Shown: positions 1 through 64,000 of the stretch, in pieces | Numbering within the stretch: position 1 is the first letter of the stretch | Layout of the letters: every line of letters starts with the position of its first letter | Origin: an uncultured Eggerthellaceae bacterium | GTDB taxonomy: Bacteria > Actinomycetota > Coriobacteriia > Coriobacteriales > Eggerthellaceae | Direction: 5' to 3' | Length of the DNA stretch: 64,000 bases | NCBI GenBank assembly: GCA_944321455.1 | Contig: CALULI010000006.1 | Location: 372,001-436,000 of the forward strand | Translations under genes and position numbers: made by a program | The notes under the pieces: generated by a model | What the model saw: the letters and a program-made list of their open reading frames with translations, nothing else | The model's database searches: none | Told to the model about the DNA's origin: nothing

Positions 1-364
1 TATAACGAGCCGTTGGAATGTTGTTTGCTTCCATAAAGCGCTTGCTGTAGGTCTTGGAACCTTCCAGCTGAGCGCCCTGAGCGTTAGGGCCAAACACCGC
101 AATGCCTGCTTCGCGCAGCACATCGGCAACGCCAGCTACCAAGGGGGCTTCAGGACCAATAACCACCATCTCAATGGCATGTTCTTGAGCAAACGCTAAA
201 ACGTCTTGACCTGATTCAGCTGATAGACCTGCAACATTAGTAGCAATAGCGCTGGTGCCACCATTGCCTGGTGCAACGTACAGATTGTCGCACTGAGGCG
301 ATTTTGCAAGCGCCCATGAAATAGCATGTTCGCGTCCACCAGAACCTAAAACAAGGATATTCAC
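1..364 (-). CDS. purD: Phosphoribosylamine-glycine ligase, N-terminal part (cut by window edge)
   Basis: GAR synthetase joins glycine to 5-phosphoribosylamine with ATP in de novo purine synthesis (cytosol). The reverse strand reads from a GTG at 364 as VNILVLGSGGREHAISWALA, the family's nucleotide-binding N-terminus. A GPEAPLVAGV stretch and the NAQGAQLEGSK segment follow, both typical of PurD. A GAGGGA Shine-Dalgarno lies just upstream of the GTG. About 121 codons are present and the C-terminal ATP-grasp domain lies outside the window. It follows purA on the same strand and may share a purine operon, although a hairpin separates them. The identity is secure. Confidence 0.93.
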   Translation of the reverse strand, partial: MNILVLGSGGREHAISWALAKSPQCDNLYVAPGNGGTSAIATNVAGLSAESGQDVLAFAQEHAIEMVVIGPEAPLVAGVADVLREAGIAVFGPNAQGAQLEGSKTYSKRFMEANNIPTARY

Positions 365-420
365 CGAAATCCCTCTTTCCCTACGGTGGCTGAGCACTTC
401 GCACAACCACGCTTTAACAA

Positions 421-446
421 CAATGGCAGACCATCGTCTGCCATTG
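421..446 (-). terminator. Hairpin between purA and purD
   Basis: A perfect 11-bp inverted repeat (arms 421-431 and 436-446, loop of 4) lies just past the purA stop. On the minus strand it is followed by TTGTTGTT, so it is a plausible intrinsic terminator or attenuator between purA and purD. Confidence 0.6.
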
Positions 447-463
447 CATTCACACCTTTGATA

Positions 464-1819
<1,356 letters not shown>

Positions 1820-1855
1820 CTACATGCGACTAAATATAACAACTAACAAATAATA

Positions 1856-4066
1856 CTATAGTTCGACCAAATTACTCTCTGAATCAATCTCCTTGATAAG
1901 CTCTGCAACGTCTTTATGACAGGTAAACAGGATAATTTGGCGCTTTTTGGACAATTCGCACAGCGCTTTGATGGCCGCGCGACGGCGTTCGTGATCGAAA
2001 TTGACCAAGATATCATCGCAGAGCAGCGGCAGCGCACGACCAACATTGTCGGCCGTCATCAACAATGCCAAACGAAGGCTTAAGTAAAGCTGTTGGCGCG
2101 TTCCTAATGAAAGCAAATGTGGCGGGCGTGCCGTCTTGATGGCATCCACCACTTCAATTTCTCCTGCCGCATTCATGCGCACCTGCTTCCAGGCGCCGTC
2201 AGTCATCATCTCGAAGAAGTGCGATGCTTGGCGATACACCTCAGGCTGACTCTTGCGTTCCCAGTCCGCAATGGCATCTTCAAGCGCATGCTTTGCCAGG
2301 TAGAGTCGTGCCAGGTCGCGATAGCGCTCCTTCAAGCGCGCCTCCACCACTTCGCTGTCTTGTTTGTGCTGAGCAAACTGCTGAAGGTGAAGTGCCTGCT
2401 GCAACTCCTGAGAAATTTCTCCGTAGTGTTGATTGGTATCAGAAAGCAGCTGCGTGGTTTGTTCGCGCTCTTCTTCCTTACGCTTGATCAGCGCTTCAAT
2501 GGCACTGGCTTTCCCGCTGTTTCCTTCAACCCCACCAAGGCTGTCATAGATGTCTTGCCTCTCCTTGCGAAGAGAACGCAACTCTTCTTCAAGCGATGCA
2601 CGTTGCAGCTGCAGGGCTGCTTCGTTTTGGTTTGACAGCGCACGCTGGCTTCGCATATCACGCACGTGATTCATGATGCGGTGCGCTTGACGAAGAGATC
2701 CGTCGGCCGCACCAAGATGGTGGCTTTCCAAAAACGTAGCGATGGCTCGGTCGTGCTGTTCAAGATCTTGCAGGCACGCAGCCAGCGTTTTTTGGTCTTG
2801 CTGCATAACCCATTCTTTTTTGCGTAGATTGTCCGCAAGCTGCTCTTCTGTTTTGGTGGGTTTGATATTTAAGGCAACCCCCGCAGTGGCAATCATCAAG
2901 CCGCCCACAATCAACAGCACACTTAAAATGGTGTATGACAGGCTCAAAAGCGTACGACTATGGGTGAACAGATAGATGCCTAAGCCGCCCATCACCACTG
3001 CAATCAAAAGTGCGAACACCATAATGATGCGGCGTTGACGCTTCGCACGGCGCTGTTCGCCTTGCACATCCTGATTTTCCGCGAGCACTTCATAGTCTGC
3101 CTGTGACTTCGTAGCATCGGTGCGCGCGTTGTCGCACAGATGTTGCAGCTTCACGCGGCGCTCTTCTAAATCCTGCAGCGAATCAAGCAGGCGATACTCT
3201 TGTTCTGATGACAGGTTGATCAGCTGTTCCGTATCGCGGTCAAGCTGTGTGTCCGCATCTGTTTTGGTCTGGTCAAGCACGGCCAACGTATCCTGCAGCT
3301 TGCGCTTAGTGTCACGTTCGCGCACCTCAAGCTGTGCCAAGCGCGCCTGCTTAGTCTTAAGCGTTTCTATTTCGCGGTTGAGCTGAGATTGCGTCTGGCG
3401 CAACGTTTCTTGCTGCGGCTCTAACGACCGTAAGCGCTCTTCCTGTGCTTGAAAGTGATCAGCCTCTTCGGCGCCTTCTGCTAACTGCGTGCGCAGACGT
3501 GCCTGTTCAGCGCGAAGATTGCTGATGGAATCAGGTATTTGAGAAGAGCGCGACATCAGCGCTTTAATGCGCGCTTCTATGGCGGCAAGCGCATGAGCAG
3601 GCGAAGACGATGTGCCCGACCCCGCCGTTAACAAGCGTGCCGTTACTTCGTTGTGCTTATCAAGCGAAAGCAACTCATCGCTTGTAAGCGCAAACATGGT
3701 GTCGTAGGTTTCTTTGTCGATGTCGCTCAAGAAGGGTTCGGTACCTTCTACCTCTTCGGTATTTTTGGTGCGCTTCAGCTCCACCACTTCGTCAGTTTTG
3801 GTGTTTTTGAAATACAGGCTGCCCACGCGCTCACGCGCTTCAGGCACATAGGCGTTGGTGTTGCGGCGGTTCTGCGGCCAGCCGAACAACACGCCGCGAA
3901 TCAGTTCGTTGATGGTGGTTTTGCCCGATTCGTTAGGGCCAAACACCACATTCATGCCCGAACGGAAGGGGCCAACGATGGTATTGGCGTAGCGGCCGAA
4001 GCTGGTTAGCTTGATGTATTCCAAAAGGTAGGGGCTTATTTTTTGATTGGCATGCTTTTTAGCCAT
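1856..4066 (-). CDS. YhaN/SbcC-like AAA ATPase with coiled coil
   Basis: A 736-residue ATPase of the RecN/SbcC/YhaN type. It is predicted to pair with the adjacent metallophosphoesterase as a DNA-end processing complex. Walker A GPNESGKTT lies at about residues 44-52. Heptad-rich coiled-coil blocks fill the centre. The ABC-like signature (LSLGTRQQLYLSLRLAL) and a Walker B (LLCDDILVNFD) are near the C-terminus. Two hydrophobic helices (about residues 345-395) interrupt the coiled coil, as in YhaN-type proteins. This suggests membrane attachment, unlike classical SbcC. Its ATG overlaps the 3' end of the nuclease gene by 8 bases, which indicates translational coupling. No gene symbol is assigned because true orthology to B. 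subtilis yhaN cannot be tested here. Confidence 0.85.
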   Translation of the reverse strand: MAKKHANQKISPYLLEYIKLTSFGRYANTIVGPFRSGMNVVFGPNESGKTTINELIRGVLFGWPQNRRNTNAYVPEARERVGSLYFKNTKTDEVVELKRTKNTEEVEGTEPFLSDIDKETYDTMFALTSDELLSLDKHNEVTARLLTAGSGTSSSPAHALAAIEARIKALMSRSSQIPDSISNLRAEQARLRTQLAEGAEEADHFQAQEERLRSLEPQQETLRQTQSQLNREIETLKTKQARLAQLEVRERDTKRKLQDTLAVLDQTKTDADTQLDRDTEQLINLSSEQEYRLLDSLQDLEERRVKLQHLCDNARTDATKSQADYEVLAENQDVQGEQRRAKRQRRIIMVFALLIAVVMGGLGIYLFTHSRTLLSLSYTILSVLLIVGGLMIATAGVALNIKPTKTEEQLADNLRKKEWVMQQDQKTLAACLQDLEQHDRAIATFLESHHLGAADGSLRQAHRIMNHVRDMRSQRALSNQNEAALQLQRASLEEELRSLRKERQDIYDSLGGVEGNSGKASAIEALIKRKEEEREQTTQLLSDTNQHYGEISQELQQALHLQQFAQHKQDSEVVEARLKERYRDLARLYLAKHALEDAIADWERKSQPEVYRQASHFFEMMTDGAWKQVRMNAAGEIEVVDAIKTARPPHLLSLGTRQQLYLSLRLALLMTADNVGRALPLLCDDILVNFDHERRRAAIKALCELSKKRQIILFTCHKDVAELIKEIDSESNLVEL

Positions 4067-5324
4067 GAGCGCCCCCTTCGCTCAACAGATCTAGCACGAT
4101 GGTTTCCGCGTCATCACACAACTCGTCAAAATGATTCGCTATGTCATGCGGCAGCGAAAGATCCTGCGCATAGAAGTGCTTTTCCAGATACGCAAGCGTA
4201 TCATCCTTAGCATCACGATGAGTCCGCGCCGTTGAAAGATAAACTGCGGGGAACAGTCCTTCGTCTTTGAGTGTCTTCTTACTGAGAGGCATCGTGGTCT
4301 TATTCACAATGCTGTCCACAAAGAAGAAGGGATATTTGCTGTTAAGCGCATCGCGTAAGTCGCTCAACACGTGATCGGTCAATTCGCTATGAAGGGCGCT
4401 CTTTCCTACCAGCGTGACGCGGCTCACCATATTTTGGCAGTGCGTCTGCGCGTTAAGCACAAATTCTTGGCTGGTAATGCGCTCCTGAATATCAGAAATG
4501 GTGCGGCAATCCGCAACATCCACCTCAAACTTTTGCCACACCACGCGCGCAGTGGGGATAAAGGTAGCTTTGTTAGGACGGCCCGTCTCAAGCGTAATCT
4601 TGAGCACGCCATGGTCGCCCGTTTCCTTGATGTCGCGCCCTTGTGGACAACCTGAAAACGCCACGCGCGGATGATCTTCAGGAATGAGCATAGGTTGGTG
4701 AATGTGACCGCATGCCCAATAATCAATATCGCGGCGCAGCAGATCGTGCGGGTTGGTTGGTGCGCGGGTAGGATCGATATCAAGACCCGTGTGAATGACC
4801 CCCACGGCAAACGGCGCATCGGTGTGTGTTGCCCTTTGCGCATGGGCGCGATCAATACCAGCAGAAATATCTTCGCCCACAGGCCATGCCTGGTTATAAA
4901 AACCACGACCACCTAATAACACCAACGGCTCGCCCTGCTTGCGGTACACAAAAAAGGTGGGTTCATCGGTACCAAAGACATGCACGTTTTCAGGAAGCGC
5001 ACCAAAGCCATGGTGCCAAGAAGTGAACGGATCGTGGTTGCCCGTGCACAGATACACGGGGATATTGGCTTCATATAACGCATTCAGCCCACGAATGAAA
5101 AGCGAATAGTCTGCATAGGAAGGGGTGGCATTATCAAACACGTCTCCTGCAAAAATAACAAAGTCTACGTGTTCGGTACGTGCCGTATCAATAACTGCAC
5201 GAAACGCACCGGGAATTGCTTTTACTAAACGGTCCGCCCACACGGGAGAAAGCGCACGCAATCCTTTAAACGGTGCACCCAGGTGCAAATCCGCCGAGTG
5301 AATAAATGTTACCGATTGACTCAT
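4059..5324 (-). CDS. SbcD/YhaO-like DNA exonuclease (metallophosphoesterase)
   Basis: A calcineurin-like metallophosphoesterase of about 421 residues, the probable nuclease partner of the downstream ATPase. All metal-binding blocks are visible in order: SADLHLG near the N-terminus, then AGDVFD, GNHD and ACGHIH. I chose the ATG at 5324 (MSQSVTFIHSADLHLG) because family members start just before the first metal motif. A GTG at 5366 is also open and has a GGTAGGGC-like upstream element, so a 14-residue longer form cannot be excluded. Together with the ATPase it resembles the yhaO-yhaN pair of Firmicutes. A role in double-strand break or recombination metabolism is inferred. Confidence 0.85.
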   Translation of the reverse strand: MSQSVTFIHSADLHLGAPFKGLRALSPVWADRLVKAIPGAFRAVIDTARTEHVDFVIFAGDVFDNATPSYADYSLFIRGLNALYEANIPVYLCTGNHDPFTSWHHGFGALPENVHVFGTDEPTFFVYRKQGEPLVLLGGRGFYNQAWPVGEDISAGIDRAHAQRATHTDAPFAVGVIHTGLDIDPTRAPTNPHDLLRRDIDYWACGHIHQPMLIPEDHPRVAFSGCPQGRDIKETGDHGVLKITLETGRPNKATFIPTARVVWQKFEVDVADCRTISDIQERITSQEFVLNAQTHCQNMVSRVTLVGKSALHSELTDHVLSDLRDALNSKYPFFFVDSIVNKTTMPLSKKTLKDEGLFPAVYLSTARTHRDAKDDTLAYLEKHFYAQDLSLPHDIANHFDELCDDAETIVLDLLSEGGAHG

Positions 5325-5399
5325 AACGTGAGTGTAGCGCAAAATGCCCCGCAAGGCAGCGCGCACGTTGCCCTACCAAAAAGATTAGTAGTTCGAATC

Positions 5400-6776
5400 T
5401 TAGTAGTTTGAATCATCAAAGTAGTCGGTGAACTTTGTGTATTCGGGAATGAAGGAAAGCTTGATGTCACGCGTAGGACCATTGCGGTGCTTTGCCACAA
5501 TCAGATCAGCCGTGCCCCAATCAGGACGCTTGTCTGATTCGGCCTCTGATTCGGTGGTGCTTCGATCCAAAAACATGACGATGTCCGCGTCCTGTTCGAT
5601 AGAGCCTGATTCGCGCAAGTCAGAAAGCATCGGGCGTTTGTCGCCGCGCGTTTCAACGGAACGCGAAAGCTGAGACAACGCCAAAATAGGCACGTTCAAT
5701 TCTTTAGCCAGCACCTTCAAACCACGAGAAATTTCAGCAACTTCAACGGCGCGGTTGTTCGGGTGAGGAATAACAGGCTGCATCAGCTGCAGGTAGTCGA
5801 CAATGATCATGCCGCGCTGCTTGTTGCGCATCATACGGCGCGCCTTCGTGCGCAGCTCAACAATGGACAGCGATGGTGAATCGTCAATATAAAAGTCATT
5901 TTCGGACAGCTCAGCTGACACGCGTATCAGTTCGCCCCAGTCCGTTTCAGAAAGCTGGGCACCGCGTAGGCGCGATAGGTTCATGCGCGCTTCAGCGCAC
6001 AAAAGACGCTGGGTAATCTGGATGGATGACATTTCCAAACTGAACAGCGCAACGGTTGAGCCCAACTTCGTTGCATTCACCGCTAAGTTCATAGCAAACG
6101 ACGTTTTACCAACCGCAGGACGTGCTGCCAAAATAATCAAGTCACCGCCGCGAAAACCGCAGAACAGCTTATCAATGTCAATAAAGCCTGACGGAACGCC
6201 CATGATGATTTCCTTGCGGTTAGCCATTTCGGCAATTTCATCGTTAGCTTCGACGATCAGGGTCTTGATATCTTTAAACGTGGAAGAGACGGTTTGCTCG
6301 GTCACATTTAACAGCGCTGCTTCAGACTGTGAAACCAATTCTGCAGGATCGGCAGGCGAATCATACGCAAGCGCAGAAATTTGCGCTGCTGCCAGCAACA
6401 GTTCACGGCGCATGGCATCGCGCTTAACAATTTCGCAGTGGTGCTGCCACGAGGTAAACGCAAAAGTATTGTCCGCCAATTCAAGAAGGTAGGCTTGTCC
6501 ACCAATAGCTTCAAGCTGTCCTGCCGCACGCAGATTGTCCGCCACCGAAATAACGTCGATGGGTAACGAGCGCGCATTCATTTCGCGCATGATGGAAAAG
6601 ATGATGCGATGCGCTGGTCTGAAAAAACTTTCAGGCTTAATCCGCAAAGAGACTTCTTCAAACACGCCTTCGGAAAGCAGGCAGGCGGCAAGCACCGTTT
6701 GCTCTGCCTCAATATTTTGAGGAAGCGATTTCCTGTTTGTTGATTCTGTTTGATTGGTCTGAGCCTCAGTTGGCAT
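5400..6776 (-). CDS. dnaB: Replicative DNA helicase DnaB
   Basis: Hexameric 5'-3' helicase that unwinds DNA at the replication fork and receives DnaG primase. The N-terminal primase-interacting domain (QNIEAEQTVLAACL) is followed by a RecA-fold domain with Walker A ARPAVGKTSFAMN and Walker B (MIIVDYLQLM). The QLSR motif and the DLRESGSIEQDAD segment are also present. The ATG at 6776 (MPTEAQTNQ) has an AAAGG Shine-Dalgarno seven bases upstream, giving 458 residues. An in-frame start at 6812 is less likely. It lies downstream of the rpsF-ssb-rpsR-rplI operon, a common bacterial arrangement, with a terminator between them. No intein or insertion is seen. Confidence 0.96.
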   Translation of the reverse strand: MPTEAQTNQTESTNRKSLPQNIEAEQTVLAACLLSEGVFEEVSLRIKPESFFRPAHRIIFSIMREMNARSLPIDVISVADNLRAAGQLEAIGGQAYLLELADNTFAFTSWQHHCEIVKRDAMRRELLLAAAQISALAYDSPADPAELVSQSEAALLNVTEQTVSSTFKDIKTLIVEANDEIAEMANRKEIIMGVPSGFIDIDKLFCGFRGGDLIILAARPAVGKTSFAMNLAVNATKLGSTVALFSLEMSSIQITQRLLCAEARMNLSRLRGAQLSETDWGELIRVSAELSENDFYIDDSPSLSIVELRTKARRMMRNKQRGMIIVDYLQLMQPVIPHPNNRAVEVAEISRGLKVLAKELNVPILALSQLSRSVETRGDKRPMLSDLRESGSIEQDADIVMFLDRSTTESEAESDKRPDWGTADLIVAKHRNGPTRDIKLSFIPEYTKFTDYFDDSNY

Positions 6777-6827
6777 GAGCGGACCTTTCCGTATCGATTG
6801 TGCGTGAACCATTATAGGCTAAAAAGA

Positions 6828-6857
6828 AAAGCTCCCCCTCGCACGAGTGGGAGCTTT
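6828..6857 (-). terminator. Terminator after rplI
   Basis: A 13-bp stem with one mismatch (arms 6828-6840 and 6845-6857) is followed on the minus strand by CTTTTCTTTTT. It lies directly after the rplI stop and before dnaB, so it probably ends the rpsF-ssb-rpsR-rplI transcript. Confidence 0.8.
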
Positions 6858-6882
6858 AAGTCTTTGTAGAGATACTGAATTA

Positions 6883-7413
6883 CTATTCAGCGTCAGCTGC
6901 TGCTTCCTCAGTTGCTTCAGCCTCTTCAGCTGCAGGAGCCTCTTCAGCTTCTGGTTCAGCCAAAGTTGCTTCGTCACCAACAACAACCGTGAGATCAGAC
7001 TTGATGTCACGATAAATTGCAACGGAAACTTCGTGTTCGCCAGCAGTCTTGATAGGGGTCTTGATGTCAATACGGCGACGGTCGATTTCGATATCGTGAC
7101 CTTCCTTCAAAGCTTCTGCGATCATCTGAGCAGTTACGGAACCAAAGAGGACTCCTTCTTCGCCCACACGAGCAACAACTTTAACGGTAGCTGCATCCAA
7201 GAGTTCCTTGAGCTTCTGAGCGTCAGCCAAACGAGTTTCTTCACGCGTTGCAATGTTGTGTTTGCGCTGTTCGAGCTGCTTCAAGTTGCCCTTAGTCGCA
7301 GGAATAGCAATGTTTTGAGGGATGAGGTAGTTGTTAGCGTAACCATCAGCAACGGTTACAACGTCACCTTCACCACCCTTACCTTTGAGTTCAGTAAGCA
7401 GGATAACTTTCAT
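6883..7413 (-). CDS. rplI: 50S ribosomal protein L9
   Basis: Large-subunit protein that binds 23S rRNA near the L1 stalk. The N-terminal signature MKVILLTELKGKGGEGDVV...GYANNYLIP is present, followed by the long connecting helix and the C-terminal domain. At 176 residues it is longer than the usual about 150. The excess is an Ala/Glu-rich acidic tail (EEAPAAEEAEATEEAAADAE), a low-complexity extension of unknown function. It is the last gene of the rpsF operon, 15 bases after rpsR, and has an AGGAGGATAGT ribosome-binding site. Confidence 0.96.
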   Translation of the reverse strand: MKVILLTELKGKGGEGDVVTVADGYANNYLIPQNIAIPATKGNLKQLEQRKHNIATREETRLADAQKLKELLDAATVKVVARVGEEGVLFGSVTAQMIAEALKEGHDIEIDRRRIDIKTPIKTAGEHEVSVAIYRDIKSDLTVVVGDEATLAEPEAEEAPAAEEAEATEEAAADAE

Positions 7414-7428
7414 ACTATCCTCCTTCTC

Positions 7429-7689
7429 TTAGCGCTTACGATGATCGCCACGGCCGCTGACAGCAGGAACTGCGTATGGCATGAGAGCCATTTCACGAGC
7501 ACGCTTTACAGCAGTTGCGATATCGCGCTGGTGCTGAGTACAAGCACCGGTTACACGACGTGGCTTGATTTTTCCACGGTCAGTTACATATTTGCGCAGC
7601 ATTTGGGTGTCTTTGTAATCGACATATTCTGCGTGATCCTTGCAGAACTGGCAATACTTACGACGAGGCTGCTTAGTATAATCAGGCAT
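7429..7689 (-). CDS. rpsR: 30S ribosomal protein S18
   Basis: Small-subunit platform protein that binds 16S rRNA as a heterodimer with S6. The 86-residue product has the conserved core ([13 protein letters not shown]-like, here [19 protein letters not shown]) and the C-terminal [19 protein letters not shown]. The N-terminal CQFC with later cysteine and histidine suggests a partly zinc-binding form. It sits between ssb and rplI in the standard operon order. Confidence 0.96.
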
Positions 7690-7711
7690 TTATTTAACCT
7701 CTTTCGAATGA

Positions 7712-8152
7712 TTAGAATGGGATATCTTCGTCATACACAGAGGCGTCTACCACAGGTGCAGCAGCAGGAGCTGGTGCAGCTGCCATGGAAGGCTGAGCCA
7801 TTTGAGCAGGAGCAGCACTGCTGTTACGTGCTGACAAAAATTCAATTTCGTCAACAATAACTTCGATCTTAGACCTGCGCTGTCCGTCACGTTCCCACTG
7901 GCTATAGCGAAGCTTGCCTTCAATAGCAACCTTGCTGCCTTTGTTCAAGAAACGAGAAACTGCTTCAGCACGAGCACCGAACATTGTGCAGTCAATAAAG
8001 TTAGGATAGTCTTCCCATTCCCCCGTCTGCTGATTGCGACGACGGTCGTTAACGGCAACACCGAAACCCAAAACAGGCATGCCACTTGCGGTGGAGCGTA
8101 ATTCTGGATCGCGGGTGAGATTACCACTGATGACAACGCGATTGATGCTCAT
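7712..8152 (-). CDS. ssb: Single-stranded DNA-binding protein
   Basis: Binds single-stranded DNA during replication and repair as a homotetramer. The N-terminal OB fold (MSINRVVISGNLTRDPELR, then WEDYPNFIDCTMFG and the KGSKVAIEGKLR strand) is followed by an Ala/Pro-rich linker. The C-terminal acidic tip YDEDIPF is the docking peptide for partner proteins. Its 146 residues make a short SSB. It lies between rpsF and rpsR, where ssb is found in most bacteria. Confidence 0.97.
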   Translation of the reverse strand: MSINRVVISGNLTRDPELRSTASGMPVLGFGVAVNDRRRNQQTGEWEDYPNFIDCTMFGARAEAVSRFLNKGSKVAIEGKLRYSQWERDGQRRSKIEVIVDEIEFLSARNSSAAPAQMAQPSMAAAPAPAAAPVVDASVYDEDIPF

Positions 8153-8249
8153 TTTTTAACCTCTTTCAGTATGCGAACTTCCATTCGCTTTGATTTCCTT
8201 ACTACAAAAAATTAGTCGCTTAGCTCGTCAAACAACGAGCACATAACCA

Positions 8250-8543
8250 TTAGTCACGATCGAAACGATGAACAATCATGTGACGTTCTACTGCGTCAGT
8301 AATGCGCAATACACGGTCGAGTTCTGCGATGTTTTCAGGATTTGCATGGAAATCGATAAGGGTGTAATCACCGTCGGTCAAGCCGTTGATTTCATAAGCA
8401 AGCTTGCGCTTACCCCAGTTATCAACATTGTCAACAACACCGTTACCCTGAGCAAGAGCGGTTTCGATACGCTTCATTACAGCAACACGGGTTTCTTCGT
8501 CGGTTGACGGAGCTACAAAATACAAAAGTTCATAAGCCTTCAT
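8250..8543 (-). CDS. rpsF: 30S ribosomal protein S6
   Basis: First gene of the rpsF-ssb-rpsR-rplI operon. S6 pairs with S18 on the 30S platform. The ATG at 8543 (MKAYELLYFVAPSTDEE) is chosen because it has a strong AGGAGGTG ribosome-binding site and matches the family N-terminus. A longer in-frame start at 8621 would lie within the leader hairpin. The 97 residues match the family length. Conserved NWGKRKLAYEINGLTDGDY and the C-terminal DAVERHMIVHRF are present. Confidence 0.96.
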   Translation of the reverse strand: MKAYELLYFVAPSTDEETRVAVMKRIETALAQGNGVVDNVDNWGKRKLAYEINGLTDGDYTLIDFHANPENIAELDRVLRITDAVERHMIVHRFDRD

Positions 8544-8567
8544 TGCTTCACCTCCTCTGGACTTACG

Positions 8568-8596
8568 GCTTCGGGATTTGAAGGCATCCCCGAAGC
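8568..8596 (-). promoter_or_regulatory. Stem-loop in the rpsF leader, possible S6:S18 autoregulatory element
   Basis: In the transcript the leader forms a GC-rich stem (arms 8568-8576 and 8587-8596, GCTTCGGGG pairing with TCCCGAAGC). It ends about 11 bases before the AGGAGGTG ribosome-binding site of rpsF. Many bacteria regulate rpsF operons through an S6:S18-binding leader hairpin. The position fits, but I could not confirm the consensus bulge, so the function is inferred. Confidence 0.4.
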
Positions 8597-8611
8597 AGGA
8601 ATAGCTGAAAT

Positions 8612-8640
8612 AGCATAGCAAAGTACGAAGGCTATCTCAA
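8612..8640 (-). promoter_or_regulatory. Promoter of the rpsF operon
   Basis: On the minus strand TTGAGA (8635-8640) and TATGCT (8612-8617) are separated by exactly 17 bases. They lie upstream of the leader hairpin, a good match to a housekeeping sigma promoter. Confidence 0.65.
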
Positions 8641-8780
8641 GAAATGAAATGAACCCATCACGGTTTATACACACTTCCCAGCGATTCCATCAAAGCCTTA
8701 GGTTTATCTTAGCGACTTCATTGGAAAGAAAGTGGAACGTGGTTTGAATTGTTACGTAATCTTGTTAATTATTTTGGTTA

Positions 8781-9266
8781 TTACTTGTTCTGGTTATCCT
8801 GCGGATCCAGCGAACCTTCCACATCAAGCTCAAGCTTGAGGTTTTCCATAAAGTTAGGTGCTGGGCCTACATAGATAATGGTTTTGTCTATGCCGTTTTC
8901 GTCATAGAGATAACCAAAGGCGTAGCCCTGTTCTTCACCAGGAAGGCCACCTTCAGCAATGATGGCATCCTTTTGACCATCTTCCGTTTCCAGATAGCCA
9001 TCGTAGCAGAACGCATAACCCGTAGCACCGCGAGCGCCCTGAACTTCCTGACGGGCAGATAAGAAGCACTTTTCTACGTCGTCGTAGTCATGCTTTTCCA
9101 AGAACAGATTTTCTTTAACTGCAAGACCCGTGAAAGGAACCAGTTCTTCACCTGCTTCAATCTTTTTGCAGGCTTCGTCCAAAACCGCCACAATAATAGT
9201 CTTCAATACATCATCAATATCATGATCAGGAATGTTATGTTCTGAATCTACCAAGCGATCAGCCAT
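8781..9266 (-). CDS. Uncharacterised acidic protein, 161 residues
   Basis: Not recognised. The ATG at 9266 (MADRLVDSEHN) follows a GAGGA ribosome-binding site. A start six codons upstream is also open. The product is strongly acidic with no signal peptide or membrane segment, so it is probably cytosolic. It contains an aromatic Gly-rich stretch (RGATGYAFCYDGYLE ... EQGYAFGYLYDENG) with two similar GYAF.Y units. The C-terminus is polar (DPQDNQNK). Coding appearance is good: there is a clean start signal and no overlap with another gene. It stands alone between the rpsF operon promoter and the nitroreductase gene. Confidence 0.6.
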   Translation of the reverse strand: MADRLVDSEHNIPDHDIDDVLKTIIVAVLDEACKKIEAGEELVPFTGLAVKENLFLEKHDYDDVEKCFLSARQEVQGARGATGYAFCYDGYLETEDGQKDAIIAEGGLPGEEQGYAFGYLYDENGIDKTIIYVGPAPNFMENLKLELDVEGSLDPQDNQNK

Positions 9267-9300
9267 GGTTATCCTCACTTTCATACGTCAAACCCGTTTG

Positions 9301-9423
9301 CGCTTCACTTCGCAAACTGATGCTTCACTTCGTGCTACATCAAATCTGTTCGTCAAATCGGTTTCGTTGTGCACTGCAGGCTCCTGCAAAATTCGCGAAC
9401 CAATGCTTCACTTCGCAAACCGA
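9301..9423. repeat. Degenerate GCTTCACTTCG repeats in an intergenic gap
   Basis: Between the unknown 161-residue gene and the nitroreductase stop, GCTTCACTTCG occurs three times (about 9302, 9322 and 9405). Two copies extend to GCTTCACTTCGCAAAC(T/C)GAT. Between them lie related fragments such as TCTGTTCGTCAAATCGG. No reading frame of interest is present in this stretch. Confidence 0.7.
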
Positions 9424-9456
9424 TAGAAGAAAAGCTGTTTCTTTTGTTTTAATCGA

Positions 9457-10260
9457 TTAGCGCAAAACTACGCTGGGATTTCGGCGAGGAGCTGTTCGCT
9501 TGTACGAAACGGCAGGATATCCCACCAACATGCACGCAACCAACGGCTTTTCCTGTAAATCCATATCAAGATAAGCCTGCGCTTGGGGCAGCGCTTCAAT
9601 AATGCGGCGAACGTAGCCGTTATACAAAACGCCAACGCCAATGGTTGAGCCAACCATCTCAATTGCTGCAGCCGCAAGTCCACCATCAAGCGGGTCGGGC
9701 GCTTGGATGCAGAGAAGCGCAGGCGCGTTGCGGAAGAGAAAATCACGCTGATAGGCTGGTGCATCAGTACAAGAGCGCATCGCCATAAAGGAATCCATGG
9801 TTTCAGAAGGCAGCACCTCAAGCGTTCCTGTGTTGTGCTGAGCTTCCAATTCATCCCAAATAAGCTGTTTAAACGCATCAAAGCTATCCTGCACAAACAC
9901 AAAACGGCATGCCTGACGGTTCACGGCCGTAGGCATATGGGTCGCGCCATCAATCAAGGTATGCAAATCTTCCATGGACACAGGCCTGTCTTGAAAGTTG
10001 CGAATGCTGCGGCGCATTTTGATGGTGTTAATCATGGCATCAGTTGAAATAGAAAACGTATCTTTGTCGAATTCGATCACGGGATCGCTATACGTTTCAA
10101 TGGACACAGCGCCATGAGGGCAAATGGCAACGCAGTGACCACAGAGAAAACAGGAGGTTTCGCATACGGCTTTACCATCCTGGATGTGAAGGGCATGGGA
10201 TATGCAATCGCTCACGCATGTGCCGCACCCCACACAGCGGTTTGTATCAATGTTCACCAT
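9457..10260 (-). CDS. Ferredoxin-nitroreductase fusion protein
   Basis: A 267-residue redox protein. The N-terminal about 60 residues hold two 4Fe-4S motifs (CVGCGTCVSDC and CFLCGHCVAICPHG). The rest is an FMN-dependent nitroreductase domain, beginning with RRSIRNFQDRPV (the FMN phosphate-contacting arginines) at about residue 83. Such fusions pass electrons from low-potential donors to flavin and are common in anaerobes. The substrate is unknown. The ATG at 10260 (MVNIDTNRCVGCG) follows a GAAGG ribosome-binding site. The longer start at 10311 lies in a repeat and is rejected. It is monocistronic, with repeats both upstream and downstream. Confidence 0.85.
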   Translation of the reverse strand: MVNIDTNRCVGCGTCVSDCISHALHIQDGKAVCETSCFLCGHCVAICPHGAVSIETYSDPVIEFDKDTFSISTDAMINTIKMRRSIRNFQDRPVSMEDLHTLIDGATHMPTAVNRQACRFVFVQDSFDAFKQLIWDELEAQHNTGTLEVLPSETMDSFMAMRSCTDAPAYQRDFLFRNAPALLCIQAPDPLDGGLAAAAIEMVGSTIGVGVLYNGYVRRIIEALPQAQAYLDMDLQEKPLVACMLVGYPAVSYKRTAPRRNPSVVLR

Positions 10261-10277
10261 AGCGAAACCTTCTTTCC

Positions 10278-10331
10278 TAACCCTTCGGCGCGTTACTGCC
10301 CTTCGGCACATTACTAACTATTCGGTATATT
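10278..10331. repeat. Three degenerate 18-bp tandem units
   Basis: The stretch reads as CCCTTCGGCGCGTTACTG, CCCTTCGGCACATTACTA and ACTATTCGGTATATTAGA in direct succession, upstream of the nitroreductase start. The first two units differ at three positions and the third is more diverged. Confidence 0.7.
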
Positions 10332-10339
10332 AGACAAAA

Positions 10340-10368
10340 ATCCCGCCCATGACATGCATAGACGGGAT
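10340..10368 (-). terminator. Terminator after tRNA-Ser(CGA)
   Basis: Inverted repeat ATCCCG(T)C / GGCGGGAT (arms at 10340-10348 and 10361-10368) is followed on the minus strand by TTTTTG. It lies nine bases past the tRNA 3' end. Confidence 0.65.
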
Positions 10369-10377
10369 CTGAAATTC

Positions 10378-10470
10378 TGGCGGAAGGAGAGGGATTTGAA
10401 CCCTCGTTACCGGGTGTGCCGGTAAAACGGTTTTCGAGACCGCCGCATTCAGCCGCTCTGCCATCCTTCC
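10378..10470 (-). tRNA. tRNA-Ser (anticodon CGA)
   Basis: The reverse strand folds as a class II tRNA. The acceptor GGAAGGA pairs with TCCTTCC, followed by G and an encoded CCA (10378-10380). The anticodon loop CTCGAAA gives CGA. A long variable arm (CCGGCACACCCGG) and a T-arm with GGTTCAAATCC complete the fold. It is 93 nt long. Confidence 0.95.
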
Positions 10471-10494
10471 AAAAACAAATTGCTAGGTAAAAGA

Positions 10495-10514
10495 AAACGC
10501 CCTTGCGAGCGTTT
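10495..10514 (-). terminator. Short hairpin between the two tRNA-Ser genes
   Basis: AAACGC / GCGTTT arms (10495-10500 and 10509-10514) are followed on the minus strand by TTCTTTT. It is a small terminator-like hairpin downstream of tRNA-Ser(GGA). Confidence 0.5.
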
Positions 10515-10558
10515 ATGCAATTTGTATTATCACAAACACCTTTCGGTGGTACATATTC

Positions 10559-10651
10559 TGGCGGAGAGATGGGGATTCGAACCCCAGGTACGCTTTTGGC
10601 GCACACACGATTTCCAATCGTGCTCCTTAAGCCAGACTCGGACATCTCTCC
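10559..10651 (-). tRNA. tRNA-Ser (anticodon GGA)
   Basis: Class II tRNA on the reverse strand. The acceptor GGAGAGA pairs with TCTCTCC, with G and an encoded CCA at the 3' end. The anticodon loop TTGGAAA sits in an ACGAT/ATCGT stem. The variable arm is long, and the T-loop GGTTCGAATCC is present. It is 93 nt long. Confidence 0.95.
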
Positions 10652-10691
10652 AGCTACACAAAAATCAGTGCGGTAATGTAGTATAGCGAAA

Positions 10692-11486
10692 TTAATACTC
10701 ACTCACAAGAGAATAATAATTATCTTGTGTCAAGATTTTCAACGGAACCTCAAAAAGCCCCTGCATTTTTTCAGTAGTTAACAGTTCTGCCTTGGCGCCA
10801 TCGGCGTAAACAGCGCCTTCCTTCAGCATAACCACGCGATCAATCTCAGGAATAATATCTTCAGGGTAATGCGTGACCAAAATGATTGACTTACCAATAG
10901 CCACTAAATCACGCATCGCTTTGCGCACGTAGTACATACCTTCAGGGTCAAGGGTGCTTGTTGGTTCGTCAAAAACCAACACCTGCGGATCATGAATAAG
11001 AGCGCGCGCAATTAAAACACGGCGTGCTTGACCTGAAGAAAGGGTCAGCGCATCACGGTGAGCAAGATCTCCCACGCCCAGCATGTCTAATGATTTTTGC
11101 GCTTGGGCGAAAGACTCTTCCGTCACCTTGCAATGTTTAGGAACGCCCAGCGCACCGAACAAGCCACCGCACACAATATCAATTACGGGAAGATGAACCG
11201 AAATTTGATCTTGCATCGTGGAAGAAACTACACCCAAAACCTGCTTGATTTCGTTTAAGAGGGGGCGCTCTTTCCCCTTGAAAAGCACAGGTGGTCTATC
11301 GCGATAGAGCGGATAGACCTCGCGCGTGATCAACTGAATGAAGGTAGATTTGCCCGACCCGTTAGGGCCTAACAAGGCAATGTTTTCGCCTTCTGCCAAA
11401 ACGAAGTCGTTAATGGACAAAATGTCCTTGCCGTCACGACGCACCACCGCATCGTGCAGCTCTAATAAAGGAGTTTCTGCTGTCAT
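10692..11486 (-). CDS. ABC transporter ATP-binding protein
   Basis: A 264-residue ABC ATPase. Walker A is GPNGSGKST (about residues 40-48) and the signature reads LSSGQARR, a Ser variant of LSGGQ. Walker B is VLVFDEPTSTLD and the switch His is in ILVTHYPED. No membrane partner lies next to it, so the transported substrate is unknown. The YlmA/ModF group of lone ATPases is a possible relative. Its ATG overlaps the stop of the upstream foldase gene by one base (TAATG), so the two are translationally coupled. Confidence 0.85.
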   Translation of the reverse strand: MTAETPLLELHDAVVRRDGKDILSINDFVLAEGENIALLGPNGSGKSTFIQLITREVYPLYRDRPPVLFKGKERPLLNEIKQVLGVVSSTMQDQISVHLPVIDIVCGGLFGALGVPKHCKVTEESFAQAQKSLDMLGVGDLAHRDALTLSSGQARRVLIARALIHDPQVLVFDEPTSTLDPEGMYYVRKAMRDLVAIGKSIILVTHYPEDIIPEIDRVVMLKEGAVYADGAKAELLTTEKMQGLFEVPLKILTQDNYYSLVSEY

Positions 11487-12739
11487 TATTCAGAAGCACC
11501 TTCATCGGTGGAAGCTTCGCCTGAAGTATCGGTGGATTCTTCAGTTGTTGCTGCCTGATCAGCACTGCCGTCAGCGGAAGCTTCGCCACCTTCGGTATTG
11601 CCGCTACCCTCAGCAGTGCCCTCTGCTGAACCATCGGTCGTGCCATCGGTACCTGCAGTTGCACCATCAGTACCTGCTGCCGTGCCATCGGTGGATTCAG
11701 ATTCATACTGCGTCATGTCCAGGTTGTAAGGCACATTGCTTGGCATGTCGTTAATTTGGATGTCAGCCTGTGACTTATAGTTTTCATACCATTCGTTATA
11801 AGCCGTAGCCTGGTTCTGGCTTGCCAAAATGTCAGAAATGTAGTCCCTGAATTCCTGTGGATAAGCATCAACGGACGTTGCGGTGCCATCACAGCTGAAT
11901 TCGTCAGTGCACTTAATAATATGAATGCCGTAGTCGCTGGTCACAAGGCCCGATACTTGGCCTTTTGAAAGACCATCAAGCGCGGTGGTGTATGAATCAA
12001 CAAAGGTGTTGATAGCGTCCCAACCTACATCGCCACCATTTTCAGCGGAAGCGGTGTCGGTGGAGTACTGCTTAGCGGCATCTTCGAATGAAATTTCGCC
12101 TGAATTAATTTGGTCAAGCACAGTCTGTGCGGTAGTTTCGTCATCAGAAGCAAACAGGATGTGAGATGAACGCTTTGCGCCGTCGAACATAGTGTAGTAG
12201 GTGTTGAGCATTTCAAGCAGTTCGCCATCATCAACTTGATCAGAGTTAGGGGCAACCGTTTCCATCAATTTCTGATCAATGAGTCCCTGCTCAATGGATT
12301 CACGATACTGATCTTCCGTCAAGCCAGCCGTGGAAAGTGCTTCCTGCCATGCAGCATCATCTGCGTAGTTAGACTTCATTTTGTCCAATTCGGTTTGAAT
12401 ATCAGAATCGCTGACCGAAATGCCATTTTCACTAGCAGCCTGCTTCTTCAGCTCAATTTCAACGTAGTAGTCAATAACCTGGCTGCGAACAGTGGAAGGA
12501 TCCAAGGAGTTTTGAGTGAGCCAATTAGCCCAGTCATCATTGCTGGTCAACTCTGAATTGGTGCGGAAATCCTGAATGTATTTAGTGATGGTATCTTCTT
12601 CAATTTCGGTCCCGTTCACGGTTGCCGCAACACCACCGGTATAACCATAGTTCGATCCGCTACATCCAACAAGTGTTAAACAGCAAAGTGCCGACACACC
12701 AACCAAAGACACTTTGCGAAGAAGATTACCGTGTTTCAT
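11486..12739 (-). CDS. PrsA-like peptidyl-prolyl isomerase lipoprotein
   Basis: A predicted extracytoplasmic foldase, 417 residues. The N-terminus has a positively charged start, a hydrophobic core and a lipobox ending LVGCSG, which indicates lipid anchoring at the Cys. A SurA/PrsA-type N-terminal chaperone region follows. Next comes a parvulin (PpiC) domain from about SSHILFASDDE to YGIHIIKCTDEF. The last about 85 residues are low-complexity (TDGTAAGTDGA, EGTAEG, SADGSA), probably a flexible acidic tail. It is the first gene of a two-gene unit with the ABC ATPase. A role in secreted-protein folding is inferred from the family. Confidence 0.88.
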   Translation of the reverse strand: MKHGNLLRKVSLVGVSALCCLTLVGCSGSNYGYTGGVAATVNGTEIEEDTITKYIQDFRTNSELTSNDDWANWLTQNSLDPSTVRSQVIDYYVEIELKKQAASENGISVSDSDIQTELDKMKSNYADDAAWQEALSTAGLTEDQYRESIEQGLIDQKLMETVAPNSDQVDDGELLEMLNTYYTMFDGAKRSSHILFASDDETTAQTVLDQINSGEISFEDAAKQYSTDTASAENGGDVGWDAINTFVDSYTTALDGLSKGQVSGLVTSDYGIHIIKCTDEFSCDGTATSVDAYPQEFRDYISDILASQNQATAYNEWYENYKSQADIQINDMPSNVPYNLDMTQYESESTDGTAAGTDGATAGTDGTTDGSAEGTAEGSGNTEGGEASADGSADQAATTEESTDTSGEASTDEGASE

Positions 12740-12765
12740 ACAAATCCTTTATAGAAGCGAATAAT

Positions 12766-12807
12766 AATGCCACGTCATTGTTGCACAACGAACAATGACG
12801 TGGCATT
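12766..12807 (-). terminator. Long hairpin after typA
   Basis: A perfect 17-bp inverted repeat (arms 12766-12782 and 12791-12807, loop of 8) lies between the typA stop and the foldase start. The T-tract on the minus strand is weak (ATTATTATT), but the stem is unusually long and perfect. Confidence 0.65.
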
Positions 12808-12860
12808 TTCGCACAATTTACTCACGATAGTGGGGCAATTCCCCACGGGTTCTTCACACT

Positions 12861-14675
12861 TTACTTATTCTTGGCTTCCTTTTTACGCTGGGTTGCCGAA
12901 AGAATGCGCTTGCGTAGGCGAATGTGATGAGGTGTGATTTCAACCAATTCATCATCTTCAATGTATTCAAGCGCCTCTTCCAGGGTGAAGGTGGTAGGAG
13001 GGGTCAACTGAATTGCTTTATCAGCACCAGATGAACGCTGGTTACCTAACTGCTTTGCCTTAGCAACGTTAACCACCATGTCGCCTTCTTTAGCAGATTC
13101 GCCAACAATCATGCCTTCATAGCATTCTTCGCCAGGGCCAATAAACAAGATGCCGCGCTGCTGGAGGGTATCAAGAGCATAAGCGACGCTCTTTTCTGTT
13201 GCCATAGCAATCATGCAGCCATTTTTACGATGCTGGAATTCACCGCGGTAAGGACCATATTCGCTGAAGTGGTGGAACATGGTTGCTTCGCCACGGGACA
13301 CATTCAACAGACGCGTGCGCAGACCCATCGTACCGCGCGATGGAATCTTGAAAACCAAGTGGGTTTGATCACCGCGAGGATACATGTCGGTCATTTCGCC
13401 ACCTGCTTGGCCGAAAACCTCAATGCACTTACCCGCATATTCGCTTGGTGTGTCAACGGTTGCCTCTTCAATAGGCTCCATCTTGTTGCCGTTTTCATCG
13501 GTCTTGATAATGACACGTGGACGGCCAACCTGGAATTCAAATCCTTCGCGGCGCATGGTTTCCATCAAAACGGACAGGTGAAGAAGGCCACGACCTGCTA
13601 CTTCAACGCCTGATTTGTCTTCGGTTTCCGTAATGTGCATAGCAATGTTGCTTTCTGCTTCACGGAACAGGCGCTCTTTGAGCTGGCGGGCACCTACAAT
13701 TTCGCCATCGCGACCAACAAGCGGAGACGTGGAAGCCTCAAACACAACCGCCATCGTAGGCTCTTCAATTTCAATAGGCTTGAGCTGAACAGGCGCTTCG
13801 CGACTAGTAACCATATCACCAATGTCAGCATCTTCAACACCAACAACGGCAATAATGTCGCCCGCGTTTACTTCATCAACTTCTTTTTTACCCAGCTCTT
13901 CGAAGGTGAATACCTGCTTGATCATGGTTTGGTAGCGTGTGCCGTCGTTTTTGATAACCAGCACGGGCTCGTTTTTGTGCATGGTGCCTGAGAACAGACG
14001 ACCAACACCAATACGACCGACAAAACTTGAATGGTCAACGGTGCAAATCTGCAGGGCAACTGGACCTGATGGTTCACAGTCAGGAGCAGGGATTTCTTTC
14101 AAAATGGTATCCAGAAGGGGCAACATATTGTTGTTGTCATCACCAGGGTTGTAGCGCGCATAGCCATTAACGGCGCTGGCGAAAATAATAGGGAAATCAA
14201 GCTGTTCGTCGGATGCATCAAGTTCAACCATCAAGTCGAACACTTCATCAACCACTTCTTCAGGACGAGAACCTGGGCGGTCAATCTTGTTAATAACCAA
14301 CACAATGCGAAGGCCAAGCTCTAAGGCGTGACGCAAAACGAAGCGTGTCTGAGGCATAGGACCTTCGAACGCATCAACAATCAGAAGTGCGCCGTCTGCC
14401 ATGTTTAATACGCGCTCAACTTCGCCACCGAAGTCAGCATGGCCTGGGGTGTCAATAACATTAATCTTGACGTCTTTATACGTGATAGAAATGTTTTTCG
14501 ACAAAATAGTGATGCCGCGTTCGCGTTCTTGATCGTTGGAGTCCAAAACGCGCTCTGCAACTTCTTGGTTTTCGCGGAATACACCCGCGGAATAAAGCAA
14601 GCGGTCAACCAGGGTTGTTTTGCCGTGGTCAACATGCGCGATGATAGCAACATTACGGATGTGTTCTTGTTTCAT
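12861..14675 (-). CDS. typA: Ribosome-associated GTPase TypA/BipA
   Basis: A translational GTPase related to EF-G/LepA that binds the 70S ribosome and assists subunit assembly and stress adaptation. The G1 motif AHVDHGKTT is followed by a switch I RERGITI. G3 is [16 protein letters not shown] and G4 is NKIDRPGSR. The C-terminal TypA-specific domain contains [17 protein letters not shown] and ends with [16 protein letters not shown]. At 604 residues it has the normal length. The ATG at 14675 gives the standard start [21 protein letters not shown]. It is monocistronic and bounded by hairpins on both sides. Confidence 0.96.
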
Positions 14676-14712
14676 GTAGCGACCCTTCGTAAAAATACCC
14701 GTTTAACGTAAA

Positions 14713-14739
14713 AAACCAGGGTTAGTATAACCCTGGTTT
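14713..14739 (-). terminator. Terminator after tRNA-Ala
   Basis: A 12-bp perfect stem (14713-14724 with 14728-14739) is followed on the minus strand by a TTTTTT run. It lies ten bases past the tRNA-Ala 3' end. Confidence 0.85.
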
Positions 14740-14748
14740 GACATTTCA

Positions 14749-14824
14749 TGGTGGAGCATAGGGGGATCGAACCCCTGACCTCAGGCTTGCAAAGCCCGCG
14801 CTCTCCCAGCTGAGCTAATGCCCC
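14749..14824 (-). tRNA. tRNA-Ala (anticodon TGC)
   Basis: On the reverse strand the acceptor GGGGCAT pairs with ATGCTCC, followed by A and an encoded CCA. The D-arm is AGCTCAGCTGGGAGAGC. The anticodon loop TTTGCAA sits in CGGGC/GCCTG-type pairing, and the T-loop is GGTTCGATCC. It is 76 nt long. Confidence 0.96.
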
Positions 14825-14874
14825 ATGTATGATGGTTATTATAAACCATACGCGAACCATCGGTATGTTTATTA

Positions 14875-14918
14875 ATAAACGCTCCACCGGCTAACTCGGC
14901 TCACGATGGAGCGTTTAT
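14875..14918 (-). terminator. Terminator after tRNA-Ile
   Basis: A 12-bp perfect outer stem (14875-14886 with 14907-14918) carries an inner CCG/CGG pairing. It lies nine bases past the tRNA-Ile 3' end and is followed on the minus strand by an A/T-rich TTAATAAAC stretch. Confidence 0.65.
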
Positions 14919-14927
14919 CGGTACAAA

Positions 14928-15004
<77 letters not shown>

Positions 15005-15105
15005 GAAAATCGCGCTTGATTACTTTATTACACGTGTTTCGTTGGGTCAAGCCTTTTTTGAAAATTTTTTTACATTCTCAAATAAGCTACCTGTATCCAA
15101 CCTGT

Positions 15106-17625
15106 TTAGTCTAAGAGCGACATCTGATTATCCGCAGTTTCCTGGCTGTTCTTTTTCTTTTCCGTCTTGGATGCGTTGTTATTGTTCGAAATAGCAATGG
15201 CCGTTACTTTGTCTTTCTTTGCCACGTTCATAATGGTGACACCCTGCGTCGAACGTCCCAACTGAGAAATTCCCGAAACAGGGGTGCGAACCACAATGCC
15301 CTCTTCGGTGATGATCATGATTTCATCATCAGAATCTACCACTTCCATTGCCGCCAAAAGACCCTTCTTGGTGGTCATGGTAATGGTGTAGACACCTTGG
15401 CCGCCACGGTGATGAACAGGATATTCACTGATTGGCGTGCGCTTGCCGTATCCCAATTCCGTGATAACCAACAGCTCTGAATCAGGGCGGGCAATTTCCA
15501 TACCTAAAACACGCGCGTCAGCGTTGACCTTCATGCCGCGTACACCCATGGTGTCACGACCCATAGCACGAACTTCTGATTCATCCCATTGAATTGCCTT
15601 ACCAGCAGAAGAAACCATAATAATCTTTTCGCCAGGAGCAACACGCTTAACAGAAATCAAGCGGTCATCTTCCTTTAAGTTGATAGCAATCAAACCATCA
15701 CGGCGCGTGCGGTCATATAGTTTCATGGATGTCTTTTTAACCATACCCTGTGCCGTCGCGAACATGAGGTATTCATCTTCAGGAAAATCTTTGGTAGCAA
15801 TAACAGCCTCAACTGTTTCGCCCTTTTCCAAAGGAAGCAAGTTCACAATAGCGCTACCACGAGCATGACGGGATGCCTCAGGCAATTCGTATACCTTCAA
15901 GCGATACACCTTGCCGAAGCTTGAGAAGAAGAGCATGTAATCATGCGTTGAGGCAATAAAGAGATGCTCAACAAAATCGCTTTCTTTCAAGTTGACACCC
16001 TGCATACCCTTGCCGCCACGCTTTTGCTGGCGATACGTTGCCACAGGAATACGCTTCACATAACCAGCTTGGGTCACGGTGATAGCCACTTCTTCTTCAG
16101 CAATTAAATCTTCAACATCTAATTCTTTTGCCTCGTTGGTAATCTTGGTCAGACGAGGTGTTGAATACTTTTCTTTAATCTCTTGCAGTTCTTCTTTGAT
16201 AATCTTGCGAACCAGCGATTCGTCACTCAAAACTTGCTTGTAGTACGCAATCTTTTCATGCAATTCTTTGAGTTCCGTTTCAATCTTATTGCGCTCCAAG
16301 CCCGTCAAACGACGCAGTTTCATTTCAAGAATTGCTTCAGATTGACGCTCGGTCAACTTAAAGCGCGTCATTAAATGTTCTTTTGCTTCAGCATCGGTTG
16401 CGGAATTGCGAATGATTTGGATAACTTCGTCAATGTTATCCAACGCAATAACAAAACCTTCAAGAATATGAGCGCGTGCTTCTGCTTTTTTGAGGTCATA
16501 GCGCGTACGACGCTCAATAACTTCTTCCTGGTGAAGAATGTAGTAGTGCAGAATCTCCTTTAAGGAAAGCGTGCGAGGAATACCATTGACCAGCGCAAGC
16601 ATATTGCAGCCAAAGCCAATTTGAAGCTGCGTATGCTTGTAAAGCTTATTCAGGACAACTTGCGGAATTGCCTGCTGCTTAAGTTCAATAATAATGTCGA
16701 TACCATGGCGGTCTGCGCCGTCATGAACATTAGAAATCTCAGGAAGTTTTTTATCGCGAATCAGATCAGCAATTTTCTTCAAAAGGTTGGTACGGTTGAC
16801 CTGATAAGGAATTTCGCTAATAACAATAGATTTCTTACCGTTTTTACCTTCTTCAACACGGCATTTTGAACGAATAGTAATGCTGCCGCGACCTGTTTCG
16901 TAGGCCTGCTTAATACCTTCCTTACCCATAATGATGCCACCCGTTGGGAAGTCAGGGCCAGGAAGAACGCTCATTAATTCTTCAGTGGTGACATCGGGGT
17001 TATCAAGCATCATGCAGGTAGCATCAATAGTTTCACCCAAGTTGTGTGGGGGAATGTTAGTTGCCATACCAACCGCAATACCTGATGAACCATTAACTAA
17101 CAGATTAGGGAAGCGGGCAGGAAGAACCGTTGGCTCCTCTAAGCTTTCGTCGTAGTTAGGTTGAAAATCAACCGTTTCCTTATCAAGGTCGCGGAGTAAT
17201 TCCATTGCGGGATTATCAAGACGGGCTTCGGTATAACGCATAGCTGCTGCCGAGTCACCGTCGATAGAACCAAAGTTACCGTGACCATCAACCAGAGGTA
17301 CGCGCATGGAAAACGGTTGCGCTAAACGAACCATAGTTTCATACACTGCTAAGTCACCATGAGGATGATACTTACCAATAACGTCACCAACGGTACGAGC
17401 GGACTTAACGTGAGGACGGCGAGGGGTAATGCCGCTTTCATTCATCGCGTACAAAATACGACGATGAACAGGCTTTAAGCCGTCACGTACGTCAGGAAGA
17501 GCACGGGAAACAATAACGCTCATGGAGTATTCCAAGAACGATGTACGCATTTCTTTACTTAATTCAGCAGGAATAATCGTTGATCCTGTTGTATTAAGCG
17601 TTTCATTATTATTGTTATCTACCAA
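15106..17625 (-). CDS. gyrA: DNA gyrase subunit A
   Basis: The breakage-reunion subunit of gyrase, which introduces negative supercoils. The 839-residue product has the catalytic Tyr at about residue 131 ([11 protein letters not shown]), the winged-helix region and coiled coil. The six-bladed C-terminal pinwheel carries a GyrA box (QKRGGKG). In the quinolone region it reads [14 protein letters not shown], so Leu92 stands at the position of E. coli Ser83 and Glu96 at that of Asp87. Leu there is the classical fluoroquinolone-resistance substitution; whether it is native to this lineage is unknown. It follows gyrB by 33 bases. The C-terminus is Asn/Lys-rich. Confidence 0.97.
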
Positions 17626-17658
17626 GATAAACTCCTTACAAAAGGTATCGAACGATTA

Positions 17659-19635
<1,977 letters not shown>

Positions 19636-19655
19636 CTAAAAGCTATAACTAATTT

Positions 19656-19661
19656 ATTATA
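19656..19661 (-). promoter_or_regulatory. Probable -10 box upstream of gyrB
   Basis: A perfect TATAAT on the minus strand lies about 60 bases before the gyrB ATG in an AT-rich gap. No clear -35 is found at the standard spacing, so only the -10 is called. Confidence 0.4.
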
Positions 19662-19749
19662 GCAGATAACTTATAAAATTATCGAATCTAAGCGTGCTGT
19701 AATGCTTTCTAACGGGCGATCTTTTATGAATTAGTTAAAAATTATAGAT

Positions 19750-20277
19750 TTATAGCATTCCGTGCTTCTTTTCGGCAGAAATTGCTCTTCTGAATGATTC
19801 TTTTAATTGCCCTTCAGGTAAGTCTTTTATGAGTGTTTCTATATCGTATTTTTCTTTTTCCGTTAAAGGACGCGGCTGATTTTGTAATTTTTTTTCAAGT
19901 TTTTCTTGCTCTTCCTTAAACGGATAGTTGAGGCGATACGATCCCTTAGAAATCTTGATACTAAAATCACCAATAATCACATCGAATAATTCACGGTATT
20001 TCAAACGAATCAATTCTCGGCGCGCGTTTAATTCCGCTGCAATCGTGGAATTATCAACATACACCGTTAGATGTTGGATTTGAGGGTCCTCTTTGTCTTT
20101 TATGAGATACACAGCATTCGTGTGCATGAGAAAAATAGGTTGAACTACCTGTTTAAACTGTCTATATACGTGTTTAATACGAAGATTGATAAGCCGCTGA
20201 TGTTTAACTTCATCAGATTGCATCTCAAAAAACGGATCAATGGCGTTTGTAATATGGCGGAAATTTTCATAACCCAT
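19750..20277 (-). CDS. DUF721/DciA-like protein
   Basis: A 175-residue protein in the place where DUF721 (DciA) genes sit between recF and gyrB in Actinobacteria. DciA-family proteins help load the replicative helicase DnaB in bacteria lacking DnaC/DnaI. The middle segment (LTVYVDNSTIAAELNARRELIRLKY) matches the family pattern of an RNA/DNA-binding alpha-beta core. The C-terminal third is Lys/Glu-rich and helical. Its ATG overlaps the recF stop by one base (TAATG), so it is coupled to recF. The family call rests on position and the core pattern. The DnaB-loading role is known for homologues and inferred here. Confidence 0.75.
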   Translation of the reverse strand: MGYENFRHITNAIDPFFEMQSDEVKHQRLINLRIKHVYRQFKQVVQPIFLMHTNAVYLIKDKEDPQIQHLTVYVDNSTIAAELNARRELIRLKYRELFDVIIGDFSIKISKGSYRLNYPFKEEQEKLEKKLQNQPRPLTEKEKYDIETLIKDLPEGQLKESFRRAISAEKKHGML

Positions 20278-21398
20278 TATGTATCACCTTCTAAGGTAAC
20301 AATGCGGGCACTTTCAAGAAGCTCTGGCGTGAAATAATCGCGATTCGTGGAGGTAATAAAGGTTTGAACACTGCCATTAATTAATGACAGTAAAGCGCGA
20401 CGCCTAAAACTATCCAATTCACTCATAACATCATCAAGTAAGAGTACAGGTTTTTGATTGAGTTTATCAGTAATAAAATCAACCTCTGCCATTTTGTAGC
20501 TTAAGACCAATGAACGCTGTTGTCCTTGGCTGGCAAAATCGTGTGCGTTTTTCTGATTGATGAAAAATTCGATTGAATCCATATGAGGACCAAACAGTGT
20601 TACGTGCCGCTCTTTTTCGTCTTGGAAATATTCATTGAAACAATCAAGTAATGTCTCGCGCGCTTTTTCACGTGAAACATATGGTACATCCTGGTAATGT
20701 TCGCGAGAAATATCATGGCGCATCCAAGAAGGAATATAGGCAATATCAATGCACTCGTGGCAACCCGCAATGTCTTGATATGCTTTTTGAATATAAGGGA
20801 TTAACCCTTTCACAATAGTGGATCGAAGACAGTAAAGCTGAGCTCCAACTGTTGCCATAACATCATTGATGCTTAATAAAACTGATTGGTCCACTTCTTC
20901 TTTGAGATAGTGATTCTTTTGGCGAAGAAGCTTTTCCCAATCTTTTCGCACGGCAGAATAATTTGGGGATAGTTGATCTCCTAAGTGGTCAACAACTGAG
21001 CGCTTAATAGCTTGCGACCCCTTAATTAAATCAAGATCATCAGGGCAAAAAAGAACTGATGGCAACAGTGATCGCAGACTTCGTGCTTGTTTGCGCTTGT
21101 TGTTGAGGAAGTATTCTTTCTTTCCTTCTTTAATAGTTAACTTAATTTCTAAGTCACGAGAGCCATCAGTGATTTCTGTTTTAACCGACGCAAAGCACGA
21201 ACCATCTTTACAAAGATAGTCAGCTTTTGGTTTCCGAAACGAATCAAGCGATGTTGTAAGTTGAATTGCTTCAATGAAATTGGTTTTACCAAGGGCATTA
21301 GCGCCTAATAAAAGGGTGAGTTTCCCAATATCATTAAGAATATAGTGCTGATAATTACGAAAATTATTCAGCTCTATTCGTTTGATCATTAACGACAT
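20277..21398 (-). CDS. recF: DNA replication/repair protein RecF
   Basis: An SMC-like ATPase that helps load RecA at gaps. Residues near the N-terminus read IKRIELNNFRNYQ, followed by a Walker A region (LGANALGKTNFIEAI, with Leu-Gly in place of the usual GxNGQGKT arrangement). The signature DFASQGQQRSLVLSYKMAE and Walker B LLLDDVMSELD follow. The C-terminal D-loop and FITSTN segment are typical. At 373 residues it has the normal length. It lies between dnaN and dciA. A 15/16 match to the parS palindrome occurs inside the gene (20664-20679). Confidence 0.95.
   Translation of the reverse strand: MSLMIKRIELNNFRNYQHYILNDIGKLTLLLGANALGKTNFIEAIQLTTSLDSFRKPKADYLCKDGSCFASVKTEITDGSRDLEIKLTIKEGKKEYFLNNKRKQARSLRSLLPSVLFCPDDLDLIKGSQAIKRSVVDHLGDQLSPNYSAVRKDWEKLLRQKNHYLKEEVDQSVLLSINDVMATVGAQLYCLRSTIVKGLIPYIQKAYQDIAGCHECIDIAYIPSWMRHDISREHYQDVPYVSREKARETLLDCFNEYFQDEKERHVTLFGPHMDSIEFFINQKNAHDFASQGQQRSLVLSYKMAEVDFITDKLNQKPVLLLDDVMSELDSFRRRALLSLINGSVQTFITSTNRDYFTPELLESARIVTLEGDT
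20664..20679. promoter_or_regulatory. Near-perfect parS-like site inside recF
   Basis: TTTTTCACGTGAAACA differs from the intergenic parS copies (TGTTTCACGTGAAACA) only at position 2. ParB sites inside origin-proximal coding genes are known in other bacteria, so this may be a functional fourth site. Confidence 0.55.
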
Positions 21399-21420
21399 AG
21401 GGATAACTCACGTACTTCGT

Positions 21421-22521
21421 TTAGACACGAACGGGCATGATCAAATACAGGAAGCTTTCCTCATTAGTGGAGCGAAGGATACCTGGTTTCATAGCACCAA
21501 AGAAATTAATCTCTACCGTATCAGAGGTAATTGAATTCAAACCATCAAGAACGAAATTGTAGTTGAATGCGATATCAACCGATTCACCTTCAATAGTGCC
21601 CGACAAGGTTTCTTGAGCATTACCAACATCCTGTGAATGAGAAGCAAACGTTACGGTGTTGGCATCCGTATCAACAAAAAGCTGGATAGGAGATACCTTT
21701 GTACTTAACAGGGAAACACGACGAACCGCATCAATAACGTGATGAGTTGGTAAAACAACTTTTGTGCTGTATTCGTTACCAATAAGCTGCTTGTAATTAG
21801 GGAAGGTACCTTCAAGACGCCTATTGATAAAGGTGGTGTTGTTATAGGTAATAATGATCTGGTTTTCATTAAGGGCAAGTGAAATAAATTCATCACTAGG
21901 TACCAACGACGCGATGGTTTGCAGGAACGAACCTGAAATAACCGCTTCAAAACCACTTTCAGATGCAGAATTTAATTCCGCTTCCGCAACAGCAAGACGA
22001 TATGAGTCAGTAGCAACCATCTTTAACGTGTTGTTTTCTTGCGTAATTAAAACACCCGTTAAAATTGCGTGCGTTTCATCATGGGATACCACTTTTGCGG
22101 TTTGCTTAACCATAGAAGAAAAGGTTTTGAAGGGGAATAACGCTTCTTGATTTGTTTGAATCTCTGGAAAAGCGGGGAAATCAAGGGGATTAAGCGCACG
22201 AAGTGAAAAGCTGGTTGTGTCACACAGAATAGAAAGACTAGTGTCATCACTTGTTTCAATACGAACTGCCATGTCAGGTAAGTTCTTAACAATATCCTGA
22301 ATCAACTTAGCAGGAACAACTGCTTCACCTGGTTCTTCAACCAAAGCAGGTACTTCCATTTTGATTGAGAGCTCAAGATTAGTTGTCTGAAGAATGAGCT
22401 TAGATTCTTCAGCTTTAAGATATACGCCTGCAAGAATAGTAAGCGTTGAGCGATTAGATGAGCCCTTAGCTACAACCGTTAATGCATTATTAAGTTCTGA
22501 TTGATTGATATTGAGTTTCAT
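21421..22521 (-). CDS. dnaN: DNA polymerase III beta subunit (sliding clamp)
   Basis: The ring-shaped clamp that tethers polymerase III to DNA. The 366-residue product shows the three-domain pattern. The N-terminal MKLNINQSELNNALTVVAKG is followed by TILAGVYLKA and the mid-protein VATDSYRLAVAE segment. The C-terminus reads YLIMPVRV, close to the family's LIMPVR(L/I). It lies downstream of dnaA after a 327-base gap and upstream of recF. Confidence 0.97.
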   Translation of the reverse strand: MKLNINQSELNNALTVVAKGSSNRSTLTILAGVYLKAEESKLILQTTNLELSIKMEVPALVEEPGEAVVPAKLIQDIVKNLPDMAVRIETSDDTSLSILCDTTSFSLRALNPLDFPAFPEIQTNQEALFPFKTFSSMVKQTAKVVSHDETHAILTGVLITQENNTLKMVATDSYRLAVAEAELNSASESGFEAVISGSFLQTIASLVPSDEFISLALNENQIIITYNNTTFINRRLEGTFPNYKQLIGNEYSTKVVLPTHHVIDAVRRVSLLSTKVSPIQLFVDTDANTVTFASHSQDVGNAQETLSGTIEGESVDIAFNYNFVLDGLNSITSDTVEINFFGAMKPGILRSTNEESFLYLIMPVRV

Positions 22522-22848
22522 AGCTTTCCTTTTAATATCTTATTTTCATCTGTATTCTACCTGTTGTTGATTGAACGAAAGCTGAAATCACTTTGAATTT
22601 TTTTTCTGATACTTTCTCTATTTTTTTCTTTATATAAATTAATTAATCGTAGTAATAGTAAGCACGGTTTAAATGTGCATAACTTATAAAATATCTGTTC
22701 ACCCTTAAAAATTGTATGCGCATAAGCATGTGGATTACCTTCATGCTTTTCCATACGGAAAACGTGTCTAAAAGGTTTTCAGTCTAATTTCCGTGTTTTC
22801 AGACGTCTTTAAGCTGCATTTCCACTACTTATGTGTGGAAAGAATTAG
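22522..22848. other. dnaA-dnaN intergenic region with DnaA-box-like sites
   Basis: 327 AT-rich bases without a gene. Two DnaA-box-like sites with one mismatch to the local consensus or to TTATCCACA are seen on the minus strand: TAATCCACA at 22729-22737 and CTTTCCACA at 22834-22842. In several bacteria this gap forms part of a bipartite origin. Here the larger box cluster is in 25.6-26.3 kb. Confidence 0.45.
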
Positions 22849-24594
22849 CTAGTATTGTTGGATGCGGATTTTTTCGCGAATAGCTTCAATTTCTTCGCGA
22901 AGATTTCTATCTTCACCCAAACCATTATTAATCAGATCATACGAATGCATGATAGTTGAGTGATCACGATTAAATGCTTCGCCAATTGTTTTAAATGTTG
23001 CTTCCAACAGTTCGCGGCACAGATAAATTGCAACCTGCCGCGGATGAGCAATACGCCTACTGCGCTTATTGCTTACAAGATCGTTGTGCGATACATCGTA
23101 GAAATCTTCAACAGCGTGCTGAATGATTTCAATCGTAATGCGGCTGCTACCTTCGCTAATAAAGTGGTTCGCTAATAATTCTTTAACGCGCTGCTCTGAA
23201 ATATCGCCACTTTTATCCATCTTAACGGCGAAAATAACATTGGTGATAGCACTCTTTAATTCACGAATGTTGGCGCTTGAATGTTCAACAATGTAATCAA
23301 GGATCTTTTCCGAAATAAAGAAGTCTCCGCCTTCTTCGCGCTTATATTGGCGAATGAAGTTCAAGATAATATTGCGCTTGGTTTCATTATCAGGTGGCTG
23401 AATATCAATAGTTGCACCCGAATTAAAACGAGAAACGTAGCGTTCATCCAAGTCAATATTTTTTGGTGCGCGGTCTGCGGAGAATACAAACTGCTTACCT
23501 TTTGGAATCAGGTTATTGAAAATTCGGAATAAGGCATTTAAGGTGCCTGGTTTACCTTGAAGACCCTGAATATCATCAATTAACAAAACGTCAGCTTGTT
23601 CGAAGAAGTTTTCGAAATTTTTAAAGCTTTGTTTATCGACACTTTTTTCAATAGCAGCATCAGAGTATTTATTCACCAACTCCATGGAGTCGATGTAGCA
23701 CACATTGAGATCAGGGTACTGTTCTCTAATATAGTTTTGGATTGCGCATAAAAGATGCGTTTTTCCAACACCACTTCGACCGTAGATAAACAACGGATTC
23801 AAACTTGATGTACGAGGACGGTCAGCAACTTCAACCGCCATTGAATATGCCATACGGTTTGATTCACCAATAACAAACGTATCGAACGTTAAGTTGGAAA
23901 GCGTTTTATCGTTTGAACCAAAATCCAACGGCGTTTCTTCATTTAGTAGTTCAGGTACGTGCTGAGGCGTAGGCTGACTAAATGAAGGCTGGTTATGATG
24001 CGATTCTTGCGTATCTTCATGTGAAGATATCTTTGTTAGAAGCTCGTTATAACGAGACATTGCATCGTTATGTGTAGTGGTCTCTCGCTTATACGATGCT
24101 TGAGCGTCCTGCATTGCTCGAGCATCGTGCATTGCCTGATAATCAACGTGCGTTTTTTGAGCATCAACCGTCGATTGTGGATGCGGTGGTTCTCTAAACT
24201 CTCTTTCATCTGAATGAGATACCATCTGCTTCATCTGAGCAGAAGACTGCTGAGATTGTTGAAGTGGCTGCTCTGATTGAGTTTTATGTTGACGCGAAAC
24301 AGGTATGTTTTCCACATCATCAGGGATTGGAAGAGGTGTCGTTGCGGTGTCCACTTCAATTTGGACCATAAATTCAACGCCATATAAGTCTTCTAATGCC
24401 TGTTTAATATCTTTAAGATAATGCTTTTCAATCCAATCTTTAATGAAGCTGTTATTGGATGTGAACATAATAAAACCGCTGCTCACAGCCTGAATTTGGA
24501 TACGTGAAAAGAATGCATCTATCTGAGATGCATTCACATTAGGATACGACTTCATCTGTCGTATAAGATCTGTCCAAACTTCAGTAATATCCAT
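22849..24594 (-). CDS. dnaA: Chromosomal replication initiator DnaA
   Basis: The AAA+ initiator that binds DnaA boxes and opens oriC. Domain I occupies the first about 90 residues. Domain II is an unusually long Gln/His/Ser-rich linker (about residues 95-210). The AAA+ domain has Walker A GRSGVGKTH and Walker B VLLIDDIQ. The C-terminal HTH contains RQVAIYLCRELLEATFKTIG and then AFNRDHSTIMHS. Most DnaA proteins have AFGGRDHTTVLHA here, so this one lacks one residue of the loop and has Ser for the first Thr. At 581 residues it is longer than E. coli DnaA because of domain II. Confidence 0.96.
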   Translation of the reverse strand: MDITEVWTDLIRQMKSYPNVNASQIDAFFSRIQIQAVSSGFIMFTSNNSFIKDWIEKHYLKDIKQALEDLYGVEFMVQIEVDTATTPLPIPDDVENIPVSRQHKTQSEQPLQQSQQSSAQMKQMVSHSDEREFREPPHPQSTVDAQKTHVDYQAMHDARAMQDAQASYKRETTTHNDAMSRYNELLTKISSHEDTQESHHNQPSFSQPTPQHVPELLNEETPLDFGSNDKTLSNLTFDTFVIGESNRMAYSMAVEVADRPRTSSLNPLFIYGRSGVGKTHLLCAIQNYIREQYPDLNVCYIDSMELVNKYSDAAIEKSVDKQSFKNFENFFEQADVLLIDDIQGLQGKPGTLNALFRIFNNLIPKGKQFVFSADRAPKNIDLDERYVSRFNSGATIDIQPPDNETKRNIILNFIRQYKREEGGDFFISEKILDYIVEHSSANIRELKSAITNVIFAVKMDKSGDISEQRVKELLANHFISEGSSRITIEIIQHAVEDFYDVSHNDLVSNKRSRRIAHPRQVAIYLCRELLEATFKTIGEAFNRDHSTIMHSYDLINNGLGEDRNLREEIEAIREKIRIQQY

Positions 24595-24633
24595 AGCATT
24601 TCTTTCGGAAAGATCTTTATCTTAGCAAAAATG

Positions 24634-24642
24634 TGGAAAACT
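24634..24642 (-). promoter_or_regulatory. DnaA box upstream of dnaA
   Basis: TTTTCCACA on the minus strand lies in the 51-base gap between the GHKL ATPase gene and dnaA. It is identical to the boxes in the origin gap. It may serve DnaA autoregulation. Confidence 0.6.
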
Positions 24643-24645
24643 CTT

Positions 24646-25560
24646 CTACAAAGATAATGCTATTTGTTTACCGAAGTTTGTTAATTTTCGCTTTTTGTTA
24701 ATCTTTTCAACGAGTCCTTTTTCTTCCATTTTCGAAAATGCCGTGTAAATACTTGCCACCGCAATTCCTGTGGCGTGGTTCATTTCTGTTACACCCATGA
24801 CATTTTGTGGAAGAAGTGCTTTTAAGATCATCTGTTCGTTATCAGTTAATGAAGGTAGTTCTTCTGAAGGTTGACCTGCGTCTTCATAGGTAGGTACAAG
24901 ACTAATCGTGACTACTGATCCTGAATTTACGTTATCTTCAATCTTGATGTAACCATGAGAAAGATTCAAATAATCCTTCACAATAGGTAACCCCGAACCG
25001 ACTCCGCGGATATAGCGCTTCATTGGTTCCTTTGCAGACGTGAAGCCAGGCTGTTGTGCTAAATCTTTTTGACTAATACCTGGTCCCTGGTCGGAAAAAC
25101 GAATAGTGTTACCTTTATCAAGAATAGACACCACGATTTCTTTAAAGTTTGCGTGAATGAAATTCTCTGATACCTCACGAATGACCGTGTAAGGGATAAG
25201 TCCACCAGCATCTTTTGCGTTCTGATACGTTGTTGACGCAATCTGCTCAATATATTGATGAGTTGGGCCGCCAGGAATTTGAATCACCCGCGGGGTGGTC
25301 TTCATGTTGTCATAGACAGCTACACGCGCGGGAGACTCAATGTAGTCGTAATTAAACTCTTCTTCTTTTTGAAGCGTTTCGTTTTGAGTTGATGGTGCGT
25401 TTTGAATAGTGCCTCCGTTATAAATTGCGCTATAAGGAGGAAACGCTGGATTTTGGGTCCAATTTTCTACATCAGAAGGTTGGGTAGGATAAGGCCATGG
25501 AAAAGAAGCCCCATTTTGTTGGGGCTGATCATAGGAAGGGTTGTTGTCACGGTTTTCCAT
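24646..25560 (-). CDS. GHKL ATPase with C-terminal winged helix, next to dnaA
   Basis: A 304-residue protein with an unusual domain set. Residues 1-75 are Pro/Gln/Asn-rich and probably disordered. Residues about 95-222 form a Bergerat (GHKL) ATP-binding fold with an N-box REVSENFIHANF (128-139), a G1 box DQGPGI (157-162) and a G2 box RGVGSGLPIV (185-194). Residues about 238-304 resemble a winged helix (VTEMNHATGIAVASIYTAFSKMEEKGLVEK). There is no receiver, HisKA or transmembrane segment, so it is not an ordinary sensor kinase. An anti-sigma-type kinase or an ATP-dependent regulator is possible. It precedes dnaA by 51 bases on the same strand and is the first gene left of the origin. The function is not known to me. 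Confidence 0.8.
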   Translation of the reverse strand: MENRDNNPSYDQPQQNGASFPWPYPTQPSDVENWTQNPAFPPYSAIYNGGTIQNAPSTQNETLQKEEEFNYDYIESPARVAVYDNMKTTPRVIQIPGGPTHQYIEQIASTTYQNAKDAGGLIPYTVIREVSENFIHANFKEIVVSILDKGNTIRFSDQGPGISQKDLAQQPGFTSAKEPMKRYIRGVGSGLPIVKDYLNLSHGYIKIEDNVNSGSVVTISLVPTYEDAGQPSEELPSLTDNEQMILKALLPQNVMGVTEMNHATGIAVASIYTAFSKMEEKGLVEKINKKRKLTNFGKQIALSL

Positions 25561-26100
25561 GAAATCCTTTTAATAACGTTATTTTGCCGAGGTTAGACCT
25601 GTTTTTCCTTATTTTTCAATCATTTATATCAGGTTACACGTAAATACGTTGATATAGAAATGATTTTTCTTGTTTTCTTGCTCAAATTTTAATCTTTTTC
25701 AGTATTTCAATATAATTTCATTCGTATTTTTTAGTTTTTCAACATCTTTTCAATAAAAAGTGGAAAAAGCGAAAAACAGGAATAAAAAAAGAGGAAAAAT
25801 AACGGGGATAAAATAGCCTGGTATGGAAAACTTCCTGTGTCTCTGCATGAAAATGATCAAAAATCAAGACTTTTCTTTAAAGATAGTCATATTTTTTGAA
25901 ACAGGTTCAAATGTTTCTTCATAAGGTGGTTTCTTATGAAACGTATATAGAGAAAAATACAAAACACCAGGTCAAACGATAGTTTTTAATAAAAGTCATT
26001 TTTGTGTAATTGTAAAAGAAAAAAATATTATTCGTTAAAACCCCTTGACAAACTACTATCCACTAAAGAATTCACCATGTTTTATATATAGAAACGTTAC

Positions 26101-26143
26101 TTTTCCACATTTTCCACATCGGTATTTATAATTTTGTGGAAAA
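26101..26143. promoter_or_regulatory. DnaA-box cluster (three TTTTCCACA)
   Basis: Two directly abutting copies on the plus strand (26101-26109 and 26110-26118) and one inverted copy (26135-26143). The repeated unit differs from the E. coli consensus TTATCCACA at its third base. Confidence 0.75.
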
Positions 26144-26266
26144 CTTAACCTGTTCTCTTTTAAGAGATGTGCTGAGATTGTGATGGTGTACTTGAGAGAA
26201 ATCTTTCTTAAGAATCATAATTCTTATAAGAATAAAGAGAGCTTGTTGAGATTTAAAAATTTCCTC

Positions 26267-26294
26267 TTGACTTGCATATAAATAATTATACAAT
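26267..26294 (+). promoter_or_regulatory. Promoter of the rpmH operon
   Basis: TTGACT (26267-26272), a 16-base spacer, and TACAAT (26289-26294) lie 33 bases before the rpmH ATG. It is a good housekeeping-type promoter. Confidence 0.65.
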
Positions 26295-26327
26295 TTCTAA
26301 GTTACTCGTAATCTGAAAGGACAGGTA

Positions 26328-26462
26328 ATGAAGCGCACTTATCAACCAAATACTCGTAAGCGTGCAAAAACCCATGGCTTCCGTGCTCGTATGTCTACTA
26401 AGGGTGGCCGCGCTGTTTTGTCTGCACGTCGCGCTAAAGGCCGCAAGCGTCTTTGCGTTTAA
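26328..26462 (+). CDS. rpmH: 50S ribosomal protein L34
   Basis: A 44-residue, very basic protein of the large subunit ([20 protein letters not shown], then [20 protein letters not shown] and the end RLCV). The family signature KRTYQPN..KR...HGFR.RM is complete. The ATG at 26328 has an AAAGGACAGGTA ribosome-binding region. It starts the right-hand origin operon, with rnpA 15 bases downstream. The gene is easily missed because of its size. Confidence 0.97.
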
Positions 26463-26477
26463 ATTAGTAAGAGTTTC

Positions 26478-26822
26478 GTGTTAGGAACTATTAAATCCAA
26501 CACCGAGATATCTTATATTTTTTCTCATGGTAATCGTTATAACGAATCAGTTATAACATTAATAGTTTTGAGAACTGACGAGCAACACGGTCGTAATGGC
26601 CGTGTTGCTTTTATTGCAGGTAAAAAAAACGGCAATGCTGTTTGGCGTAATTCTGCAAAGCGTCGTATGAGAGCTATTTTCCATGAATTACAAGGACCTT
26701 GGTCAGGATTTGATATTATTTTTCTTGCGAATAAAAAGACAACGCGCGTTCCTTATTCAACCGTGTTATCTGCTTGTAAGAAGGTGATTGATTCACTTCC
26801 ACGTGAATCTGAAAATGCTTGA
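26478..26822 (+). CDS. rnpA: Ribonuclease P protein component
   Basis: The protein subunit of RNase P, which with the RNA subunit removes tRNA 5' leaders. A 114-residue basic protein starting at a GTG (26478). The family motif is visible as NAVWRNSAKRRMRAIF (usual consensus NAV.RN..KR..RE..R). It follows rpmH and overlaps yidD by 8 bases. Confidence 0.93.
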   Translation: MLGTIKSNTEISYIFSHGNRYNESVITLIVLRTDEQHGRNGRVAFIAGKKNGNAVWRNSAKRRMRAIFHELQGPWSGFDIIFLANKKTTRVPYSTVLSACKKVIDSLPRESENA

Positions 26823-27078
26823 AAAACTATGGTTAACAATTCGTTCTTTACCTAGTAAAGCACTTGTTTTATTAATCAGGTTTTATCAGCTTGCTATTTC
26901 ACCTGTTTTACCAGCATGTTGTCGATTTATTCCCACGTGTTCTGAATACGGAATTATTGCAATAAAACGATTTGGTCTATTTAAAGGTTTATATCTTACA
27001 ATACGTAGAATAATGAGATGTAGGCCTGGCGGTGGTCATGGATATGATCCCGTTCCCGATAAATTCAGCTTTAAATAA
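26815..27078 (+). CDS. yidD: Membrane protein insertion efficiency factor YidD
   Basis: An 87-residue protein that assists YidC-dependent membrane insertion at the inner leaflet. The signature is clear: LLIRFYQLAISPVLPACCRF, PTCSEYGIIAI and MRCRPGGGHGYDPVP. I take the ATG at 26815 (MLEKLWLTIR), inside the end of rnpA. A start at 26788 is possible but gives an atypical N-terminus. The operon order rpmH-rnpA-yidD-yidC is the usual one. Confidence 0.93.
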   Translation: MLEKLWLTIRSLPSKALVLLIRFYQLAISPVLPACCRFIPTCSEYGIIAIKRFGLFKGLYLTIRRIMRCRPGGGHGYDPVPDKFSFK

Positions 27079-27107
27079 GCTCTATGATCGAGAGGGTATT
27101 GAGTTAA

Positions 27108-27878
27108 ATGTGGGAAGCGATTAAAGATGCAGTCTTTTACTGTATCGAATTCTTCTATAACTTTGTCTCAGACTGGGGACTTGCGATTATCGTCGTAACT
27201 CTTATTTTCCGTCTCATCTTGTTCCCGCTTATGCAGAAGCAAATTAAAGCTTCGTACAAGATGCAGAAATTTAGTCCTCGTCTTCGTGAGATTCAAGAGA
27301 AATATGCTGATGACCAACAGCGTCAAGCTGAGGAATTACAGAAGGCATATTCCGAAATTGGTTTTAACCCAATTACGGGTTGCTTACCAATCCTGTTGCA
27401 GATGCCTATCTTTATTGCTCTGTTCCAGGTATTGCAGGAAATGGGTTCTCGTACCGAAGGTTCTACGTATTCCTTCTTTAATATTCTTCCTAACTTGGTT
27501 AATTCGCCAGCGGCTATGTTGAATATTGGCGTAGATGCTTTCTTACCTTATTTATTACTGTTGATTTTGTTTGCAGGTTGTACCTTCCTTCCTTCTCTTC
27601 TTCAGCAGATTGGTACTAACAACCCTCAGAAAAATCAAACCATTATCATGATGGCAATCATGACCATCTTCATGTTGTTCATTGGTTGGAACTCCCCTGC
27701 AGGTGTACTTCTCTTCTGGGCTACTTCTTCTATTTTTGGTGTTGCACAGCAAGTTATCTCAACTCAAATCTTCAAGAGCCAGGATAAAATTGAAGAAGAA
27801 AAAGAAGCTGAACTTAAACCTGTTGAAGTTGATGTTGTTCGTAAAGTAAAGAAAAAGCGACCCACTAAGAAAAAGTAA
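27108..27878 (+). CDS. yidC: Membrane protein insertase YidC
   Basis: An Oxa1/Alb3 family insertase, 256 residues, of the Gram-positive type without the periplasmic P1 domain. The hydrophilic-groove helix LAIIVVTLIFRLILFPLMQKQI carries the conserved Arg. The segment NPITGCLPILLQMPIFIALFQ is typical. About five membrane helices are visible. The C-terminal tail is Lys-rich (RKVKKKRPTKKK), as expected for ribosome contact. Confidence 0.95.
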   Translation: MWEAIKDAVFYCIEFFYNFVSDWGLAIIVVTLIFRLILFPLMQKQIKASYKMQKFSPRLREIQEKYADDQQRQAEELQKAYSEIGFNPITGCLPILLQMPIFIALFQVLQEMGSRTEGSTYSFFNILPNLVNSPAAMLNIGVDAFLPYLLLLILFAGCTFLPSLLQQIGTNNPQKNQTIIMMAIMTIFMLFIGWNSPAGVLLFWATSSIFGVAQQVISTQIFKSQDKIEEEKEAELKPVEVDVVRKVKKKRPTKKK

Positions 27879-27948
27879 ATAGCTTCATACCTTTTATTGA
27901 CTCCTCCCCTTCACTTCGAAGGGGAGATTTGATTATAAGGAGAAAAGT

Positions 27949-28500
27949 ATGGTTGATGAAAACACGTATGAGGAAGAGGTAGAGTTGGAAGAAATCGAAG
28001 AAGATTCTGCAGCTGAACCTCTTGACGAAATCACTGAAGAGCAGCTTGATCAAATTGCAGATACTGCTATTGCTGCTTTACAGGATATCTTGAAGTACTT
28101 CAATGTTGGTGAAGTAACGATTGATGAATATGAAGGCGACGAAGGTGAGCTGATCCTTGATATTACTGGTGACGATCTTGCTGTTTTAATTGGTCGTCAT
28201 GGTAGAACACTTGATGCTCTTCAGTTCTTAATTTCAACGATCACTTCACGTATGATTGGTTATCGCTATCCTTTAGTTGTTGATGTTGAAGGATACAAAG
28301 GACGTCAGCGTCAAAAGTTCGAAGATATTGCTTTTAATGCAGCAGACCGTGCTGTTAACCAAAAGAGGAATATTAAACTTCGTCCTATGACCCCTTACGA
28401 ACGTCGTATAATTCATTTAGCTTTGCGTGATGACGATCGTGTTGAAACAGTATCTGAGGGAGAAGGTCGCGCTCGCCGCGTTGTTGTTAAACCTCGATAA
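27949..28500 (+). CDS. khpB: RNA-binding protein KhpB/Jag (KH and R3H domains)
   Basis: A 183-residue RNA-binding protein. The N-terminus is strongly acidic (EEEVELEEIEEDSAAEP). A type-II KH-like region follows with the GDDLAVLIGRHGRTLDALQ loop. The C-terminus is an R3H domain (RPMTPYERRIIHLALRDD). It is the usual gene after yidC, and in Gram-positive bacteria it affects cell elongation and sRNA-related processes. The Jag N-terminal domain proper is absent or replaced by the acidic stretch. Confidence 0.92.
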   Translation: MVDENTYEEEVELEEIEEDSAAEPLDEITEEQLDQIADTAIAALQDILKYFNVGEVTIDEYEGDEGELILDITGDDLAVLIGRHGRTLDALQFLISTITSRMIGYRYPLVVDVEGYKGRQRQKFEDIAFNAADRAVNQKRNIKLRPMTPYERRIIHLALRDDDRVETVSEGEGRARRVVVKPR

Positions 28501-28522
28501 TGTTTCTTCTAGTAAGGAACTT

Positions 28523-29200
28523 ATGAATACTTCCATGACTGTCGAGCAGCGTAAGCTGCTCGATTTGCATTTACAGCTCATTTTAGAAGTAAATAAAACA
28601 ACTAATCTCACCAGGATTACTGATTGGGATCAGGGACAGCTTCTTCATGTTGAAGATTCGTTATTTGGATTATCTGCGCTTCTGAAAGCTCCTGAGGGTA
28701 GGTATGCAGACTTAGGTACTGGTGGAGGATTCCCTGGTATTCCTCTTGCTATTATGTCTGGCCGTCAAACGCTTCTTGTTGATTCAGTTAAAAAGAAAAT
28801 TACGGCCCTTGAATCAGTTATTCACCAATTAGGCCTGCAAGATCAGATTTCAACCTATGCAGGTCGTATTGAAGATTTATCTCTTCAACAACCTGAATCA
28901 CTGAGTGTTATTACCGCACGCGCATTATCTTCCTTACCGTCATTATTAGAATTGGCTTCTCCCCTTTTACAATATGGCGGTCATCTTATTTGTTATAAAA
29001 GTAATCCCGACCAAGATGAACTTGATACTGCAAAAAATATTTCACACAAATTAGGAATGGAATACTCATACCACTATGAAGGGTATTTATCCGACAACAC
29101 GACCCATCGCATGATTATTGTGTATACGAAGGTTTCTGAACCTGAAGTTGCGTTACCGCGTCGTGTAGGTATGGCCCAAAAGAAACCTTTTAAGAGCTAA
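28523..29200 (+). CDS. rsmG: 16S rRNA (guanine527-N7)-methyltransferase
   Basis: An SAM-dependent methyltransferase that modifies G527 of 16S rRNA. Its loss gives low-level streptomycin resistance in other bacteria. Family features seen: NKTTNLTRITDW near the N-terminus, HVEDSL, then the SAM-binding DLGTGGGFPGIPLAI. The middle segment LLVDSVKKKITAL is also typical. The ATG at 28523 (MNTSMTVEQRK) with an AAGGAA ribosome-binding site gives 225 residues. The longer open frame from 28427 overlaps khpB and is rejected. Confidence 0.95.
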   Translation: MNTSMTVEQRKLLDLHLQLILEVNKTTNLTRITDWDQGQLLHVEDSLFGLSALLKAPEGRYADLGTGGGFPGIPLAIMSGRQTLLVDSVKKKITALESVIHQLGLQDQISTYAGRIEDLSLQQPESLSVITARALSSLPSLLELASPLLQYGGHLICYKSNPDQDELDTAKNISHKLGMEYSYHYEGYLSDNTTHRMIIVYTKVSEPEVALPRRVGMAQKKPFKS

Positions 29201-29261
29201 GTTATTTTTACGAGAATGATTCATTCCATGAGGTTATTTCATTTCACAAGACTAGTTCATT

Positions 29262-29297
29262 CCATAATGAATGTTTCACGTGAAACATTCATTATGG
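29262..29297. promoter_or_regulatory. parS: parS site 1 within a 36-bp perfect palindrome
   Basis: The 16-bp parS TGTTTCACGTGAAACA (29272-29287) is the core of a perfect 36-bp palindrome. ParB binds such sites as a CTP-dependent clamp. The flanking symmetry extends ten bases each side. Confidence 0.9.
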
Positions 29298-29557
29298 TTA
29301 ATGAGAAGGTTCTTGCGTCCAATATGAATTCCTGAAGTATATAAAGCGAATAGTAAAAAGAAATAACCCAATAAACCATAGCTCTGTAGCTTTGATTTTA
29401 TATAGGTTTTAGCGGTATCATTTAAAACTTACTTTTTGTTGAACAAGACTTAATTTTTCTTCAAAATTTCACTGTCTTTAAGAAATCATCGTCGCTAATT
29501 AAAACTATATAGAGTATTATTTTGTATCGAATTATTTCGCACTATATGACTGTCTAT

Positions 29558-29589
29558 CGTTTCAATGTTTCACGTGAAACATTGAAACG
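29558..29589. promoter_or_regulatory. parS: parS site 2 within a 32-bp perfect palindrome
   Basis: Core TGTTTCACGTGAAACA (29566-29581). Symmetry extends eight bases each side with a different flank (CGTTTCAA / TTGAAACG). Confidence 0.9.
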
Positions 29590-29615
29590 CCTTCTAAATA
29601 TCTGATTAGTAACAC

Positions 29616-29639
29616 ATTGTGTTTCACGTGAAACACAAT
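29616..29639. promoter_or_regulatory. parS: parS site 3 within a 24-bp perfect palindrome
   Basis: Core TGTTTCACGTGAAACA (29620-29635). Symmetry extends four bases each side. It lies 27 bases before the parA start, so ParB bound here could also affect parA transcription. Confidence 0.9.
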
Positions 29640-29665
29640 CAAGAAAATATATGAAAGGAGCTTCC

Positions 29666-30712
29666 GTGGGATTATTCAGTAGTCGGAAACGGAACCAAAA
29701 AGCAGAAAAGACTGCCCCAGTTGAAGCAAAAGACAGTTTAATTGAAGAGCAGGAATATAACATCGATGATGTTGAGAATGCTCCCATTATTGAACGAGAA
29801 ATTGTGCAAACTCCTTCAGAACAGCCTTCCCAACCTTCAGAAGAAATACCTGAGGTGACTAATTCTGAATCATCTGATAATGAAGAGGAATTAGGTGAAC
29901 GCACGTATGTAGCGTTTAAAGATAAGGCTCCTGTGCAGCACAGTATTGGTCAAACACGCATTTTAGCCATCATCAACCAAAAAGGCGGTGTTGGTAAGTC
30001 AACGACCGCTGTTAATCTTGCAGCTGCGCTTGGTGAGAAGAATAAAGAGGTTCTTCTTGTTGACTTAGACCCACAGGGTAACGCGACAAGTGGTTATGGT
30101 ATTGATAAGCGCGAACTTGATACCTGTGTTTATAACGTCTTGTTAGGCGACACTCCTGTCGAAGACGTCATTCTTGCCAATGTAGCGAAAGGCGTTGATA
30201 TTCTTCCTTCTACCATCAATCTTGCTGGTGCGGAAGTTGAATTAGTAAACGAAATGGCTCGCGAAAACCGTCTTAAGAATTCTTTAGGTAGTCTTCGCGG
30301 CTTTTACGACTATATCTTGATTGACTGTCCTCCTTCTCTTGGTTTGTTAACGATTAACGCACTTGTAGCAGCAGATAAACTGATTGTTCCTATTCAGTGT
30401 GAGTTCTATGCTCTTGAAGGTGTGACAAAACTTCTCGATTCGATGAAACGTGTCAAAACAATGCTTAATCCAAGCTTAGATATCTATGGCATTGTTTTAA
30501 CTATGTACGATTCACGTACGAATTTAGCTCGTCAAGTAGTTGACGAAGTTCGTTCATATTTTGGTTCTGCAACGTTTAATACGGTCATTCCCCGTTCCGT
30601 TAAGCTTTCAGAAGCTCCAAGTTATGGACAATCTATTATTGAATACGCTCCTGATAACAAGGGTGCTCAGTGTTATCGGGATCTTGCACAAGAGGTGATT
30701 GATCGTGAGTAA
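29666..30712 (+). CDS. parA: Chromosome partitioning ATPase ParA (Soj)
   Basis: A deviant-Walker ATPase that moves ParB-parS complexes. The deviant Walker A KGGVGKST follows AIINQ, and DLDPQGNAT and IDCPPSLG are present. The GTG at 29666 (read as Met-GLFSSRKRNQ) has an AAAGGAG ribosome-binding site at proper spacing. The ATG at 29651 lacks one, so the GTG is chosen, giving 348 residues. The about 97 residues before the ATPase core are an acidic, low-complexity extension (EEIPEVTNSESSDNEEE) not found in typical Soj proteins. It overlaps parB by 8 bases. Confidence 0.93.
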   Translation: MGLFSSRKRNQKAEKTAPVEAKDSLIEEQEYNIDDVENAPIIEREIVQTPSEQPSQPSEEIPEVTNSESSDNEEELGERTYVAFKDKAPVQHSIGQTRILAIINQKGGVGKSTTAVNLAAALGEKNKEVLLVDLDPQGNATSGYGIDKRELDTCVYNVLLGDTPVEDVILANVAKGVDILPSTINLAGAEVELVNEMARENRLKNSLGSLRGFYDYILIDCPPSLGLLTINALVAADKLIVPIQCEFYALEGVTKLLDSMKRVKTMLNPSLDIYGIVLTMYDSRTNLARQVVDEVRSYFGSATFNTVIPRSVKLSEAPSYGQSIIEYAPDNKGAQCYRDLAQEVIDRE

Positions 30713-31970
30713 ACAAAAAAGTGGTCTTGGACGCGGCTTAAATGCATTATTTGATGACAGTTCTGTATCCCACGAGAATAATCGTCCAAAAGAAGAAGCA
30801 GCTCCTGTAAAACAGGCAGAGCCTGTACAGGCAACTGAACCAGCACCTGCACAAGTAACACCTGCACAATCAGCTGCTCGTGTAGATACAACCCCAGCAC
30901 CAGCAGAGGCAGTTACTCAACCTGCTCAAACTGAGGAAAAGCAGGCGGCAAATATTTATTTCTCTGAAGATGCGGTTGAAAATGCAAAAGTAGTTGAGCG
31001 CGAAGTACGCAAAACACCTACTCCTCGCACTACACCCCGTCAAAAGAAAAGCACTGCAGCTATTTTTGAAGAGCAGCAAAATGTTGCTAAGCAAGAGAAG
31101 AAGGCTCAGCAGGTTCACAAAGCAGTTAAAGAAGAAGATAAAAAGGGCGCAATTAAAGAAGTTCCTCTGCAAAGTGTTGAACCAAATCCTGATCAGCCAC
31201 GTACGAACTTCAAACCTGAAGAGATTGAGGAATTAGCGCAATCTATTAAGACTGAGGGACTCTTACAGCCTATTTTGGTTCGTAAAGTAGGAGATAAGTA
31301 CCAAATTATTGCAGGCGAGCGTCGTTGGCAGGCATGTAGATCTCTTGGTATGGAAACTATTTCTGTACGTTTCTGGTCTGCTGATAACGATAAGGCGCTT
31401 GAATTAGCTTTGGTTGAAAACATTCAGCGTACTGACTTGAATCCTATTGAAGAAGCATATGGCTATAAGCGCTTAATGGAACGCAAAGGTATGACGCAGT
31501 CTGAAGTGGCACAAACCGTTTCTAAGGGCCGCTCCACCATTGCTAATGCTCTTCGTTTGCTCGATTTACCTGAAGAAGCCCAGCAGCTTTTGTTTGAGGA
31601 AAAGATTACGGCGGGTCATGCTCGTGCAATCCTTTCCATTCCTTCACCAGAAGGACGAAAGCAACTTACGGACAAATTGGTTCATGAAAAGTTAAGCGTA
31701 CGTGAGACGGAAGTATTAGCTCGCTTATATTCAGGACGCGAAAAAGCAAAAGAAAATAGCACAAAGCGTATTCCAGCACCTGCCAGCTTTAAGAAAGCGG
31801 CAAGAAGCTTGTCTCGCTTACTTCAGGCTCCTGTACGAGTAAAAACAGTTCAAGGTAAGAATAAGATCGAAATTCAGTTCAAAGACGAAGAAGAACTTGA
31901 ACGTATCTTTAATGCTATTTCACACGTTGAAGAGACGGCAGAAAATACCAAGACGGTAGAGAGCGCATAA
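30705..31970 (+). CDS. parB: Chromosome partitioning protein ParB (Spo0J)
   Basis: The parS-binding CTPase clamp. The N-terminus KSGLGRGLNALF is the ParA-stimulating peptide. A long Ala/Pro/Gln-rich linker of about 130 residues follows. The CTPase/DNA-binding core starts at IKEVPLQSVEPNPDQPRTNF and has the box GERRWQACR. The HTH region includes TQSEVAQTVSKGRSTIANALRL. The GTG at 30705 (overlapping the parA stop) with a GAGGTG ribosome-binding site gives 421 residues. The linker makes it longer than B. subtilis Spo0J. Confidence 0.95.
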   Translation: MSKQKSGLGRGLNALFDDSSVSHENNRPKEEAAPVKQAEPVQATEPAPAQVTPAQSAARVDTTPAPAEAVTQPAQTEEKQAANIYFSEDAVENAKVVEREVRKTPTPRTTPRQKKSTAAIFEEQQNVAKQEKKAQQVHKAVKEEDKKGAIKEVPLQSVEPNPDQPRTNFKPEEIEELAQSIKTEGLLQPILVRKVGDKYQIIAGERRWQACRSLGMETISVRFWSADNDKALELALVENIQRTDLNPIEEAYGYKRLMERKGMTQSEVAQTVSKGRSTIANALRLLDLPEEAQQLLFEEKITAGHARAILSIPSPEGRKQLTDKLVHEKLSVRETEVLARLYSGREKAKENSTKRIPAPASFKKAARSLSRLLQAPVRVKTVQGKNKIEIQFKDEEELERIFNAISHVEETAENTKTVESA

Positions 31971-32065
31971 GAGTACCGTGTAATAGGAATGCGGTGTAAG
32001 AAGAATACAATGTAAAAAGAGCGCCGTGTACTAAGAGTATGACGTAATAAGAGTACGGCGAAATC
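31970..32065. repeat. Six degenerate 16-bp tandem units after parB
   Basis: Starting at the last base of the parB stop, six consecutive 16-base units can be aligned. Examples are AGAGTACCGTGTAATA, AGAGCGCCGTGTACTA, AGAGTATGACGTAATA and AGAGTACGGCGAAATC. They share AGAGTAC-GTGTAATA-like sequence with substitutions and no indels. No gene is present. Confidence 0.75.
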
Positions 32066-32074
32066 TCTTTATTA

Positions 32075-32109
32075 CTTCACATACCTTTAACCACACATGG
32101 TATGTGAAG
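32075..32109. repeat. Inverted repeat downstream of parB
   Basis: CTTCACATACC (32075-32085) and GGTATGTGAAG (32099-32109) are perfect inverted arms with a 13-base loop. No T-tract follows. It may be a hairpin in the parB 3' region. Confidence 0.55.
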
Positions 32110-32127
32110 AAATTGAATATCAACTAT

Positions 32128-32161
32128 AAAAGAATCCAGCTTTGCATGGCTGGATTCTTTT
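32128..32161. terminator. Bidirectional terminator between parB and rlmN
   Basis: Perfect 13-bp stem (32128-32140 with 32149-32161). It is flanked by A-run and T-run, so it can end the parB transcript on plus and the rlmN transcript on minus. Confidence 0.85.
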
Positions 32162-32238
32162 ACTTGCTACTATTTTGTCAATAAGCTTGATTTTGTATAA
32201 GCAGAATCATTATTGCTTGATGATTTACCGTACAAACT

Positions 32239-33282
32239 TTAACGAGTAAGCTTATTTTTTAATTGCCCGCACGCTCCATCGATATCAGCACCTTTGGAAT
32301 TGCGAATTGTTGCTTCGTGATGATGCGCTTGGAGTGACTTTAACCAATGGTTTTGTACAGCGGGAAGACTTGGCTTAAAAGGACTGTCTTCAATATCATT
32401 TAAAGGAATAAGGTTAATGTGGCATAACAGTGAATCAGTAAATGCCAAAAGTGCTTCTAAATCCTTTTCCGTGTCATTAACATCACGAATTAAAAGATAT
32501 TCGAAGCTAACGCGACGCCCTGTTTTCTCCACATAATGCTGCAACGCTTGTTTTAGTTCAGGCAAGGGGTTGTGAGCACAACGGGGCATAAGGTGGTCAC
32601 GTACTTCTTGACGCGCAGCATGCAAGGAAACCGCCAAGGTAAACTGCTCAGGTTCTTCGGCAAGTTTATTAATACCTTTAATCAGACCACAGGTGGAAAG
32701 CGTAATGTGACGGGCTCCAATACCAAGTCCTTTTTTATTGTTGATAAAACGCAGTGCTTCTAAAAGGGCATCGTAATTTTGAAATGGTTCCCCTTGGCCC
32801 ATAGACACCAAGTTAGAGACGCGCATATCAAAATCATTTTGCACCACCAGAACTTGAGAAATCATTTCCCCTGAAGAAAGATTACGGGTAAATCCTTCAT
32901 GGCCAGTGGCACAAAAAGCACACTGCATGGCGCATCCTACCTGGGTAGAAAAACACACCGTTAAGCGCTTTAGTGATCCACCTGAATCACAGGCAGGGAT
33001 ACCAACCGTTTCAACATAGCAACCATCCGCTAAGCCAATCACATACTTTCGCGTTCCATCGGATGAAACCTGCTTATCAACTATTTCAAGGGGACGAAGC
33101 GGACATTCTTCTGCGAGCGTTGCGCGAAGTGCACGGGGGAGATTTGTCATTTCGTCATATGATTGAGCGCCTTTCACATAGAGCCACTGAATCAGCTGCT
33201 CAGCGCGAAAACGCGGCTGTCCTAACGTCTGACAAATGTCTCGAATTTGATTGAGTGAGTATGATCTGATGTCTTTTTCCAT
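32239..33282 (-). CDS. rlmN: 23S rRNA/tRNA adenine-C2 methyltransferase RlmN
   Basis: A radical SAM enzyme that makes 2-methyladenosine at A2503 of 23S rRNA and A37 of tRNAs. The radical SAM cluster motif CAMQCAFC is present. The conserved substrate Cys lies near the C-terminus (DIDGACGQL). The N-terminal domain begins SYSLNQIRDICQTLGQPRFR. The ATG at 33282 (MEKDIRSYSL) gives 347 residues. No Shine-Dalgarno is visible, but a TATAAT (33289-33294) ends only six bases before the ATG, so the mRNA may be leaderless. It is divergent from ddl. Confidence 0.94.
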   Translation of the reverse strand: MEKDIRSYSLNQIRDICQTLGQPRFRAEQLIQWLYVKGAQSYDEMTNLPRALRATLAEECPLRPLEIVDKQVSSDGTRKYVIGLADGCYVETVGIPACDSGGSLKRLTVCFSTQVGCAMQCAFCATGHEGFTRNLSSGEMISQVLVVQNDFDMRVSNLVSMGQGEPFQNYDALLEALRFINNKKGLGIGARHITLSTCGLIKGINKLAEEPEQFTLAVSLHAARQEVRDHLMPRCAHNPLPELKQALQHYVEKTGRRVSFEYLLIRDVNDTEKDLEALLAFTDSLLCHINLIPLNDIEDSPFKPSLPAVQNHWLKSLQAHHHEATIRNSKGADIDGACGQLKNKLTR

Positions 33283-33288
33283 AGCTGC

Positions 33289-33316
33289 ATTATAGCGTCT
33301 GAGCCTTTGGTATACT
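33289..33316. promoter_or_regulatory. Overlapping divergent -10 boxes of rlmN and ddl
   Basis: TATAAT on the minus strand (33289-33294) for rlmN and TATACT on the plus strand (33311-33316) for ddl lie 16 bases apart. No strong -35 was found for either. Confidence 0.45.
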
Positions 33317-33343
33317 TTCACAAGATACCTACGACGAAAGTTG

Positions 33344-34291
33344 ATGATTATGACTCACACTATTGATCCTTCTTCAATTAAGGTTGCATTGTTGATGGGC
33401 GGCAAAAGCGGGGAGCGTGAAATCTCTCTTGCTTCAGGTAAGAGCGCCCTTTCTGCATTGCAAGAAGCAGGTTTTGATGTTACTGCAATTGATACAGGCT
33501 CTAAGGAAGACCTTAAAAAGTTATTTGAAGAAAACTTCGACGTTGCGTTTCTGACCCTTCATGGTAAGCAAGGTGAAGACGGCACAATCCAAGGCATGCT
33601 TGAAATTCTTGAGATTCCTTATACGGGCTCTGGTGTGTGGTCAAGCGCTACGGCAATCAATAAACCACTTGCAAAAGTGTTCTACGAGCGCAATGGCGTA
33701 CCCACCCCTCCATCGTTGACGCTTTCTACGCCTGATGAAAAGACGATGGATGAATTGATTGAAGCCGTTGGTGAGCACTGCGTTGTTAAAGCAGCAACAG
33801 AAGGTAGCGCTCTTGGCGTCTATATTTGCCAGGGCAAAGCAGATATTGAACAGGCAATCAAAGATGTATTCGCTATTGATTCAACCTGCTTGGTGGAAAA
33901 GTACATTGAAGGTGACGAATTTACGGTTGCCGTTTTAGGCAACGATGAACCACGCGCCTTGCCAATCATTCAAATTATTCCAACGAATGAGTTCTACGAC
34001 TTTGAATCTAAGTATGCCATTGGTGGATCACAGCATATTTGTCCTGCAGATCTTGATGAAGAGACTGCTGCCTATATGAGTGAGCTTGCCGTTAAGGCCC
34101 ATAAAGCACTCAATTGCCGCGGTATGTCACGAACTGACATTTTGCGCGACAAAGAAGGCAACTTGTGGATTCTTGAAACCAACACCATTCCTGGCATGAC
34201 TGAAACGTCGCTCTTGCCTGATGCGGCACGCGTGGCAGGTTATAGCTTCCCTGAACTGTGCAATGAAATTATTCGCTTGGCGCTAAATTGA
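33344..34291 (+). CDS. ddl: D-alanine-D-alanine ligase
   Basis: An ATP-grasp enzyme that joins two D-Ala for peptidoglycan precursors (target of D-cycloserine). The N-terminal motif LMGGKSGEREISLASG is typical. TLHGKQGEDGTIQGMLE, the omega-loop region and the C-terminal ETNTIPGMTETSL follow. The latter has Thr in place of the usual Asn/Leu before NT. At about 315 residues it is normal. The start is uncertain between ATGs at 33344 and 33350 and a TTG at 33341. All give the same core. No vancomycin-resistance (D-Lac) signature was assessed. Confidence 0.92.
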   Translation: MIMTHTIDPSSIKVALLMGGKSGEREISLASGKSALSALQEAGFDVTAIDTGSKEDLKKLFEENFDVAFLTLHGKQGEDGTIQGMLEILEIPYTGSGVWSSATAINKPLAKVFYERNGVPTPPSLTLSTPDEKTMDELIEAVGEHCVVKAATEGSALGVYICQGKADIEQAIKDVFAIDSTCLVEKYIEGDEFTVAVLGNDEPRALPIIQIIPTNEFYDFESKYAIGGSQHICPADLDEETAAYMSELAVKAHKALNCRGMSRTDILRDKEGNLWILETNTIPGMTETSLLPDAARVAGYSFPELCNEIIRLALN

Positions 34292-34348
34292 CACAATAAG
34301 GATTCTGTCAAAAATTAAAACGACCAAGCCTTTATCAGGATTTGGTGC

Positions 34349-34993
34349 TTAGAACAATCCGCAGGAGTGAAGCCCAAAAATAATAGCGGCAACAAGGGCA
34401 AACAACACAAGCCAGCTGCCAATGGTGCAGCCAATATTGCCCTTGCGCGCCTGCTCTACCAAGCGCTCTGTTCCAGAGCGCTCTGTTTTTACAAGAGCGG
34501 TTCCCTTTTTCTTCTTTGGCAGAGGCTCACGACCCGTGGGTATGTAGTCGCCCTTGTTTTCGACAATTTGCTTTAGCGCTTCTTGACCTAAATCAATAGC
34601 GGGACGCACACCAGAACCCAACTTCTTACCCATCAACGTGATAAAGGCAGAAAATTCGTCTTTGTACGTAGGGTCGTAGGAAATAATCATCACCTGACCC
34701 CAGTAATATCCAGGCGCAGGGTCTTCGGTAAAGGCAACCAGGGCAAGCAACGCCACCGTGGTCCAGCCTTTCGCGTTAGCAAGATCAATTTTGTCAGCGA
34801 CATCCTTGTTCAACACGCCCATGCGCTTGCCAAAAGGATTCACAATCCACGCAACACGCTTGCCCGACGAATAATCCATTTCCACCGTAAACGCATCGCC
34901 AATAATGTTGTCAGCGCCAAGAAATGCAGCTGCATCGTCGCGATCTTCCGTAACAAAACGAGCATACGTTCCATAAAAGCCAATTTGGGCCAT
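34349..34993 (-). CDS. Tail-anchored protein of unknown function
   Basis: Not recognised. A 214-residue protein with an AGGAGAAAAC ribosome-binding site before the ATG at 34993. The soluble N-terminal part (about 150 residues) has no motif I can name and includes an aromatic segment (APGYYWGQVMIISYDPTYKDEF). A Lys-rich stretch (PLPKKKKGTALVK) follows. The only membrane helix is at the very end (TIGSWLVLFALVAAIIFGLHSCGLF). The topology suggests a C-terminal membrane anchor with the bulk in the cytosol. It lies between convergent ddl and divergent dinG. Confidence 0.6.
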   Translation of the reverse strand: MAQIGFYGTYARFVTEDRDDAAAFLGADNIIGDAFTVEMDYSSGKRVAWIVNPFGKRMGVLNKDVADKIDLANAKGWTTVALLALVAFTEDPAPGYYWGQVMIISYDPTYKDEFSAFITLMGKKLGSGVRPAIDLGQEALKQIVENKGDYIPTGREPLPKKKKGTALVKTERSGTERLVEQARKGNIGCTIGSWLVLFALVAAIIFGLHSCGLF

Positions 34994-35058
34994 GTTTTCT
35001 CCTAGGAGTCGGTATTCTTGTCATGTCTTAATGTCGCATAAATGATAGTCTTACTACT

Positions 35059-38000
35059 ATGGAAAAACAAAAAACAACAGACGAATTGCGTCTTGAATCG
35101 TATCTTTTAGAGAATACCCCTGATCGTATTGTGAATCGCTACGAAGGGCTGGCTACGTATGCGCAAAATCATACGTTCGGCGTCCTGGATAAAAGCGTGG
35201 TGGTCATTGATACCGAAACAACGGGTTTTTCGTTCAACCATGACGAACTTATCCAGATTGCCGCAGCGCGCATGACGGATGGCGAAATTACTGACTGGTA
35301 CATCACCTTCGTCAATCCTGGCAAGCCCATTCCTGACGAAGTGGCACATCTCACCAACATCCATGACAAAGATGTGGCGGATGCGCCTGATCCTGATACG
35401 GCTCTGGAGCAGCTGGTCGAATTTGTGGGTGATTCCTATTTGGTGGCTCACAATGCTAATTTTGACCGTACGTTCGTAACAAAGCGCGAAGCGGGGGCGT
35501 CCCTTAAGGAAAACATCTGGGTTGATTCGCTTGATTTGGCGCGGATTGCCTTGCCACGCATGAATTCGCATCGTCTTTTGGATTTGGTGCGCGCCTTTGG
35601 CGGGCCTGATTCAACGCATCGCGCTGATGATGACGTGGCATCCACCTGCCTGGTGTACCGCATCCTGTTAGCGGCAGTGGCGGCAATGCCTGATTCGTTG
35701 GTAGTGCACATTGCTGAAATGGCGGAGCTTGAAGACTGGAATACCGTCTATATTTTCAAGACCTTTGCCGAAGCAATGAGCGCCAAAACCACCAGTGCGG
35801 ACACAACCGGTGCTGAAACTGTCAGTGCTGAAGCCACCAGCGCCGAAGCTACCAGTGTCGAACCGTATCGTTTGATGGATGTGCGCCGCGAAGCGGCAGG
35901 CCGCTTGAACGATCATCTGCGCCAAGATGCGTTTAAGCCAACGACAGCAGAGCTGGAGCAGGCTCTTCAAGAAAATGGCGCAGGTGGCAAAGATACGGCA
36001 GGTGCAGGCGCTAAAGACGCAACAAGTCCAGCCGCACATCCAGTTGAGCTGCACTTTGTGGACGATGCCGCCATTGAGCACGCATTTTCTGCTGAAGGCA
36101 TCGTCGGCAAACTGTATGAAGACTATGAGATGCGCGACGAACAAAAAACCATGGCTTTGGCAGTCAATCGCGCCATTGCACACTCAGAAAACCTTGTTGT
36201 TGAGGCAGGCACGGGCGTTGGCAAGTCCATGGCATATTTGGTGCCTCTAGCGCTAGCAGCAAAAGAAAACAACATTACGGTTGGCGTTGCTACCAAGACA
36301 AACACGTTGCTTGACCAGCTTGTCAACAAAGAACTTCCCTTGCTCAAGCGTGAGCTGGGCATTAGCTATGCGCCGCTGAAGGGCTTTGTACATTACCCTT
36401 GCATGCGCAAGATTAATCAGATTGATAAGCAGGGCGCACGTCCCATTACGTACAAAAATCAGGTCGTTCAACAAGCTCCAGCGCTTGCTGGTTTGCTTTC
36501 ATTTATTGATCAGACCGACTACGACGATATTGACGGCTTAAAGATTGATTATCGCGCGCTTCCGCGGTGGTCTATTACCACCAAGAGTGCGGAATGTCTG
36601 CGCCGTAAGTGTCCGTTCTTTGGTCGCACCTGCTTTGTGCATGGCGCTCGTGAACAGGCACAGCGCAGCGATGTGGTGGTTACCAACCACAGCTTGCTGT
36701 TCTGGGATATTCGCTGCGAAGGCGGCTTGCTGCCACCTGTGCGCTACTGGGTGGTTGATGAGGCTCATGGTGCCGAAACAGAAGCGCGCCGCGCCTTCTC
36801 TTTGGAGGTTTCTTCGGAGGCAATTCACGGCCTCGTGCGCAAACTGACCAGCGATTCAGCGCGCACCAATGTGCTTATTCGCGCCGAGCGCACCACTATT
36901 GTCGAAGAAGAAGGCAAGCGATTGTATACGTCGCTCGTTCACAAGGCGCAGTCGGCCGCGCAAGCGTTTGGTATTGCAGGCGAAGAATTTACCCTGCGTG
37001 CTAAAGACCTGCTCTACTTTGATGAGGCAAAGCGCAGCCGCGGTTATGAATACTTCGACCTGTGGTTAAGCGATGAAATTCGTGCAAGCGAAACCTTTCG
37101 CAGCGTGGCATCAAGCGCGCGAGCGCTCTATGACACCACGGAAAAATTGATCGCAGCCATGCGCGATATCGTAGCCTATACGGAATCGTTAGATGATTCT
37201 TCGGAAGAACAGCGCGAATTGGCGTTGGCGGCGCTTGAATTGCGAGAGCTGTATGAAGGCCTTGATCAGGTCTTTTTCACCACCAGCGAAAACAAGGTGT
37301 ATGCCGTGCGCCTCAATCGCACCAAGGATAAGTTCAACGAAGTGTTTACCGTGCAACCACTTGATGTGGGCATCAGCTTGAATGAGTCGCTCTATCAAGA
37401 AACTAACAGCGTCATTTATACGTCTGCGACGCTGGCGGTGGATCACCATTTTGATTCGTTTAATCAGGGTATTGGACTTAACGAAGGTGAAGAATCGAAG
37501 GCTCGTTGCATTGAAATTGAATCCAACTATGACTTTGATTCCAATATGGCAATCTTTATTCCGTCCGATATGCCTGAGCCGTCGGATCCGCACTATTTGG
37601 ATGCGCTTCAAACATTCCTGGCGCAGTTACATGTGGCGCAGCAGGGGTCTCTGCTCACCCTTTTCACCAACCGCAAAGAAATGGAAAAGTGCTTCGATAC
37701 GGTCAACCCTGTGGTGAAAGCCGAAGGGTTGCGCTTGGTGTGCCAAAAGTGGGGTGTGTCCGTAAAGGGTTTGCGTGATGACTTCCTGAAAGATGAACAC
37801 TTAAGTTTGTTTGCGCTGAAGAGTTTCTGGGAAGGCTTTGACGCACCAGGATCTACCTTGCGCGGCGTGGTTATTCCGAAGCTGCCGTTTGGCTTGCCGA
37901 CGGATCCGCTTTCATGCGAACGCAGCCAGCGTGATGATCGTGCGTGGGCACACTATTCCCTTCCGTCAGCTGTTATTGATGTGAAGCAGGCCGTTGGGCG

Positions 38001-38274
38001 CTTGATCCGTCGTGCTGATGATAACGGCATTGTTGTGTTGGCGGATACGCGTTTGATTACCAAGTACTATGGCAAAAAGTTTTTGAATTCTCTGCCAAGC
38101 AAGAACATTTCCATTCTGCCGATGGACGACATTATTGAACAGGTTTGCGGACTGCAGCAGCGTGCTGAACAACAGCGCGCTGGACAACAACGTGCTGAAA
38201 AACAGCACGCTGAACAACAGCGAGCTGGGCAGCGCGCCACGCAGCAGAGCGCTACAAAACCAAGCGTTGAGTAA
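35059..38274 (+). CDS. dinG: DnaQ exonuclease-DinG helicase fusion
   Basis: A 1071-residue fusion. Residues about 45-205 form a DEDDh 3'-5' exonuclease domain: VVVIDTETTGFS (D51, E53), AHNANFDRTF, and HRADDDVAST with the catalytic His and Asp. The rest is an XPD/DinG superfamily 2 helicase with Walker A EAGTGVGKSMAYL, a four-Cys Fe-S region (HYPCMRK, AECLRRKCPF, GRTCF), DEAH box VVDEAHG and motif VI QAVGRLIRR. A Thr/Ser/Ala-rich repeat (TTSADTTGAETVSAEATSAE) links the domains, and an RAEQQRAGQQ repeat ends the protein. Similar fusions occur in Firmicutes. It is expected to unwind R-loops or G-quadruplexes and trim ends. Confidence 0.9.
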   Translation: MEKQKTTDELRLESYLLENTPDRIVNRYEGLATYAQNHTFGVLDKSVVVIDTETTGFSFNHDELIQIAAARMTDGEITDWYITFVNPGKPIPDEVAHLTNIHDKDVADAPDPDTALEQLVEFVGDSYLVAHNANFDRTFVTKREAGASLKENIWVDSLDLARIALPRMNSHRLLDLVRAFGGPDSTHRADDDVASTCLVYRILLAAVAAMPDSLVVHIAEMAELEDWNTVYIFKTFAEAMSAKTTSADTTGAETVSAEATSAEATSVEPYRLMDVRREAAGRLNDHLRQDAFKPTTAELEQALQENGAGGKDTAGAGAKDATSPAAHPVELHFVDDAAIEHAFSAEGIVGKLYEDYEMRDEQKTMALAVNRAIAHSENLVVEAGTGVGKSMAYLVPLALAAKENNITVGVATKTNTLLDQLVNKELPLLKRELGISYAPLKGFVHYPCMRKINQIDKQGARPITYKNQVVQQAPALAGLLSFIDQTDYDDIDGLKIDYRALPRWSITTKSAECLRRKCPFFGRTCFVHGAREQAQRSDVVVTNHSLLFWDIRCEGGLLPPVRYWVVDEAHGAETEARRAFSLEVSSEAIHGLVRKLTSDSARTNVLIRAERTTIVEEEGKRLYTSLVHKAQSAAQAFGIAGEEFTLRAKDLLYFDEAKRSRGYEYFDLWLSDEIRASETFRSVASSARALYDTTEKLIAAMRDIVAYTESLDDSSEEQRELALAALELRELYEGLDQVFFTTSENKVYAVRLNRTKDKFNEVFTVQPLDVGISLNESLYQETNSVIYTSATLAVDHHFDSFNQGIGLNEGEESKARCIEIESNYDFDSNMAIFIPSDMPEPSDPHYLDALQTFLAQLHVAQQGSLLTLFTNRKEMEKCFDTVNPVVKAEGLRLVCQKWGVSVKGLRDDFLKDEHLSLFALKSFWEGFDAPGSTLRGVVIPKLPFGLPTDPLSCERSQRDDRAWAHYSLPSAVIDVKQAVGRLIRRADDNGIVVLADTRLITKYYGKKFLNSLPSKNISILPMDDIIEQVCGLQQRAEQQRAGQQRAEKQHAEQQRAGQRATQQSATKPSVE

Positions 38275-38279
38275 AAACG

Positions 38280-39710
38280 ATGGCCAAACATAGCGACGGT
38301 AAGAGCGTAAACAAAAAGCAGCGACGCCTTGACCGACGAGAAGAAAAATCGCTGCATATTGTTGAATTTTCGGCTGGCAAGCCCAACGAAATTTCTTTTA
38401 ATGTGCTCGAAAAGATGGCTTCTGCTCAAGATGCGCAAGAAAAACCAGGACTGTTTGATCGCATTTTTCGTCGCAACAAGACTCAACATGGCCCATCAAA
38501 TCCTGTGATCGATTCAAGTGTGGCGGCATCAGCATCATCGACTGTCCCCTCGGGTGTGTCTGCTGCGGATTTGGCGTCTGGAACTGCTTCTAGCGCTGCA
38601 TCTGGGTCCGCGCCTGGCTCTGCGTCTGGCGCATTCGGAACATCCGACGGCGCAACGGCTTCCCGTGGCGGCGCATTCGGCACGCCCGGCGGCGCAGCAT
38701 CCCATGGCGCAACACCCCATACAGGTCCACGCAAACCATTTTTGGGCGAAGACTCGCGCCAGGAAATTAAGCGCAGGCAGACACAGCGCAAACGCTACCG
38801 CTTCGTGAGCATTGCAATCGTTGTTGTGGTGTGCGTTGGTCTTCTGGCGGCTGGCGGATACCAGGCGTATACCCATTACCAAACGCAGACCAGCAACGTT
38901 GCCGTCCTACAGCAATCGTGCGATCTGATTGAACAAAGCGACACCACCATTGTTGCGATTGATGAATTTTTCAAGGCAGAATTTGGCGATGACACCGTTC
39001 AGCGTGCGCAAGATCTGCTCGCGCAAATTCCCGATGCGCGCCAAACCTTAGTAAGTGCCCGCGCTTTGGCTAACCAAGCAAATCAGGGTCTCTATTCTTC
39101 CACCAGTGACAAAGAAGCATCCGAGCACGCCCTGGCCACCATTGATGCACGTGAAACATTGTTGGACAACGCGGAAAAGCGCTTGAACGAAGACATAGCG
39201 GCAAAGCAAGCAATGGATGCCATGAATAGCGCCTACGATTCTATTCAGCAGGGCAATTCGCTCTTAGGACAGGCGGCGCGTGAAGTTTCCACGGGTCAAG
39301 AATCCAGCGCGGATCAGATCAATCAATCGTCGGAATACACGCGCGAATCTCAAACAGCTTTCACTCAAGCACGTGATCAATTAGCGCAGGTGTCCACGTT
39401 GTACCCAAGCGCGGATATCAAAGACGAACAAGCATACGTTGAAGCGCGCATTGAGCAAACAAATTATGCGTTGGCATCCAACGAAGCCATGCTAATTCAG
39501 GACAAATCAACCGCTGAACAAAATAACGATTCGTATAACAATTTGGACAAAGAAGCCATTGCGCTTGCAGAGACTTTCGCGGAAAGTTTCGATCAGCCCG
39601 TCATTGATGCCTACGTTGCAAATACCCAGTCGCTTGTTGATGCGTACAATCAAGCGCGCAACGATATGGGCACTCATGATGACTATCTTCGCGGCTATTT
39701 GCACACATAA
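38280..39710 (+). CDS. Single-pass membrane protein with long coiled extracellular part
   Basis: Not recognised. A 476-residue protein starting 5 bases after dinG. Residues 1-70 are basic and polar. Residues about 78-150 are Ala/Ser/Gly-rich low complexity. One transmembrane helix (about 174-195, SIAIVVVVCVGLLAAGGY) is preceded by Lys/Arg residues (inside). Residues 200-476 are Gln/Ala/Asp-rich and helical with heptad-like patterns, probably an extracytoplasmic coiled coil. It shares the Ala/Gln style with the next gene. Spacing suggests co-transcription with dinG, but the function is unclear. Confidence 0.6.
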   Translation: MAKHSDGKSVNKKQRRLDRREEKSLHIVEFSAGKPNEISFNVLEKMASAQDAQEKPGLFDRIFRRNKTQHGPSNPVIDSSVAASASSTVPSGVSAADLASGTASSAASGSAPGSASGAFGTSDGATASRGGAFGTPGGAASHGATPHTGPRKPFLGEDSRQEIKRRQTQRKRYRFVSIAIVVVVCVGLLAAGGYQAYTHYQTQTSNVAVLQQSCDLIEQSDTTIVAIDEFFKAEFGDDTVQRAQDLLAQIPDARQTLVSARALANQANQGLYSSTSDKEASEHALATIDARETLLDNAEKRLNEDIAAKQAMDAMNSAYDSIQQGNSLLGQAAREVSTGQESSADQINQSSEYTRESQTAFTQARDQLAQVSTLYPSADIKDEQAYVEARIEQTNYALASNEAMLIQDKSTAEQNNDSYNNLDKEAIALAETFAESFDQPVIDAYVANTQSLVDAYNQARNDMGTHDDYLRGYLHT

Positions 39711-39862
39711 TGTGAATCCCTTATGGAAAACAGGCGTATCTACTTGAAATTAAGGCGAAAACGGAGGTCTTGATTTGGGCGGATTATGTAAATAGCGTAT
39801 ACTCAATCTGATTGGAAAAATTCAATTAAAACACGTTCATATACAACTAAAGGGGACGTTTC

Positions 39863-42800
39863 ATGGCAGGACTCATGGAAGACGTAGCGCATCTTACTCA
39901 GGAAATTGGACCTCGTCCAGCTGGTACTGAGGAAGAGCAACAGGCGGCACTGTTTATTGCCGATGAGCTTCAAAAAGAAGCTGGGTTCTCTACCGTTATT
40001 GAAGATTTCATTTGTGCACCAAATGCTGACATTCTAAAAATTATTTGTTACGCGCTTGCTTTGATTTGCGCGTTGGTTCCTCTAGTTTTGCCCGTTGCGG
40101 CTATCCCGTGTTTGATTATTGCCATTTTAGTGGTGGTTCTGTTCGTCTTTGATATGCGCGACAAACCACTCTTGGAGCGCTTCTTTAGCAACGGCGTAAG
40201 TCAAAATGTGGTTGCGAAATATCAGCCTTCTATTCCTGGCGCAGCGCAGCGTCGCCGCAAGATTGTTTTAGTTGCTAACTATGACAGCGGCAAAGCGGCA
40301 CTTGAAAATCGTGGTTTTTTGGGTCAAAACCTCAAGATTATTCGTATTGCGCTGGCAGTTCCTCTGGCTCTTGCGCCGCTCATGCTTTTGATCAAGACCG
40401 TTTTCTTCCTAAGTGATGCTGGCATTGCTTCTCTTATCTTTAATATCATCATCGTAATCTGCATGGTGTTGATGGCTATCCAGCTGGCTTTGATGATTAT
40501 GATGCGCGTTGGTCCTTTCACGCAGGGCGCTAACAACAACGCAAGTAGTGTTGCGGTTATGGTTGATGTTGCTCGTTCGGTGGGCAAGGGCCTGGTAAGC
40601 AACGAAGAGCTTGCGGCTCGCGCACAAGAAGATGGCGTAACGGTTCATGGCGAAGAAGCAGCGTATGCTGCTGATGTTGTGCCCGAAGGTACCGAACTTG
40701 AATACGCTGTTTCACGTGAAAAGCAAATGTCTCCAAGCGAATCTCTTGCTGCGGCAAAAGCTGCGATTGAGGCATTAACGGGCAAACCAGTTGCCGACAA
40801 AGTTCCTGTTACTGATATTTCTTCTAAGTTAGTTCAGCACGGCAATCTTGAGCCTGATCCTTTGATGGAAGAACAGGCCGCTGCCGTTCATTTTGAAGTG
40901 GGCGAACCTGTTGTGGTACCAGAAGAGCAGCGCACCTACACGCCGCGTGAGCGCATGGAAGCTCAAGAAGCTAAGCGCCAAAAAGAAGCGGCTCGTGCCG
41001 AAGAAGCTCAGCTTCTTGCCGAACAGCAGGCCCAGCAAGCAGCTTTGCAGCAAGCCGTTGCTGCTGTGCAGACCGATGGTCAGGGCGCTGCCGTAGCATC
41101 AGGAGTTGGTGTTGCAGCACAGGGCGTAGCAGCACAGCAAGCTGGTTCGCAAGCTGTTTCCGCAGCAGCTGATGCTGCGTATGCTCAAGGAGTAGCCCAA
41201 CAGGATCATTCCTTCGAACGCACGACGCCAGAAGCTTTGCAAGCTGGCAATACCGGCGTGAGCACATCGGTCGATCGCACGCCTTCATGGGCAAAGACCG
41301 CGCAAGCAAAAGCGCGTGCCAACAAGCCTGACATTGCGCAGTCCGCATCTACGGTTGGACGTTCGCGTTTTGCTGATACCGTTGCAGCACAGATCACTGC
41401 TGCTAATACGCCACCATCGCCTTTTGCTGCTCCAGCACCTGCTGCTCCTGCAACACCAAGTGCGCCTGCAGCTGCCGCACAGCCAGAAGAGCCTGTTGCT
41501 TCCACCACGTGGAGTCAGGCAATGCAAGCTCAAGCTGCTGTACAGTCAGAACCGCTGTCTCCTTTGGCAGCGCGCTTAGCTTCGCTTCGCAGCGAAATTG
41601 AATCAGTGGAAGCGCCTCATTTTTCTCAGGAAACCAAGGCAACTATTGATCACATGGCCCCAGAGGCTCAGCCAGCAGCGGTACAACCTGCAGCAGTGCA
41701 GCCACAGCCTACAGCGCAATCCGCAGCAGCCGAACAGCCTGTCGTGACGGTGCAGCCTGTGGCACAGCCTGCTCAGCCTCAGGGTGCAGATCAGGCAGCA
41801 GCACAGCAGCAGACAGCACAGCAAGCAGCGCCTGTGGTACAGGTACAGCCAACCGCGGCTGCGGCACAACAAGCAGTACCAGCTGCACAGCCAGCTACAG
41901 CGGAGCCTGCTCAGGAAGAAGTTTCGGGAAAGACTGAAGCAATTTCGCCTATCGATGTTTCCCAATATCTTGATAAAGAAGCAACCAGCGCCGCAACAGA
42001 CGCTATGCAAACGCGCGCAGCTGCTGAGGCCCGCGTTACCACAGCAGAGGCAGTTGCCACGAATCTGCCAACAGCTCCTGTAAGCAAGCAAGAAGTTCAG
42101 CAGGCTATTGCCGAAGCTGAAACTCACGTTGACGAAGTGGTAGAACAGTCTGCGCCAGCAGCTCCTGCGCAGGCACAAGCACGTGCTCAGCAGCCTGCAC
42201 AAGCAGCACCTGCCCAACCTGCTCAGCCAGAAGAAGCTCCCGTAGAGCCCACGCGCGCTATGCCTCGCGTAGCTGGTACGCCTGGCGCTGCACCTGGATC
42301 TGCTCCTGCTCCTGACGCAGCAGCGCAAAAGCAAGCACCTGTGGCACCTCCTATTGTGGGTCTTGAGTCCATGGCTTCTTCGCTGCCGACCATTGATCCT
42401 CAGCAGACACAAGAAGAACATTCCCGCCACGTCATTGTGCTGCCTGAAGTTTCTTCGCAAGCATCCTTGCCAGAAGAAAGCAAGCAGCGCGCACCAATGG
42501 CTGATTCCGCCGAATCCACGCAGTCGGGATCTAAGGCGTTGCTCTCCAACATGCTTCCCCGCATCGATTCGGCAGAAGAAGCGCCAACCGACCACGTTGA
42601 TACGTTTGGCCTCAACGTTCCTTCTCTTGACGACCGCCCTCAAAATGCAACGGTTTCTGCAACAGGATCGTTCTCAACCATTGGCGGCACGGGATCCTTT
42701 GCTCCTGTGGGCGATGAATTAGTGGCCGATGTTAATCCTGATGATCTCTACATTGACGACGCGGACGATTCTGCCTACGAAGAAGACTTTACCGAAACGG

Positions 42801-43732
42801 GCGCCTTTGCTGGTCCTGGCTATGTTGATATGCCTAAATCACGCGCAGGCCGTTTCTTCAGCAAGTTCCGCTCCAAGAAAAAGAAGAACAAGCACCAAGA
42901 CGAAGTTTCGGTCAACGAATGGATTGACACGGACGATTCCTACGATGCACGCAGCGTTGGTAAGGCTCGAGGCAGCTGGGAAAGCTTCCGTGATGATGAC
43001 TACGACACCTACGATGATGGTTACGATAGCAACGATAACTTTGTCGATATCGACTTTGATGATGGTTTCGACGATGACCGCGGTTGGCGCGGCGGTGCCT
43101 TCTCTTTGAGCCGTCTGACGAAACGCCGCCAGCGTGTTGATGCAGATCCTGAAGAGGGTATGGACGATCAGTTTGATGATGCGTATGGCGCTGATCAAGC
43201 ATCCGCCCAGCCTGTGATTTCAACCTACCATGATCAGGAATCTGACCAGATTAATCGCGAGCTGACCAAGATTAACGATTTCCGTCATCCTGACATTGAT
43301 ACGGAAGTGTGGTTTGTAGCTTTGGGTGCCGAATTGGCTAACCACGGCGGCATGCATGCGTTCATGAAGGAACATGCTAATGAACTTAAAGGGGCAATCT
43401 TTATTAATCTTGAATCGCTTGGTGCGGGCCGCTTGACCTACATTGAAGAAGAAGGTCAGCTGTTGACGAAGAAGCCTTCGTCTCGCTTGAAGCGCATCTT
43501 GCGTCAAGCCCAGGAGCGCTCGGGTGTTTCCTTTGCACAAGGTAAGATTCTTGGTCGTGACACAACGGCAACCATTGCCATGAAGCATGGCTATCAAGGC
43601 GTTACCCTTGCAGGCATGGAGGGATCACAAAGCGTGGGATATGCTTCGCCAACTGATGAATTTGAAGAAGTGGATGAACAGATTTTGAGTGAAAATGCAA
43701 AATTTGTCCTCTCAGTTCTGAAAAGCATTTAA
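39863..43732 (+). CDS. Giant M28-like membrane protein with degenerate metal site and disordered insertion
   Basis: A 1289-residue protein. The first 240 residues resemble an M28 peptidase N-half (LTQEIGPRPAGTEEEQQAALFI) with four membrane helices (about 58-98 and 158-214). The C-terminal 150 residues resemble the M28 C-half, ending SPTDEFEEVDEQIL. Between them lie about 900 residues of Ala/Gln/Pro/Glu-rich and then Asp-rich sequence. Metal ligands look lost. NYDS has Asn139 for His and GANNNAS has Asn for Asp. GAEL has Leu1158 for Glu, NLES has Glu1184 for Asp, and TTATIAM has no His. It may be a catalytically dead scaffold. The start at 39863 has a GGGGACG ribosome-binding site. Confidence 0.7.
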   Translation: MAGLMEDVAHLTQEIGPRPAGTEEEQQAALFIADELQKEAGFSTVIEDFICAPNADILKIICYALALICALVPLVLPVAAIPCLIIAILVVVLFVFDMRDKPLLERFFSNGVSQNVVAKYQPSIPGAAQRRRKIVLVANYDSGKAALENRGFLGQNLKIIRIALAVPLALAPLMLLIKTVFFLSDAGIASLIFNIIIVICMVLMAIQLALMIMMRVGPFTQGANNNASSVAVMVDVARSVGKGLVSNEELAARAQEDGVTVHGEEAAYAADVVPEGTELEYAVSREKQMSPSESLAAAKAAIEALTGKPVADKVPVTDISSKLVQHGNLEPDPLMEEQAAAVHFEVGEPVVVPEEQRTYTPRERMEAQEAKRQKEAARAEEAQLLAEQQAQQAALQQAVAAVQTDGQGAAVASGVGVAAQGVAAQQAGSQAVSAAADAAYAQGVAQQDHSFERTTPEALQAGNTGVSTSVDRTPSWAKTAQAKARANKPDIAQSASTVGRSRFADTVAAQITAANTPPSPFAAPAPAAPATPSAPAAAAQPEEPVASTTWSQAMQAQAAVQSEPLSPLAARLASLRSEIESVEAPHFSQETKATIDHMAPEAQPAAVQPAAVQPQPTAQSAAAEQPVVTVQPVAQPAQPQGADQAAAQQQTAQQAAPVVQVQPTAAAAQQAVPAAQPATAEPAQEEVSGKTEAISPIDVSQYLDKEATSAATDAMQTRAAAEARVTTAEAVATNLPTAPVSKQEVQQAIAEAETHVDEVVEQSAPAAPAQAQARAQQPAQAAPAQPAQPEEAPVEPTRAMPRVAGTPGAAPGSAPAPDAAAQKQAPVAPPIVGLESMASSLPTIDPQQTQEEHSRHVIVLPEVSSQASLPEESKQRAPMADSAESTQSGSKALLSNMLPRIDSAEEAPTDHVDTFGLNVPSLDDRPQNATVSATGSFSTIGGTGSFAPVGDELVADVNPDDLYIDDADDSAYEEDFTETGAFAGPGYVDMPKSRAGRFFSKFRSKKKKNKHQDEVSVNEWIDTDDSYDARSVGKARGSWESFRDDDYDTYDDGYDSNDNFVDIDFDDGFDDDRGWRGGAFSLSRLTKRRQRVDADPEEGMDDQFDDAYGADQASAQPVISTYHDQESDQINRELTKINDFRHPDIDTEVWFVALGAELANHGGMHAFMKEHANELKGAIFINLESLGAGRLTYIEEEGQLLTKKPSSRLKRILRQAQERSGVSFAQGKILGRDTTATIAMKHGYQGVTLAGMEGSQSVGYASPTDEFEEVDEQILSENAKFVLSVLKSI

Positions 43733-43856
43733 CATTCTTTTGATTCATCTGGTCAAACGGCATATATACCGCTACAATTGAGAGCCGTTCGAGGGTTGCA
43801 TATTTAAGTAGTGTCGTGCACCCATATCGAACAAGATAGTAAGAAAAGAGGTTACG

Positions 43857-44012
43857 ATGGCAGTTATTGCTTATTGCGTAAAGTGCAAAGAAAAGAAGGA
43901 AATGGTTGACCCTCAGGAAGGCGTTACCAAGAACGGTCGTATCATCACCAAGGGTACCTGCCCTGATTGCGGAACCAAGATGTCTCTGATCGGCGGCGTA
44001 AAGAAGGATTAA
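43857..44012 (+). CDS. Small zinc-ribbon protein (DUF5679-like)
   Basis: A 51-residue basic protein (MAVIAYCVKCKEKKEMVDPQ, ending LIGGVKKD). Two Cys-x2-Cys pairs (CVKC and CPDC) form a probable zinc ribbon. An AGAGG ribosome-binding site lies six bases before the ATG. A terminator follows. Small proteins of this type are annotated DUF5679 in Actinobacteria, but their role is unknown. It is too short for most ORF callers. Confidence 0.75.
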   Translation: MAVIAYCVKCKEKKEMVDPQEGVTKNGRIITKGTCPDCGTKMSLIGGVKKD

Positions 44013-44083
44013 TTCCAGCCTTCGCGCAAAAGCTCATCGTAGCTTTACTCCCTTTAAGGGAAAACAGATCATAGAACACATTG

Positions 44084-44106
44084 AAAAGGCGCATTTTGCG
44101 CCTTTT
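44084..44106 (+). terminator. Terminator after the zinc-ribbon gene
   Basis: A 10-bp perfect stem (44084-44093 with 44097-44106) is followed by TTCTTTTC. It forms the edge of the core region before the accessory segment. Confidence 0.8.
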
Positions 44107-44157
44107 TCTTTTCAAGCCACCTTTTGAGTATCTTAGTCATTTTGCATAAAGCAGAGT

Positions 44158-44577
44158 GGCGCCCGCTTCGACCTGAAGTCGCGAAAATCACTACTAGGCA
44201 AGCAAAAGTACTACCTGGCGGATCTAAGCTTCTACTTTGCCCTCAACACCGACAACCGAATCAACTACGGGCCCGTGCTTGAGAACGTTGTCTACTCCTA
44301 TGCCCGCGCGCGGGGATACAGCGTCAGCGTTGGGCGCATTGGCAAGCTGGAATGCGATTTCATCTTGAGAAGCTCCGAGATGGGCTACGCATACGTCCAG
44401 GTCGCAATGACCATCATGGCTGATCGAGCCACCGAGGAGCGCGAATACCGCCTCTTCGCCCGCATCAAAGACAATTACCCCAAGTACCTGTTGACGCGAA
44501 GCGATCCCATTCAGCACAGGGACGGCATCATCCACGCCAATATTCCCGAGTTCATGCAGGAAGGGAGGGCTTTCTGA
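44158..44577 (+). pseudogene. C-terminal remnant of an AAA ATPase with DUF4143
   Basis: An open frame with no start codon at its homologous beginning reads RFDLKSRKSLLGKQKYYLAD, then FYFALNTDNRINYGPVLENV and CDFILRSSEMGYAYVQVA. This is the C-terminal (DUF4143) part of the AAA_14 family of ATPases common in anaerobe genomes. The ATPase domain is missing and an in-frame stop lies upstream at 44134-44136. The piece reads richer in G and C than its left neighbours. A shorter product from a GTG at 44275 is possible but would lack any known function. Confidence 0.75.
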
Positions 44578-44678
44578 GGAGAGGATACAGCACCGACGAG
44601 CTAGGCAGACGTTAGGGGCTAGAAAGATGCCGCTCTTTGCACAAGAGGCAATGGGGATTCGGGTGGCAAACCAAGCCC

Positions 44679-45806
44679 TTATCTCCCGCCGCCGCCCATC
44701 CGTTTTCGGTAGATAAGCCATGCGGCAGTCGCTAGCACGACGGCGTATACCGTCATCACAATCCATCCCTTGCCCGTCGCAAGCAGGCCGCCAACGCTCT
44801 GGTCGACACTGAACACCGCTGCGCGGATCTGGGAGAGTCCGTAACTTGAGGGCAGTGCGAGTGCTACATCAAGTAAGGCGCCCGTGGCGTACTTCACTGA
44901 GGTCGTGGCGCCGGAGAGGAACCACGCCACCACGGCGGTCACCATCGACAGCATCGCCGCGCCGCTGAACTTGCGCACCGTAAGCGACACGATGGCTGAA
45001 AACGACACGAACGCAACCCCCAGCATCAGAAGAACGGGCAGGATCGCAAGCAGACCGCACGCCAGGTTCACGCCCGTGAGCAACCAGACAAGAAGTGCAT
45101 TCACTGCTGCGCCGACTACACCTGCGAGCAACGCCACCACGATGCGCGCAGCGAATGTAGGTAGAAGTGATGCGGGCGCGAGCCTATACTCGGACAACGT
45201 TGCGTGCACTCGCTCTTTGTTTAGCAGGTAGAGGAAGTTGAACATTGACCCCATGAGGAACGCTAGCATAAATACGCCGACCGCGATGATGGCGAACCAA
45301 TCAAGCTGAGCGCCTACGGCGTACTCACGCTGCACCTTGATCTCCATGTTGGGCATGTGTTCTTGGTAGAATGCGAAGATGCCTTCGTCAAGATACAGGC
45401 GCAGGTTCTTCGCCATGTCAGTGTTATAGTTGTCGAACACGTAGAGAACCTGTGCGGGTTCGCCAGATTCGAGCCGCTCCGAGAAGTCAACAGGGATCGT
45501 CAGGATGCCGTTTACCCTTCCTTGCTCGTAGAGCCCTTGCGCTTCGTCCTTATCTACTTCGATTGCCTCGAAGTAGGACTCTCCTGACAGCGGCGAGGTT
45601 TGGGAGAACACCGTCTCCTCAAAAGCCGCGCCGAGCGTACCTACATCGTCATTCACGACCGCGAGCTTGAGTGAAACGAAGTTGCCAAACGTGAGTGCAA
45701 AGATGATCAGGATGACCGTCGGCGCAATGATGCCCGCTGCAAGTGACTTTGGATCAGCTTTTGTAAGCGCGAGCAGTTTCTTTAATTCCTGCACGAAGAG
45801 GTTCAT
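44679..45806 (-). CDS. ABC-2 type transporter permease (second permease)
   Basis: A 375-residue membrane protein of the ABC-2 exporter type. It has one N-terminal helix (SLAAGIIAPTVILIIFALTFGNF), a large extracytoplasmic loop (about residues 45-175) and five further helices, as in drug or O-antigen efflux permeases of the YhgE/DrrB style. The ATG at 45806 (MNLFVQELKK) with AAAGGGCGA upstream is chosen. It overlaps the preceding permease gene by 4 bases (ATGA). It is the last gene of a three-gene cassette under the TetR-type regulator at 47964-48542. The substrate is unknown. Confidence 0.85.
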   Translation of the reverse strand: MNLFVQELKKLLALTKADPKSLAAGIIAPTVILIIFALTFGNFVSLKLAVVNDDVGTLGAAFEETVFSQTSPLSGESYFEAIEVDKDEAQGLYEQGRVNGILTIPVDFSERLESGEPAQVLYVFDNYNTDMAKNLRLYLDEGIFAFYQEHMPNMEIKVQREYAVGAQLDWFAIIAVGVFMLAFLMGSMFNFLYLLNKERVHATLSEYRLAPASLLPTFAARIVVALLAGVVGAAVNALLVWLLTGVNLACGLLAILPVLLMLGVAFVSFSAIVSLTVRKFSGAAMLSMVTAVVAWFLSGATTSVKYATGALLDVALALPSSYGLSQIRAAVFSVDQSVGGLLATGKGWIVMTVYAVVLATAAWLIYRKRMGGGGR

Positions 45807-46882
45807 GATATCGCCCTTTCGCTTTTCAGCCAGCATATATAAAGCATGCAGACGAGCGTTATCGTTACCGCCGCTCCAACTGCGAGTACAATAAGGGGTG
45901 TGAAATTTACTACGCCGCCAAAATATGCGTAACGCACAGCGTCAAGTGCGTAAGTGGCTGGATTTACTGAGCCTACCATCTGTGCCGCATTGCCAAAGTA
46001 GGACAGATCACCGAAACCGCCTCCTGCAACCCAAAGGCAGAGTGATATTACGAGCGACACAAGAAAAGCTGTCATGGTTGAACGAACTGCAATGCCTAGG
46101 GCGAATCCCAAGCTCGCAAATATAACGTACATCAAGCAGAGTGCTACAACGAGCCACAAGCCGCTTATGAGAGTTCTGTCGTATAAGAGTGCCACTACTC
46201 CGACTAGCACCGCTCCAGCAACAAATGCTTTAATACATGCTCCTGCAACCTTGCCTGTTGCGGTTTTGGCGGCAGAGCATGGCGAGAGAATAAGGAGTTT
46301 AATTGTTGCGTTTTCCCATTCGCTTGTCATCGAAAGTTGTCCGAATAAAAGCCCTGCGAGCATTGCTCCAAATACAAGCGTGCTTACTGCGAAACTTTCG
46401 TCCCAAGGGATATCGCTCTCGTAGCGTGTTTCCTCAATTACTTCAACGGTGTTTGCTTCACGGTTCTCGTTTATGTAATTGACAAGCGCACCTGTCAAGC
46501 GGTTGGCGTAGTTTTTGGTCATATTGGAATTCACATCGTTAACGAGATGGGTAATCGTTCCTGTCGCACCGTTCTCTGATATGGAGGGCTCCTCCTCAAC
46601 GATGAAGCGGTCGGCACTGCGACCGTCGGGAGCGCCTTCGGCGGACGCTTCTTCTAGTTTGAGATAAGGTGTTCCGTCAGGGGCAACACAGTTAGTAGTC
46701 GTTTGCAGGAACGCCGATTCGGATGAGGCGGGCTGTGTTTCGACGGGGATGGTGATACCGCCCGACACCATCACGACGAAGGCGAGCAAGAAGAGCAGAG
46801 GCGAAATGATGGTCGCCAGGTTAAACGGAATGTTTTCCTTTACGCTAACCAATTCTTTGCCGATTATTCGTATGATTCTCAT
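45803..46882 (-). CDS. ABC-2 type transporter permease (first permease)
   Basis: A 359-residue permease with the same plan: an N-terminal helix (NLATIISPLLFLLAFVVMVSG), a large outside loop and about five C-terminal helices. The loop includes TNCVAPDGTPYL. It starts 11 bases after the ATPase gene and overlaps the second permease by 4 bases. Two different permeases with one ATPase suggest a heterodimeric exporter. Confidence 0.85.
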   Translation of the reverse strand: MRIIRIIGKELVSVKENIPFNLATIISPLLFLLAFVVMVSGGITIPVETQPASSESAFLQTTTNCVAPDGTPYLKLEEASAEGAPDGRSADRFIVEEEPSISENGATGTITHLVNDVNSNMTKNYANRLTGALVNYINENREANTVEVIEETRYESDIPWDESFAVSTLVFGAMLAGLLFGQLSMTSEWENATIKLLILSPCSAAKTATGKVAGACIKAFVAGAVLVGVVALLYDRTLISGLWLVVALCLMYVIFASLGFALGIAVRSTMTAFLVSLVISLCLWVAGGGFGDLSYFGNAAQMVGSVNPATYALDAVRYAYFGGVVNFTPLIVLAVGAAVTITLVCMLYICWLKSERAIS

Positions 46883-46893
46883 GATGCCCCTCC

Positions 46894-47826
46894 CTAGTCT
46901 CGCAGTGATCGACCTGTAAGCGAGAGAAAAGCATCATCGAGTGTTGGATGGCGCAATTCCACTGAGTTAATTTTGACTATGCCTTCAAGAAGCCCAAGGA
47001 TACGCGCTAGATCGGCTTCGCCGTCAGGGGCATCGATTGCGATCGTCTGGCTATCGAAGGAGAATTTGCCTAATCGTTCGCGCAGAAAGGCTTCATCAAT
47101 GTGGGAGTTAGGTGCGAGCGTCAGTCTAACCATGGTCGATCCCGCTTCGGCTTTGAGAGCCTCTGGAGTTCCGAAGCGGATTTTTTTGCCGTGATCGAGC
47201 AGTAGGATTATGTCAGCAAGAGCGTCGGCTTCTGCCATTACGTTGGTGGAAACAAGAACCGTGTGCCCCTCGTCTTTGAACCGCTTTACGTAGTCCCAAA
47301 TGCGGTGCGTGCCTTGCACATCGACGCCGAGCGTCGGCTCATCGAGTAACAGGATGCGAGGATTGGCAAGCATTGCGCGCCCAAGCGCGAGACGTCGTTT
47401 CATGCCTCCCGAATAGGAGACTACAGGATCTTTTGCTCGATCGGCAAGGTCGACGAGTTCAAGCACGTCTTTGATACGTTGTTTTGCTGCGCGCTGATCA
47501 TCTAAGTAAAGTGAGGCGTGAAAACGAAGATTTTCTAACGCTGAGAGTTCTGGATAAAGCGACGTTTCTTGCGGCACCAAACCAATCATGCGGCGCACCT
47601 TTTGTGCGTCGCGAACAGGGTCCATACCCATCACTTGTACCGTGCCAGATGTTGGGCGGTAGAGTCCAGTAATGAGATTCATCAAGGTTGTTTTACCCGC
47701 TCCATTTGGCCCTAAAAGCCCATAGATCATTCCTGAGTCACAGGCGAATGAGAGATTTTCGATACGGGGTTTCTTCCCGAGCATCTTTGTTACGGAGTCG
47801 AGGACGATAACGCTTTGTCTCTCCAT
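46894..47826 (-). CDS. ABC transporter ATP-binding protein (exporter)
   Basis: A 310-residue ATPase of the drug-export (DrrA/CcmA) type. Walker A GPNGAGKTT, signature YSGGMKRRL and Walker B ILLLDEPTLGVD are all intact. The C-terminal extension (about residues 220-310) is common in this family. The ATG at 47826 (MERQSVIVLD) has a perfect AAGGAGGAT ribosome-binding site. It is the first gene of the cassette, transcribed away from the TetR-like regulator. Confidence 0.9.
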   Translation of the reverse strand: MERQSVIVLDSVTKMLGKKPRIENLSFACDSGMIYGLLGPNGAGKTTLMNLITGLYRPTSGTVQVMGMDPVRDAQKVRRMIGLVPQETSLYPELSALENLRFHASLYLDDQRAAKQRIKDVLELVDLADRAKDPVVSYSGGMKRRLALGRAMLANPRILLLDEPTLGVDVQGTHRIWDYVKRFKDEGHTVLVSTNVMAEADALADIILLLDHGKKIRFGTPEALKAEAGSTMVRLTLAPNSHIDEAFLRERLGKFSFDSQTIAIDAPDGEADLARILGLLEGIVKINSVELRHPTLDDAFLSLTGRSLRD

Positions 47827-47866
47827 GAAGATCCTCCTTGCGTTCAAAAAACCCAACATATGTCGT

Positions 47867-47894
47867 ATAATCAGATTATCTCTAGGTTATAGAG
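47867..47894. promoter_or_regulatory. Candidate TetR operator palindromes
   Basis: In the 137-base gap between the divergent ABC cassette and the regulator, two adjacent inverted repeats occur: ATAATC-A-GATTAT (47867-47879) and CTCTA-GGTTA-TAGAG (47880-47894). TetR-type repressors usually bind such sites between divergent genes. Confidence 0.5.
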
Positions 47895-47963
47895 GAAATA
47901 AAACCAGCGATTCACACGGAAGCGTCGGGTTTATCGATCTATAAAATCAGTAAGGAGAACAGC

Positions 47964-48542
47964 ATGGGAAGACCAAGAAAGGATTCCGGGGAGAAAGGCG
48001 CCGAGGAACGCATGATTGATGCTTTCTGGTGTCAAATTTCTTTCATGTCCTTTCAAGAAATAACCGCCACTTCGATTGTGCGTCAGGCAGGATGCAACCG
48101 TGCGACGTTTTACTATTACTTTGATTCGATAGAGGATCTTGCAGAGAAGGCAGTTGACGCTGCCGTGCCGACTGGTATCGCAGATCTTGCAGAGAGGTTT
48201 CTCTCACAGAGTGATGTAGTGTTTCATCTCAATAAAGAACAGAAACTTGCAGTCGAACGAATATGTCTTTTGACAGGGCCAAATGGATCGGGGCGCCTGA
48301 TTGAGCGCTTTAAGAGGGCACTCATGGAGGCTTGGGCAGGAAAGTTTGAGCTCGATCTTAGGCAAGAAGATGTGCGGGCAGTTGCCTCTTTCATGGCTTC
48401 CGGTATTGTTGGTTTACTTGGCGAGCAGGCTGGCAAGCCCTGCGATGAGCATTTCGATAGATGCTTACAGATAATTAGCGAAGTGTTTTCGTCATCTGCA
48501 ATCGAGTTTGCACATAATAAAAGCAAGATAGGTTCAGAATGA
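47964..48542 (+). CDS. TetR-family transcriptional regulator
   Basis: A 192-residue regulator. The N-terminal HTH is typical (FQEITATSIVRQAGCNRATF, then YYYFDSIEDL). The ligand-binding half is helical and shows no recognised class. It is divergent from the three-gene ABC exporter, so it probably represses it. The inducing ligand would be the exporter's substrate, an inference. An AAGGAGAACAGC ribosome-binding site precedes the ATG. Confidence 0.88.
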   Translation: MGRPRKDSGEKGAEERMIDAFWCQISFMSFQEITATSIVRQAGCNRATFYYYFDSIEDLAEKAVDAAVPTGIADLAERFLSQSDVVFHLNKEQKLAVERICLLTGPNGSGRLIERFKRALMEAWAGKFELDLRQEDVRAVASFMASGIVGLLGEQAGKPCDEHFDRCLQIISEVFSSSAIEFAHNKSKIGSE

Positions 48543-48600
48543 GAAAATATTTCATTGCGCTATACTACTAGCTGCACTCATTGGGTGCCTTTTCACATAT

Positions 48601-48675
48601 GCGGGCGTCGTATAATGGTTATTACCCGAGCTTCCCAAGCTCGTGACGCGGGTTCGATTCCCGTCGCCCGCTCCA
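48601..48675 (+). tRNA. tRNA-Gly (anticodon CCC)
   Basis: The acceptor GCGGGCG pairs with CGCCCGC, followed by T and an encoded CCA (48673-48675). The anticodon loop CTTCCCAA gives CCC. The T-arm is CGGGTTCGATTCCCG. A TATACT -10 lies at 48561-48566. It is 75 nt long. Confidence 0.96.
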
Positions 48676-48682
48676 GCTTTCA

Positions 48683-48704
48683 AATTCGGCTTAACAGCCG
48701 AATT
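48683..48704 (+). terminator. Terminator after tRNA-Gly
   Basis: AATTCGGCT / AGCCGAATT (9-bp perfect stem, 4-base loop) is followed by ATTATTATTT, seven bases past the tRNA 3' end. Confidence 0.75.
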
Positions 48705-48876
48705 ATTATTTGACGTTACGCAATAACAGCGCACGCCATCTAAACCCTGTGAGCATTCGTCGTGTACCAAAGTACACTTCCTCATGCTCTCGCGCTTATC
48801 TGACGCACTCTGTTATCGCTCACTGTCTTTACCAATCAAGTGAGACATCAAATCAAGGGAATCGAACCGATGAGGT

Positions 48877-49269
48877 TTATTCTTCGATGCGGAGAGATAT
48901 TTCGCGGCGCACTTGAGAAAATCGCTGTTCCGGAATAGGCAACTTCGTGCCATCCACAAGGGTCAGCTCGTAGCGCTCAACACTGGTGATATGCGCCGTA
49001 TTCACCAGATAGCTTCGGTGTGTTCGCACAAACGTGCCACCAAGCAACGTTCCCATATCGCCCAAAAGACGGTTAAGCGGCAATTCGCCATTGAGAAAAT
49101 GCACCGTACAAACCTTGCCCTTTGCTTGAACGTAGAGAATTTCCTGCGGATCAAGGTAATGACGTTTGCCATCATCAATCACAATGCGTGAAGGCAGTAT
49201 TCTTGAACGGCGTCCCGTGTGCAAAATGCGTCGAACGTAATCGTAAGTCTCACGATTCACCGCAAACGG
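48877..49269 (-). pseudogene. LytTR-domain regulator fragment (left)
   Basis: The reverse strand encodes a complete LytTR DNA-binding domain: IVIDDGKRHYLDPQEILYVQ, FVRTHRSYLVN and LPIPEQRFSQVRREI. Full-length regulators of this class carry a receiver or membrane domain in front. Here recognisable sequence ends near 49269, where an oppositely oriented LytTR fragment begins. The frame stays open to an ATG at 49380, but that part is antisense to the other fragment and looks like noise. A short DNA-binding protein could still be made, so loss of function is likely but not certain. Confidence 0.65.
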
Positions 49270-49670
49270 GAACACTACGAAAACCGCTGCGTGAAAAAGA
49301 GCAGCAGGCACAGACAGAACATAACGGGAAAGATGGCCCCGCGAACAACCAATCTTCCAAAGTTGTTTTTGATACGCCATCGCGCGTTGTAGTGCTTGAT
49401 GCGGCTTCTATTAGCTATGTAGAAGTGTTTGGTCACACGCTGGTGATTCACGTGCTGGGTGGTCGAACAGAACAGTTAACCCTCAGCCTGACGCAAGCGC
49501 GCGAAATTCTGCCGAAAGAGAACTTTATTCAGTGTCATAGATCATATGTTGTTAACAAAGATATGGTGAGTTCGCTGCGTCGTTACGAAGTAACGTTGCG
49601 AAATGGGGAAACCGTACCAGTAAGCAAGCAGCGCTATCGAGAAGTCGAAACAGCGCTGCTTGCGTCCTGA
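49266..49670 (+). pseudogene. LytTR-domain regulator fragment (right)
   Basis: The plus strand encodes the last bit of a probable receiver domain (TGTLRKPLREKEQQ, matching the KP motif near receiver ends). A linker and a complete LytTR domain follow (VVVLDAASISYVEVFGHTLV, FIQCHRSYVVNKDMV, PVSKQRYREVE). No good start codon lies before the receiver piece. The two LytTR fragments face away from each other and meet around 49266-49269, as if an internal deletion removed the 5' halves of two divergent regulator genes. Confidence 0.65.
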
Positions 49671-49713
49671 GTTCTAACAGCTTAGTTTTTTTATACCAAG
49701 CCATTAATTGTTG

Positions 49714-50312
49714 TTAGCTTCTGCGATGAGCAGAGCGACGTTTAGCAACAATTGCGATGATTGCTGAAAGCGCAGCAAGGATACCCAGTGCTTAAAGGTG
49801 CATATAAAAGCATGTCTCCCGTTTGCGCTAATCCAGTCTTCTTGTCAGACGATCCAGAATCGTTGTTGTCACCTTCTGAAGCGCCCGAGCTTATCATGGT
49901 GCCATCGTGACACGCATTTTGGAAGGTAGATTGAGCTGCTGCTAAATCTTTCAATGCAGCTTCAATATCGTTTTGTGTTGCATTTTCGTTGTCAAGGACT
50001 GCTTGTGCAGCATAGATAGCTGCTTGGAAAGCGTCCTTTGCTTCCTGTGTTGACCAGCGTGATCCAAGCGCTATGTCAGAGCCATCGGTGCTGGTGCCTA
50101 TATCGTCAAGGAGTGACTGAGCATTGGTAAGAGAGGCTTTAAGTTCATCTAGTGAAGTTTGTGAAGCAAGATCACCAGTTTGTTCAGCCGTCTGGAACGT
50201 GTTCATAGCGTTCTTGAGACCTTCAAGGGCTTCGTTGAGCCGAGCATCGGTAACCTGCGTCCAATCTGTCACTGCTGCATTATGTACATTCTTGGCTTCT
50301 GCTACCGCCACC
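49714..50312 (-). pseudogene. C-terminal part of a sortase-anchored FIVAR surface protein, frameshifted
   Basis: On the minus strand from about 50312 the frame reads SVAVAEAKNVHNAAVTDW, followed by FIVAR-type repeats (AIYAAQAVLDNENATQNDIE, then AALKDLAAAQSTFQ). A linker and a sorting motif LAQTGD (LPxTG-like, with Ala for Pro) follow. The hydrophobic helix and basic tail expected next (ALGILAALSAIIAIVAKRRS) are present but in another frame. One extra A near 49792-49796 accounts for the shift. The N-terminal part of the protein is missing. The open frame extending up to 50854 is antisense to the HAD gene and is not part of it. Confidence 0.75.
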
Positions 50313-50627
50313 GAAAACATCCATCCCAACCGTACTTTCAGGCTAGCATCGCGGTTACAACGAACATTTGAAGCTGGAGTGAGAAGGACCCAGAGCGGAA
50401 TGGATCGTCGCAGGTTTTCGGCGAAGGGACGTGTTTTGCAAGAAGGCAGCTTTGATGGCGGCCCGATGCTTGAGAAGAGTAGATGCTCGAAAAAAGAAGA
50501 TGGTTGAAAAGAGTAGACGCTGTAGTTAATAAAATCTAAAAAGATACAAAGAGTGTAGTTTGGCTCTGCGCTTTGACGTGTTTTGGGCGATAATGAGCCA
50601 AACGGCATTAAGAAGGATAAGTGAACT
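50313..50627. other. Degraded spacer before the HAD gene
   Basis: 315 bases with no supported gene. A 15-base element AAGAGTAGAYGCT occurs twice (about 50474 and 50507). A short plus-strand frame ends here (GRVLQEGSFDGGPMLEKSRC), but I recognise no family. It probably contains gene debris connected with the FIVAR remnant. Confidence 0.5.
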
Positions 50628-51281
50628 ATGATGTATTCAGGTTTTAAAGGCTTCATCTTTGATATGGATGGTACCTTGCTCAACACCTTGCCAGATATGG
50701 TGTTAATCACCAACGAAGTTTTAGAGCTGGAGGGTTTTCCTCCCCATACTGATGAAGAAATCCTGACCTTCGTGGGCGATGGCGTGAAATCTCTTATTCT
50801 GCAAGCCATTCCCGACGGCGCATCTGATGAGCAGGTAAACAGAATTGTTGCCAATTTCCGCTCCCATTACAGCGACCACGGCGTTAACTTGTCAAAGCAG
50901 TTCGATGGCATGGAAGACGTTTTGGCACAGCTGAAGCAGCAAGGCAAAAAATTGGGCATCATGTCAAACAAGTTTGAAGCGGGCGTGTTTGCGGTTCGTG
51001 ATAGATATTTCCCTGGTCTTTTTGATGCAACCCATGGCGAATCCGACGTTATTCCCCGCAAGCCTGATCCAACGGGCATCTTGGCCTGCGTGGAAGAAAT
51101 GGGCTTAACGCCAAACGAGTGCATCTATTTTGGAGATTCACACGGTGACATGCTGGCGGCTCACAACGCAGGTGTTACTGCGTGTGCGGTTAAGTGGGGC
51201 TATCAGCCCTTAGCCATGTTGGAGTCAGCCCAGCCTGACGCATGGGCTGAAACACCACAAGACATTTTGAAGTTTGCTTGA
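50628..51281 (+). CDS. HAD-family phosphatase (phosphoglycolate phosphatase-like)
   Basis: A 217-residue HAD hydrolase of subfamily IA. Motif I is FDMDGTLLNT with the nucleophile Asp. Motif II is the Ser in GIMSNK, motif III the Lys in RKPDP, and motif IV GDSHGDM. The cap domain (ILTFVGDGVKSLI) resembles Gph-type enzymes. The substrate may be 2-phosphoglycolate or another small phosphate ester. It starts at tandem ATGs (50628 or 50631) after an AAGGAT element. It is convergent with galE, only 8 bases apart. Confidence 0.88.
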   Translation: MMYSGFKGFIFDMDGTLLNTLPDMVLITNEVLELEGFPPHTDEEILTFVGDGVKSLILQAIPDGASDEQVNRIVANFRSHYSDHGVNLSKQFDGMEDVLAQLKQQGKKLGIMSNKFEAGVFAVRDRYFPGLFDATHGESDVIPRKPDPTGILACVEEMGLTPNECIYFGDSHGDMLAAHNAGVTACAVKWGYQPLAMLESAQPDAWAETPQDILKFA

Positions 51282-51289
51282 AAGCTAAA

Positions 51290-52417
51290 CTAGCCGTTGT
51301 AGCCGTTTGGGTTGTTGCTTTGCCAACGCCATGCGTCTTCGCACATGCGGGCCAAGTCGTATTCGGCAACCCAACCAAGTTCGTCACGTGCTTTATCGCA
51401 CGCAGCATAGTTGGTGGCAATGTCTCCTGGACGGCGAGGGCAAATCTTATAGGGAAGCTCTTTGCCGCAGGCTTTTTCGAAGGCGTGAATAACATCCAAA
51501 ACGCTCGATCCTGTGCCCGTTCCCAGGTTGAAAATAGCAACACCTGCGCGGGTGCCATCTTCTGCAGCGGTGCCTTCGATAGAGCCCAAACCAATAGCAC
51601 GTCCCGTGCCAACCTTGCCTGCCATATAGTCAAGCGCCTTTACGTGACCGCGCGCCAAGTCAACAACGTGGATGTAGTCGCGCACGCCCGTGCCGTCAGG
51701 CGTGGGGTAGTCATTGCCAAAGACCTGAATGCATTCCAGCTTGCCCGTAGCAACCTGAGCAACGTAGGGCAGCAGATTATTAGGAATACCCTTAGGGTCT
51801 TCGCCAATGCGGCCCGAAACATGAGCACCAATAGGATTAAAGTAACGAAGCAACACCACATTCCATTCGTCATCAGCGCGATAGAAGTCGGTCAAAATAC
51901 GCTCAAGCATGGACTTGGTTTCGCCATAGGGGTTGGTGGATTCGTGCTTGGGGCACTCTTCGGTAATAGGAATCATCTCTGGTTCGCCATAGACGGTAGC
52001 CGACGAAGAGAAGATCACATTTTTAACGCCGTGGTTGCGCGCAACGTCAAACAGCACCAATGAACCAGCCACGTTATTCCAGTAGTATTCCAACGGCTTC
52101 TGGGTGCTTTCGCCAACCGCTTTAAAACCAGCGAAGTGAATAATGGCGTTAATATCATAGGTTGAAAAAACGTTTTCCAGTGCTTCGCGGTCCAAAATGG
52201 AAGCCTTAACAAACGCACAATTTTCCTGGGTGGCACCCGTCAGTTCGCGAATGCGATCAACGGCAACTTCGCTTGAATTGGAAAGGTCGTCATAAATAAC
52301 GACGCGATAGTTTTGCTCAAGCAGCTCAACACAGGTGTGGCTGCCGATGAAGCCTGCTCCGCCCGTGACCAAAATGGTCTGTGACGCGTGGTCGCCTGCA
52401 AGACTTTTGTTAGCCAT
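51290..52417 (-). CDS. galE: UDP-glucose 4-epimerase
   Basis: An NAD-dependent SDR enzyme that interconverts UDP-glucose and UDP-galactose. The Rossmann motif TGGAGFIGSHTCVELL and the catalytic YxxxK pair (NPYGETKSM, with SSSATVYG before it) are present. GVRDYIHVVDLARGHVKAL is typical. At 375 residues it is about 35 longer than E. coli GalE. The excess includes an N-terminal KSLAGDHASQ piece and an insert (SIEGTAAEDGTRAG) near the C-terminus. It is monocistronic. Confidence 0.95.
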   Translation of the reverse strand: MANKSLAGDHASQTILVTGGAGFIGSHTCVELLEQNYRVVIYDDLSNSSEVAVDRIRELTGATQENCAFVKASILDREALENVFSTYDINAIIHFAGFKAVGESTQKPLEYYWNNVAGSLVLFDVARNHGVKNVIFSSSATVYGEPEMIPITEECPKHESTNPYGETKSMLERILTDFYRADDEWNVVLLRYFNPIGAHVSGRIGEDPKGIPNNLLPYVAQVATGKLECIQVFGNDYPTPDGTGVRDYIHVVDLARGHVKALDYMAGKVGTGRAIGLGSIEGTAAEDGTRAGVAIFNLGTGTGSSVLDVIHAFEKACGKELPYKICPRRPGDIATNYAACDKARDELGWVAEYDLARMCEDAWRWQSNNPNGYNG

Positions 52418-52520
52418 GAATAATCCTTTCGCTGGGTTAGCGCCCGCAGTGTGGTTGGCGCGTAGTAAAGGGGGTTATATCAGGTTATTTGCTACTGTGA
52501 AGAATACCACCAACGCGGCC

Positions 52521-52970
52521 TTATGAGAAAAACGCGAGGGTTGATTTTAAGAGTCTCCACGTTTTTTGCTTGCTGGTTACGTCACTTACTACGTCGTTAA
52601 GCTGTTCGAAGCAACAGCAAGGGCGTCCCGCCACGTAATCCTTAATGCCAAGATGAAGGGGCGCGTGATAGGCCTGCGAAAGAACGCGCGTGGCGCTGGT
52701 GTCCGTTGCGACAACGCACAGCGGGTCAATAGCTTCGATGAGCGTTTGCACATCGGCAGGGTCTAAGGAATCAACGGAAATGAACGCCATTTGGTTGTTG
52801 CCGTAACCAATGGCCTGCGCGCTTTTGACAAGTGCGTTGCGCGCATCAGCGCTTAACGGAGAGCCTACGCAAAAACACACCAGAGCATCGAAGGCGCCTT
52901 CGACATAGGGCGCATGTGCATCCCACACGGCTTTGCGTGGAACATCGTAGAGTGAAGCGGTGCGTGTCAT
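52521..52970 (-). CDS. Uncharacterised protein, 149 residues
   Basis: Not recognised. The ATG at 52970 (MTRTASLYDVP) has an AAAGGAGCC ribosome-binding site. The product looks like a small alpha/beta protein (FDALVCFCVGSPLSADARN and DPLCVVATDTSATRVLSQAY). It contains a run of three Cys (GRPCCCFEQ). No signal or membrane segment is seen. The upstream extension in the open frame to 53213 is antisense noise. It lies upstream of galE on the same strand, but about 100 bases apart. Confidence 0.6.
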   Translation of the reverse strand: MTRTASLYDVPRKAVWDAHAPYVEGAFDALVCFCVGSPLSADARNALVKSAQAIGYGNNQMAFISVDSLDPADVQTLIEAIDPLCVVATDTSATRVLSQAYHAPLHLGIKDYVAGRPCCCFEQLNDVVSDVTSKQKTWRLLKSTLAFFS

Positions 52971-53190
52971 TGGAGGCTCCTTTCGTGGTGTGTTTGCTGC
53001 AACGAGGCTTCGGTCGTATTGAGCGCCTTTAATAATAGTAAAGCTACTACTAAAGCTTCTTTGACAAAAGAGCTGCTTGTGTCTTGCGTGATACACTTTA
53101 AGCAAAAATTCACACCGTCTACCATCTTTTGTCACCCCGCGCGGTGCAGAAGCTGATAATAGCAAGCAAGAAGATTTCAAAGGAGAAACT

Positions 53191-53445
53191 ATGTGTACTA
53201 ATGGCGTAAACACGGGTCAATTTGAACTGATGATCGATCAAATTGATGACCACATTAAGCTGGAGCGCCGCTGGGCCCATAACCTTGGACATAAGGCTGG
53301 CGATGCAGGCTTTGAACAGACCTGCGAAAAACTTCATCAGGCGCAGGCTTTGCTCGATGATGTTCGTGCAATTCTTGATGAAGCAAAGGATGCTCTTGAA
53401 GAAGACGCCGAAAACGCACGTGGCGTAACCGTCAACCTGGTCTAA
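53191..53445 (+). CDS. Small helical protein upstream of nikR
   Basis: An 84-residue acidic protein with an AAAGGAGAAACT ribosome-binding site directly before the ATG. It is helical and heptad-rich (FELMIDQIDDHIKLERRWAH, LDDVRAILDEAKDALEEDA). No known domain recognised. It is 30 bases upstream of nikR and probably in one operon with nikR and hypE, so it may belong to nickel or hydrogenase metabolism. This is inferred only from position. Confidence 0.65.
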   Translation: MCTNGVNTGQFELMIDQIDDHIKLERRWAHNLGHKAGDAGFEQTCEKLHQAQALLDDVRAILDEAKDALEEDAENARGVTVNLV

Positions 53446-53475
53446 CTCAACGCTCAACTACGTGAAAGAGGCACT

Positions 53476-53898
53476 ATGAGTAACGACCTTATGCGTTTTT
53501 CCGTTGCGATGCCTGAAGATTTACTGGTCAGGTTTGACCATCTTGTTGCTCGTCGTGGCTTGGCAAAAAACCGCAGCGAAGTTATTCGCGATCTTGTGCG
53601 TGAGGCGCTGGTTGAAGACGAATGCGCAACACCAGGGCGCATTGTGATGGGTACTCTAACTATTGTCTACAACCATCATGCCAACGACCTTCAGGAAAAG
53701 CTTCATCATATTCAGCATGCGTATCTGGAACTGATTGTTTCATCCATGCATGTGCATATTGATGAATCCAACTGCTTGGAAGTAATTATCTTGAAGGGCG
53801 AAACGGGTCTTGTGCAAGATGTTGCAAATCTGATCATTGGCACTAAAGGTGTTAAAACAGGCCGTCTGGTTATGACCACAACAGGAAGCTTTATCTAG
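53476..53898 (+). CDS. nikR: Nickel-responsive regulator NikR
   Basis: A ribbon-helix-helix repressor with an ACT-like nickel-binding domain, 140 residues. The N-terminal RHH (MRFSVAMPEDLLVRFDHLVA, RSEVIRDLVREAL) is clear. The nickel ligands match the family: a His in HHIQHAY and the HVHIDESNC motif (His, His, Cys). It would repress nickel uptake or hydrogenase-related genes when nickel is high. It lies between a small unknown gene and hypE. No NikR operator palindrome is visible close by. Confidence 0.94.
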   Translation: MSNDLMRFSVAMPEDLLVRFDHLVARRGLAKNRSEVIRDLVREALVEDECATPGRIVMGTLTIVYNHHANDLQEKLHHIQHAYLELIVSSMHVHIDESNCLEVIILKGETGLVQDVANLIIGTKGVKTGRLVMTTTGSFI

Positions 53899-53943
53899 GA
53901 GCTCGAAAGAATTAAGAACTAGAAGGATTAAAGGAAGACTTCT

Positions 53944-54963
53944 ATGGACGAAACGGTACTTCTTGGCCACGGAAGTGGCGGAACCATGATGAAGCGCATC
54001 ATTGATGAAGTGTTCTTTTCAGCCTATGCAGGTAGCGAATTGAAGCAGGGCAATGACGCAGCTTCTTTACCCACCAACCCTCAGGGGCGCTTGGCGTTTT
54101 CAACTGACAGCTTTGTGGTTACCCCTCACTTTTTCCCTGGCGGCGACATTGGCAAGCTGGCCATTTGCGGCACGGTCAATGACGTAGCCACATCAGGTGC
54201 CCTACCCAAGTTCATCAGCTGTGGCTTCATTTTGGAAGAGGGTTTCTCCGTAGCGGACTTGAAACGCATCTGCGCTTCCATGGCAGAAATGGCCGAAGAA
54301 GCAGGTGTTCACATTGTTACGGGTGATACTAAGGTAGTAAACCGTGGTCATGGTGATGGCGTATTCATTAACACCAGCGGTATTGGTTTTATTCCCGAAG
54401 GTGTTGATTTAAGTGGTGCCTACTGCAAGCCAGGTGACAAGATTTTGGTTACGGGCACGCTGGGAGACCACGGCATTACTATTATGAGTTGCCGCGAAGA
54501 GCTAAGCTTTTCGGCTGATATTCAAACAGATGCAGCGCCGCTGAACCACCTTATTGCTGATGTTATTGCGGCAGCTCCTGCAACGCGCTGCTTCCGCGAC
54601 CCAACCCGCGGCGGCCTTGCGTCAACGCTCAACGAACTTGCCGAACAATCCAACATTGACTTTGTGGTGGATGAAGATGCCATCCCCGTTAAGGATGCGG
54701 TCCGCGGTGCGTGCGAAATGCTTGGCTACGATGTGTATCAGGTAGCTAACGAAGGCAAGATGGTGTGCGTGGTTCCTGCCGATCAGGCTGATGCGGCCTT
54801 AGCGGCTATGCGCGCTAACAAATATGGTGCGGACGCTGCCATTATTGGTGAGGTTGTTGAAAAGCCAGCCGATCGCGACCCGCGCGTTTCTTTGCGTACG
54901 GGCTTTGGATCGCTACGTATCATGGATATGCTGGTAGGTGAACAGCTCCCCCGTATTTGTTAA
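53944..54963 (+). CDS. hypE: Hydrogenase maturation protein HypE
   Basis: HypE makes the cyanide ligands of [NiFe]-hydrogenase by dehydrating a thiocarboxamide on its C-terminal Cys. The 339-residue PurM/AIRS-fold protein starts VLLGHGSGGTMMKRII and has FSTDSFVVTP and GDTKVV. The C-terminus ends in PRIC, with the required terminal Cys. It is next to nikR, consistent with a nickel hydrogenase. Other hyp genes are not in the window. Confidence 0.95.
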   Translation: MDETVLLGHGSGGTMMKRIIDEVFFSAYAGSELKQGNDAASLPTNPQGRLAFSTDSFVVTPHFFPGGDIGKLAICGTVNDVATSGALPKFISCGFILEEGFSVADLKRICASMAEMAEEAGVHIVTGDTKVVNRGHGDGVFINTSGIGFIPEGVDLSGAYCKPGDKILVTGTLGDHGITIMSCREELSFSADIQTDAAPLNHLIADVIAAAPATRCFRDPTRGGLASTLNELAEQSNIDFVVDEDAIPVKDAVRGACEMLGYDVYQVANEGKMVCVVPADQADAALAAMRANKYGADAAIIGEVVEKPADRDPRVSLRTGFGSLRIMDMLVGEQLPRIC

Positions 54964-55102
54964 GTTTTCTACCATCCTTAGAAATTCTGAATAATCCTCT
55001 TGTATTTCAGCGAACTAATGGTATTTTGCGGCAAGGGGATTTTTCATTACTAACCTACATATAGATAAGTTACTGCCAGATAAAACGAAGGAAGAGGTTC
55101 CA

Positions 55103-55291
55103 ATGGCACATCCAGTAATTCTTGAAGACGAATGCATTGGTTGCGGTATTTGTATTGATGCTTGCCCACAGGGTGCAATTGAAGTTGTTGGCGGCGTTTG
55201 CGAAGTAGTTAACGAAGAAGCTTGCATCGCTTGCGGTGACTGCCTTGAAGAATGCCCAATGGGTGCAATCGAAGAGATTGTCGAAGACTAA
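55103..55291 (+). CDS. 2[4Fe-4S] ferredoxin
   Basis: A 62-residue clostridial-type ferredoxin. Two CxxCxxCxxxCP motifs are visible: CIGCGICIDACP and CIACGDCLEECP. It is acidic, as typical for low-potential electron carriers. The ATG at 55103 follows GAAGAGG. It is monocistronic with a good terminator. Confidence 0.95.
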   Translation: MAHPVILEDECIGCGICIDACPQGAIEVVGGVCEVVNEEACIACGDCLEECPMGAIEEIVED

Positions 55292-55374
55292 ATTTTAGGA
55301 TTTACTCCGAAGTTTAATAATCTTTTGGTCGGGTTCTTGTATGGGACCCACCACATATATGTTTTAGAAACAAG

Positions 55375-55410
55375 AAAAGAGCCTGTTGGTGTTTTCCAGC
55401 AGGCTCTTTT
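55375..55410 (+). terminator. Terminator after the ferredoxin gene
   Basis: A 15-bp stem (one G-T pair; arms 55375-55389 and 55396-55410) is followed by TTGTTTCTCTT. It is a strong intrinsic terminator. Confidence 0.85.
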
Positions 55411-55508
55411 TGTTTCTCTTGTAACCTTGCTGTCAAAATTCGAAAATGGCATTTGACCTGCGGAAATAATAAACACTCAAATAATCTGTTACAGATTCCT
55501 TACAAAAC

Positions 55509-55537
55509 TTGACAACGACGCACTTAGATTTTATTAT
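55509..55537 (+). promoter_or_regulatory. Promoter of the dnaK operon
   Basis: TTGACA (55509-55514) and TATTAT (55532-55537) are spaced 17 bases apart, about 105 bases before the dnaK ATG. A hairpin (AGGTCC/GGACCT, 55552-55570) lies in the leader. A 9/14 resemblance to the HspR (HAIR) site overlaps the -35 at 55508-55528 but is too weak to call. Confidence 0.7.
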
Positions 55538-55641
55538 GCTTGGTAACAGAAAGGTCCTGCAGTGGGACCTGGAAGGTATTACTAAGGTAAAAGCAGACGA
55601 TCGAGCATCTAGCTAGATCACAACTGAAAGGACATAAACAA

Positions 55642-57543
55642 ATGGGAAAGATCATCGGTATTGACTTGGGCACTACCAATTCAGCGATGGCAGTGATGGA
55701 AGGCTCTGAGCCTGAAATTCTTATTAACGCTGAAGGCGATCGTACAACGCCATCCGTTGTTGGCTTTGGCAAAGACGGCGAACGCGTTGTTGGTAAAGCT
55801 GCAAAGAACAAGGCAGTTACCAACCCTGAAAATACGGTTTCATCAGTAAAGCGTTTCATTGGTCGTTCTTTTGCTGAAACGGGCGAAGAGCAGAAAACCG
55901 TTACCTACAAGGTAGAAGAAGGCAACGGCGGCCGTGCAGTGGTAGATATTGAAGGCAAAGACTACATGCCTGAAGAAATTTCTGCCATGGTTTTGCAGAA
56001 GATCAAGGCAGACGCTGAAAAGCGCGTAGGCAGCCCAATCACGCAGGCAGTTATTACCGTTCCTGCTTACTTTAACGACGCACAGCGTCAGGCAACCAAG
56101 GACGCAGGCAAGATTGCTGGCTTGGAAGTTCTTCGTATTATCAACGAACCTACTGCAGCAGCTTTGGCTTACGGTCTTGATAAGGCCAACAAGGACCAGA
56201 AGGTTTTGGTATTCGACCTTGGTGGTGGTACCTTCGACGTTTCGGTACTTGAATTGGGCGACGGTGTATTTGAGGTTTGCTCCACCGCTGGTGACAACCA
56301 CCTGGGCGGTGATGACTGGGATCAGCGCATCATTGATTGGTTGGCTGACAAGTTCCAGGCAGACCAGGGCGTAGACCTTCGCGGTGACAAGATTGCTATG
56401 CAGCGTCTGAAGGAAGCAGCTGAAAAGGCAAAGATGGAACTTTCTTCTACGTCTCAATCCACCATCAATCTGCCATTCATTTCGGCTGGTGCTGCAGGTC
56501 CTTTGCACATGGATTACACGCTTACGCGTGCTGAATTCGAGCGCATCACCAAGGACTTGCTTGATCGCTGCAAGAAGCCAGTTGAGCAGGCACTGCGCGA
56601 CGCTGGTTTGCAGACGGGCGACGTTAACGAAGTAATTTTGGTTGGCGGTTCAACCCGTATGCCAGCTGTTCAGGAATTGGTAAAGACCATGACGGGCAAG
56701 GATCCTAACATGTCCGTAAATCCTGACGAGGTAGTTGCTATGGGCGCAGCTGTTCAGGGCGGCGTTTTGGCAGGCGATGTTGAAGGCATTCTGCTTCTTG
56801 ACGTAACGCCTTTGTCCTTGGGTGTTGAAACCATGGGCGGCGTTATGACCAAGATGATTGAGCGCAACACCACCATTCCTACCCGCAAGACTGAAATTTA
56901 TTCCACCGCAGCTGATAACCAGACTTCGGTAGAGATTCATGTTCTTCAGGGCGAACGTGAAATGGCATCTGACAACAAGACGCTGGGCAGGTTCCAGTTG
57001 AACGGCATTCCTGCAGCACGTCGTGGCGTTCCTCAAATCGAAGTTACCTTCGACATTGACGCAAACGGCATCGTGAACGTATCAGCTAAGGATCTGAGCA
57101 CGGGCAAGCAGCAGCAGATCACCATTTCTGGTTCTACGGCTCTGACTGACGACGAAGTAGATCGTATGGTTAAGGACGCAGAAGCTCACGCAGAAGAAGA
57201 CAAGCTGCGCAAGGAAGAAGTTGAAACGCGCAACAACTGCGATTCGCTGATCAACGCAACCGAAACCACCTTGAATGATCTGGGTGACAAGGTAAGCGCT
57301 GATGTTAAGAAGCAGACCGAAGACGCTATCGCTCAGGCAAAGGCTGCTCTTGAAGGCACCGACACGGCTGCAATCAAGGCTGCTACGGAAAACTTGCAGC
57401 AGGCAGGCTACAAGCTGGCAGAAGTTGCTTACAGCACCAACGATGCTCAGGCAGCAGCAGGCGCTCAGCAGACTCAGGCAGATGATGGTACGGTTGAGGC
57501 TGACTTCGAAGTTGTTGATGACGACGACAAGAAAGAAAACTAA
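55642..57543 (+). CDS. dnaK: Chaperone DnaK (Hsp70)
   Basis: The ATP-dependent Hsp70, 633 residues. The ATPase domain starts [20 protein letters not shown] and has the phosphate 2 motif [10 protein letters not shown]. The linker region is typical ([17 protein letters not shown]). The lid and an Ala/Gln-rich, acidic C-terminus ending [12 protein letters not shown] follow. It is first in the operon with grpE, dnaJ, hspR and clpB, the actinobacterial arrangement. Confidence 0.97.
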
Positions 57544-57545
57544 TC

Positions 57546-58196
57546 ATGGCAGCCCCGAACACGGACGAAGTACGGGAAGAAACTGAAACTACGGCTTCCG
57601 CAGACGCGGAGGCCGTAGAGGCCGAAGTTTTGGACGAAGAAACCGAATCCTCTTCCAATGAACAGCCACAGGAAGATTCAGATACTTCTTCAGAAGAGCA
57701 TCCGACCACAGACGAAATGGTGGCTAAAGCTCAGAGTGAAGCGAAGGAATGGCAAGACAAGTATCTTCGTCTTCACGCTGAATGGGATACGTATCGCCGC
57801 CGCATGAACGAACAGCGCGAAGAAGAGCGTGCTCGTGCGACGGAGAAACTGGTTGAAGGTTTGATCCCTGCTATTGATGACTTTGAGCGCTCCATTGCGT
57901 ACGCCGAACAAAACGGTGAAAAAGGATTGCTTGAAGGCATTAAAGCAGTGCACACCAAGATCAATGAGATTTTGGCCAAGGAAGGCGTTGAGGTCATTGA
58001 TCCAGCAGGTGAGCCATTTGATGCGCTTTCTGCACAAGCAGTTGCAACCGTTGATGACACCAGCGTTCCTGATGAAACGGTAGCCGAGGTTTACCAGAAG
58101 GGTTATCGCATGGGGAACAAGGTTATTCGTTCCGCAATGGTAACGGTTGCGGTTGGCGGTCCAAAGCGCGAAGAACCTGAAACTGACGAAGACTAA
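57546..58196 (+). CDS. grpE: Nucleotide exchange factor GrpE
   Basis: The exchange factor for DnaK, 216 residues. The N-terminal about 60 residues are acidic and Ser-rich. A long coiled coil follows (DEMVAKAQSEAKEWQDKYLR), with RLHAEWDTYRRRMNEQREEE as family signature. The C-terminal beta domain ends VYQKGYRMGNKVIRSAMVTV. It starts 2 bases after dnaK. Confidence 0.95.
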   Translation: MAAPNTDEVREETETTASADAEAVEAEVLDEETESSSNEQPQEDSDTSSEEHPTTDEMVAKAQSEAKEWQDKYLRLHAEWDTYRRRMNEQREEERARATEKLVEGLIPAIDDFERSIAYAEQNGEKGLLEGIKAVHTKINEILAKEGVEVIDPAGEPFDALSAQAVATVDDTSVPDETVAEVYQKGYRMGNKVIRSAMVTVAVGGPKREEPETDED

Positions 58197-58286
58197 TAGG
58201 TAACGAATAACAAGGCTGTGTTGCACGCGGCGCATGAAGAAACATCAGGCGCGTTGCACACACCATTTGGAGATAGATGTATGTAG

Positions 58287-58312
58287 GAAGGCGGGACACA
58301 TTACCCGCCTTC
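58287..58312 (+). terminator. Hairpin between grpE and dnaJ
   Basis: GAAGGCGGG / CCCGCCTTC (9-bp arms 58287-58295 and 58304-58312) followed by TGTTT. It may act as an attenuator lowering dnaJ-hspR-clpB expression relative to dnaK-grpE. Confidence 0.55.
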
Positions 58313-58337
58313 TGTTTAGGAAAGAGAGGTGGAACGT

Positions 58338-59264
58338 ATGGCAGCTACTCCTGATTACTACAAGACGCTAGGCGTTCCACGTAATGCCACAGAAGATGAA
58401 ATTAAAAAGGCGTTTCGTAAGCTTGCCCGCAAGCATCATCCTGATGCGGGTGGCGATGAAGCGAAGTTCAAAGAGATTAACGAAGCCTACGAGGTTTTGA
58501 GCGACGAAAAAAAGCGTAAGCTCTACGACCAGTATGGTACGGCCAACGAAAACCAGATCCCTCATGGATGGGGTGGCGCTGCAGCAGGTGGCAACCCGTT
58601 TGCAGGTGCTGGATTTGGCAGCTGGGCCGATATCTTGGAGCAGCTTCGCAACGGTGAAGGCGCGTTTGGTACCGAATGGAATTTCGGCGGCCAAGGACAG
58701 CCGCGTCCACGTAAAGGCAAGGACGTCACCGTGTCGATGAACGTAAGCTTTGACGAAGCGTTTGCAGGTTGTGAAAAGAAGGTAAAGGTTCGCAAGCCTG
58801 GCTCGACGGAAAAGGAATCGTTGACCATAAAGATTCCTGCTGGTGCTGTTGATGGCGGGCGCGTTCGCCTGAAAGGACGCGGCGCTGCAGGTACCAATGG
58901 CGGTCCCGATGGCGACCTTTTGGTAACCATTCACATCAGCGATCATCCGCTGTATACGCGTGATAAGGCTGATGTGTTGATGGATGCGCCTATTACGTTT
59001 GCCGAAGCTGCGCTGGGTGCGTCAATTGTGGTGCCTGCTCCTGATGGAACTAAGATTCGTTTGAAGATTCCTGCAGGAACCCAGGACAACACGGTGTTTA
59101 CAGCAAAGGGCAAAGGTGCGCCGCGCCTGGGCAAAAACGCCAGCGGGAATGGCAACCTGAAAGTAAAAGTTAAGGTACAGATTCCGCACACGCTGAATGA
59201 CCAGCAAAAAGCTGCTCTGGAAGCATTTGAGCGTGCAACAAGCGAATCTGTTCGGACGTGGTAA
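58338..59264 (+). CDS. DnaJ-family co-chaperone without zinc finger
   Basis: A J-domain protein of 308 residues that would stimulate DnaK. The J domain is intact ([20 protein letters not shown] with the HPD in KHHPDAGG). A Gly/Phe-rich part follows ([14 protein letters not shown]). The C-terminal substrate domain begins [18 protein letters not shown]. No CxxCxGxG repeats exist, so it is a class B (CbpA-like) protein and not a canonical DnaJ. The ATG at 58338 (MAATPDYYK) is chosen; a GTG at 58329 is also open. Confidence 0.92.
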
Positions 59265-59322
59265 GCGTGAACGAAGCCGTATTTGAAGTAGACATCTACG
59301 CACAAGACATAAACGAAGTAAG

Positions 59323-59358
59323 CAAACAAAGAAACGTGCACAAACAAAGAAACGTACA
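59323..59358. repeat. Two tandem 18-bp units before hspR
   Basis: CAAACAAAGAAACGTGCA and CAAACAAAGAAACGTACA follow each other directly, differing at one base, in the gap between dnaJ and hspR. Confidence 0.75.
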
Positions 59359-59381
59359 GAACGAAAAAGAGGAGCGAAGAC

Positions 59382-59765
59382 ATGGCCATGAATGATAGAG
59401 ACAGACCGCTGTATATGATTAGTGTTGCAGCGGAGTTAGCAGGCGTTCATCCCCAGACTCTTCGCATGTATGAACAGAAGGGTTTGGTAACGCCGCAGCG
59501 TACCAGCGGCAACACCCGTATGTATTCGCAGGCAGATATTGATCGACTCCAGTTGATCAACGATCTGACGAGCGAAGGAATTAATTTGGCAGGCGTCATT
59601 CGCATTCTTGATTTGCAGGGGCGCCTGGAAGAGCGCGATCGCGAAATTGATGCGCTGCACAAGCGCGTTCGCCGTTTGGCTGATCGCGTGCATGAATTAG
59701 AAACGCGCGAGAGTGTGAATTCTCTGGTGCGTGCGACAACGCTTGAATTAAGGCGTTTGTCATAA
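59382..59765 (+). CDS. hspR: MerR-family heat-shock regulator HspR
   Basis: A 127-residue MerR-type repressor of the dnaK operon. The HTH core is PLYMISVAAELAGVHPQTLR followed by MYEQKGLVTPQRTSGNTRMY, which is the HspR pattern. The C-terminus is a coiled coil (LEERDREIDALHKRVRRLAD). In actinobacteria HspR represses with DnaK as corepressor. It lies between the co-chaperone and clpB. The ATG at 59382 follows GAGGAGCGAAGAC. Confidence 0.93.
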   Translation: MAMNDRDRPLYMISVAAELAGVHPQTLRMYEQKGLVTPQRTSGNTRMYSQADIDRLQLINDLTSEGINLAGVIRILDLQGRLEERDREIDALHKRVRRLADRVHELETRESVNSLVRATTLELRRLS

Positions 59766-59786
59766 AAGGTGATAAGGAGGACTCCT

Positions 59787-62537
59787 ATGAGGTTCGACAA
59801 ACTTGCTTTGACGGCACAGGAGGCATTGCAGTCCGCAATGGGCATTGCGGGAGAAAAGCAGGCGGGCTCTGTTGAACCCCTGCACTTGTTGGATGCCTTG
59901 CTGACGTCAGGTGAAAATAATATGAACGCGATTATTGCGCGTATTGGTGCTGACCCTGCTTTGTTGAAGCAGCGTGTGGCTGAAGAGGAAGACCGTGCGC
60001 CTAAGGTGCAAAACGCGGGCTTTATGGGCATGGCGGTTCCTTCCCAGGACTTTATTAACACGATGGATCGCGCCGTCAAAATTGCAGAAAAGCTAGGCGA
60101 TTCGTACGCCACCAGCGAGCACTTGCTTATTGCGCTTTCAGAAGACAAGGGTAGCGCGGGCCGCATTTTGAATGATGCGGGCGTGACGCGTGCCAACATT
60201 GAAGAGGCGTATACCGAACTTCGCGGTGATACGCGTGTGACGGATGCGCAGAGCAAGGCTGAATTTGAGGTGCTTGAGCAGTACGGCAACAACCTGACCC
60301 AGGCAGCGCGCGAAGGCAAGCTTGATCCTGTTATTGGTCGTTCGGAAGAAATTCGTCGTACCATTCAGGTGCTTTCGCGTCGTACGAAAAACAACCCCGT
60401 ACTTATTGGTGAACCGGGTACAGGCAAGACGGCTATTGTCGAAGGCTTGGCGCAGCGTATTGTTGCAGGCGATGTGCCTTCCAGCTTGAAGGACCGCGAG
60501 CTGATTGCGCTTGACTTGCCTGCCATGCTTGCGGGTGCGAAGTATCGTGGCGAATTCGAAGACCGCTTGAAGGCAGTGCTGCGTGAAGTGAAGCAGTCCG
60601 ATGGGCAGATTATTCTGTTTATTGACGAATTGCACACCATTGTTGGTGCGGGCTCTACGGGCGATAGCTCCATGGATGCGGGCAACATGCTCAAGCCAGC
60701 GCTTGCTCGTGGTGAACTTCATGCTATTGGCGCTACCACGCTTGATGAATATCGCAAATACATTGAAAAGGACGCGGCGCTTGAGCGCAGGTTCCAGCCT
60801 GTGTTGGTGGGCGAACCTTCCGTTGAGGATACCATTGCTATTTTGCGTGGCTTGAAGGAAAAGTACGAAATCCATCACGGCGTTCGCATTACGGACTCCG
60901 CGTTGGTTGCAGCAGCAGAGCTGTCTAACCGCTACATTTCTGACAGGTTCTTGCCTGACAAGGCCATTGACCTGATGGACGAAGCGGCCAGCCGCCTGCG
61001 AATTGAAATTGACAGCATGCCTGAAGAAGTTGATATTGCTGAGCGTAAGTTGACCCAGATGCAAATTGAAGAGCAGGCTCTGATGAAGGAAACGGACGAG
61101 CCAAGCAAGGAGCGTTTGGAATCGCTTCGTAAAGAAATTTCTGCAGCGCGTGAAAAGCTTGATGCGCGCAAGGCTGAATGGAAAAACGAAAAGGACGTCA
61201 TTGTTAACGTTCAGTCGCTGAAGGCCGAAATTGAAGCAGCACAAACCGAAGAAGAGCGTGCTACCCGTGAAGGCGACTTGGCCCGTGCTTCCGAGCTGCG
61301 ATATGGCACCATTCCTTCGTTGCGTGCACGCTTGGAGGATGCAGAGGCGCTGCTTGAAAGCCGCCAGGAAGATGGCGCCATCCTGAAAGAGGAAGTAACC
61401 GACGAAGAAATTGCTGAAGTTGTTTCTGCATGGACGGGCATTCCTGTGACCAAGATGATGCAGGGCGAAATGTCCAAGCTGGTGGATCTGGAAGCCAAGC
61501 TGCATGAGCGCGTTATTGGTCAGGATGAAGCCGTGGCTGCGGTGGCAGGCGCTATTCGTCGTAACCGCGCAGGCCTGTCTGATCCTGACAAGCCTATTGG
61601 TAGCTTCCTGTTCTTGGGCCCAACGGGTGTTGGTAAGACTGAGCTTGCAAAGGCGCTGGCAGAATTTATGTTTGACAGCGAAAAAGCCATGGTTCGCATT
61701 GATATGTCTGAATACATGGAAAAGTTCAGCGTTCAGCGTTTGATTGGTGCCCCTCCAGGATATGTGGGTTATGACGAAGGTGGTCAGCTGACGGAAGCAG
61801 TTCGCCGCAAGCCGTATTCGGTAGTTCTGCTTGACGAAATTGAAAAGGCACATCCTGATGTGTTCAACATTTTGTTGCAAGTGCTGGACGATGGCCGTCT
61901 AACTGACGGTCAGGGCCGTGTGGTCAGCTTCAAGAACTCCATCATTATTATGACCTCCAACATTGGTAGCCAGATCATTCGTGATCGCTCCGCCCAGGAA
62001 CACCAGACCATGGGTGACATGGTGGAGAGCATGGTTAAGATGACGCCTGAAGAAGCAACGAAGAAGATGGCAGATTTCGCTAACAAGATGAATGATGCCC
62101 TTCGTTCTACCTTCCGCCCTGAATTCTTGAACCGTATTGATGACATCATTACGTTCAACGAACTGAGTATTGCCAACATGGAGCCTATTGTGGACTTGCA
62201 GCTTAAAGATGTTCGCGAGCGTTTGCATGATCGCCGCATTGACCTTGAGGTAAGCCCTGCCGCGCTTGAACGTTTGGCTATTGACGGCTTTGATCCTGTC
62301 TATGGCGCTCGTCCGCTGAAGCGCTTGATTCAGCGTGAAGTGGTTGACCGTGTGGCAACGGCAATCATCGAAGGCAAGGTTGCTGATGGTGCTCAGGTGG
62401 TGCTTGATCTTGATAATGACGGCAACTATGACGTGGCCATCCACAACAAGGCAGGTGCCTTGGTTGGCAACAACGATGAAAATCGTTTGATTGATGAGGC
62501 TAATGATTTGTTGGACGGCATTGATTTTGGCGAATAG
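59787..62537 (+). CDS. clpB: ATP-dependent disaggregase ClpB
   Basis: A Hsp100 that with DnaK dissolves protein aggregates. Two AAA+ domains: Walker A1 [15 protein letters not shown] and Walker A2 [15 protein letters not shown]. The ClpB-type coiled-coil middle domain lies between them (about residues 405-540, [20 protein letters not shown]). The N-terminal double Clp-N domain starts [14 protein letters not shown]. The start at 59787 has a perfect AAGGAGG ribosome-binding site, giving 916 residues. It is the last gene of the operon. A somewhat longer protein than E. coli ClpB (857). Confidence 0.96.
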
Positions 62538-62640
62538 TTCGGCAGCGTTGAGCACAATAGTTCGTGCCGCTGGACACAATAGTTCGGCGCCGTTGAACAC
62601 AGCAGCCAGGACCGTTGAGCACAATAGTTCGCGCCGCTTA
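62533..62640. repeat. Degenerate 22-23-bp tandem repeat after clpB
   Basis: Beginning at the clpB stop codon, units such as AATAGTTCGGCAGCGTTGAG, AATAGTTCGTGCCGCTGGAC and AATAGTTCGGCGCCGTTGAA, each followed by CAC, repeat four times. A partial fifth copy follows. No reading frame is expected. Confidence 0.75.
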
Positions 62641-62655
62641 AAAGCGCACTAAGAC

Positions 62656-62693
62656 CGCGCAGCATTATGATGTACACATCGTGATGCTGCGCG
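62656..62693 (+). terminator. Terminator after clpB
   Basis: CGCGCAGCAT / ATGCTGCGCG (10-bp perfect arms, 62656-62665 and 62684-62693) with an inner GATGT/ACATC pairing, followed by TTTTGTTATTT. Confidence 0.85.
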
Positions 62694-62721
62694 TTTTGTT
62701 ATTTCACCGAAAGGCGAACAA

Positions 62722-62727
62722 TATACT
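62722..62727 (+). promoter_or_regulatory. Candidate -10 of the small membrane peptide-trkH unit
   Basis: TATACT ends 12 bases before the ATG of the 47-residue gene, so the mRNA leader would be about 6 bases. No clear -35 is seen at standard spacing. Confidence 0.4.
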
Positions 62728-62739
62728 AGAATAGCCTCT

Positions 62740-62883
62740 ATGAAAAAAACCGATAACATAAAAGACCGCATCCTGGTTCCTGTTTCAGGCATTGGTGTTG
62801 TACTAACCAGCATCTTGGCGGGTCTTCTTGTGTTGTATCTGGTTACGATTGTGGTCCGCTTTTTGTTTTCGTTAGGCTCGTAA
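62740..62883 (+). CDS. 47-residue single-pass membrane protein upstream of trkH
   Basis: A short open frame: MKKTDNIKDRILVPVSGIG, a hydrophobic helix of about 26 residues (VVLTSILAGLLVLYLVTIVV), then RFLFSLGS. The Lys/Arg-rich start suggests the N-terminus is inside. No good ribosome-binding site is seen, but a -10 box lies just upstream. It ends 41 bases before the trkH-type gene. It could be an accessory peptide of the transporter (as KdpF is for Kdp) but no homologue is known to me. Confidence 0.5.
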   Translation: MKKTDNIKDRILVPVSGIGVVLTSILAGLLVLYLVTIVVRFLFSLGS

Positions 62884-62924
62884 TATGGCAACGATTGCAG
62901 ATAGGTCAATAAGGAGTTGCGCTC

Positions 62925-64000
62925 ATGCTGCCGCGCTTTACATGGTATGACCTTCGCGTTGTTGGCCACTATTTGGGCGTTCTGATTTCGTTCTTTTCGC
63001 TTGCCTTGCTGCTGCCCCTGTTAACGGCGGTGTGCATGCAGGAATGGGAAGCGGCTTCGCGCTATTTGTTGGGCGCAGGTCTCACGCTTTCTTTAGGCTC
63101 GCTCATGCGTATGCTTCGCATTGAACCTGGCAAATTGACGCAATCTCAAGCGCTTGCCATTACCGGTTTCGCCTGGATTATTTTGGCGGTGGTGGCTGCG
63201 GTGCCCCTGTGGCTTTCGGGCCATTACGGTTCATTTTTGGATGCGCTTTTTGAAAGTGTGTCAGCGCTGACCACCACCGGTGCCACGCTTGTTGTTGATA
63301 TTGAGCACATGGCGTATGCCGACAATATGTGGCGTTTCACCATGCACTTCATTGGCGGCTTGGGCTTAATTGTTGTGGCGCTTTCGCTTGGCCTTTTGGG
63401 CAGAGGCGCATGGGGTATGTATCTTTCCGAAGGTCGCAGCGACCACGTATTGCCTAACGTGGTAAGCACCGCGCGCCTTATCAGCCGCATTGCTTTTCTT
63501 ACCATTGCAATAGCGGTTGTAATTTTGACGCTCTGCTGTTTGATTGCGGGCATGGAACCGGTGCGCGCCTTTTTCCACGCGCTGTGGGTTGCCGTTTCGG
63601 GCTACATGACCGCAGGCTTTGTGCCTACAAGCCAATCCATCATGTACTACCATTCGTTCCCGCTTGAAGTGGTTTGCATTGTGCTTATGGTATTAGGCGC
63701 TATTAACTTCGCTTTGCTGCTTGAAGTGTGGAAGGGTAAAACCACTGCCTTCTTTAAGGATCTTGAAATTCGTACCGCTGCGATATGGCTTTTGGTCATG
63801 TGCATTGTGTTGGTGTCATCTATGAGCGCAGCAGGTCTCTATTCTGATTTGCCTACCTTGTTGCGCCGCGGCGTGTTCATGCTTATTTCGGCATCTACCA
63901 CAACGGGCTTTCAGGTGGTTACGAACAACCAGCTGGTCACCGTGTTCTCTTCAGGCGCCATTTTGATTTTGGCTGTTGTGATGGCGGTCGGTGGTTCTTC
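62925..64000 (+). CDS. TrkH/KtrB-family potassium transporter (cut by window edge)
   Basis: A potassium uptake membrane subunit; 358 codons are inside the window. The ATG at 62925 (MLPRFTWYDLRVVGHYLGVL) has an AAGGAG ribosome-binding site. Pore loops are visible: VSALTTTGATLV (first) and further ones at VSGYMTAGF and SASTTTGFQV. The conserved MHFIGGLGLIVVAL segment is present. The remaining part, and a possible trkA partner, lie beyond the window. Trk systems usually need a TrkA NAD/ATP-binding subunit. Confidence 0.92.
   Translation, partial: MLPRFTWYDLRVVGHYLGVLISFFSLALLLPLLTAVCMQEWEAASRYLLGAGLTLSLGSLMRMLRIEPGKLTQSQALAITGFAWIILAVVAAVPLWLSGHYGSFLDALFESVSALTTTGATLVVDIEHMAYADNMWRFTMHFIGGLGLIVVALSLGLLGRGAWGMYLSEGRSDHVLPNVVSTARLISRIAFLTIAIAVVILTLCCLIAGMEPVRAFFHALWVAVSGYMTAGFVPTSQSIMYYHSFPLEVVCIVLMVLGAINFALLLEVWKGKTTAFFKDLEIRTAAIWLLVMCIVLVSSMSAAGLYSDLPTLLRRGVFMLISASTTTGFQVVTNNQLVTVFSSGAILILAVVMAVGGS

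Follow-up and report, generated by a model that had tools for sequence, protein, structure and literature searches.

The aminopeptidases of the M28 family, among them YwaD/BSAP, the Aeromonas/Vibrio aminopeptidase and Streptomyces SGAP, have a full metal site and are enzymatically active. To our knowledge, none of these three carries membrane hairpins inside its fold or a long insert. Transferrin receptor 1 is an inactive M28-fold membrane protein used for binding; it is an extracellular, dimeric type II receptor, and we know of no disordered loop within its fold. In eukaryotes, the multipass translocon and gamma-secretase contain the M28-like membrane subunits nicalin and nicastrin, respectively, whose peptidase-like domain is without catalysis and serves the membrane complex. 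The complexes to which these two subunits belong have been described (PMC7505659).

In a computational analysis of 64,000 nt of DNA from an uncultured Eggerthellaceae bacterium (contig CALULI010000006.1; this whole stretch is termed the window, and positions are counted from its first letter), we considered a gene, termed pM28, whose product has an M28 fold, an incomplete metal site and a very long loop. As the metal ligands are gone while the motif-studded loop is kept under selection, pM28 is probably a docking scaffold and not an enzyme. We judge it moderately probable that the protein acts as a scaffold or adaptor through its loop.

Layout and predicted fold of pM28

The gene and its parts are located as follows.

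39863-43732, + strand: pM28, 1289-aa membrane-anchored M28 pseudo-peptidase with a long disordered insert
39863-40597, + strand: N half of the M28 fold, residues 1-245 (family alignment A2, predicted fold of a homologue)
40019-40174, + strand: predicted membrane hairpin 1, about residues 53-104 (hydropathy, model helices)
40328-40522, + strand: predicted membrane hairpin 2, about residues 156-220 (hydropathy, homologue model)
40598-43276, + strand: disordered insert, about residues 246-1138 (homologue pLDDT mostly below 50, composition)
43277-43732, + strand: C half of the M28 fold, residues 1139-1289 (PF04389, alignment A1)

The open reading frame begins with ATG and encodes 1289 aa with no internal stop codon. 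Peptidase_M28 (PF04389) matches residues 1144-1284 with 21.7 bits against a Pfam cut-off of 21.3, and the same profile matches 38 of the 39 full-length relatives at E ≤ 0.01; the M28 identity of pM28 is not a chance result. Because the M28 domain is split, the N half matches YwaD only weakly. By hydropathy, hydrophobic stretches are confined to residues 49-104 and 156-220, with none at either end of the protein. This hydropathy profile, together with the absence of a signal peptide and the presence of basic loops, suggests that the long loop lies on the cytosolic side.

A homologue from Adlercreutzia equolifaciens (L117, 1025 aa) was modelled in place of pM28, from an alignment of 39 rows. In this model both halves have pLDDT values of about 88-97, most of the insert falls below 50, and the two halves join into a single M28 domain with an alpha/beta fold. 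Helices 56-98 and 152-215, which correspond to the membrane hairpins, interrupt the N half. The model matches 6hc6 with Z 32.7 (rmsd 3.5, 277 residues) and 1amp with Z 29.6 (rmsd 2.6 Å, 254 residues). The latter comparison is the overlay of the joined halves on 1AMP called for by the original prediction, carried out here on the homologue. The 1289-residue protein has two halves of an M28 fold at its ends, as originally described, and its membrane anchoring is likewise supported.

The metal site

The positions of the M28 metal site in pM28 are occupied as follows.

40277-40279, + strand: Asn139, at the first metal-ligand His
40535-40537, + strand: Asn225, at the bridging-Asp position (GANNNAS for GANDNAS)
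43331-43336, + strand: Glu1157, the retained general base, and Leu1158, in place of the ligand Glu
43412-43414, + strand: Glu1184, at the ligand Asp
43640-43642, + strand: Tyr1260, where the last ligand His would stand

These columns were anchored by homologues that keep HYDS, GANDNASG, TGAEE, NLDN and NWHW.TDT, and the D, EE, D and H columns also by a compact relative (L187) aligned to Bacillus YwaD 6hc6 (GANDN, EE, NLD, H). None of the five M28 metal ligands (H, D, E, D, H) is present in pM28, where their places are taken by N139, N225, L1158, E1184 and Y1260, and Glu1157 supplies the general-base residue of an M28 metallopeptidase. The homologue-anchored columns confirm each assignment that had been made from the single sequence, including the absence of the final His. 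By fold and sequence pM28 is a member of the M28 family, and it lacks the metal ligands that characterize an M28 metallopeptidase. It very probably has no M28 peptidase activity, and the lost ligands and the homologue fold support its earlier description as a pseudo-peptidase, in which inactivity is predicted from these features.

An incomplete metal site is found in every Eggerthellaceae and other Coriobacteriales homologue examined. The original prediction suggested searching relatives for conservation of the Asn and Leu substitutions; these proved not to be conserved, as the dead-site residues differ between species (N/R/H/P, N/C/S/D/V, L/Q/Y/I and so on in the lost-ligand columns), and within Eggerthellaceae they have decayed along many separate lines. 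In the family alignment, Asp141 and the Asn226 column show no variation and other fold residues are fixed, while the lost ligand positions vary. Such free variation argues that the pocket has been abandoned and not re-tooled. It also bears on the proposal that pM28 is a receptor, with a dead pocket that still recognizes a peptide or metabolite and a loop that passes on the signal. The invariant Asp141 and Asn226 column, the presence of Glu1157 in nearly all Eggerthellaceae and the strong selection on the fold (dN/dS values below) would suit a receptor, but ligand columns that differ freely among species, and the loss of Glu1157 in other Coriobacteriales families, are unexpected if one conserved ligand is recognized. 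We therefore regard a receptor as unlikely.

The loop and the neighbouring genes

The following blocks of the insert are conserved.

40631-40798, + strand: residues 257-312, HGEEAA..VVPEG.EL.Y and AAAKAAI.ALTGKPV (conservation scan, shuffle comparison)
41273-41401, + strand: residues 471-513, P.W...AQ.KAK .. RSR(Y/F)AD (conservation scan, shuffle comparison)
42425-42634, + strand: residues 855-924, IVLP, KQRAP, LL..MLP and LPSL (conservation scan)
42650-42892, + strand: residues 930-1010, TG(S/A)F repeats, VDDADDS, TETGAFAGPGYVEMPKSR and a basic patch (conservation scan, shuffle comparison)
42905-43117, + strand: residues 1015-1085, EW(L/I)..D..(F/Y)DAR..G..RG.WESF .. W.GGAFS (also in ligand-complete homologues)

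The pM28 insert is about 890 aa long, and in the conservation scan about a dozen ordered blocks are kept in it, with an information content near that of the core. An insertion of about 900 low-complexity residues had been described originally; the size stands, and the low complexity holds only in part, given the dozen conserved, ordered blocks. Of 30 inserts taken from beyond Eggerthellaceae, 27 contain the motif of block 1015-1085, versus none of 600 shuffled inserts, and 12 contain that of block 257-312, versus one of the 600. Because the former is common to ligand-complete and ligand-poor homologues, its role is independent of the metal site and of catalysis. No other protein with the main insert block was found in the same genome. 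The conserved string of motifs could also serve regulation or turnover rather than docking.

Two further observations concern the insert. The TG(S/T/A)F repeats (42650-42892, + strand) have Phe at +3 of Thr, and the genome encodes three FHA matches. Nothing connects these matches with the repeats, and the TG(S/A)F repeats as possible phosphothreonine docking sites for FHA proteins are no more than an idea. A Cys/Arg-rich frame of 346 aa also runs antisense to the insert (41603-42643, - strand), and is probably a by-product of Ala/Gln/Pro-rich codons and not a gene.

Upstream of pM28 the window carries the following features.

35059-38274, + strand: DnaQ-DinG exonuclease-helicase, conserved upstream neighbour, preceding TM476
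38280-39710, + strand: TM476, with a cytosolic tail, one membrane helix and a long extracytoplasmic helical bundle (hydropathy, model)
38343-38414, + strand: conserved motif of the TM476 cytosolic tail, H(I/V)...(T/S).G..NE(I/L)S(F/L).VL
38790-38873, + strand: TM476 membrane helix, about residues 171-198 (hydropathy)

In almost every named Eggerthellaceae locus the gene immediately before pM28 is TM476, which is also found upstream of pM28 in other families and in another order. It is modelled as a disordered tail, a single membrane helix and a long helical bundle of high confidence, and a structure search of the PDB with this model gave no significant match. The pairing makes TM476 the likeliest membrane partner of pM28, with which it may be in contact. 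There are also four loci (L034, L042, L047 and L048) where no TM476 adjoins pM28, and in the class-wide search families f4 and f10 gave mostly weak (E about 1e-4) or no TM476 matches. TM476 is thus not needed everywhere. The weak matches in f4 and f10, considered as true homologues, were rejected as probable coiled-coil noise.

Other genes reside near pM28. In the window, a 51-aa zinc-ribbon-like protein (DUF5679, PF18930, E 1.3e-17) is encoded directly downstream (43857-44012, + strand). A pair of TrkA potassium-uptake regulator genes is found downstream of pM28 in several families (L061, L066, L067 and L068) and near it in another order of the class (L179-L181). Divergent pairs of WYL regulator genes, one member with a PafC-type helix-turn-helix, are located upstream of TM476/pM28 in L066, L067, L068, L070 and L071.

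PafBC controls the mycobacterial DNA-damage response (PMC6789036, PMC11804915), and the pM28/TM476 pair might accordingly act in an envelope DNA-damage response under PafBC-type regulators. Divergent WYL/PafC-type genes upstream in six other Coriobacteriales families point in this direction, as does DnaQ-DinG upstream in Eggerthellaceae and two other families. However, no WYL genes were found beside pM28 in its own family, and the TrkA potassium-uptake genes are also conserved neighbours elsewhere, and we consider this role quite improbable.

In the scaffold explanation that we prefer, the non-catalytic M28 domain would be held at the cytoplasmic membrane, on its inner face, by two helical hairpins inside its own fold. 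The domain would grip both ends of the roughly 890-residue disordered cytosolic loop, which would thereby be pinned to the membrane at both ends, and the dozen or so conserved short motifs of the loop would dock partner proteins. The likeliest partner in the membrane would be TM476, through its conserved cytosolic tail and its long helical extracytoplasmic domain. Taken as a whole, this explanation seems to us reasonably probable.

Distribution, selection and history

Among genomes requested at ≥90% completeness, 293 of 298 from Coriobacteriia carry a pM28 homologue, with one match per genome among the matches listed. pM28 is a single-copy core gene of the Coriobacteriia, and what had been put forward as a plausible new family is thus a widespread one. 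A search with the C half gave a homologue in 54 of the 59 relatives, which belong to ten families, and the nearest named match is from Anaerotardibacter muris (57% in the C half). All 40 Coriobacteriales homologues examined with flanking DNA (one of which, L062, has its N end cut by a contig end) consist of an N half with two hydrophobic hairpins, an insert of 325-1275 aa and a C half of about 150 aa, so that the insertion, whose conservation the original prediction proposed to check, is kept in every one. For close pairs, dN/dS (Nei-Gojobori) ranges over 0.03-0.18 for the core and 0.09-0.24 for the insert, compared with 0.13 for a compact ligand-complete pair; several pairs show high synonymous divergence, which makes these values rough. 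Purifying selection acts on both core and insert, and ratios well below 1 in the two parts exclude neutral decay.

Compact relatives in other classes of Actinomycetota (about 380-450 aa; 381-437 aa for L184-L187 and L189) have the same halves as pM28, with two hairpins at the same places. They are the opposite of pM28 in that the insert is absent and the metal site is complete, and they are predicted to be active. The architecture and insert motif of pM28 also occur in ten homologues from sister orders (L205-L214), which have a short insert (167-258 aa) and a complete metal site. An early tally, in which no insert-bearing protein had a complete site, was overturned by these ten once further families of the class had been sampled. 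Homologues with standard ligands and measurable peptidase activity had been named as grounds for abandoning the original prediction; the first half of this was found, as these sister-order proteins have full ligands together with the same insert. Their existence indicates that the insertion came first, in a probable working peptidase, and that catalysis was lost later. A second M28 match is also present in the genome under study (G000:C7:14527-14802, L203, a 391-aa frame).

Ligand losses are nested among insert-bearing homologues (L179-L181 and L215), and with the further losses in Coriobacteriales and in f74-f76 they mean that catalysis has probably disappeared on several occasions. The second of two trees requires at least four changes of the metal-site label, three of them forced by well-supported branches. 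Several compact relatives from other classes that have no insert (L182, L183, L188, L190, L192, L197 and L198) have also lost several M28 ligands, and inactivation has thus been repeated within the membrane M28 group. The insert arises by one change in the first tree (support 91/75) and by two in the second. A single origin is favoured, though not proven, because the insert motif is held in common and because fast-evolving dead sequences may be drawn together.

It is conceivable that pM28 has remained an enzyme, acting with a single metal or by a different chemistry, whether at the original site or at another. The M28-fold glutaminyl cyclases work with one zinc and are among the close structural matches of the L117 model, and both Glu1157 and Asp141 are kept in pM28. 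However, the residues on which one-metal and two-metal M28-fold enzymes alike usually rely at the ligand positions are missing from pM28, and these positions are not fixed across the family, which makes such activity very unlikely. A decaying peptidase remnant with runaway low-complexity expansion, as the Ala/Gln/Pro-rich insert of varying length (325 to 1275 aa in Coriobacteriales) might suggest, is scarcely credible for a single-copy gene of 293 of 298 genomes with dN/dS well below 1 in both parts and conserved, ordered motifs. A pseudogene is ruled out by selection and near-universal presence.

The scaffold explanation can be extended, tentatively and at somewhat less than even odds, to a broader proposal. 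The M28 fold would have become a membrane-pinned clamp that gathers a long disordered chain into a loop with a dozen docking motifs, and together with TM476 it might make up a hub across the envelope on which nearly all Coriobacteriia depend; the loop would have arisen while the peptidase was still active and persisted after catalysis had been given up on several occasions. The class whose core gene set includes pM28 contains common gut bacteria, such as Eggerthella, Gordonibacter, Slackia and Adlercreutzia. In the open-access literature, the only kind searched, we found no relevant description of an Eggerthella or Coriobacteria M28 protein or of a bacterial pseudo-M28, and pM28 is apparently a core gene without prior description. 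The family amounts to a repeated natural experiment, in which one membrane peptidase with a loop exists today in ligand-complete and ligand-poor forms, and what a pseudoenzyme keeps after the loss of catalysis is therefore directly testable. In pM28, an enzyme fold is interrupted by an insert of two to three times its size, and is nevertheless predicted to fold.

The core fold of pM28 is that of the M28 aminopeptidases (YwaD/BSAP 6hc6, Aeromonas/Vibrio AP 1amp and Streptomyces SGAP; Z 29.6-32.7), and transferrin receptor 1 is also a structural match to the homologue model (Z about 26-27). Nicastrin and nicalin have an inactive M28-like domain, as does pM28, in which the metal site is incomplete and inactivity is predicted. 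In those two proteins, however, the domain is a lumenal or extracellular ectodomain followed by one C-terminal helix, whereas the domain of pM28 is predicted to be cytosolic, with hairpins inside the fold and a giant loop; pM28 does not have their combination of a signal peptide, a lumenal ectodomain and a single C-terminal helix. By analogy, pM28 may work most like nicalin, nicastrin or the transferrin receptor, from which it differs in its predicted topology and in its loop.
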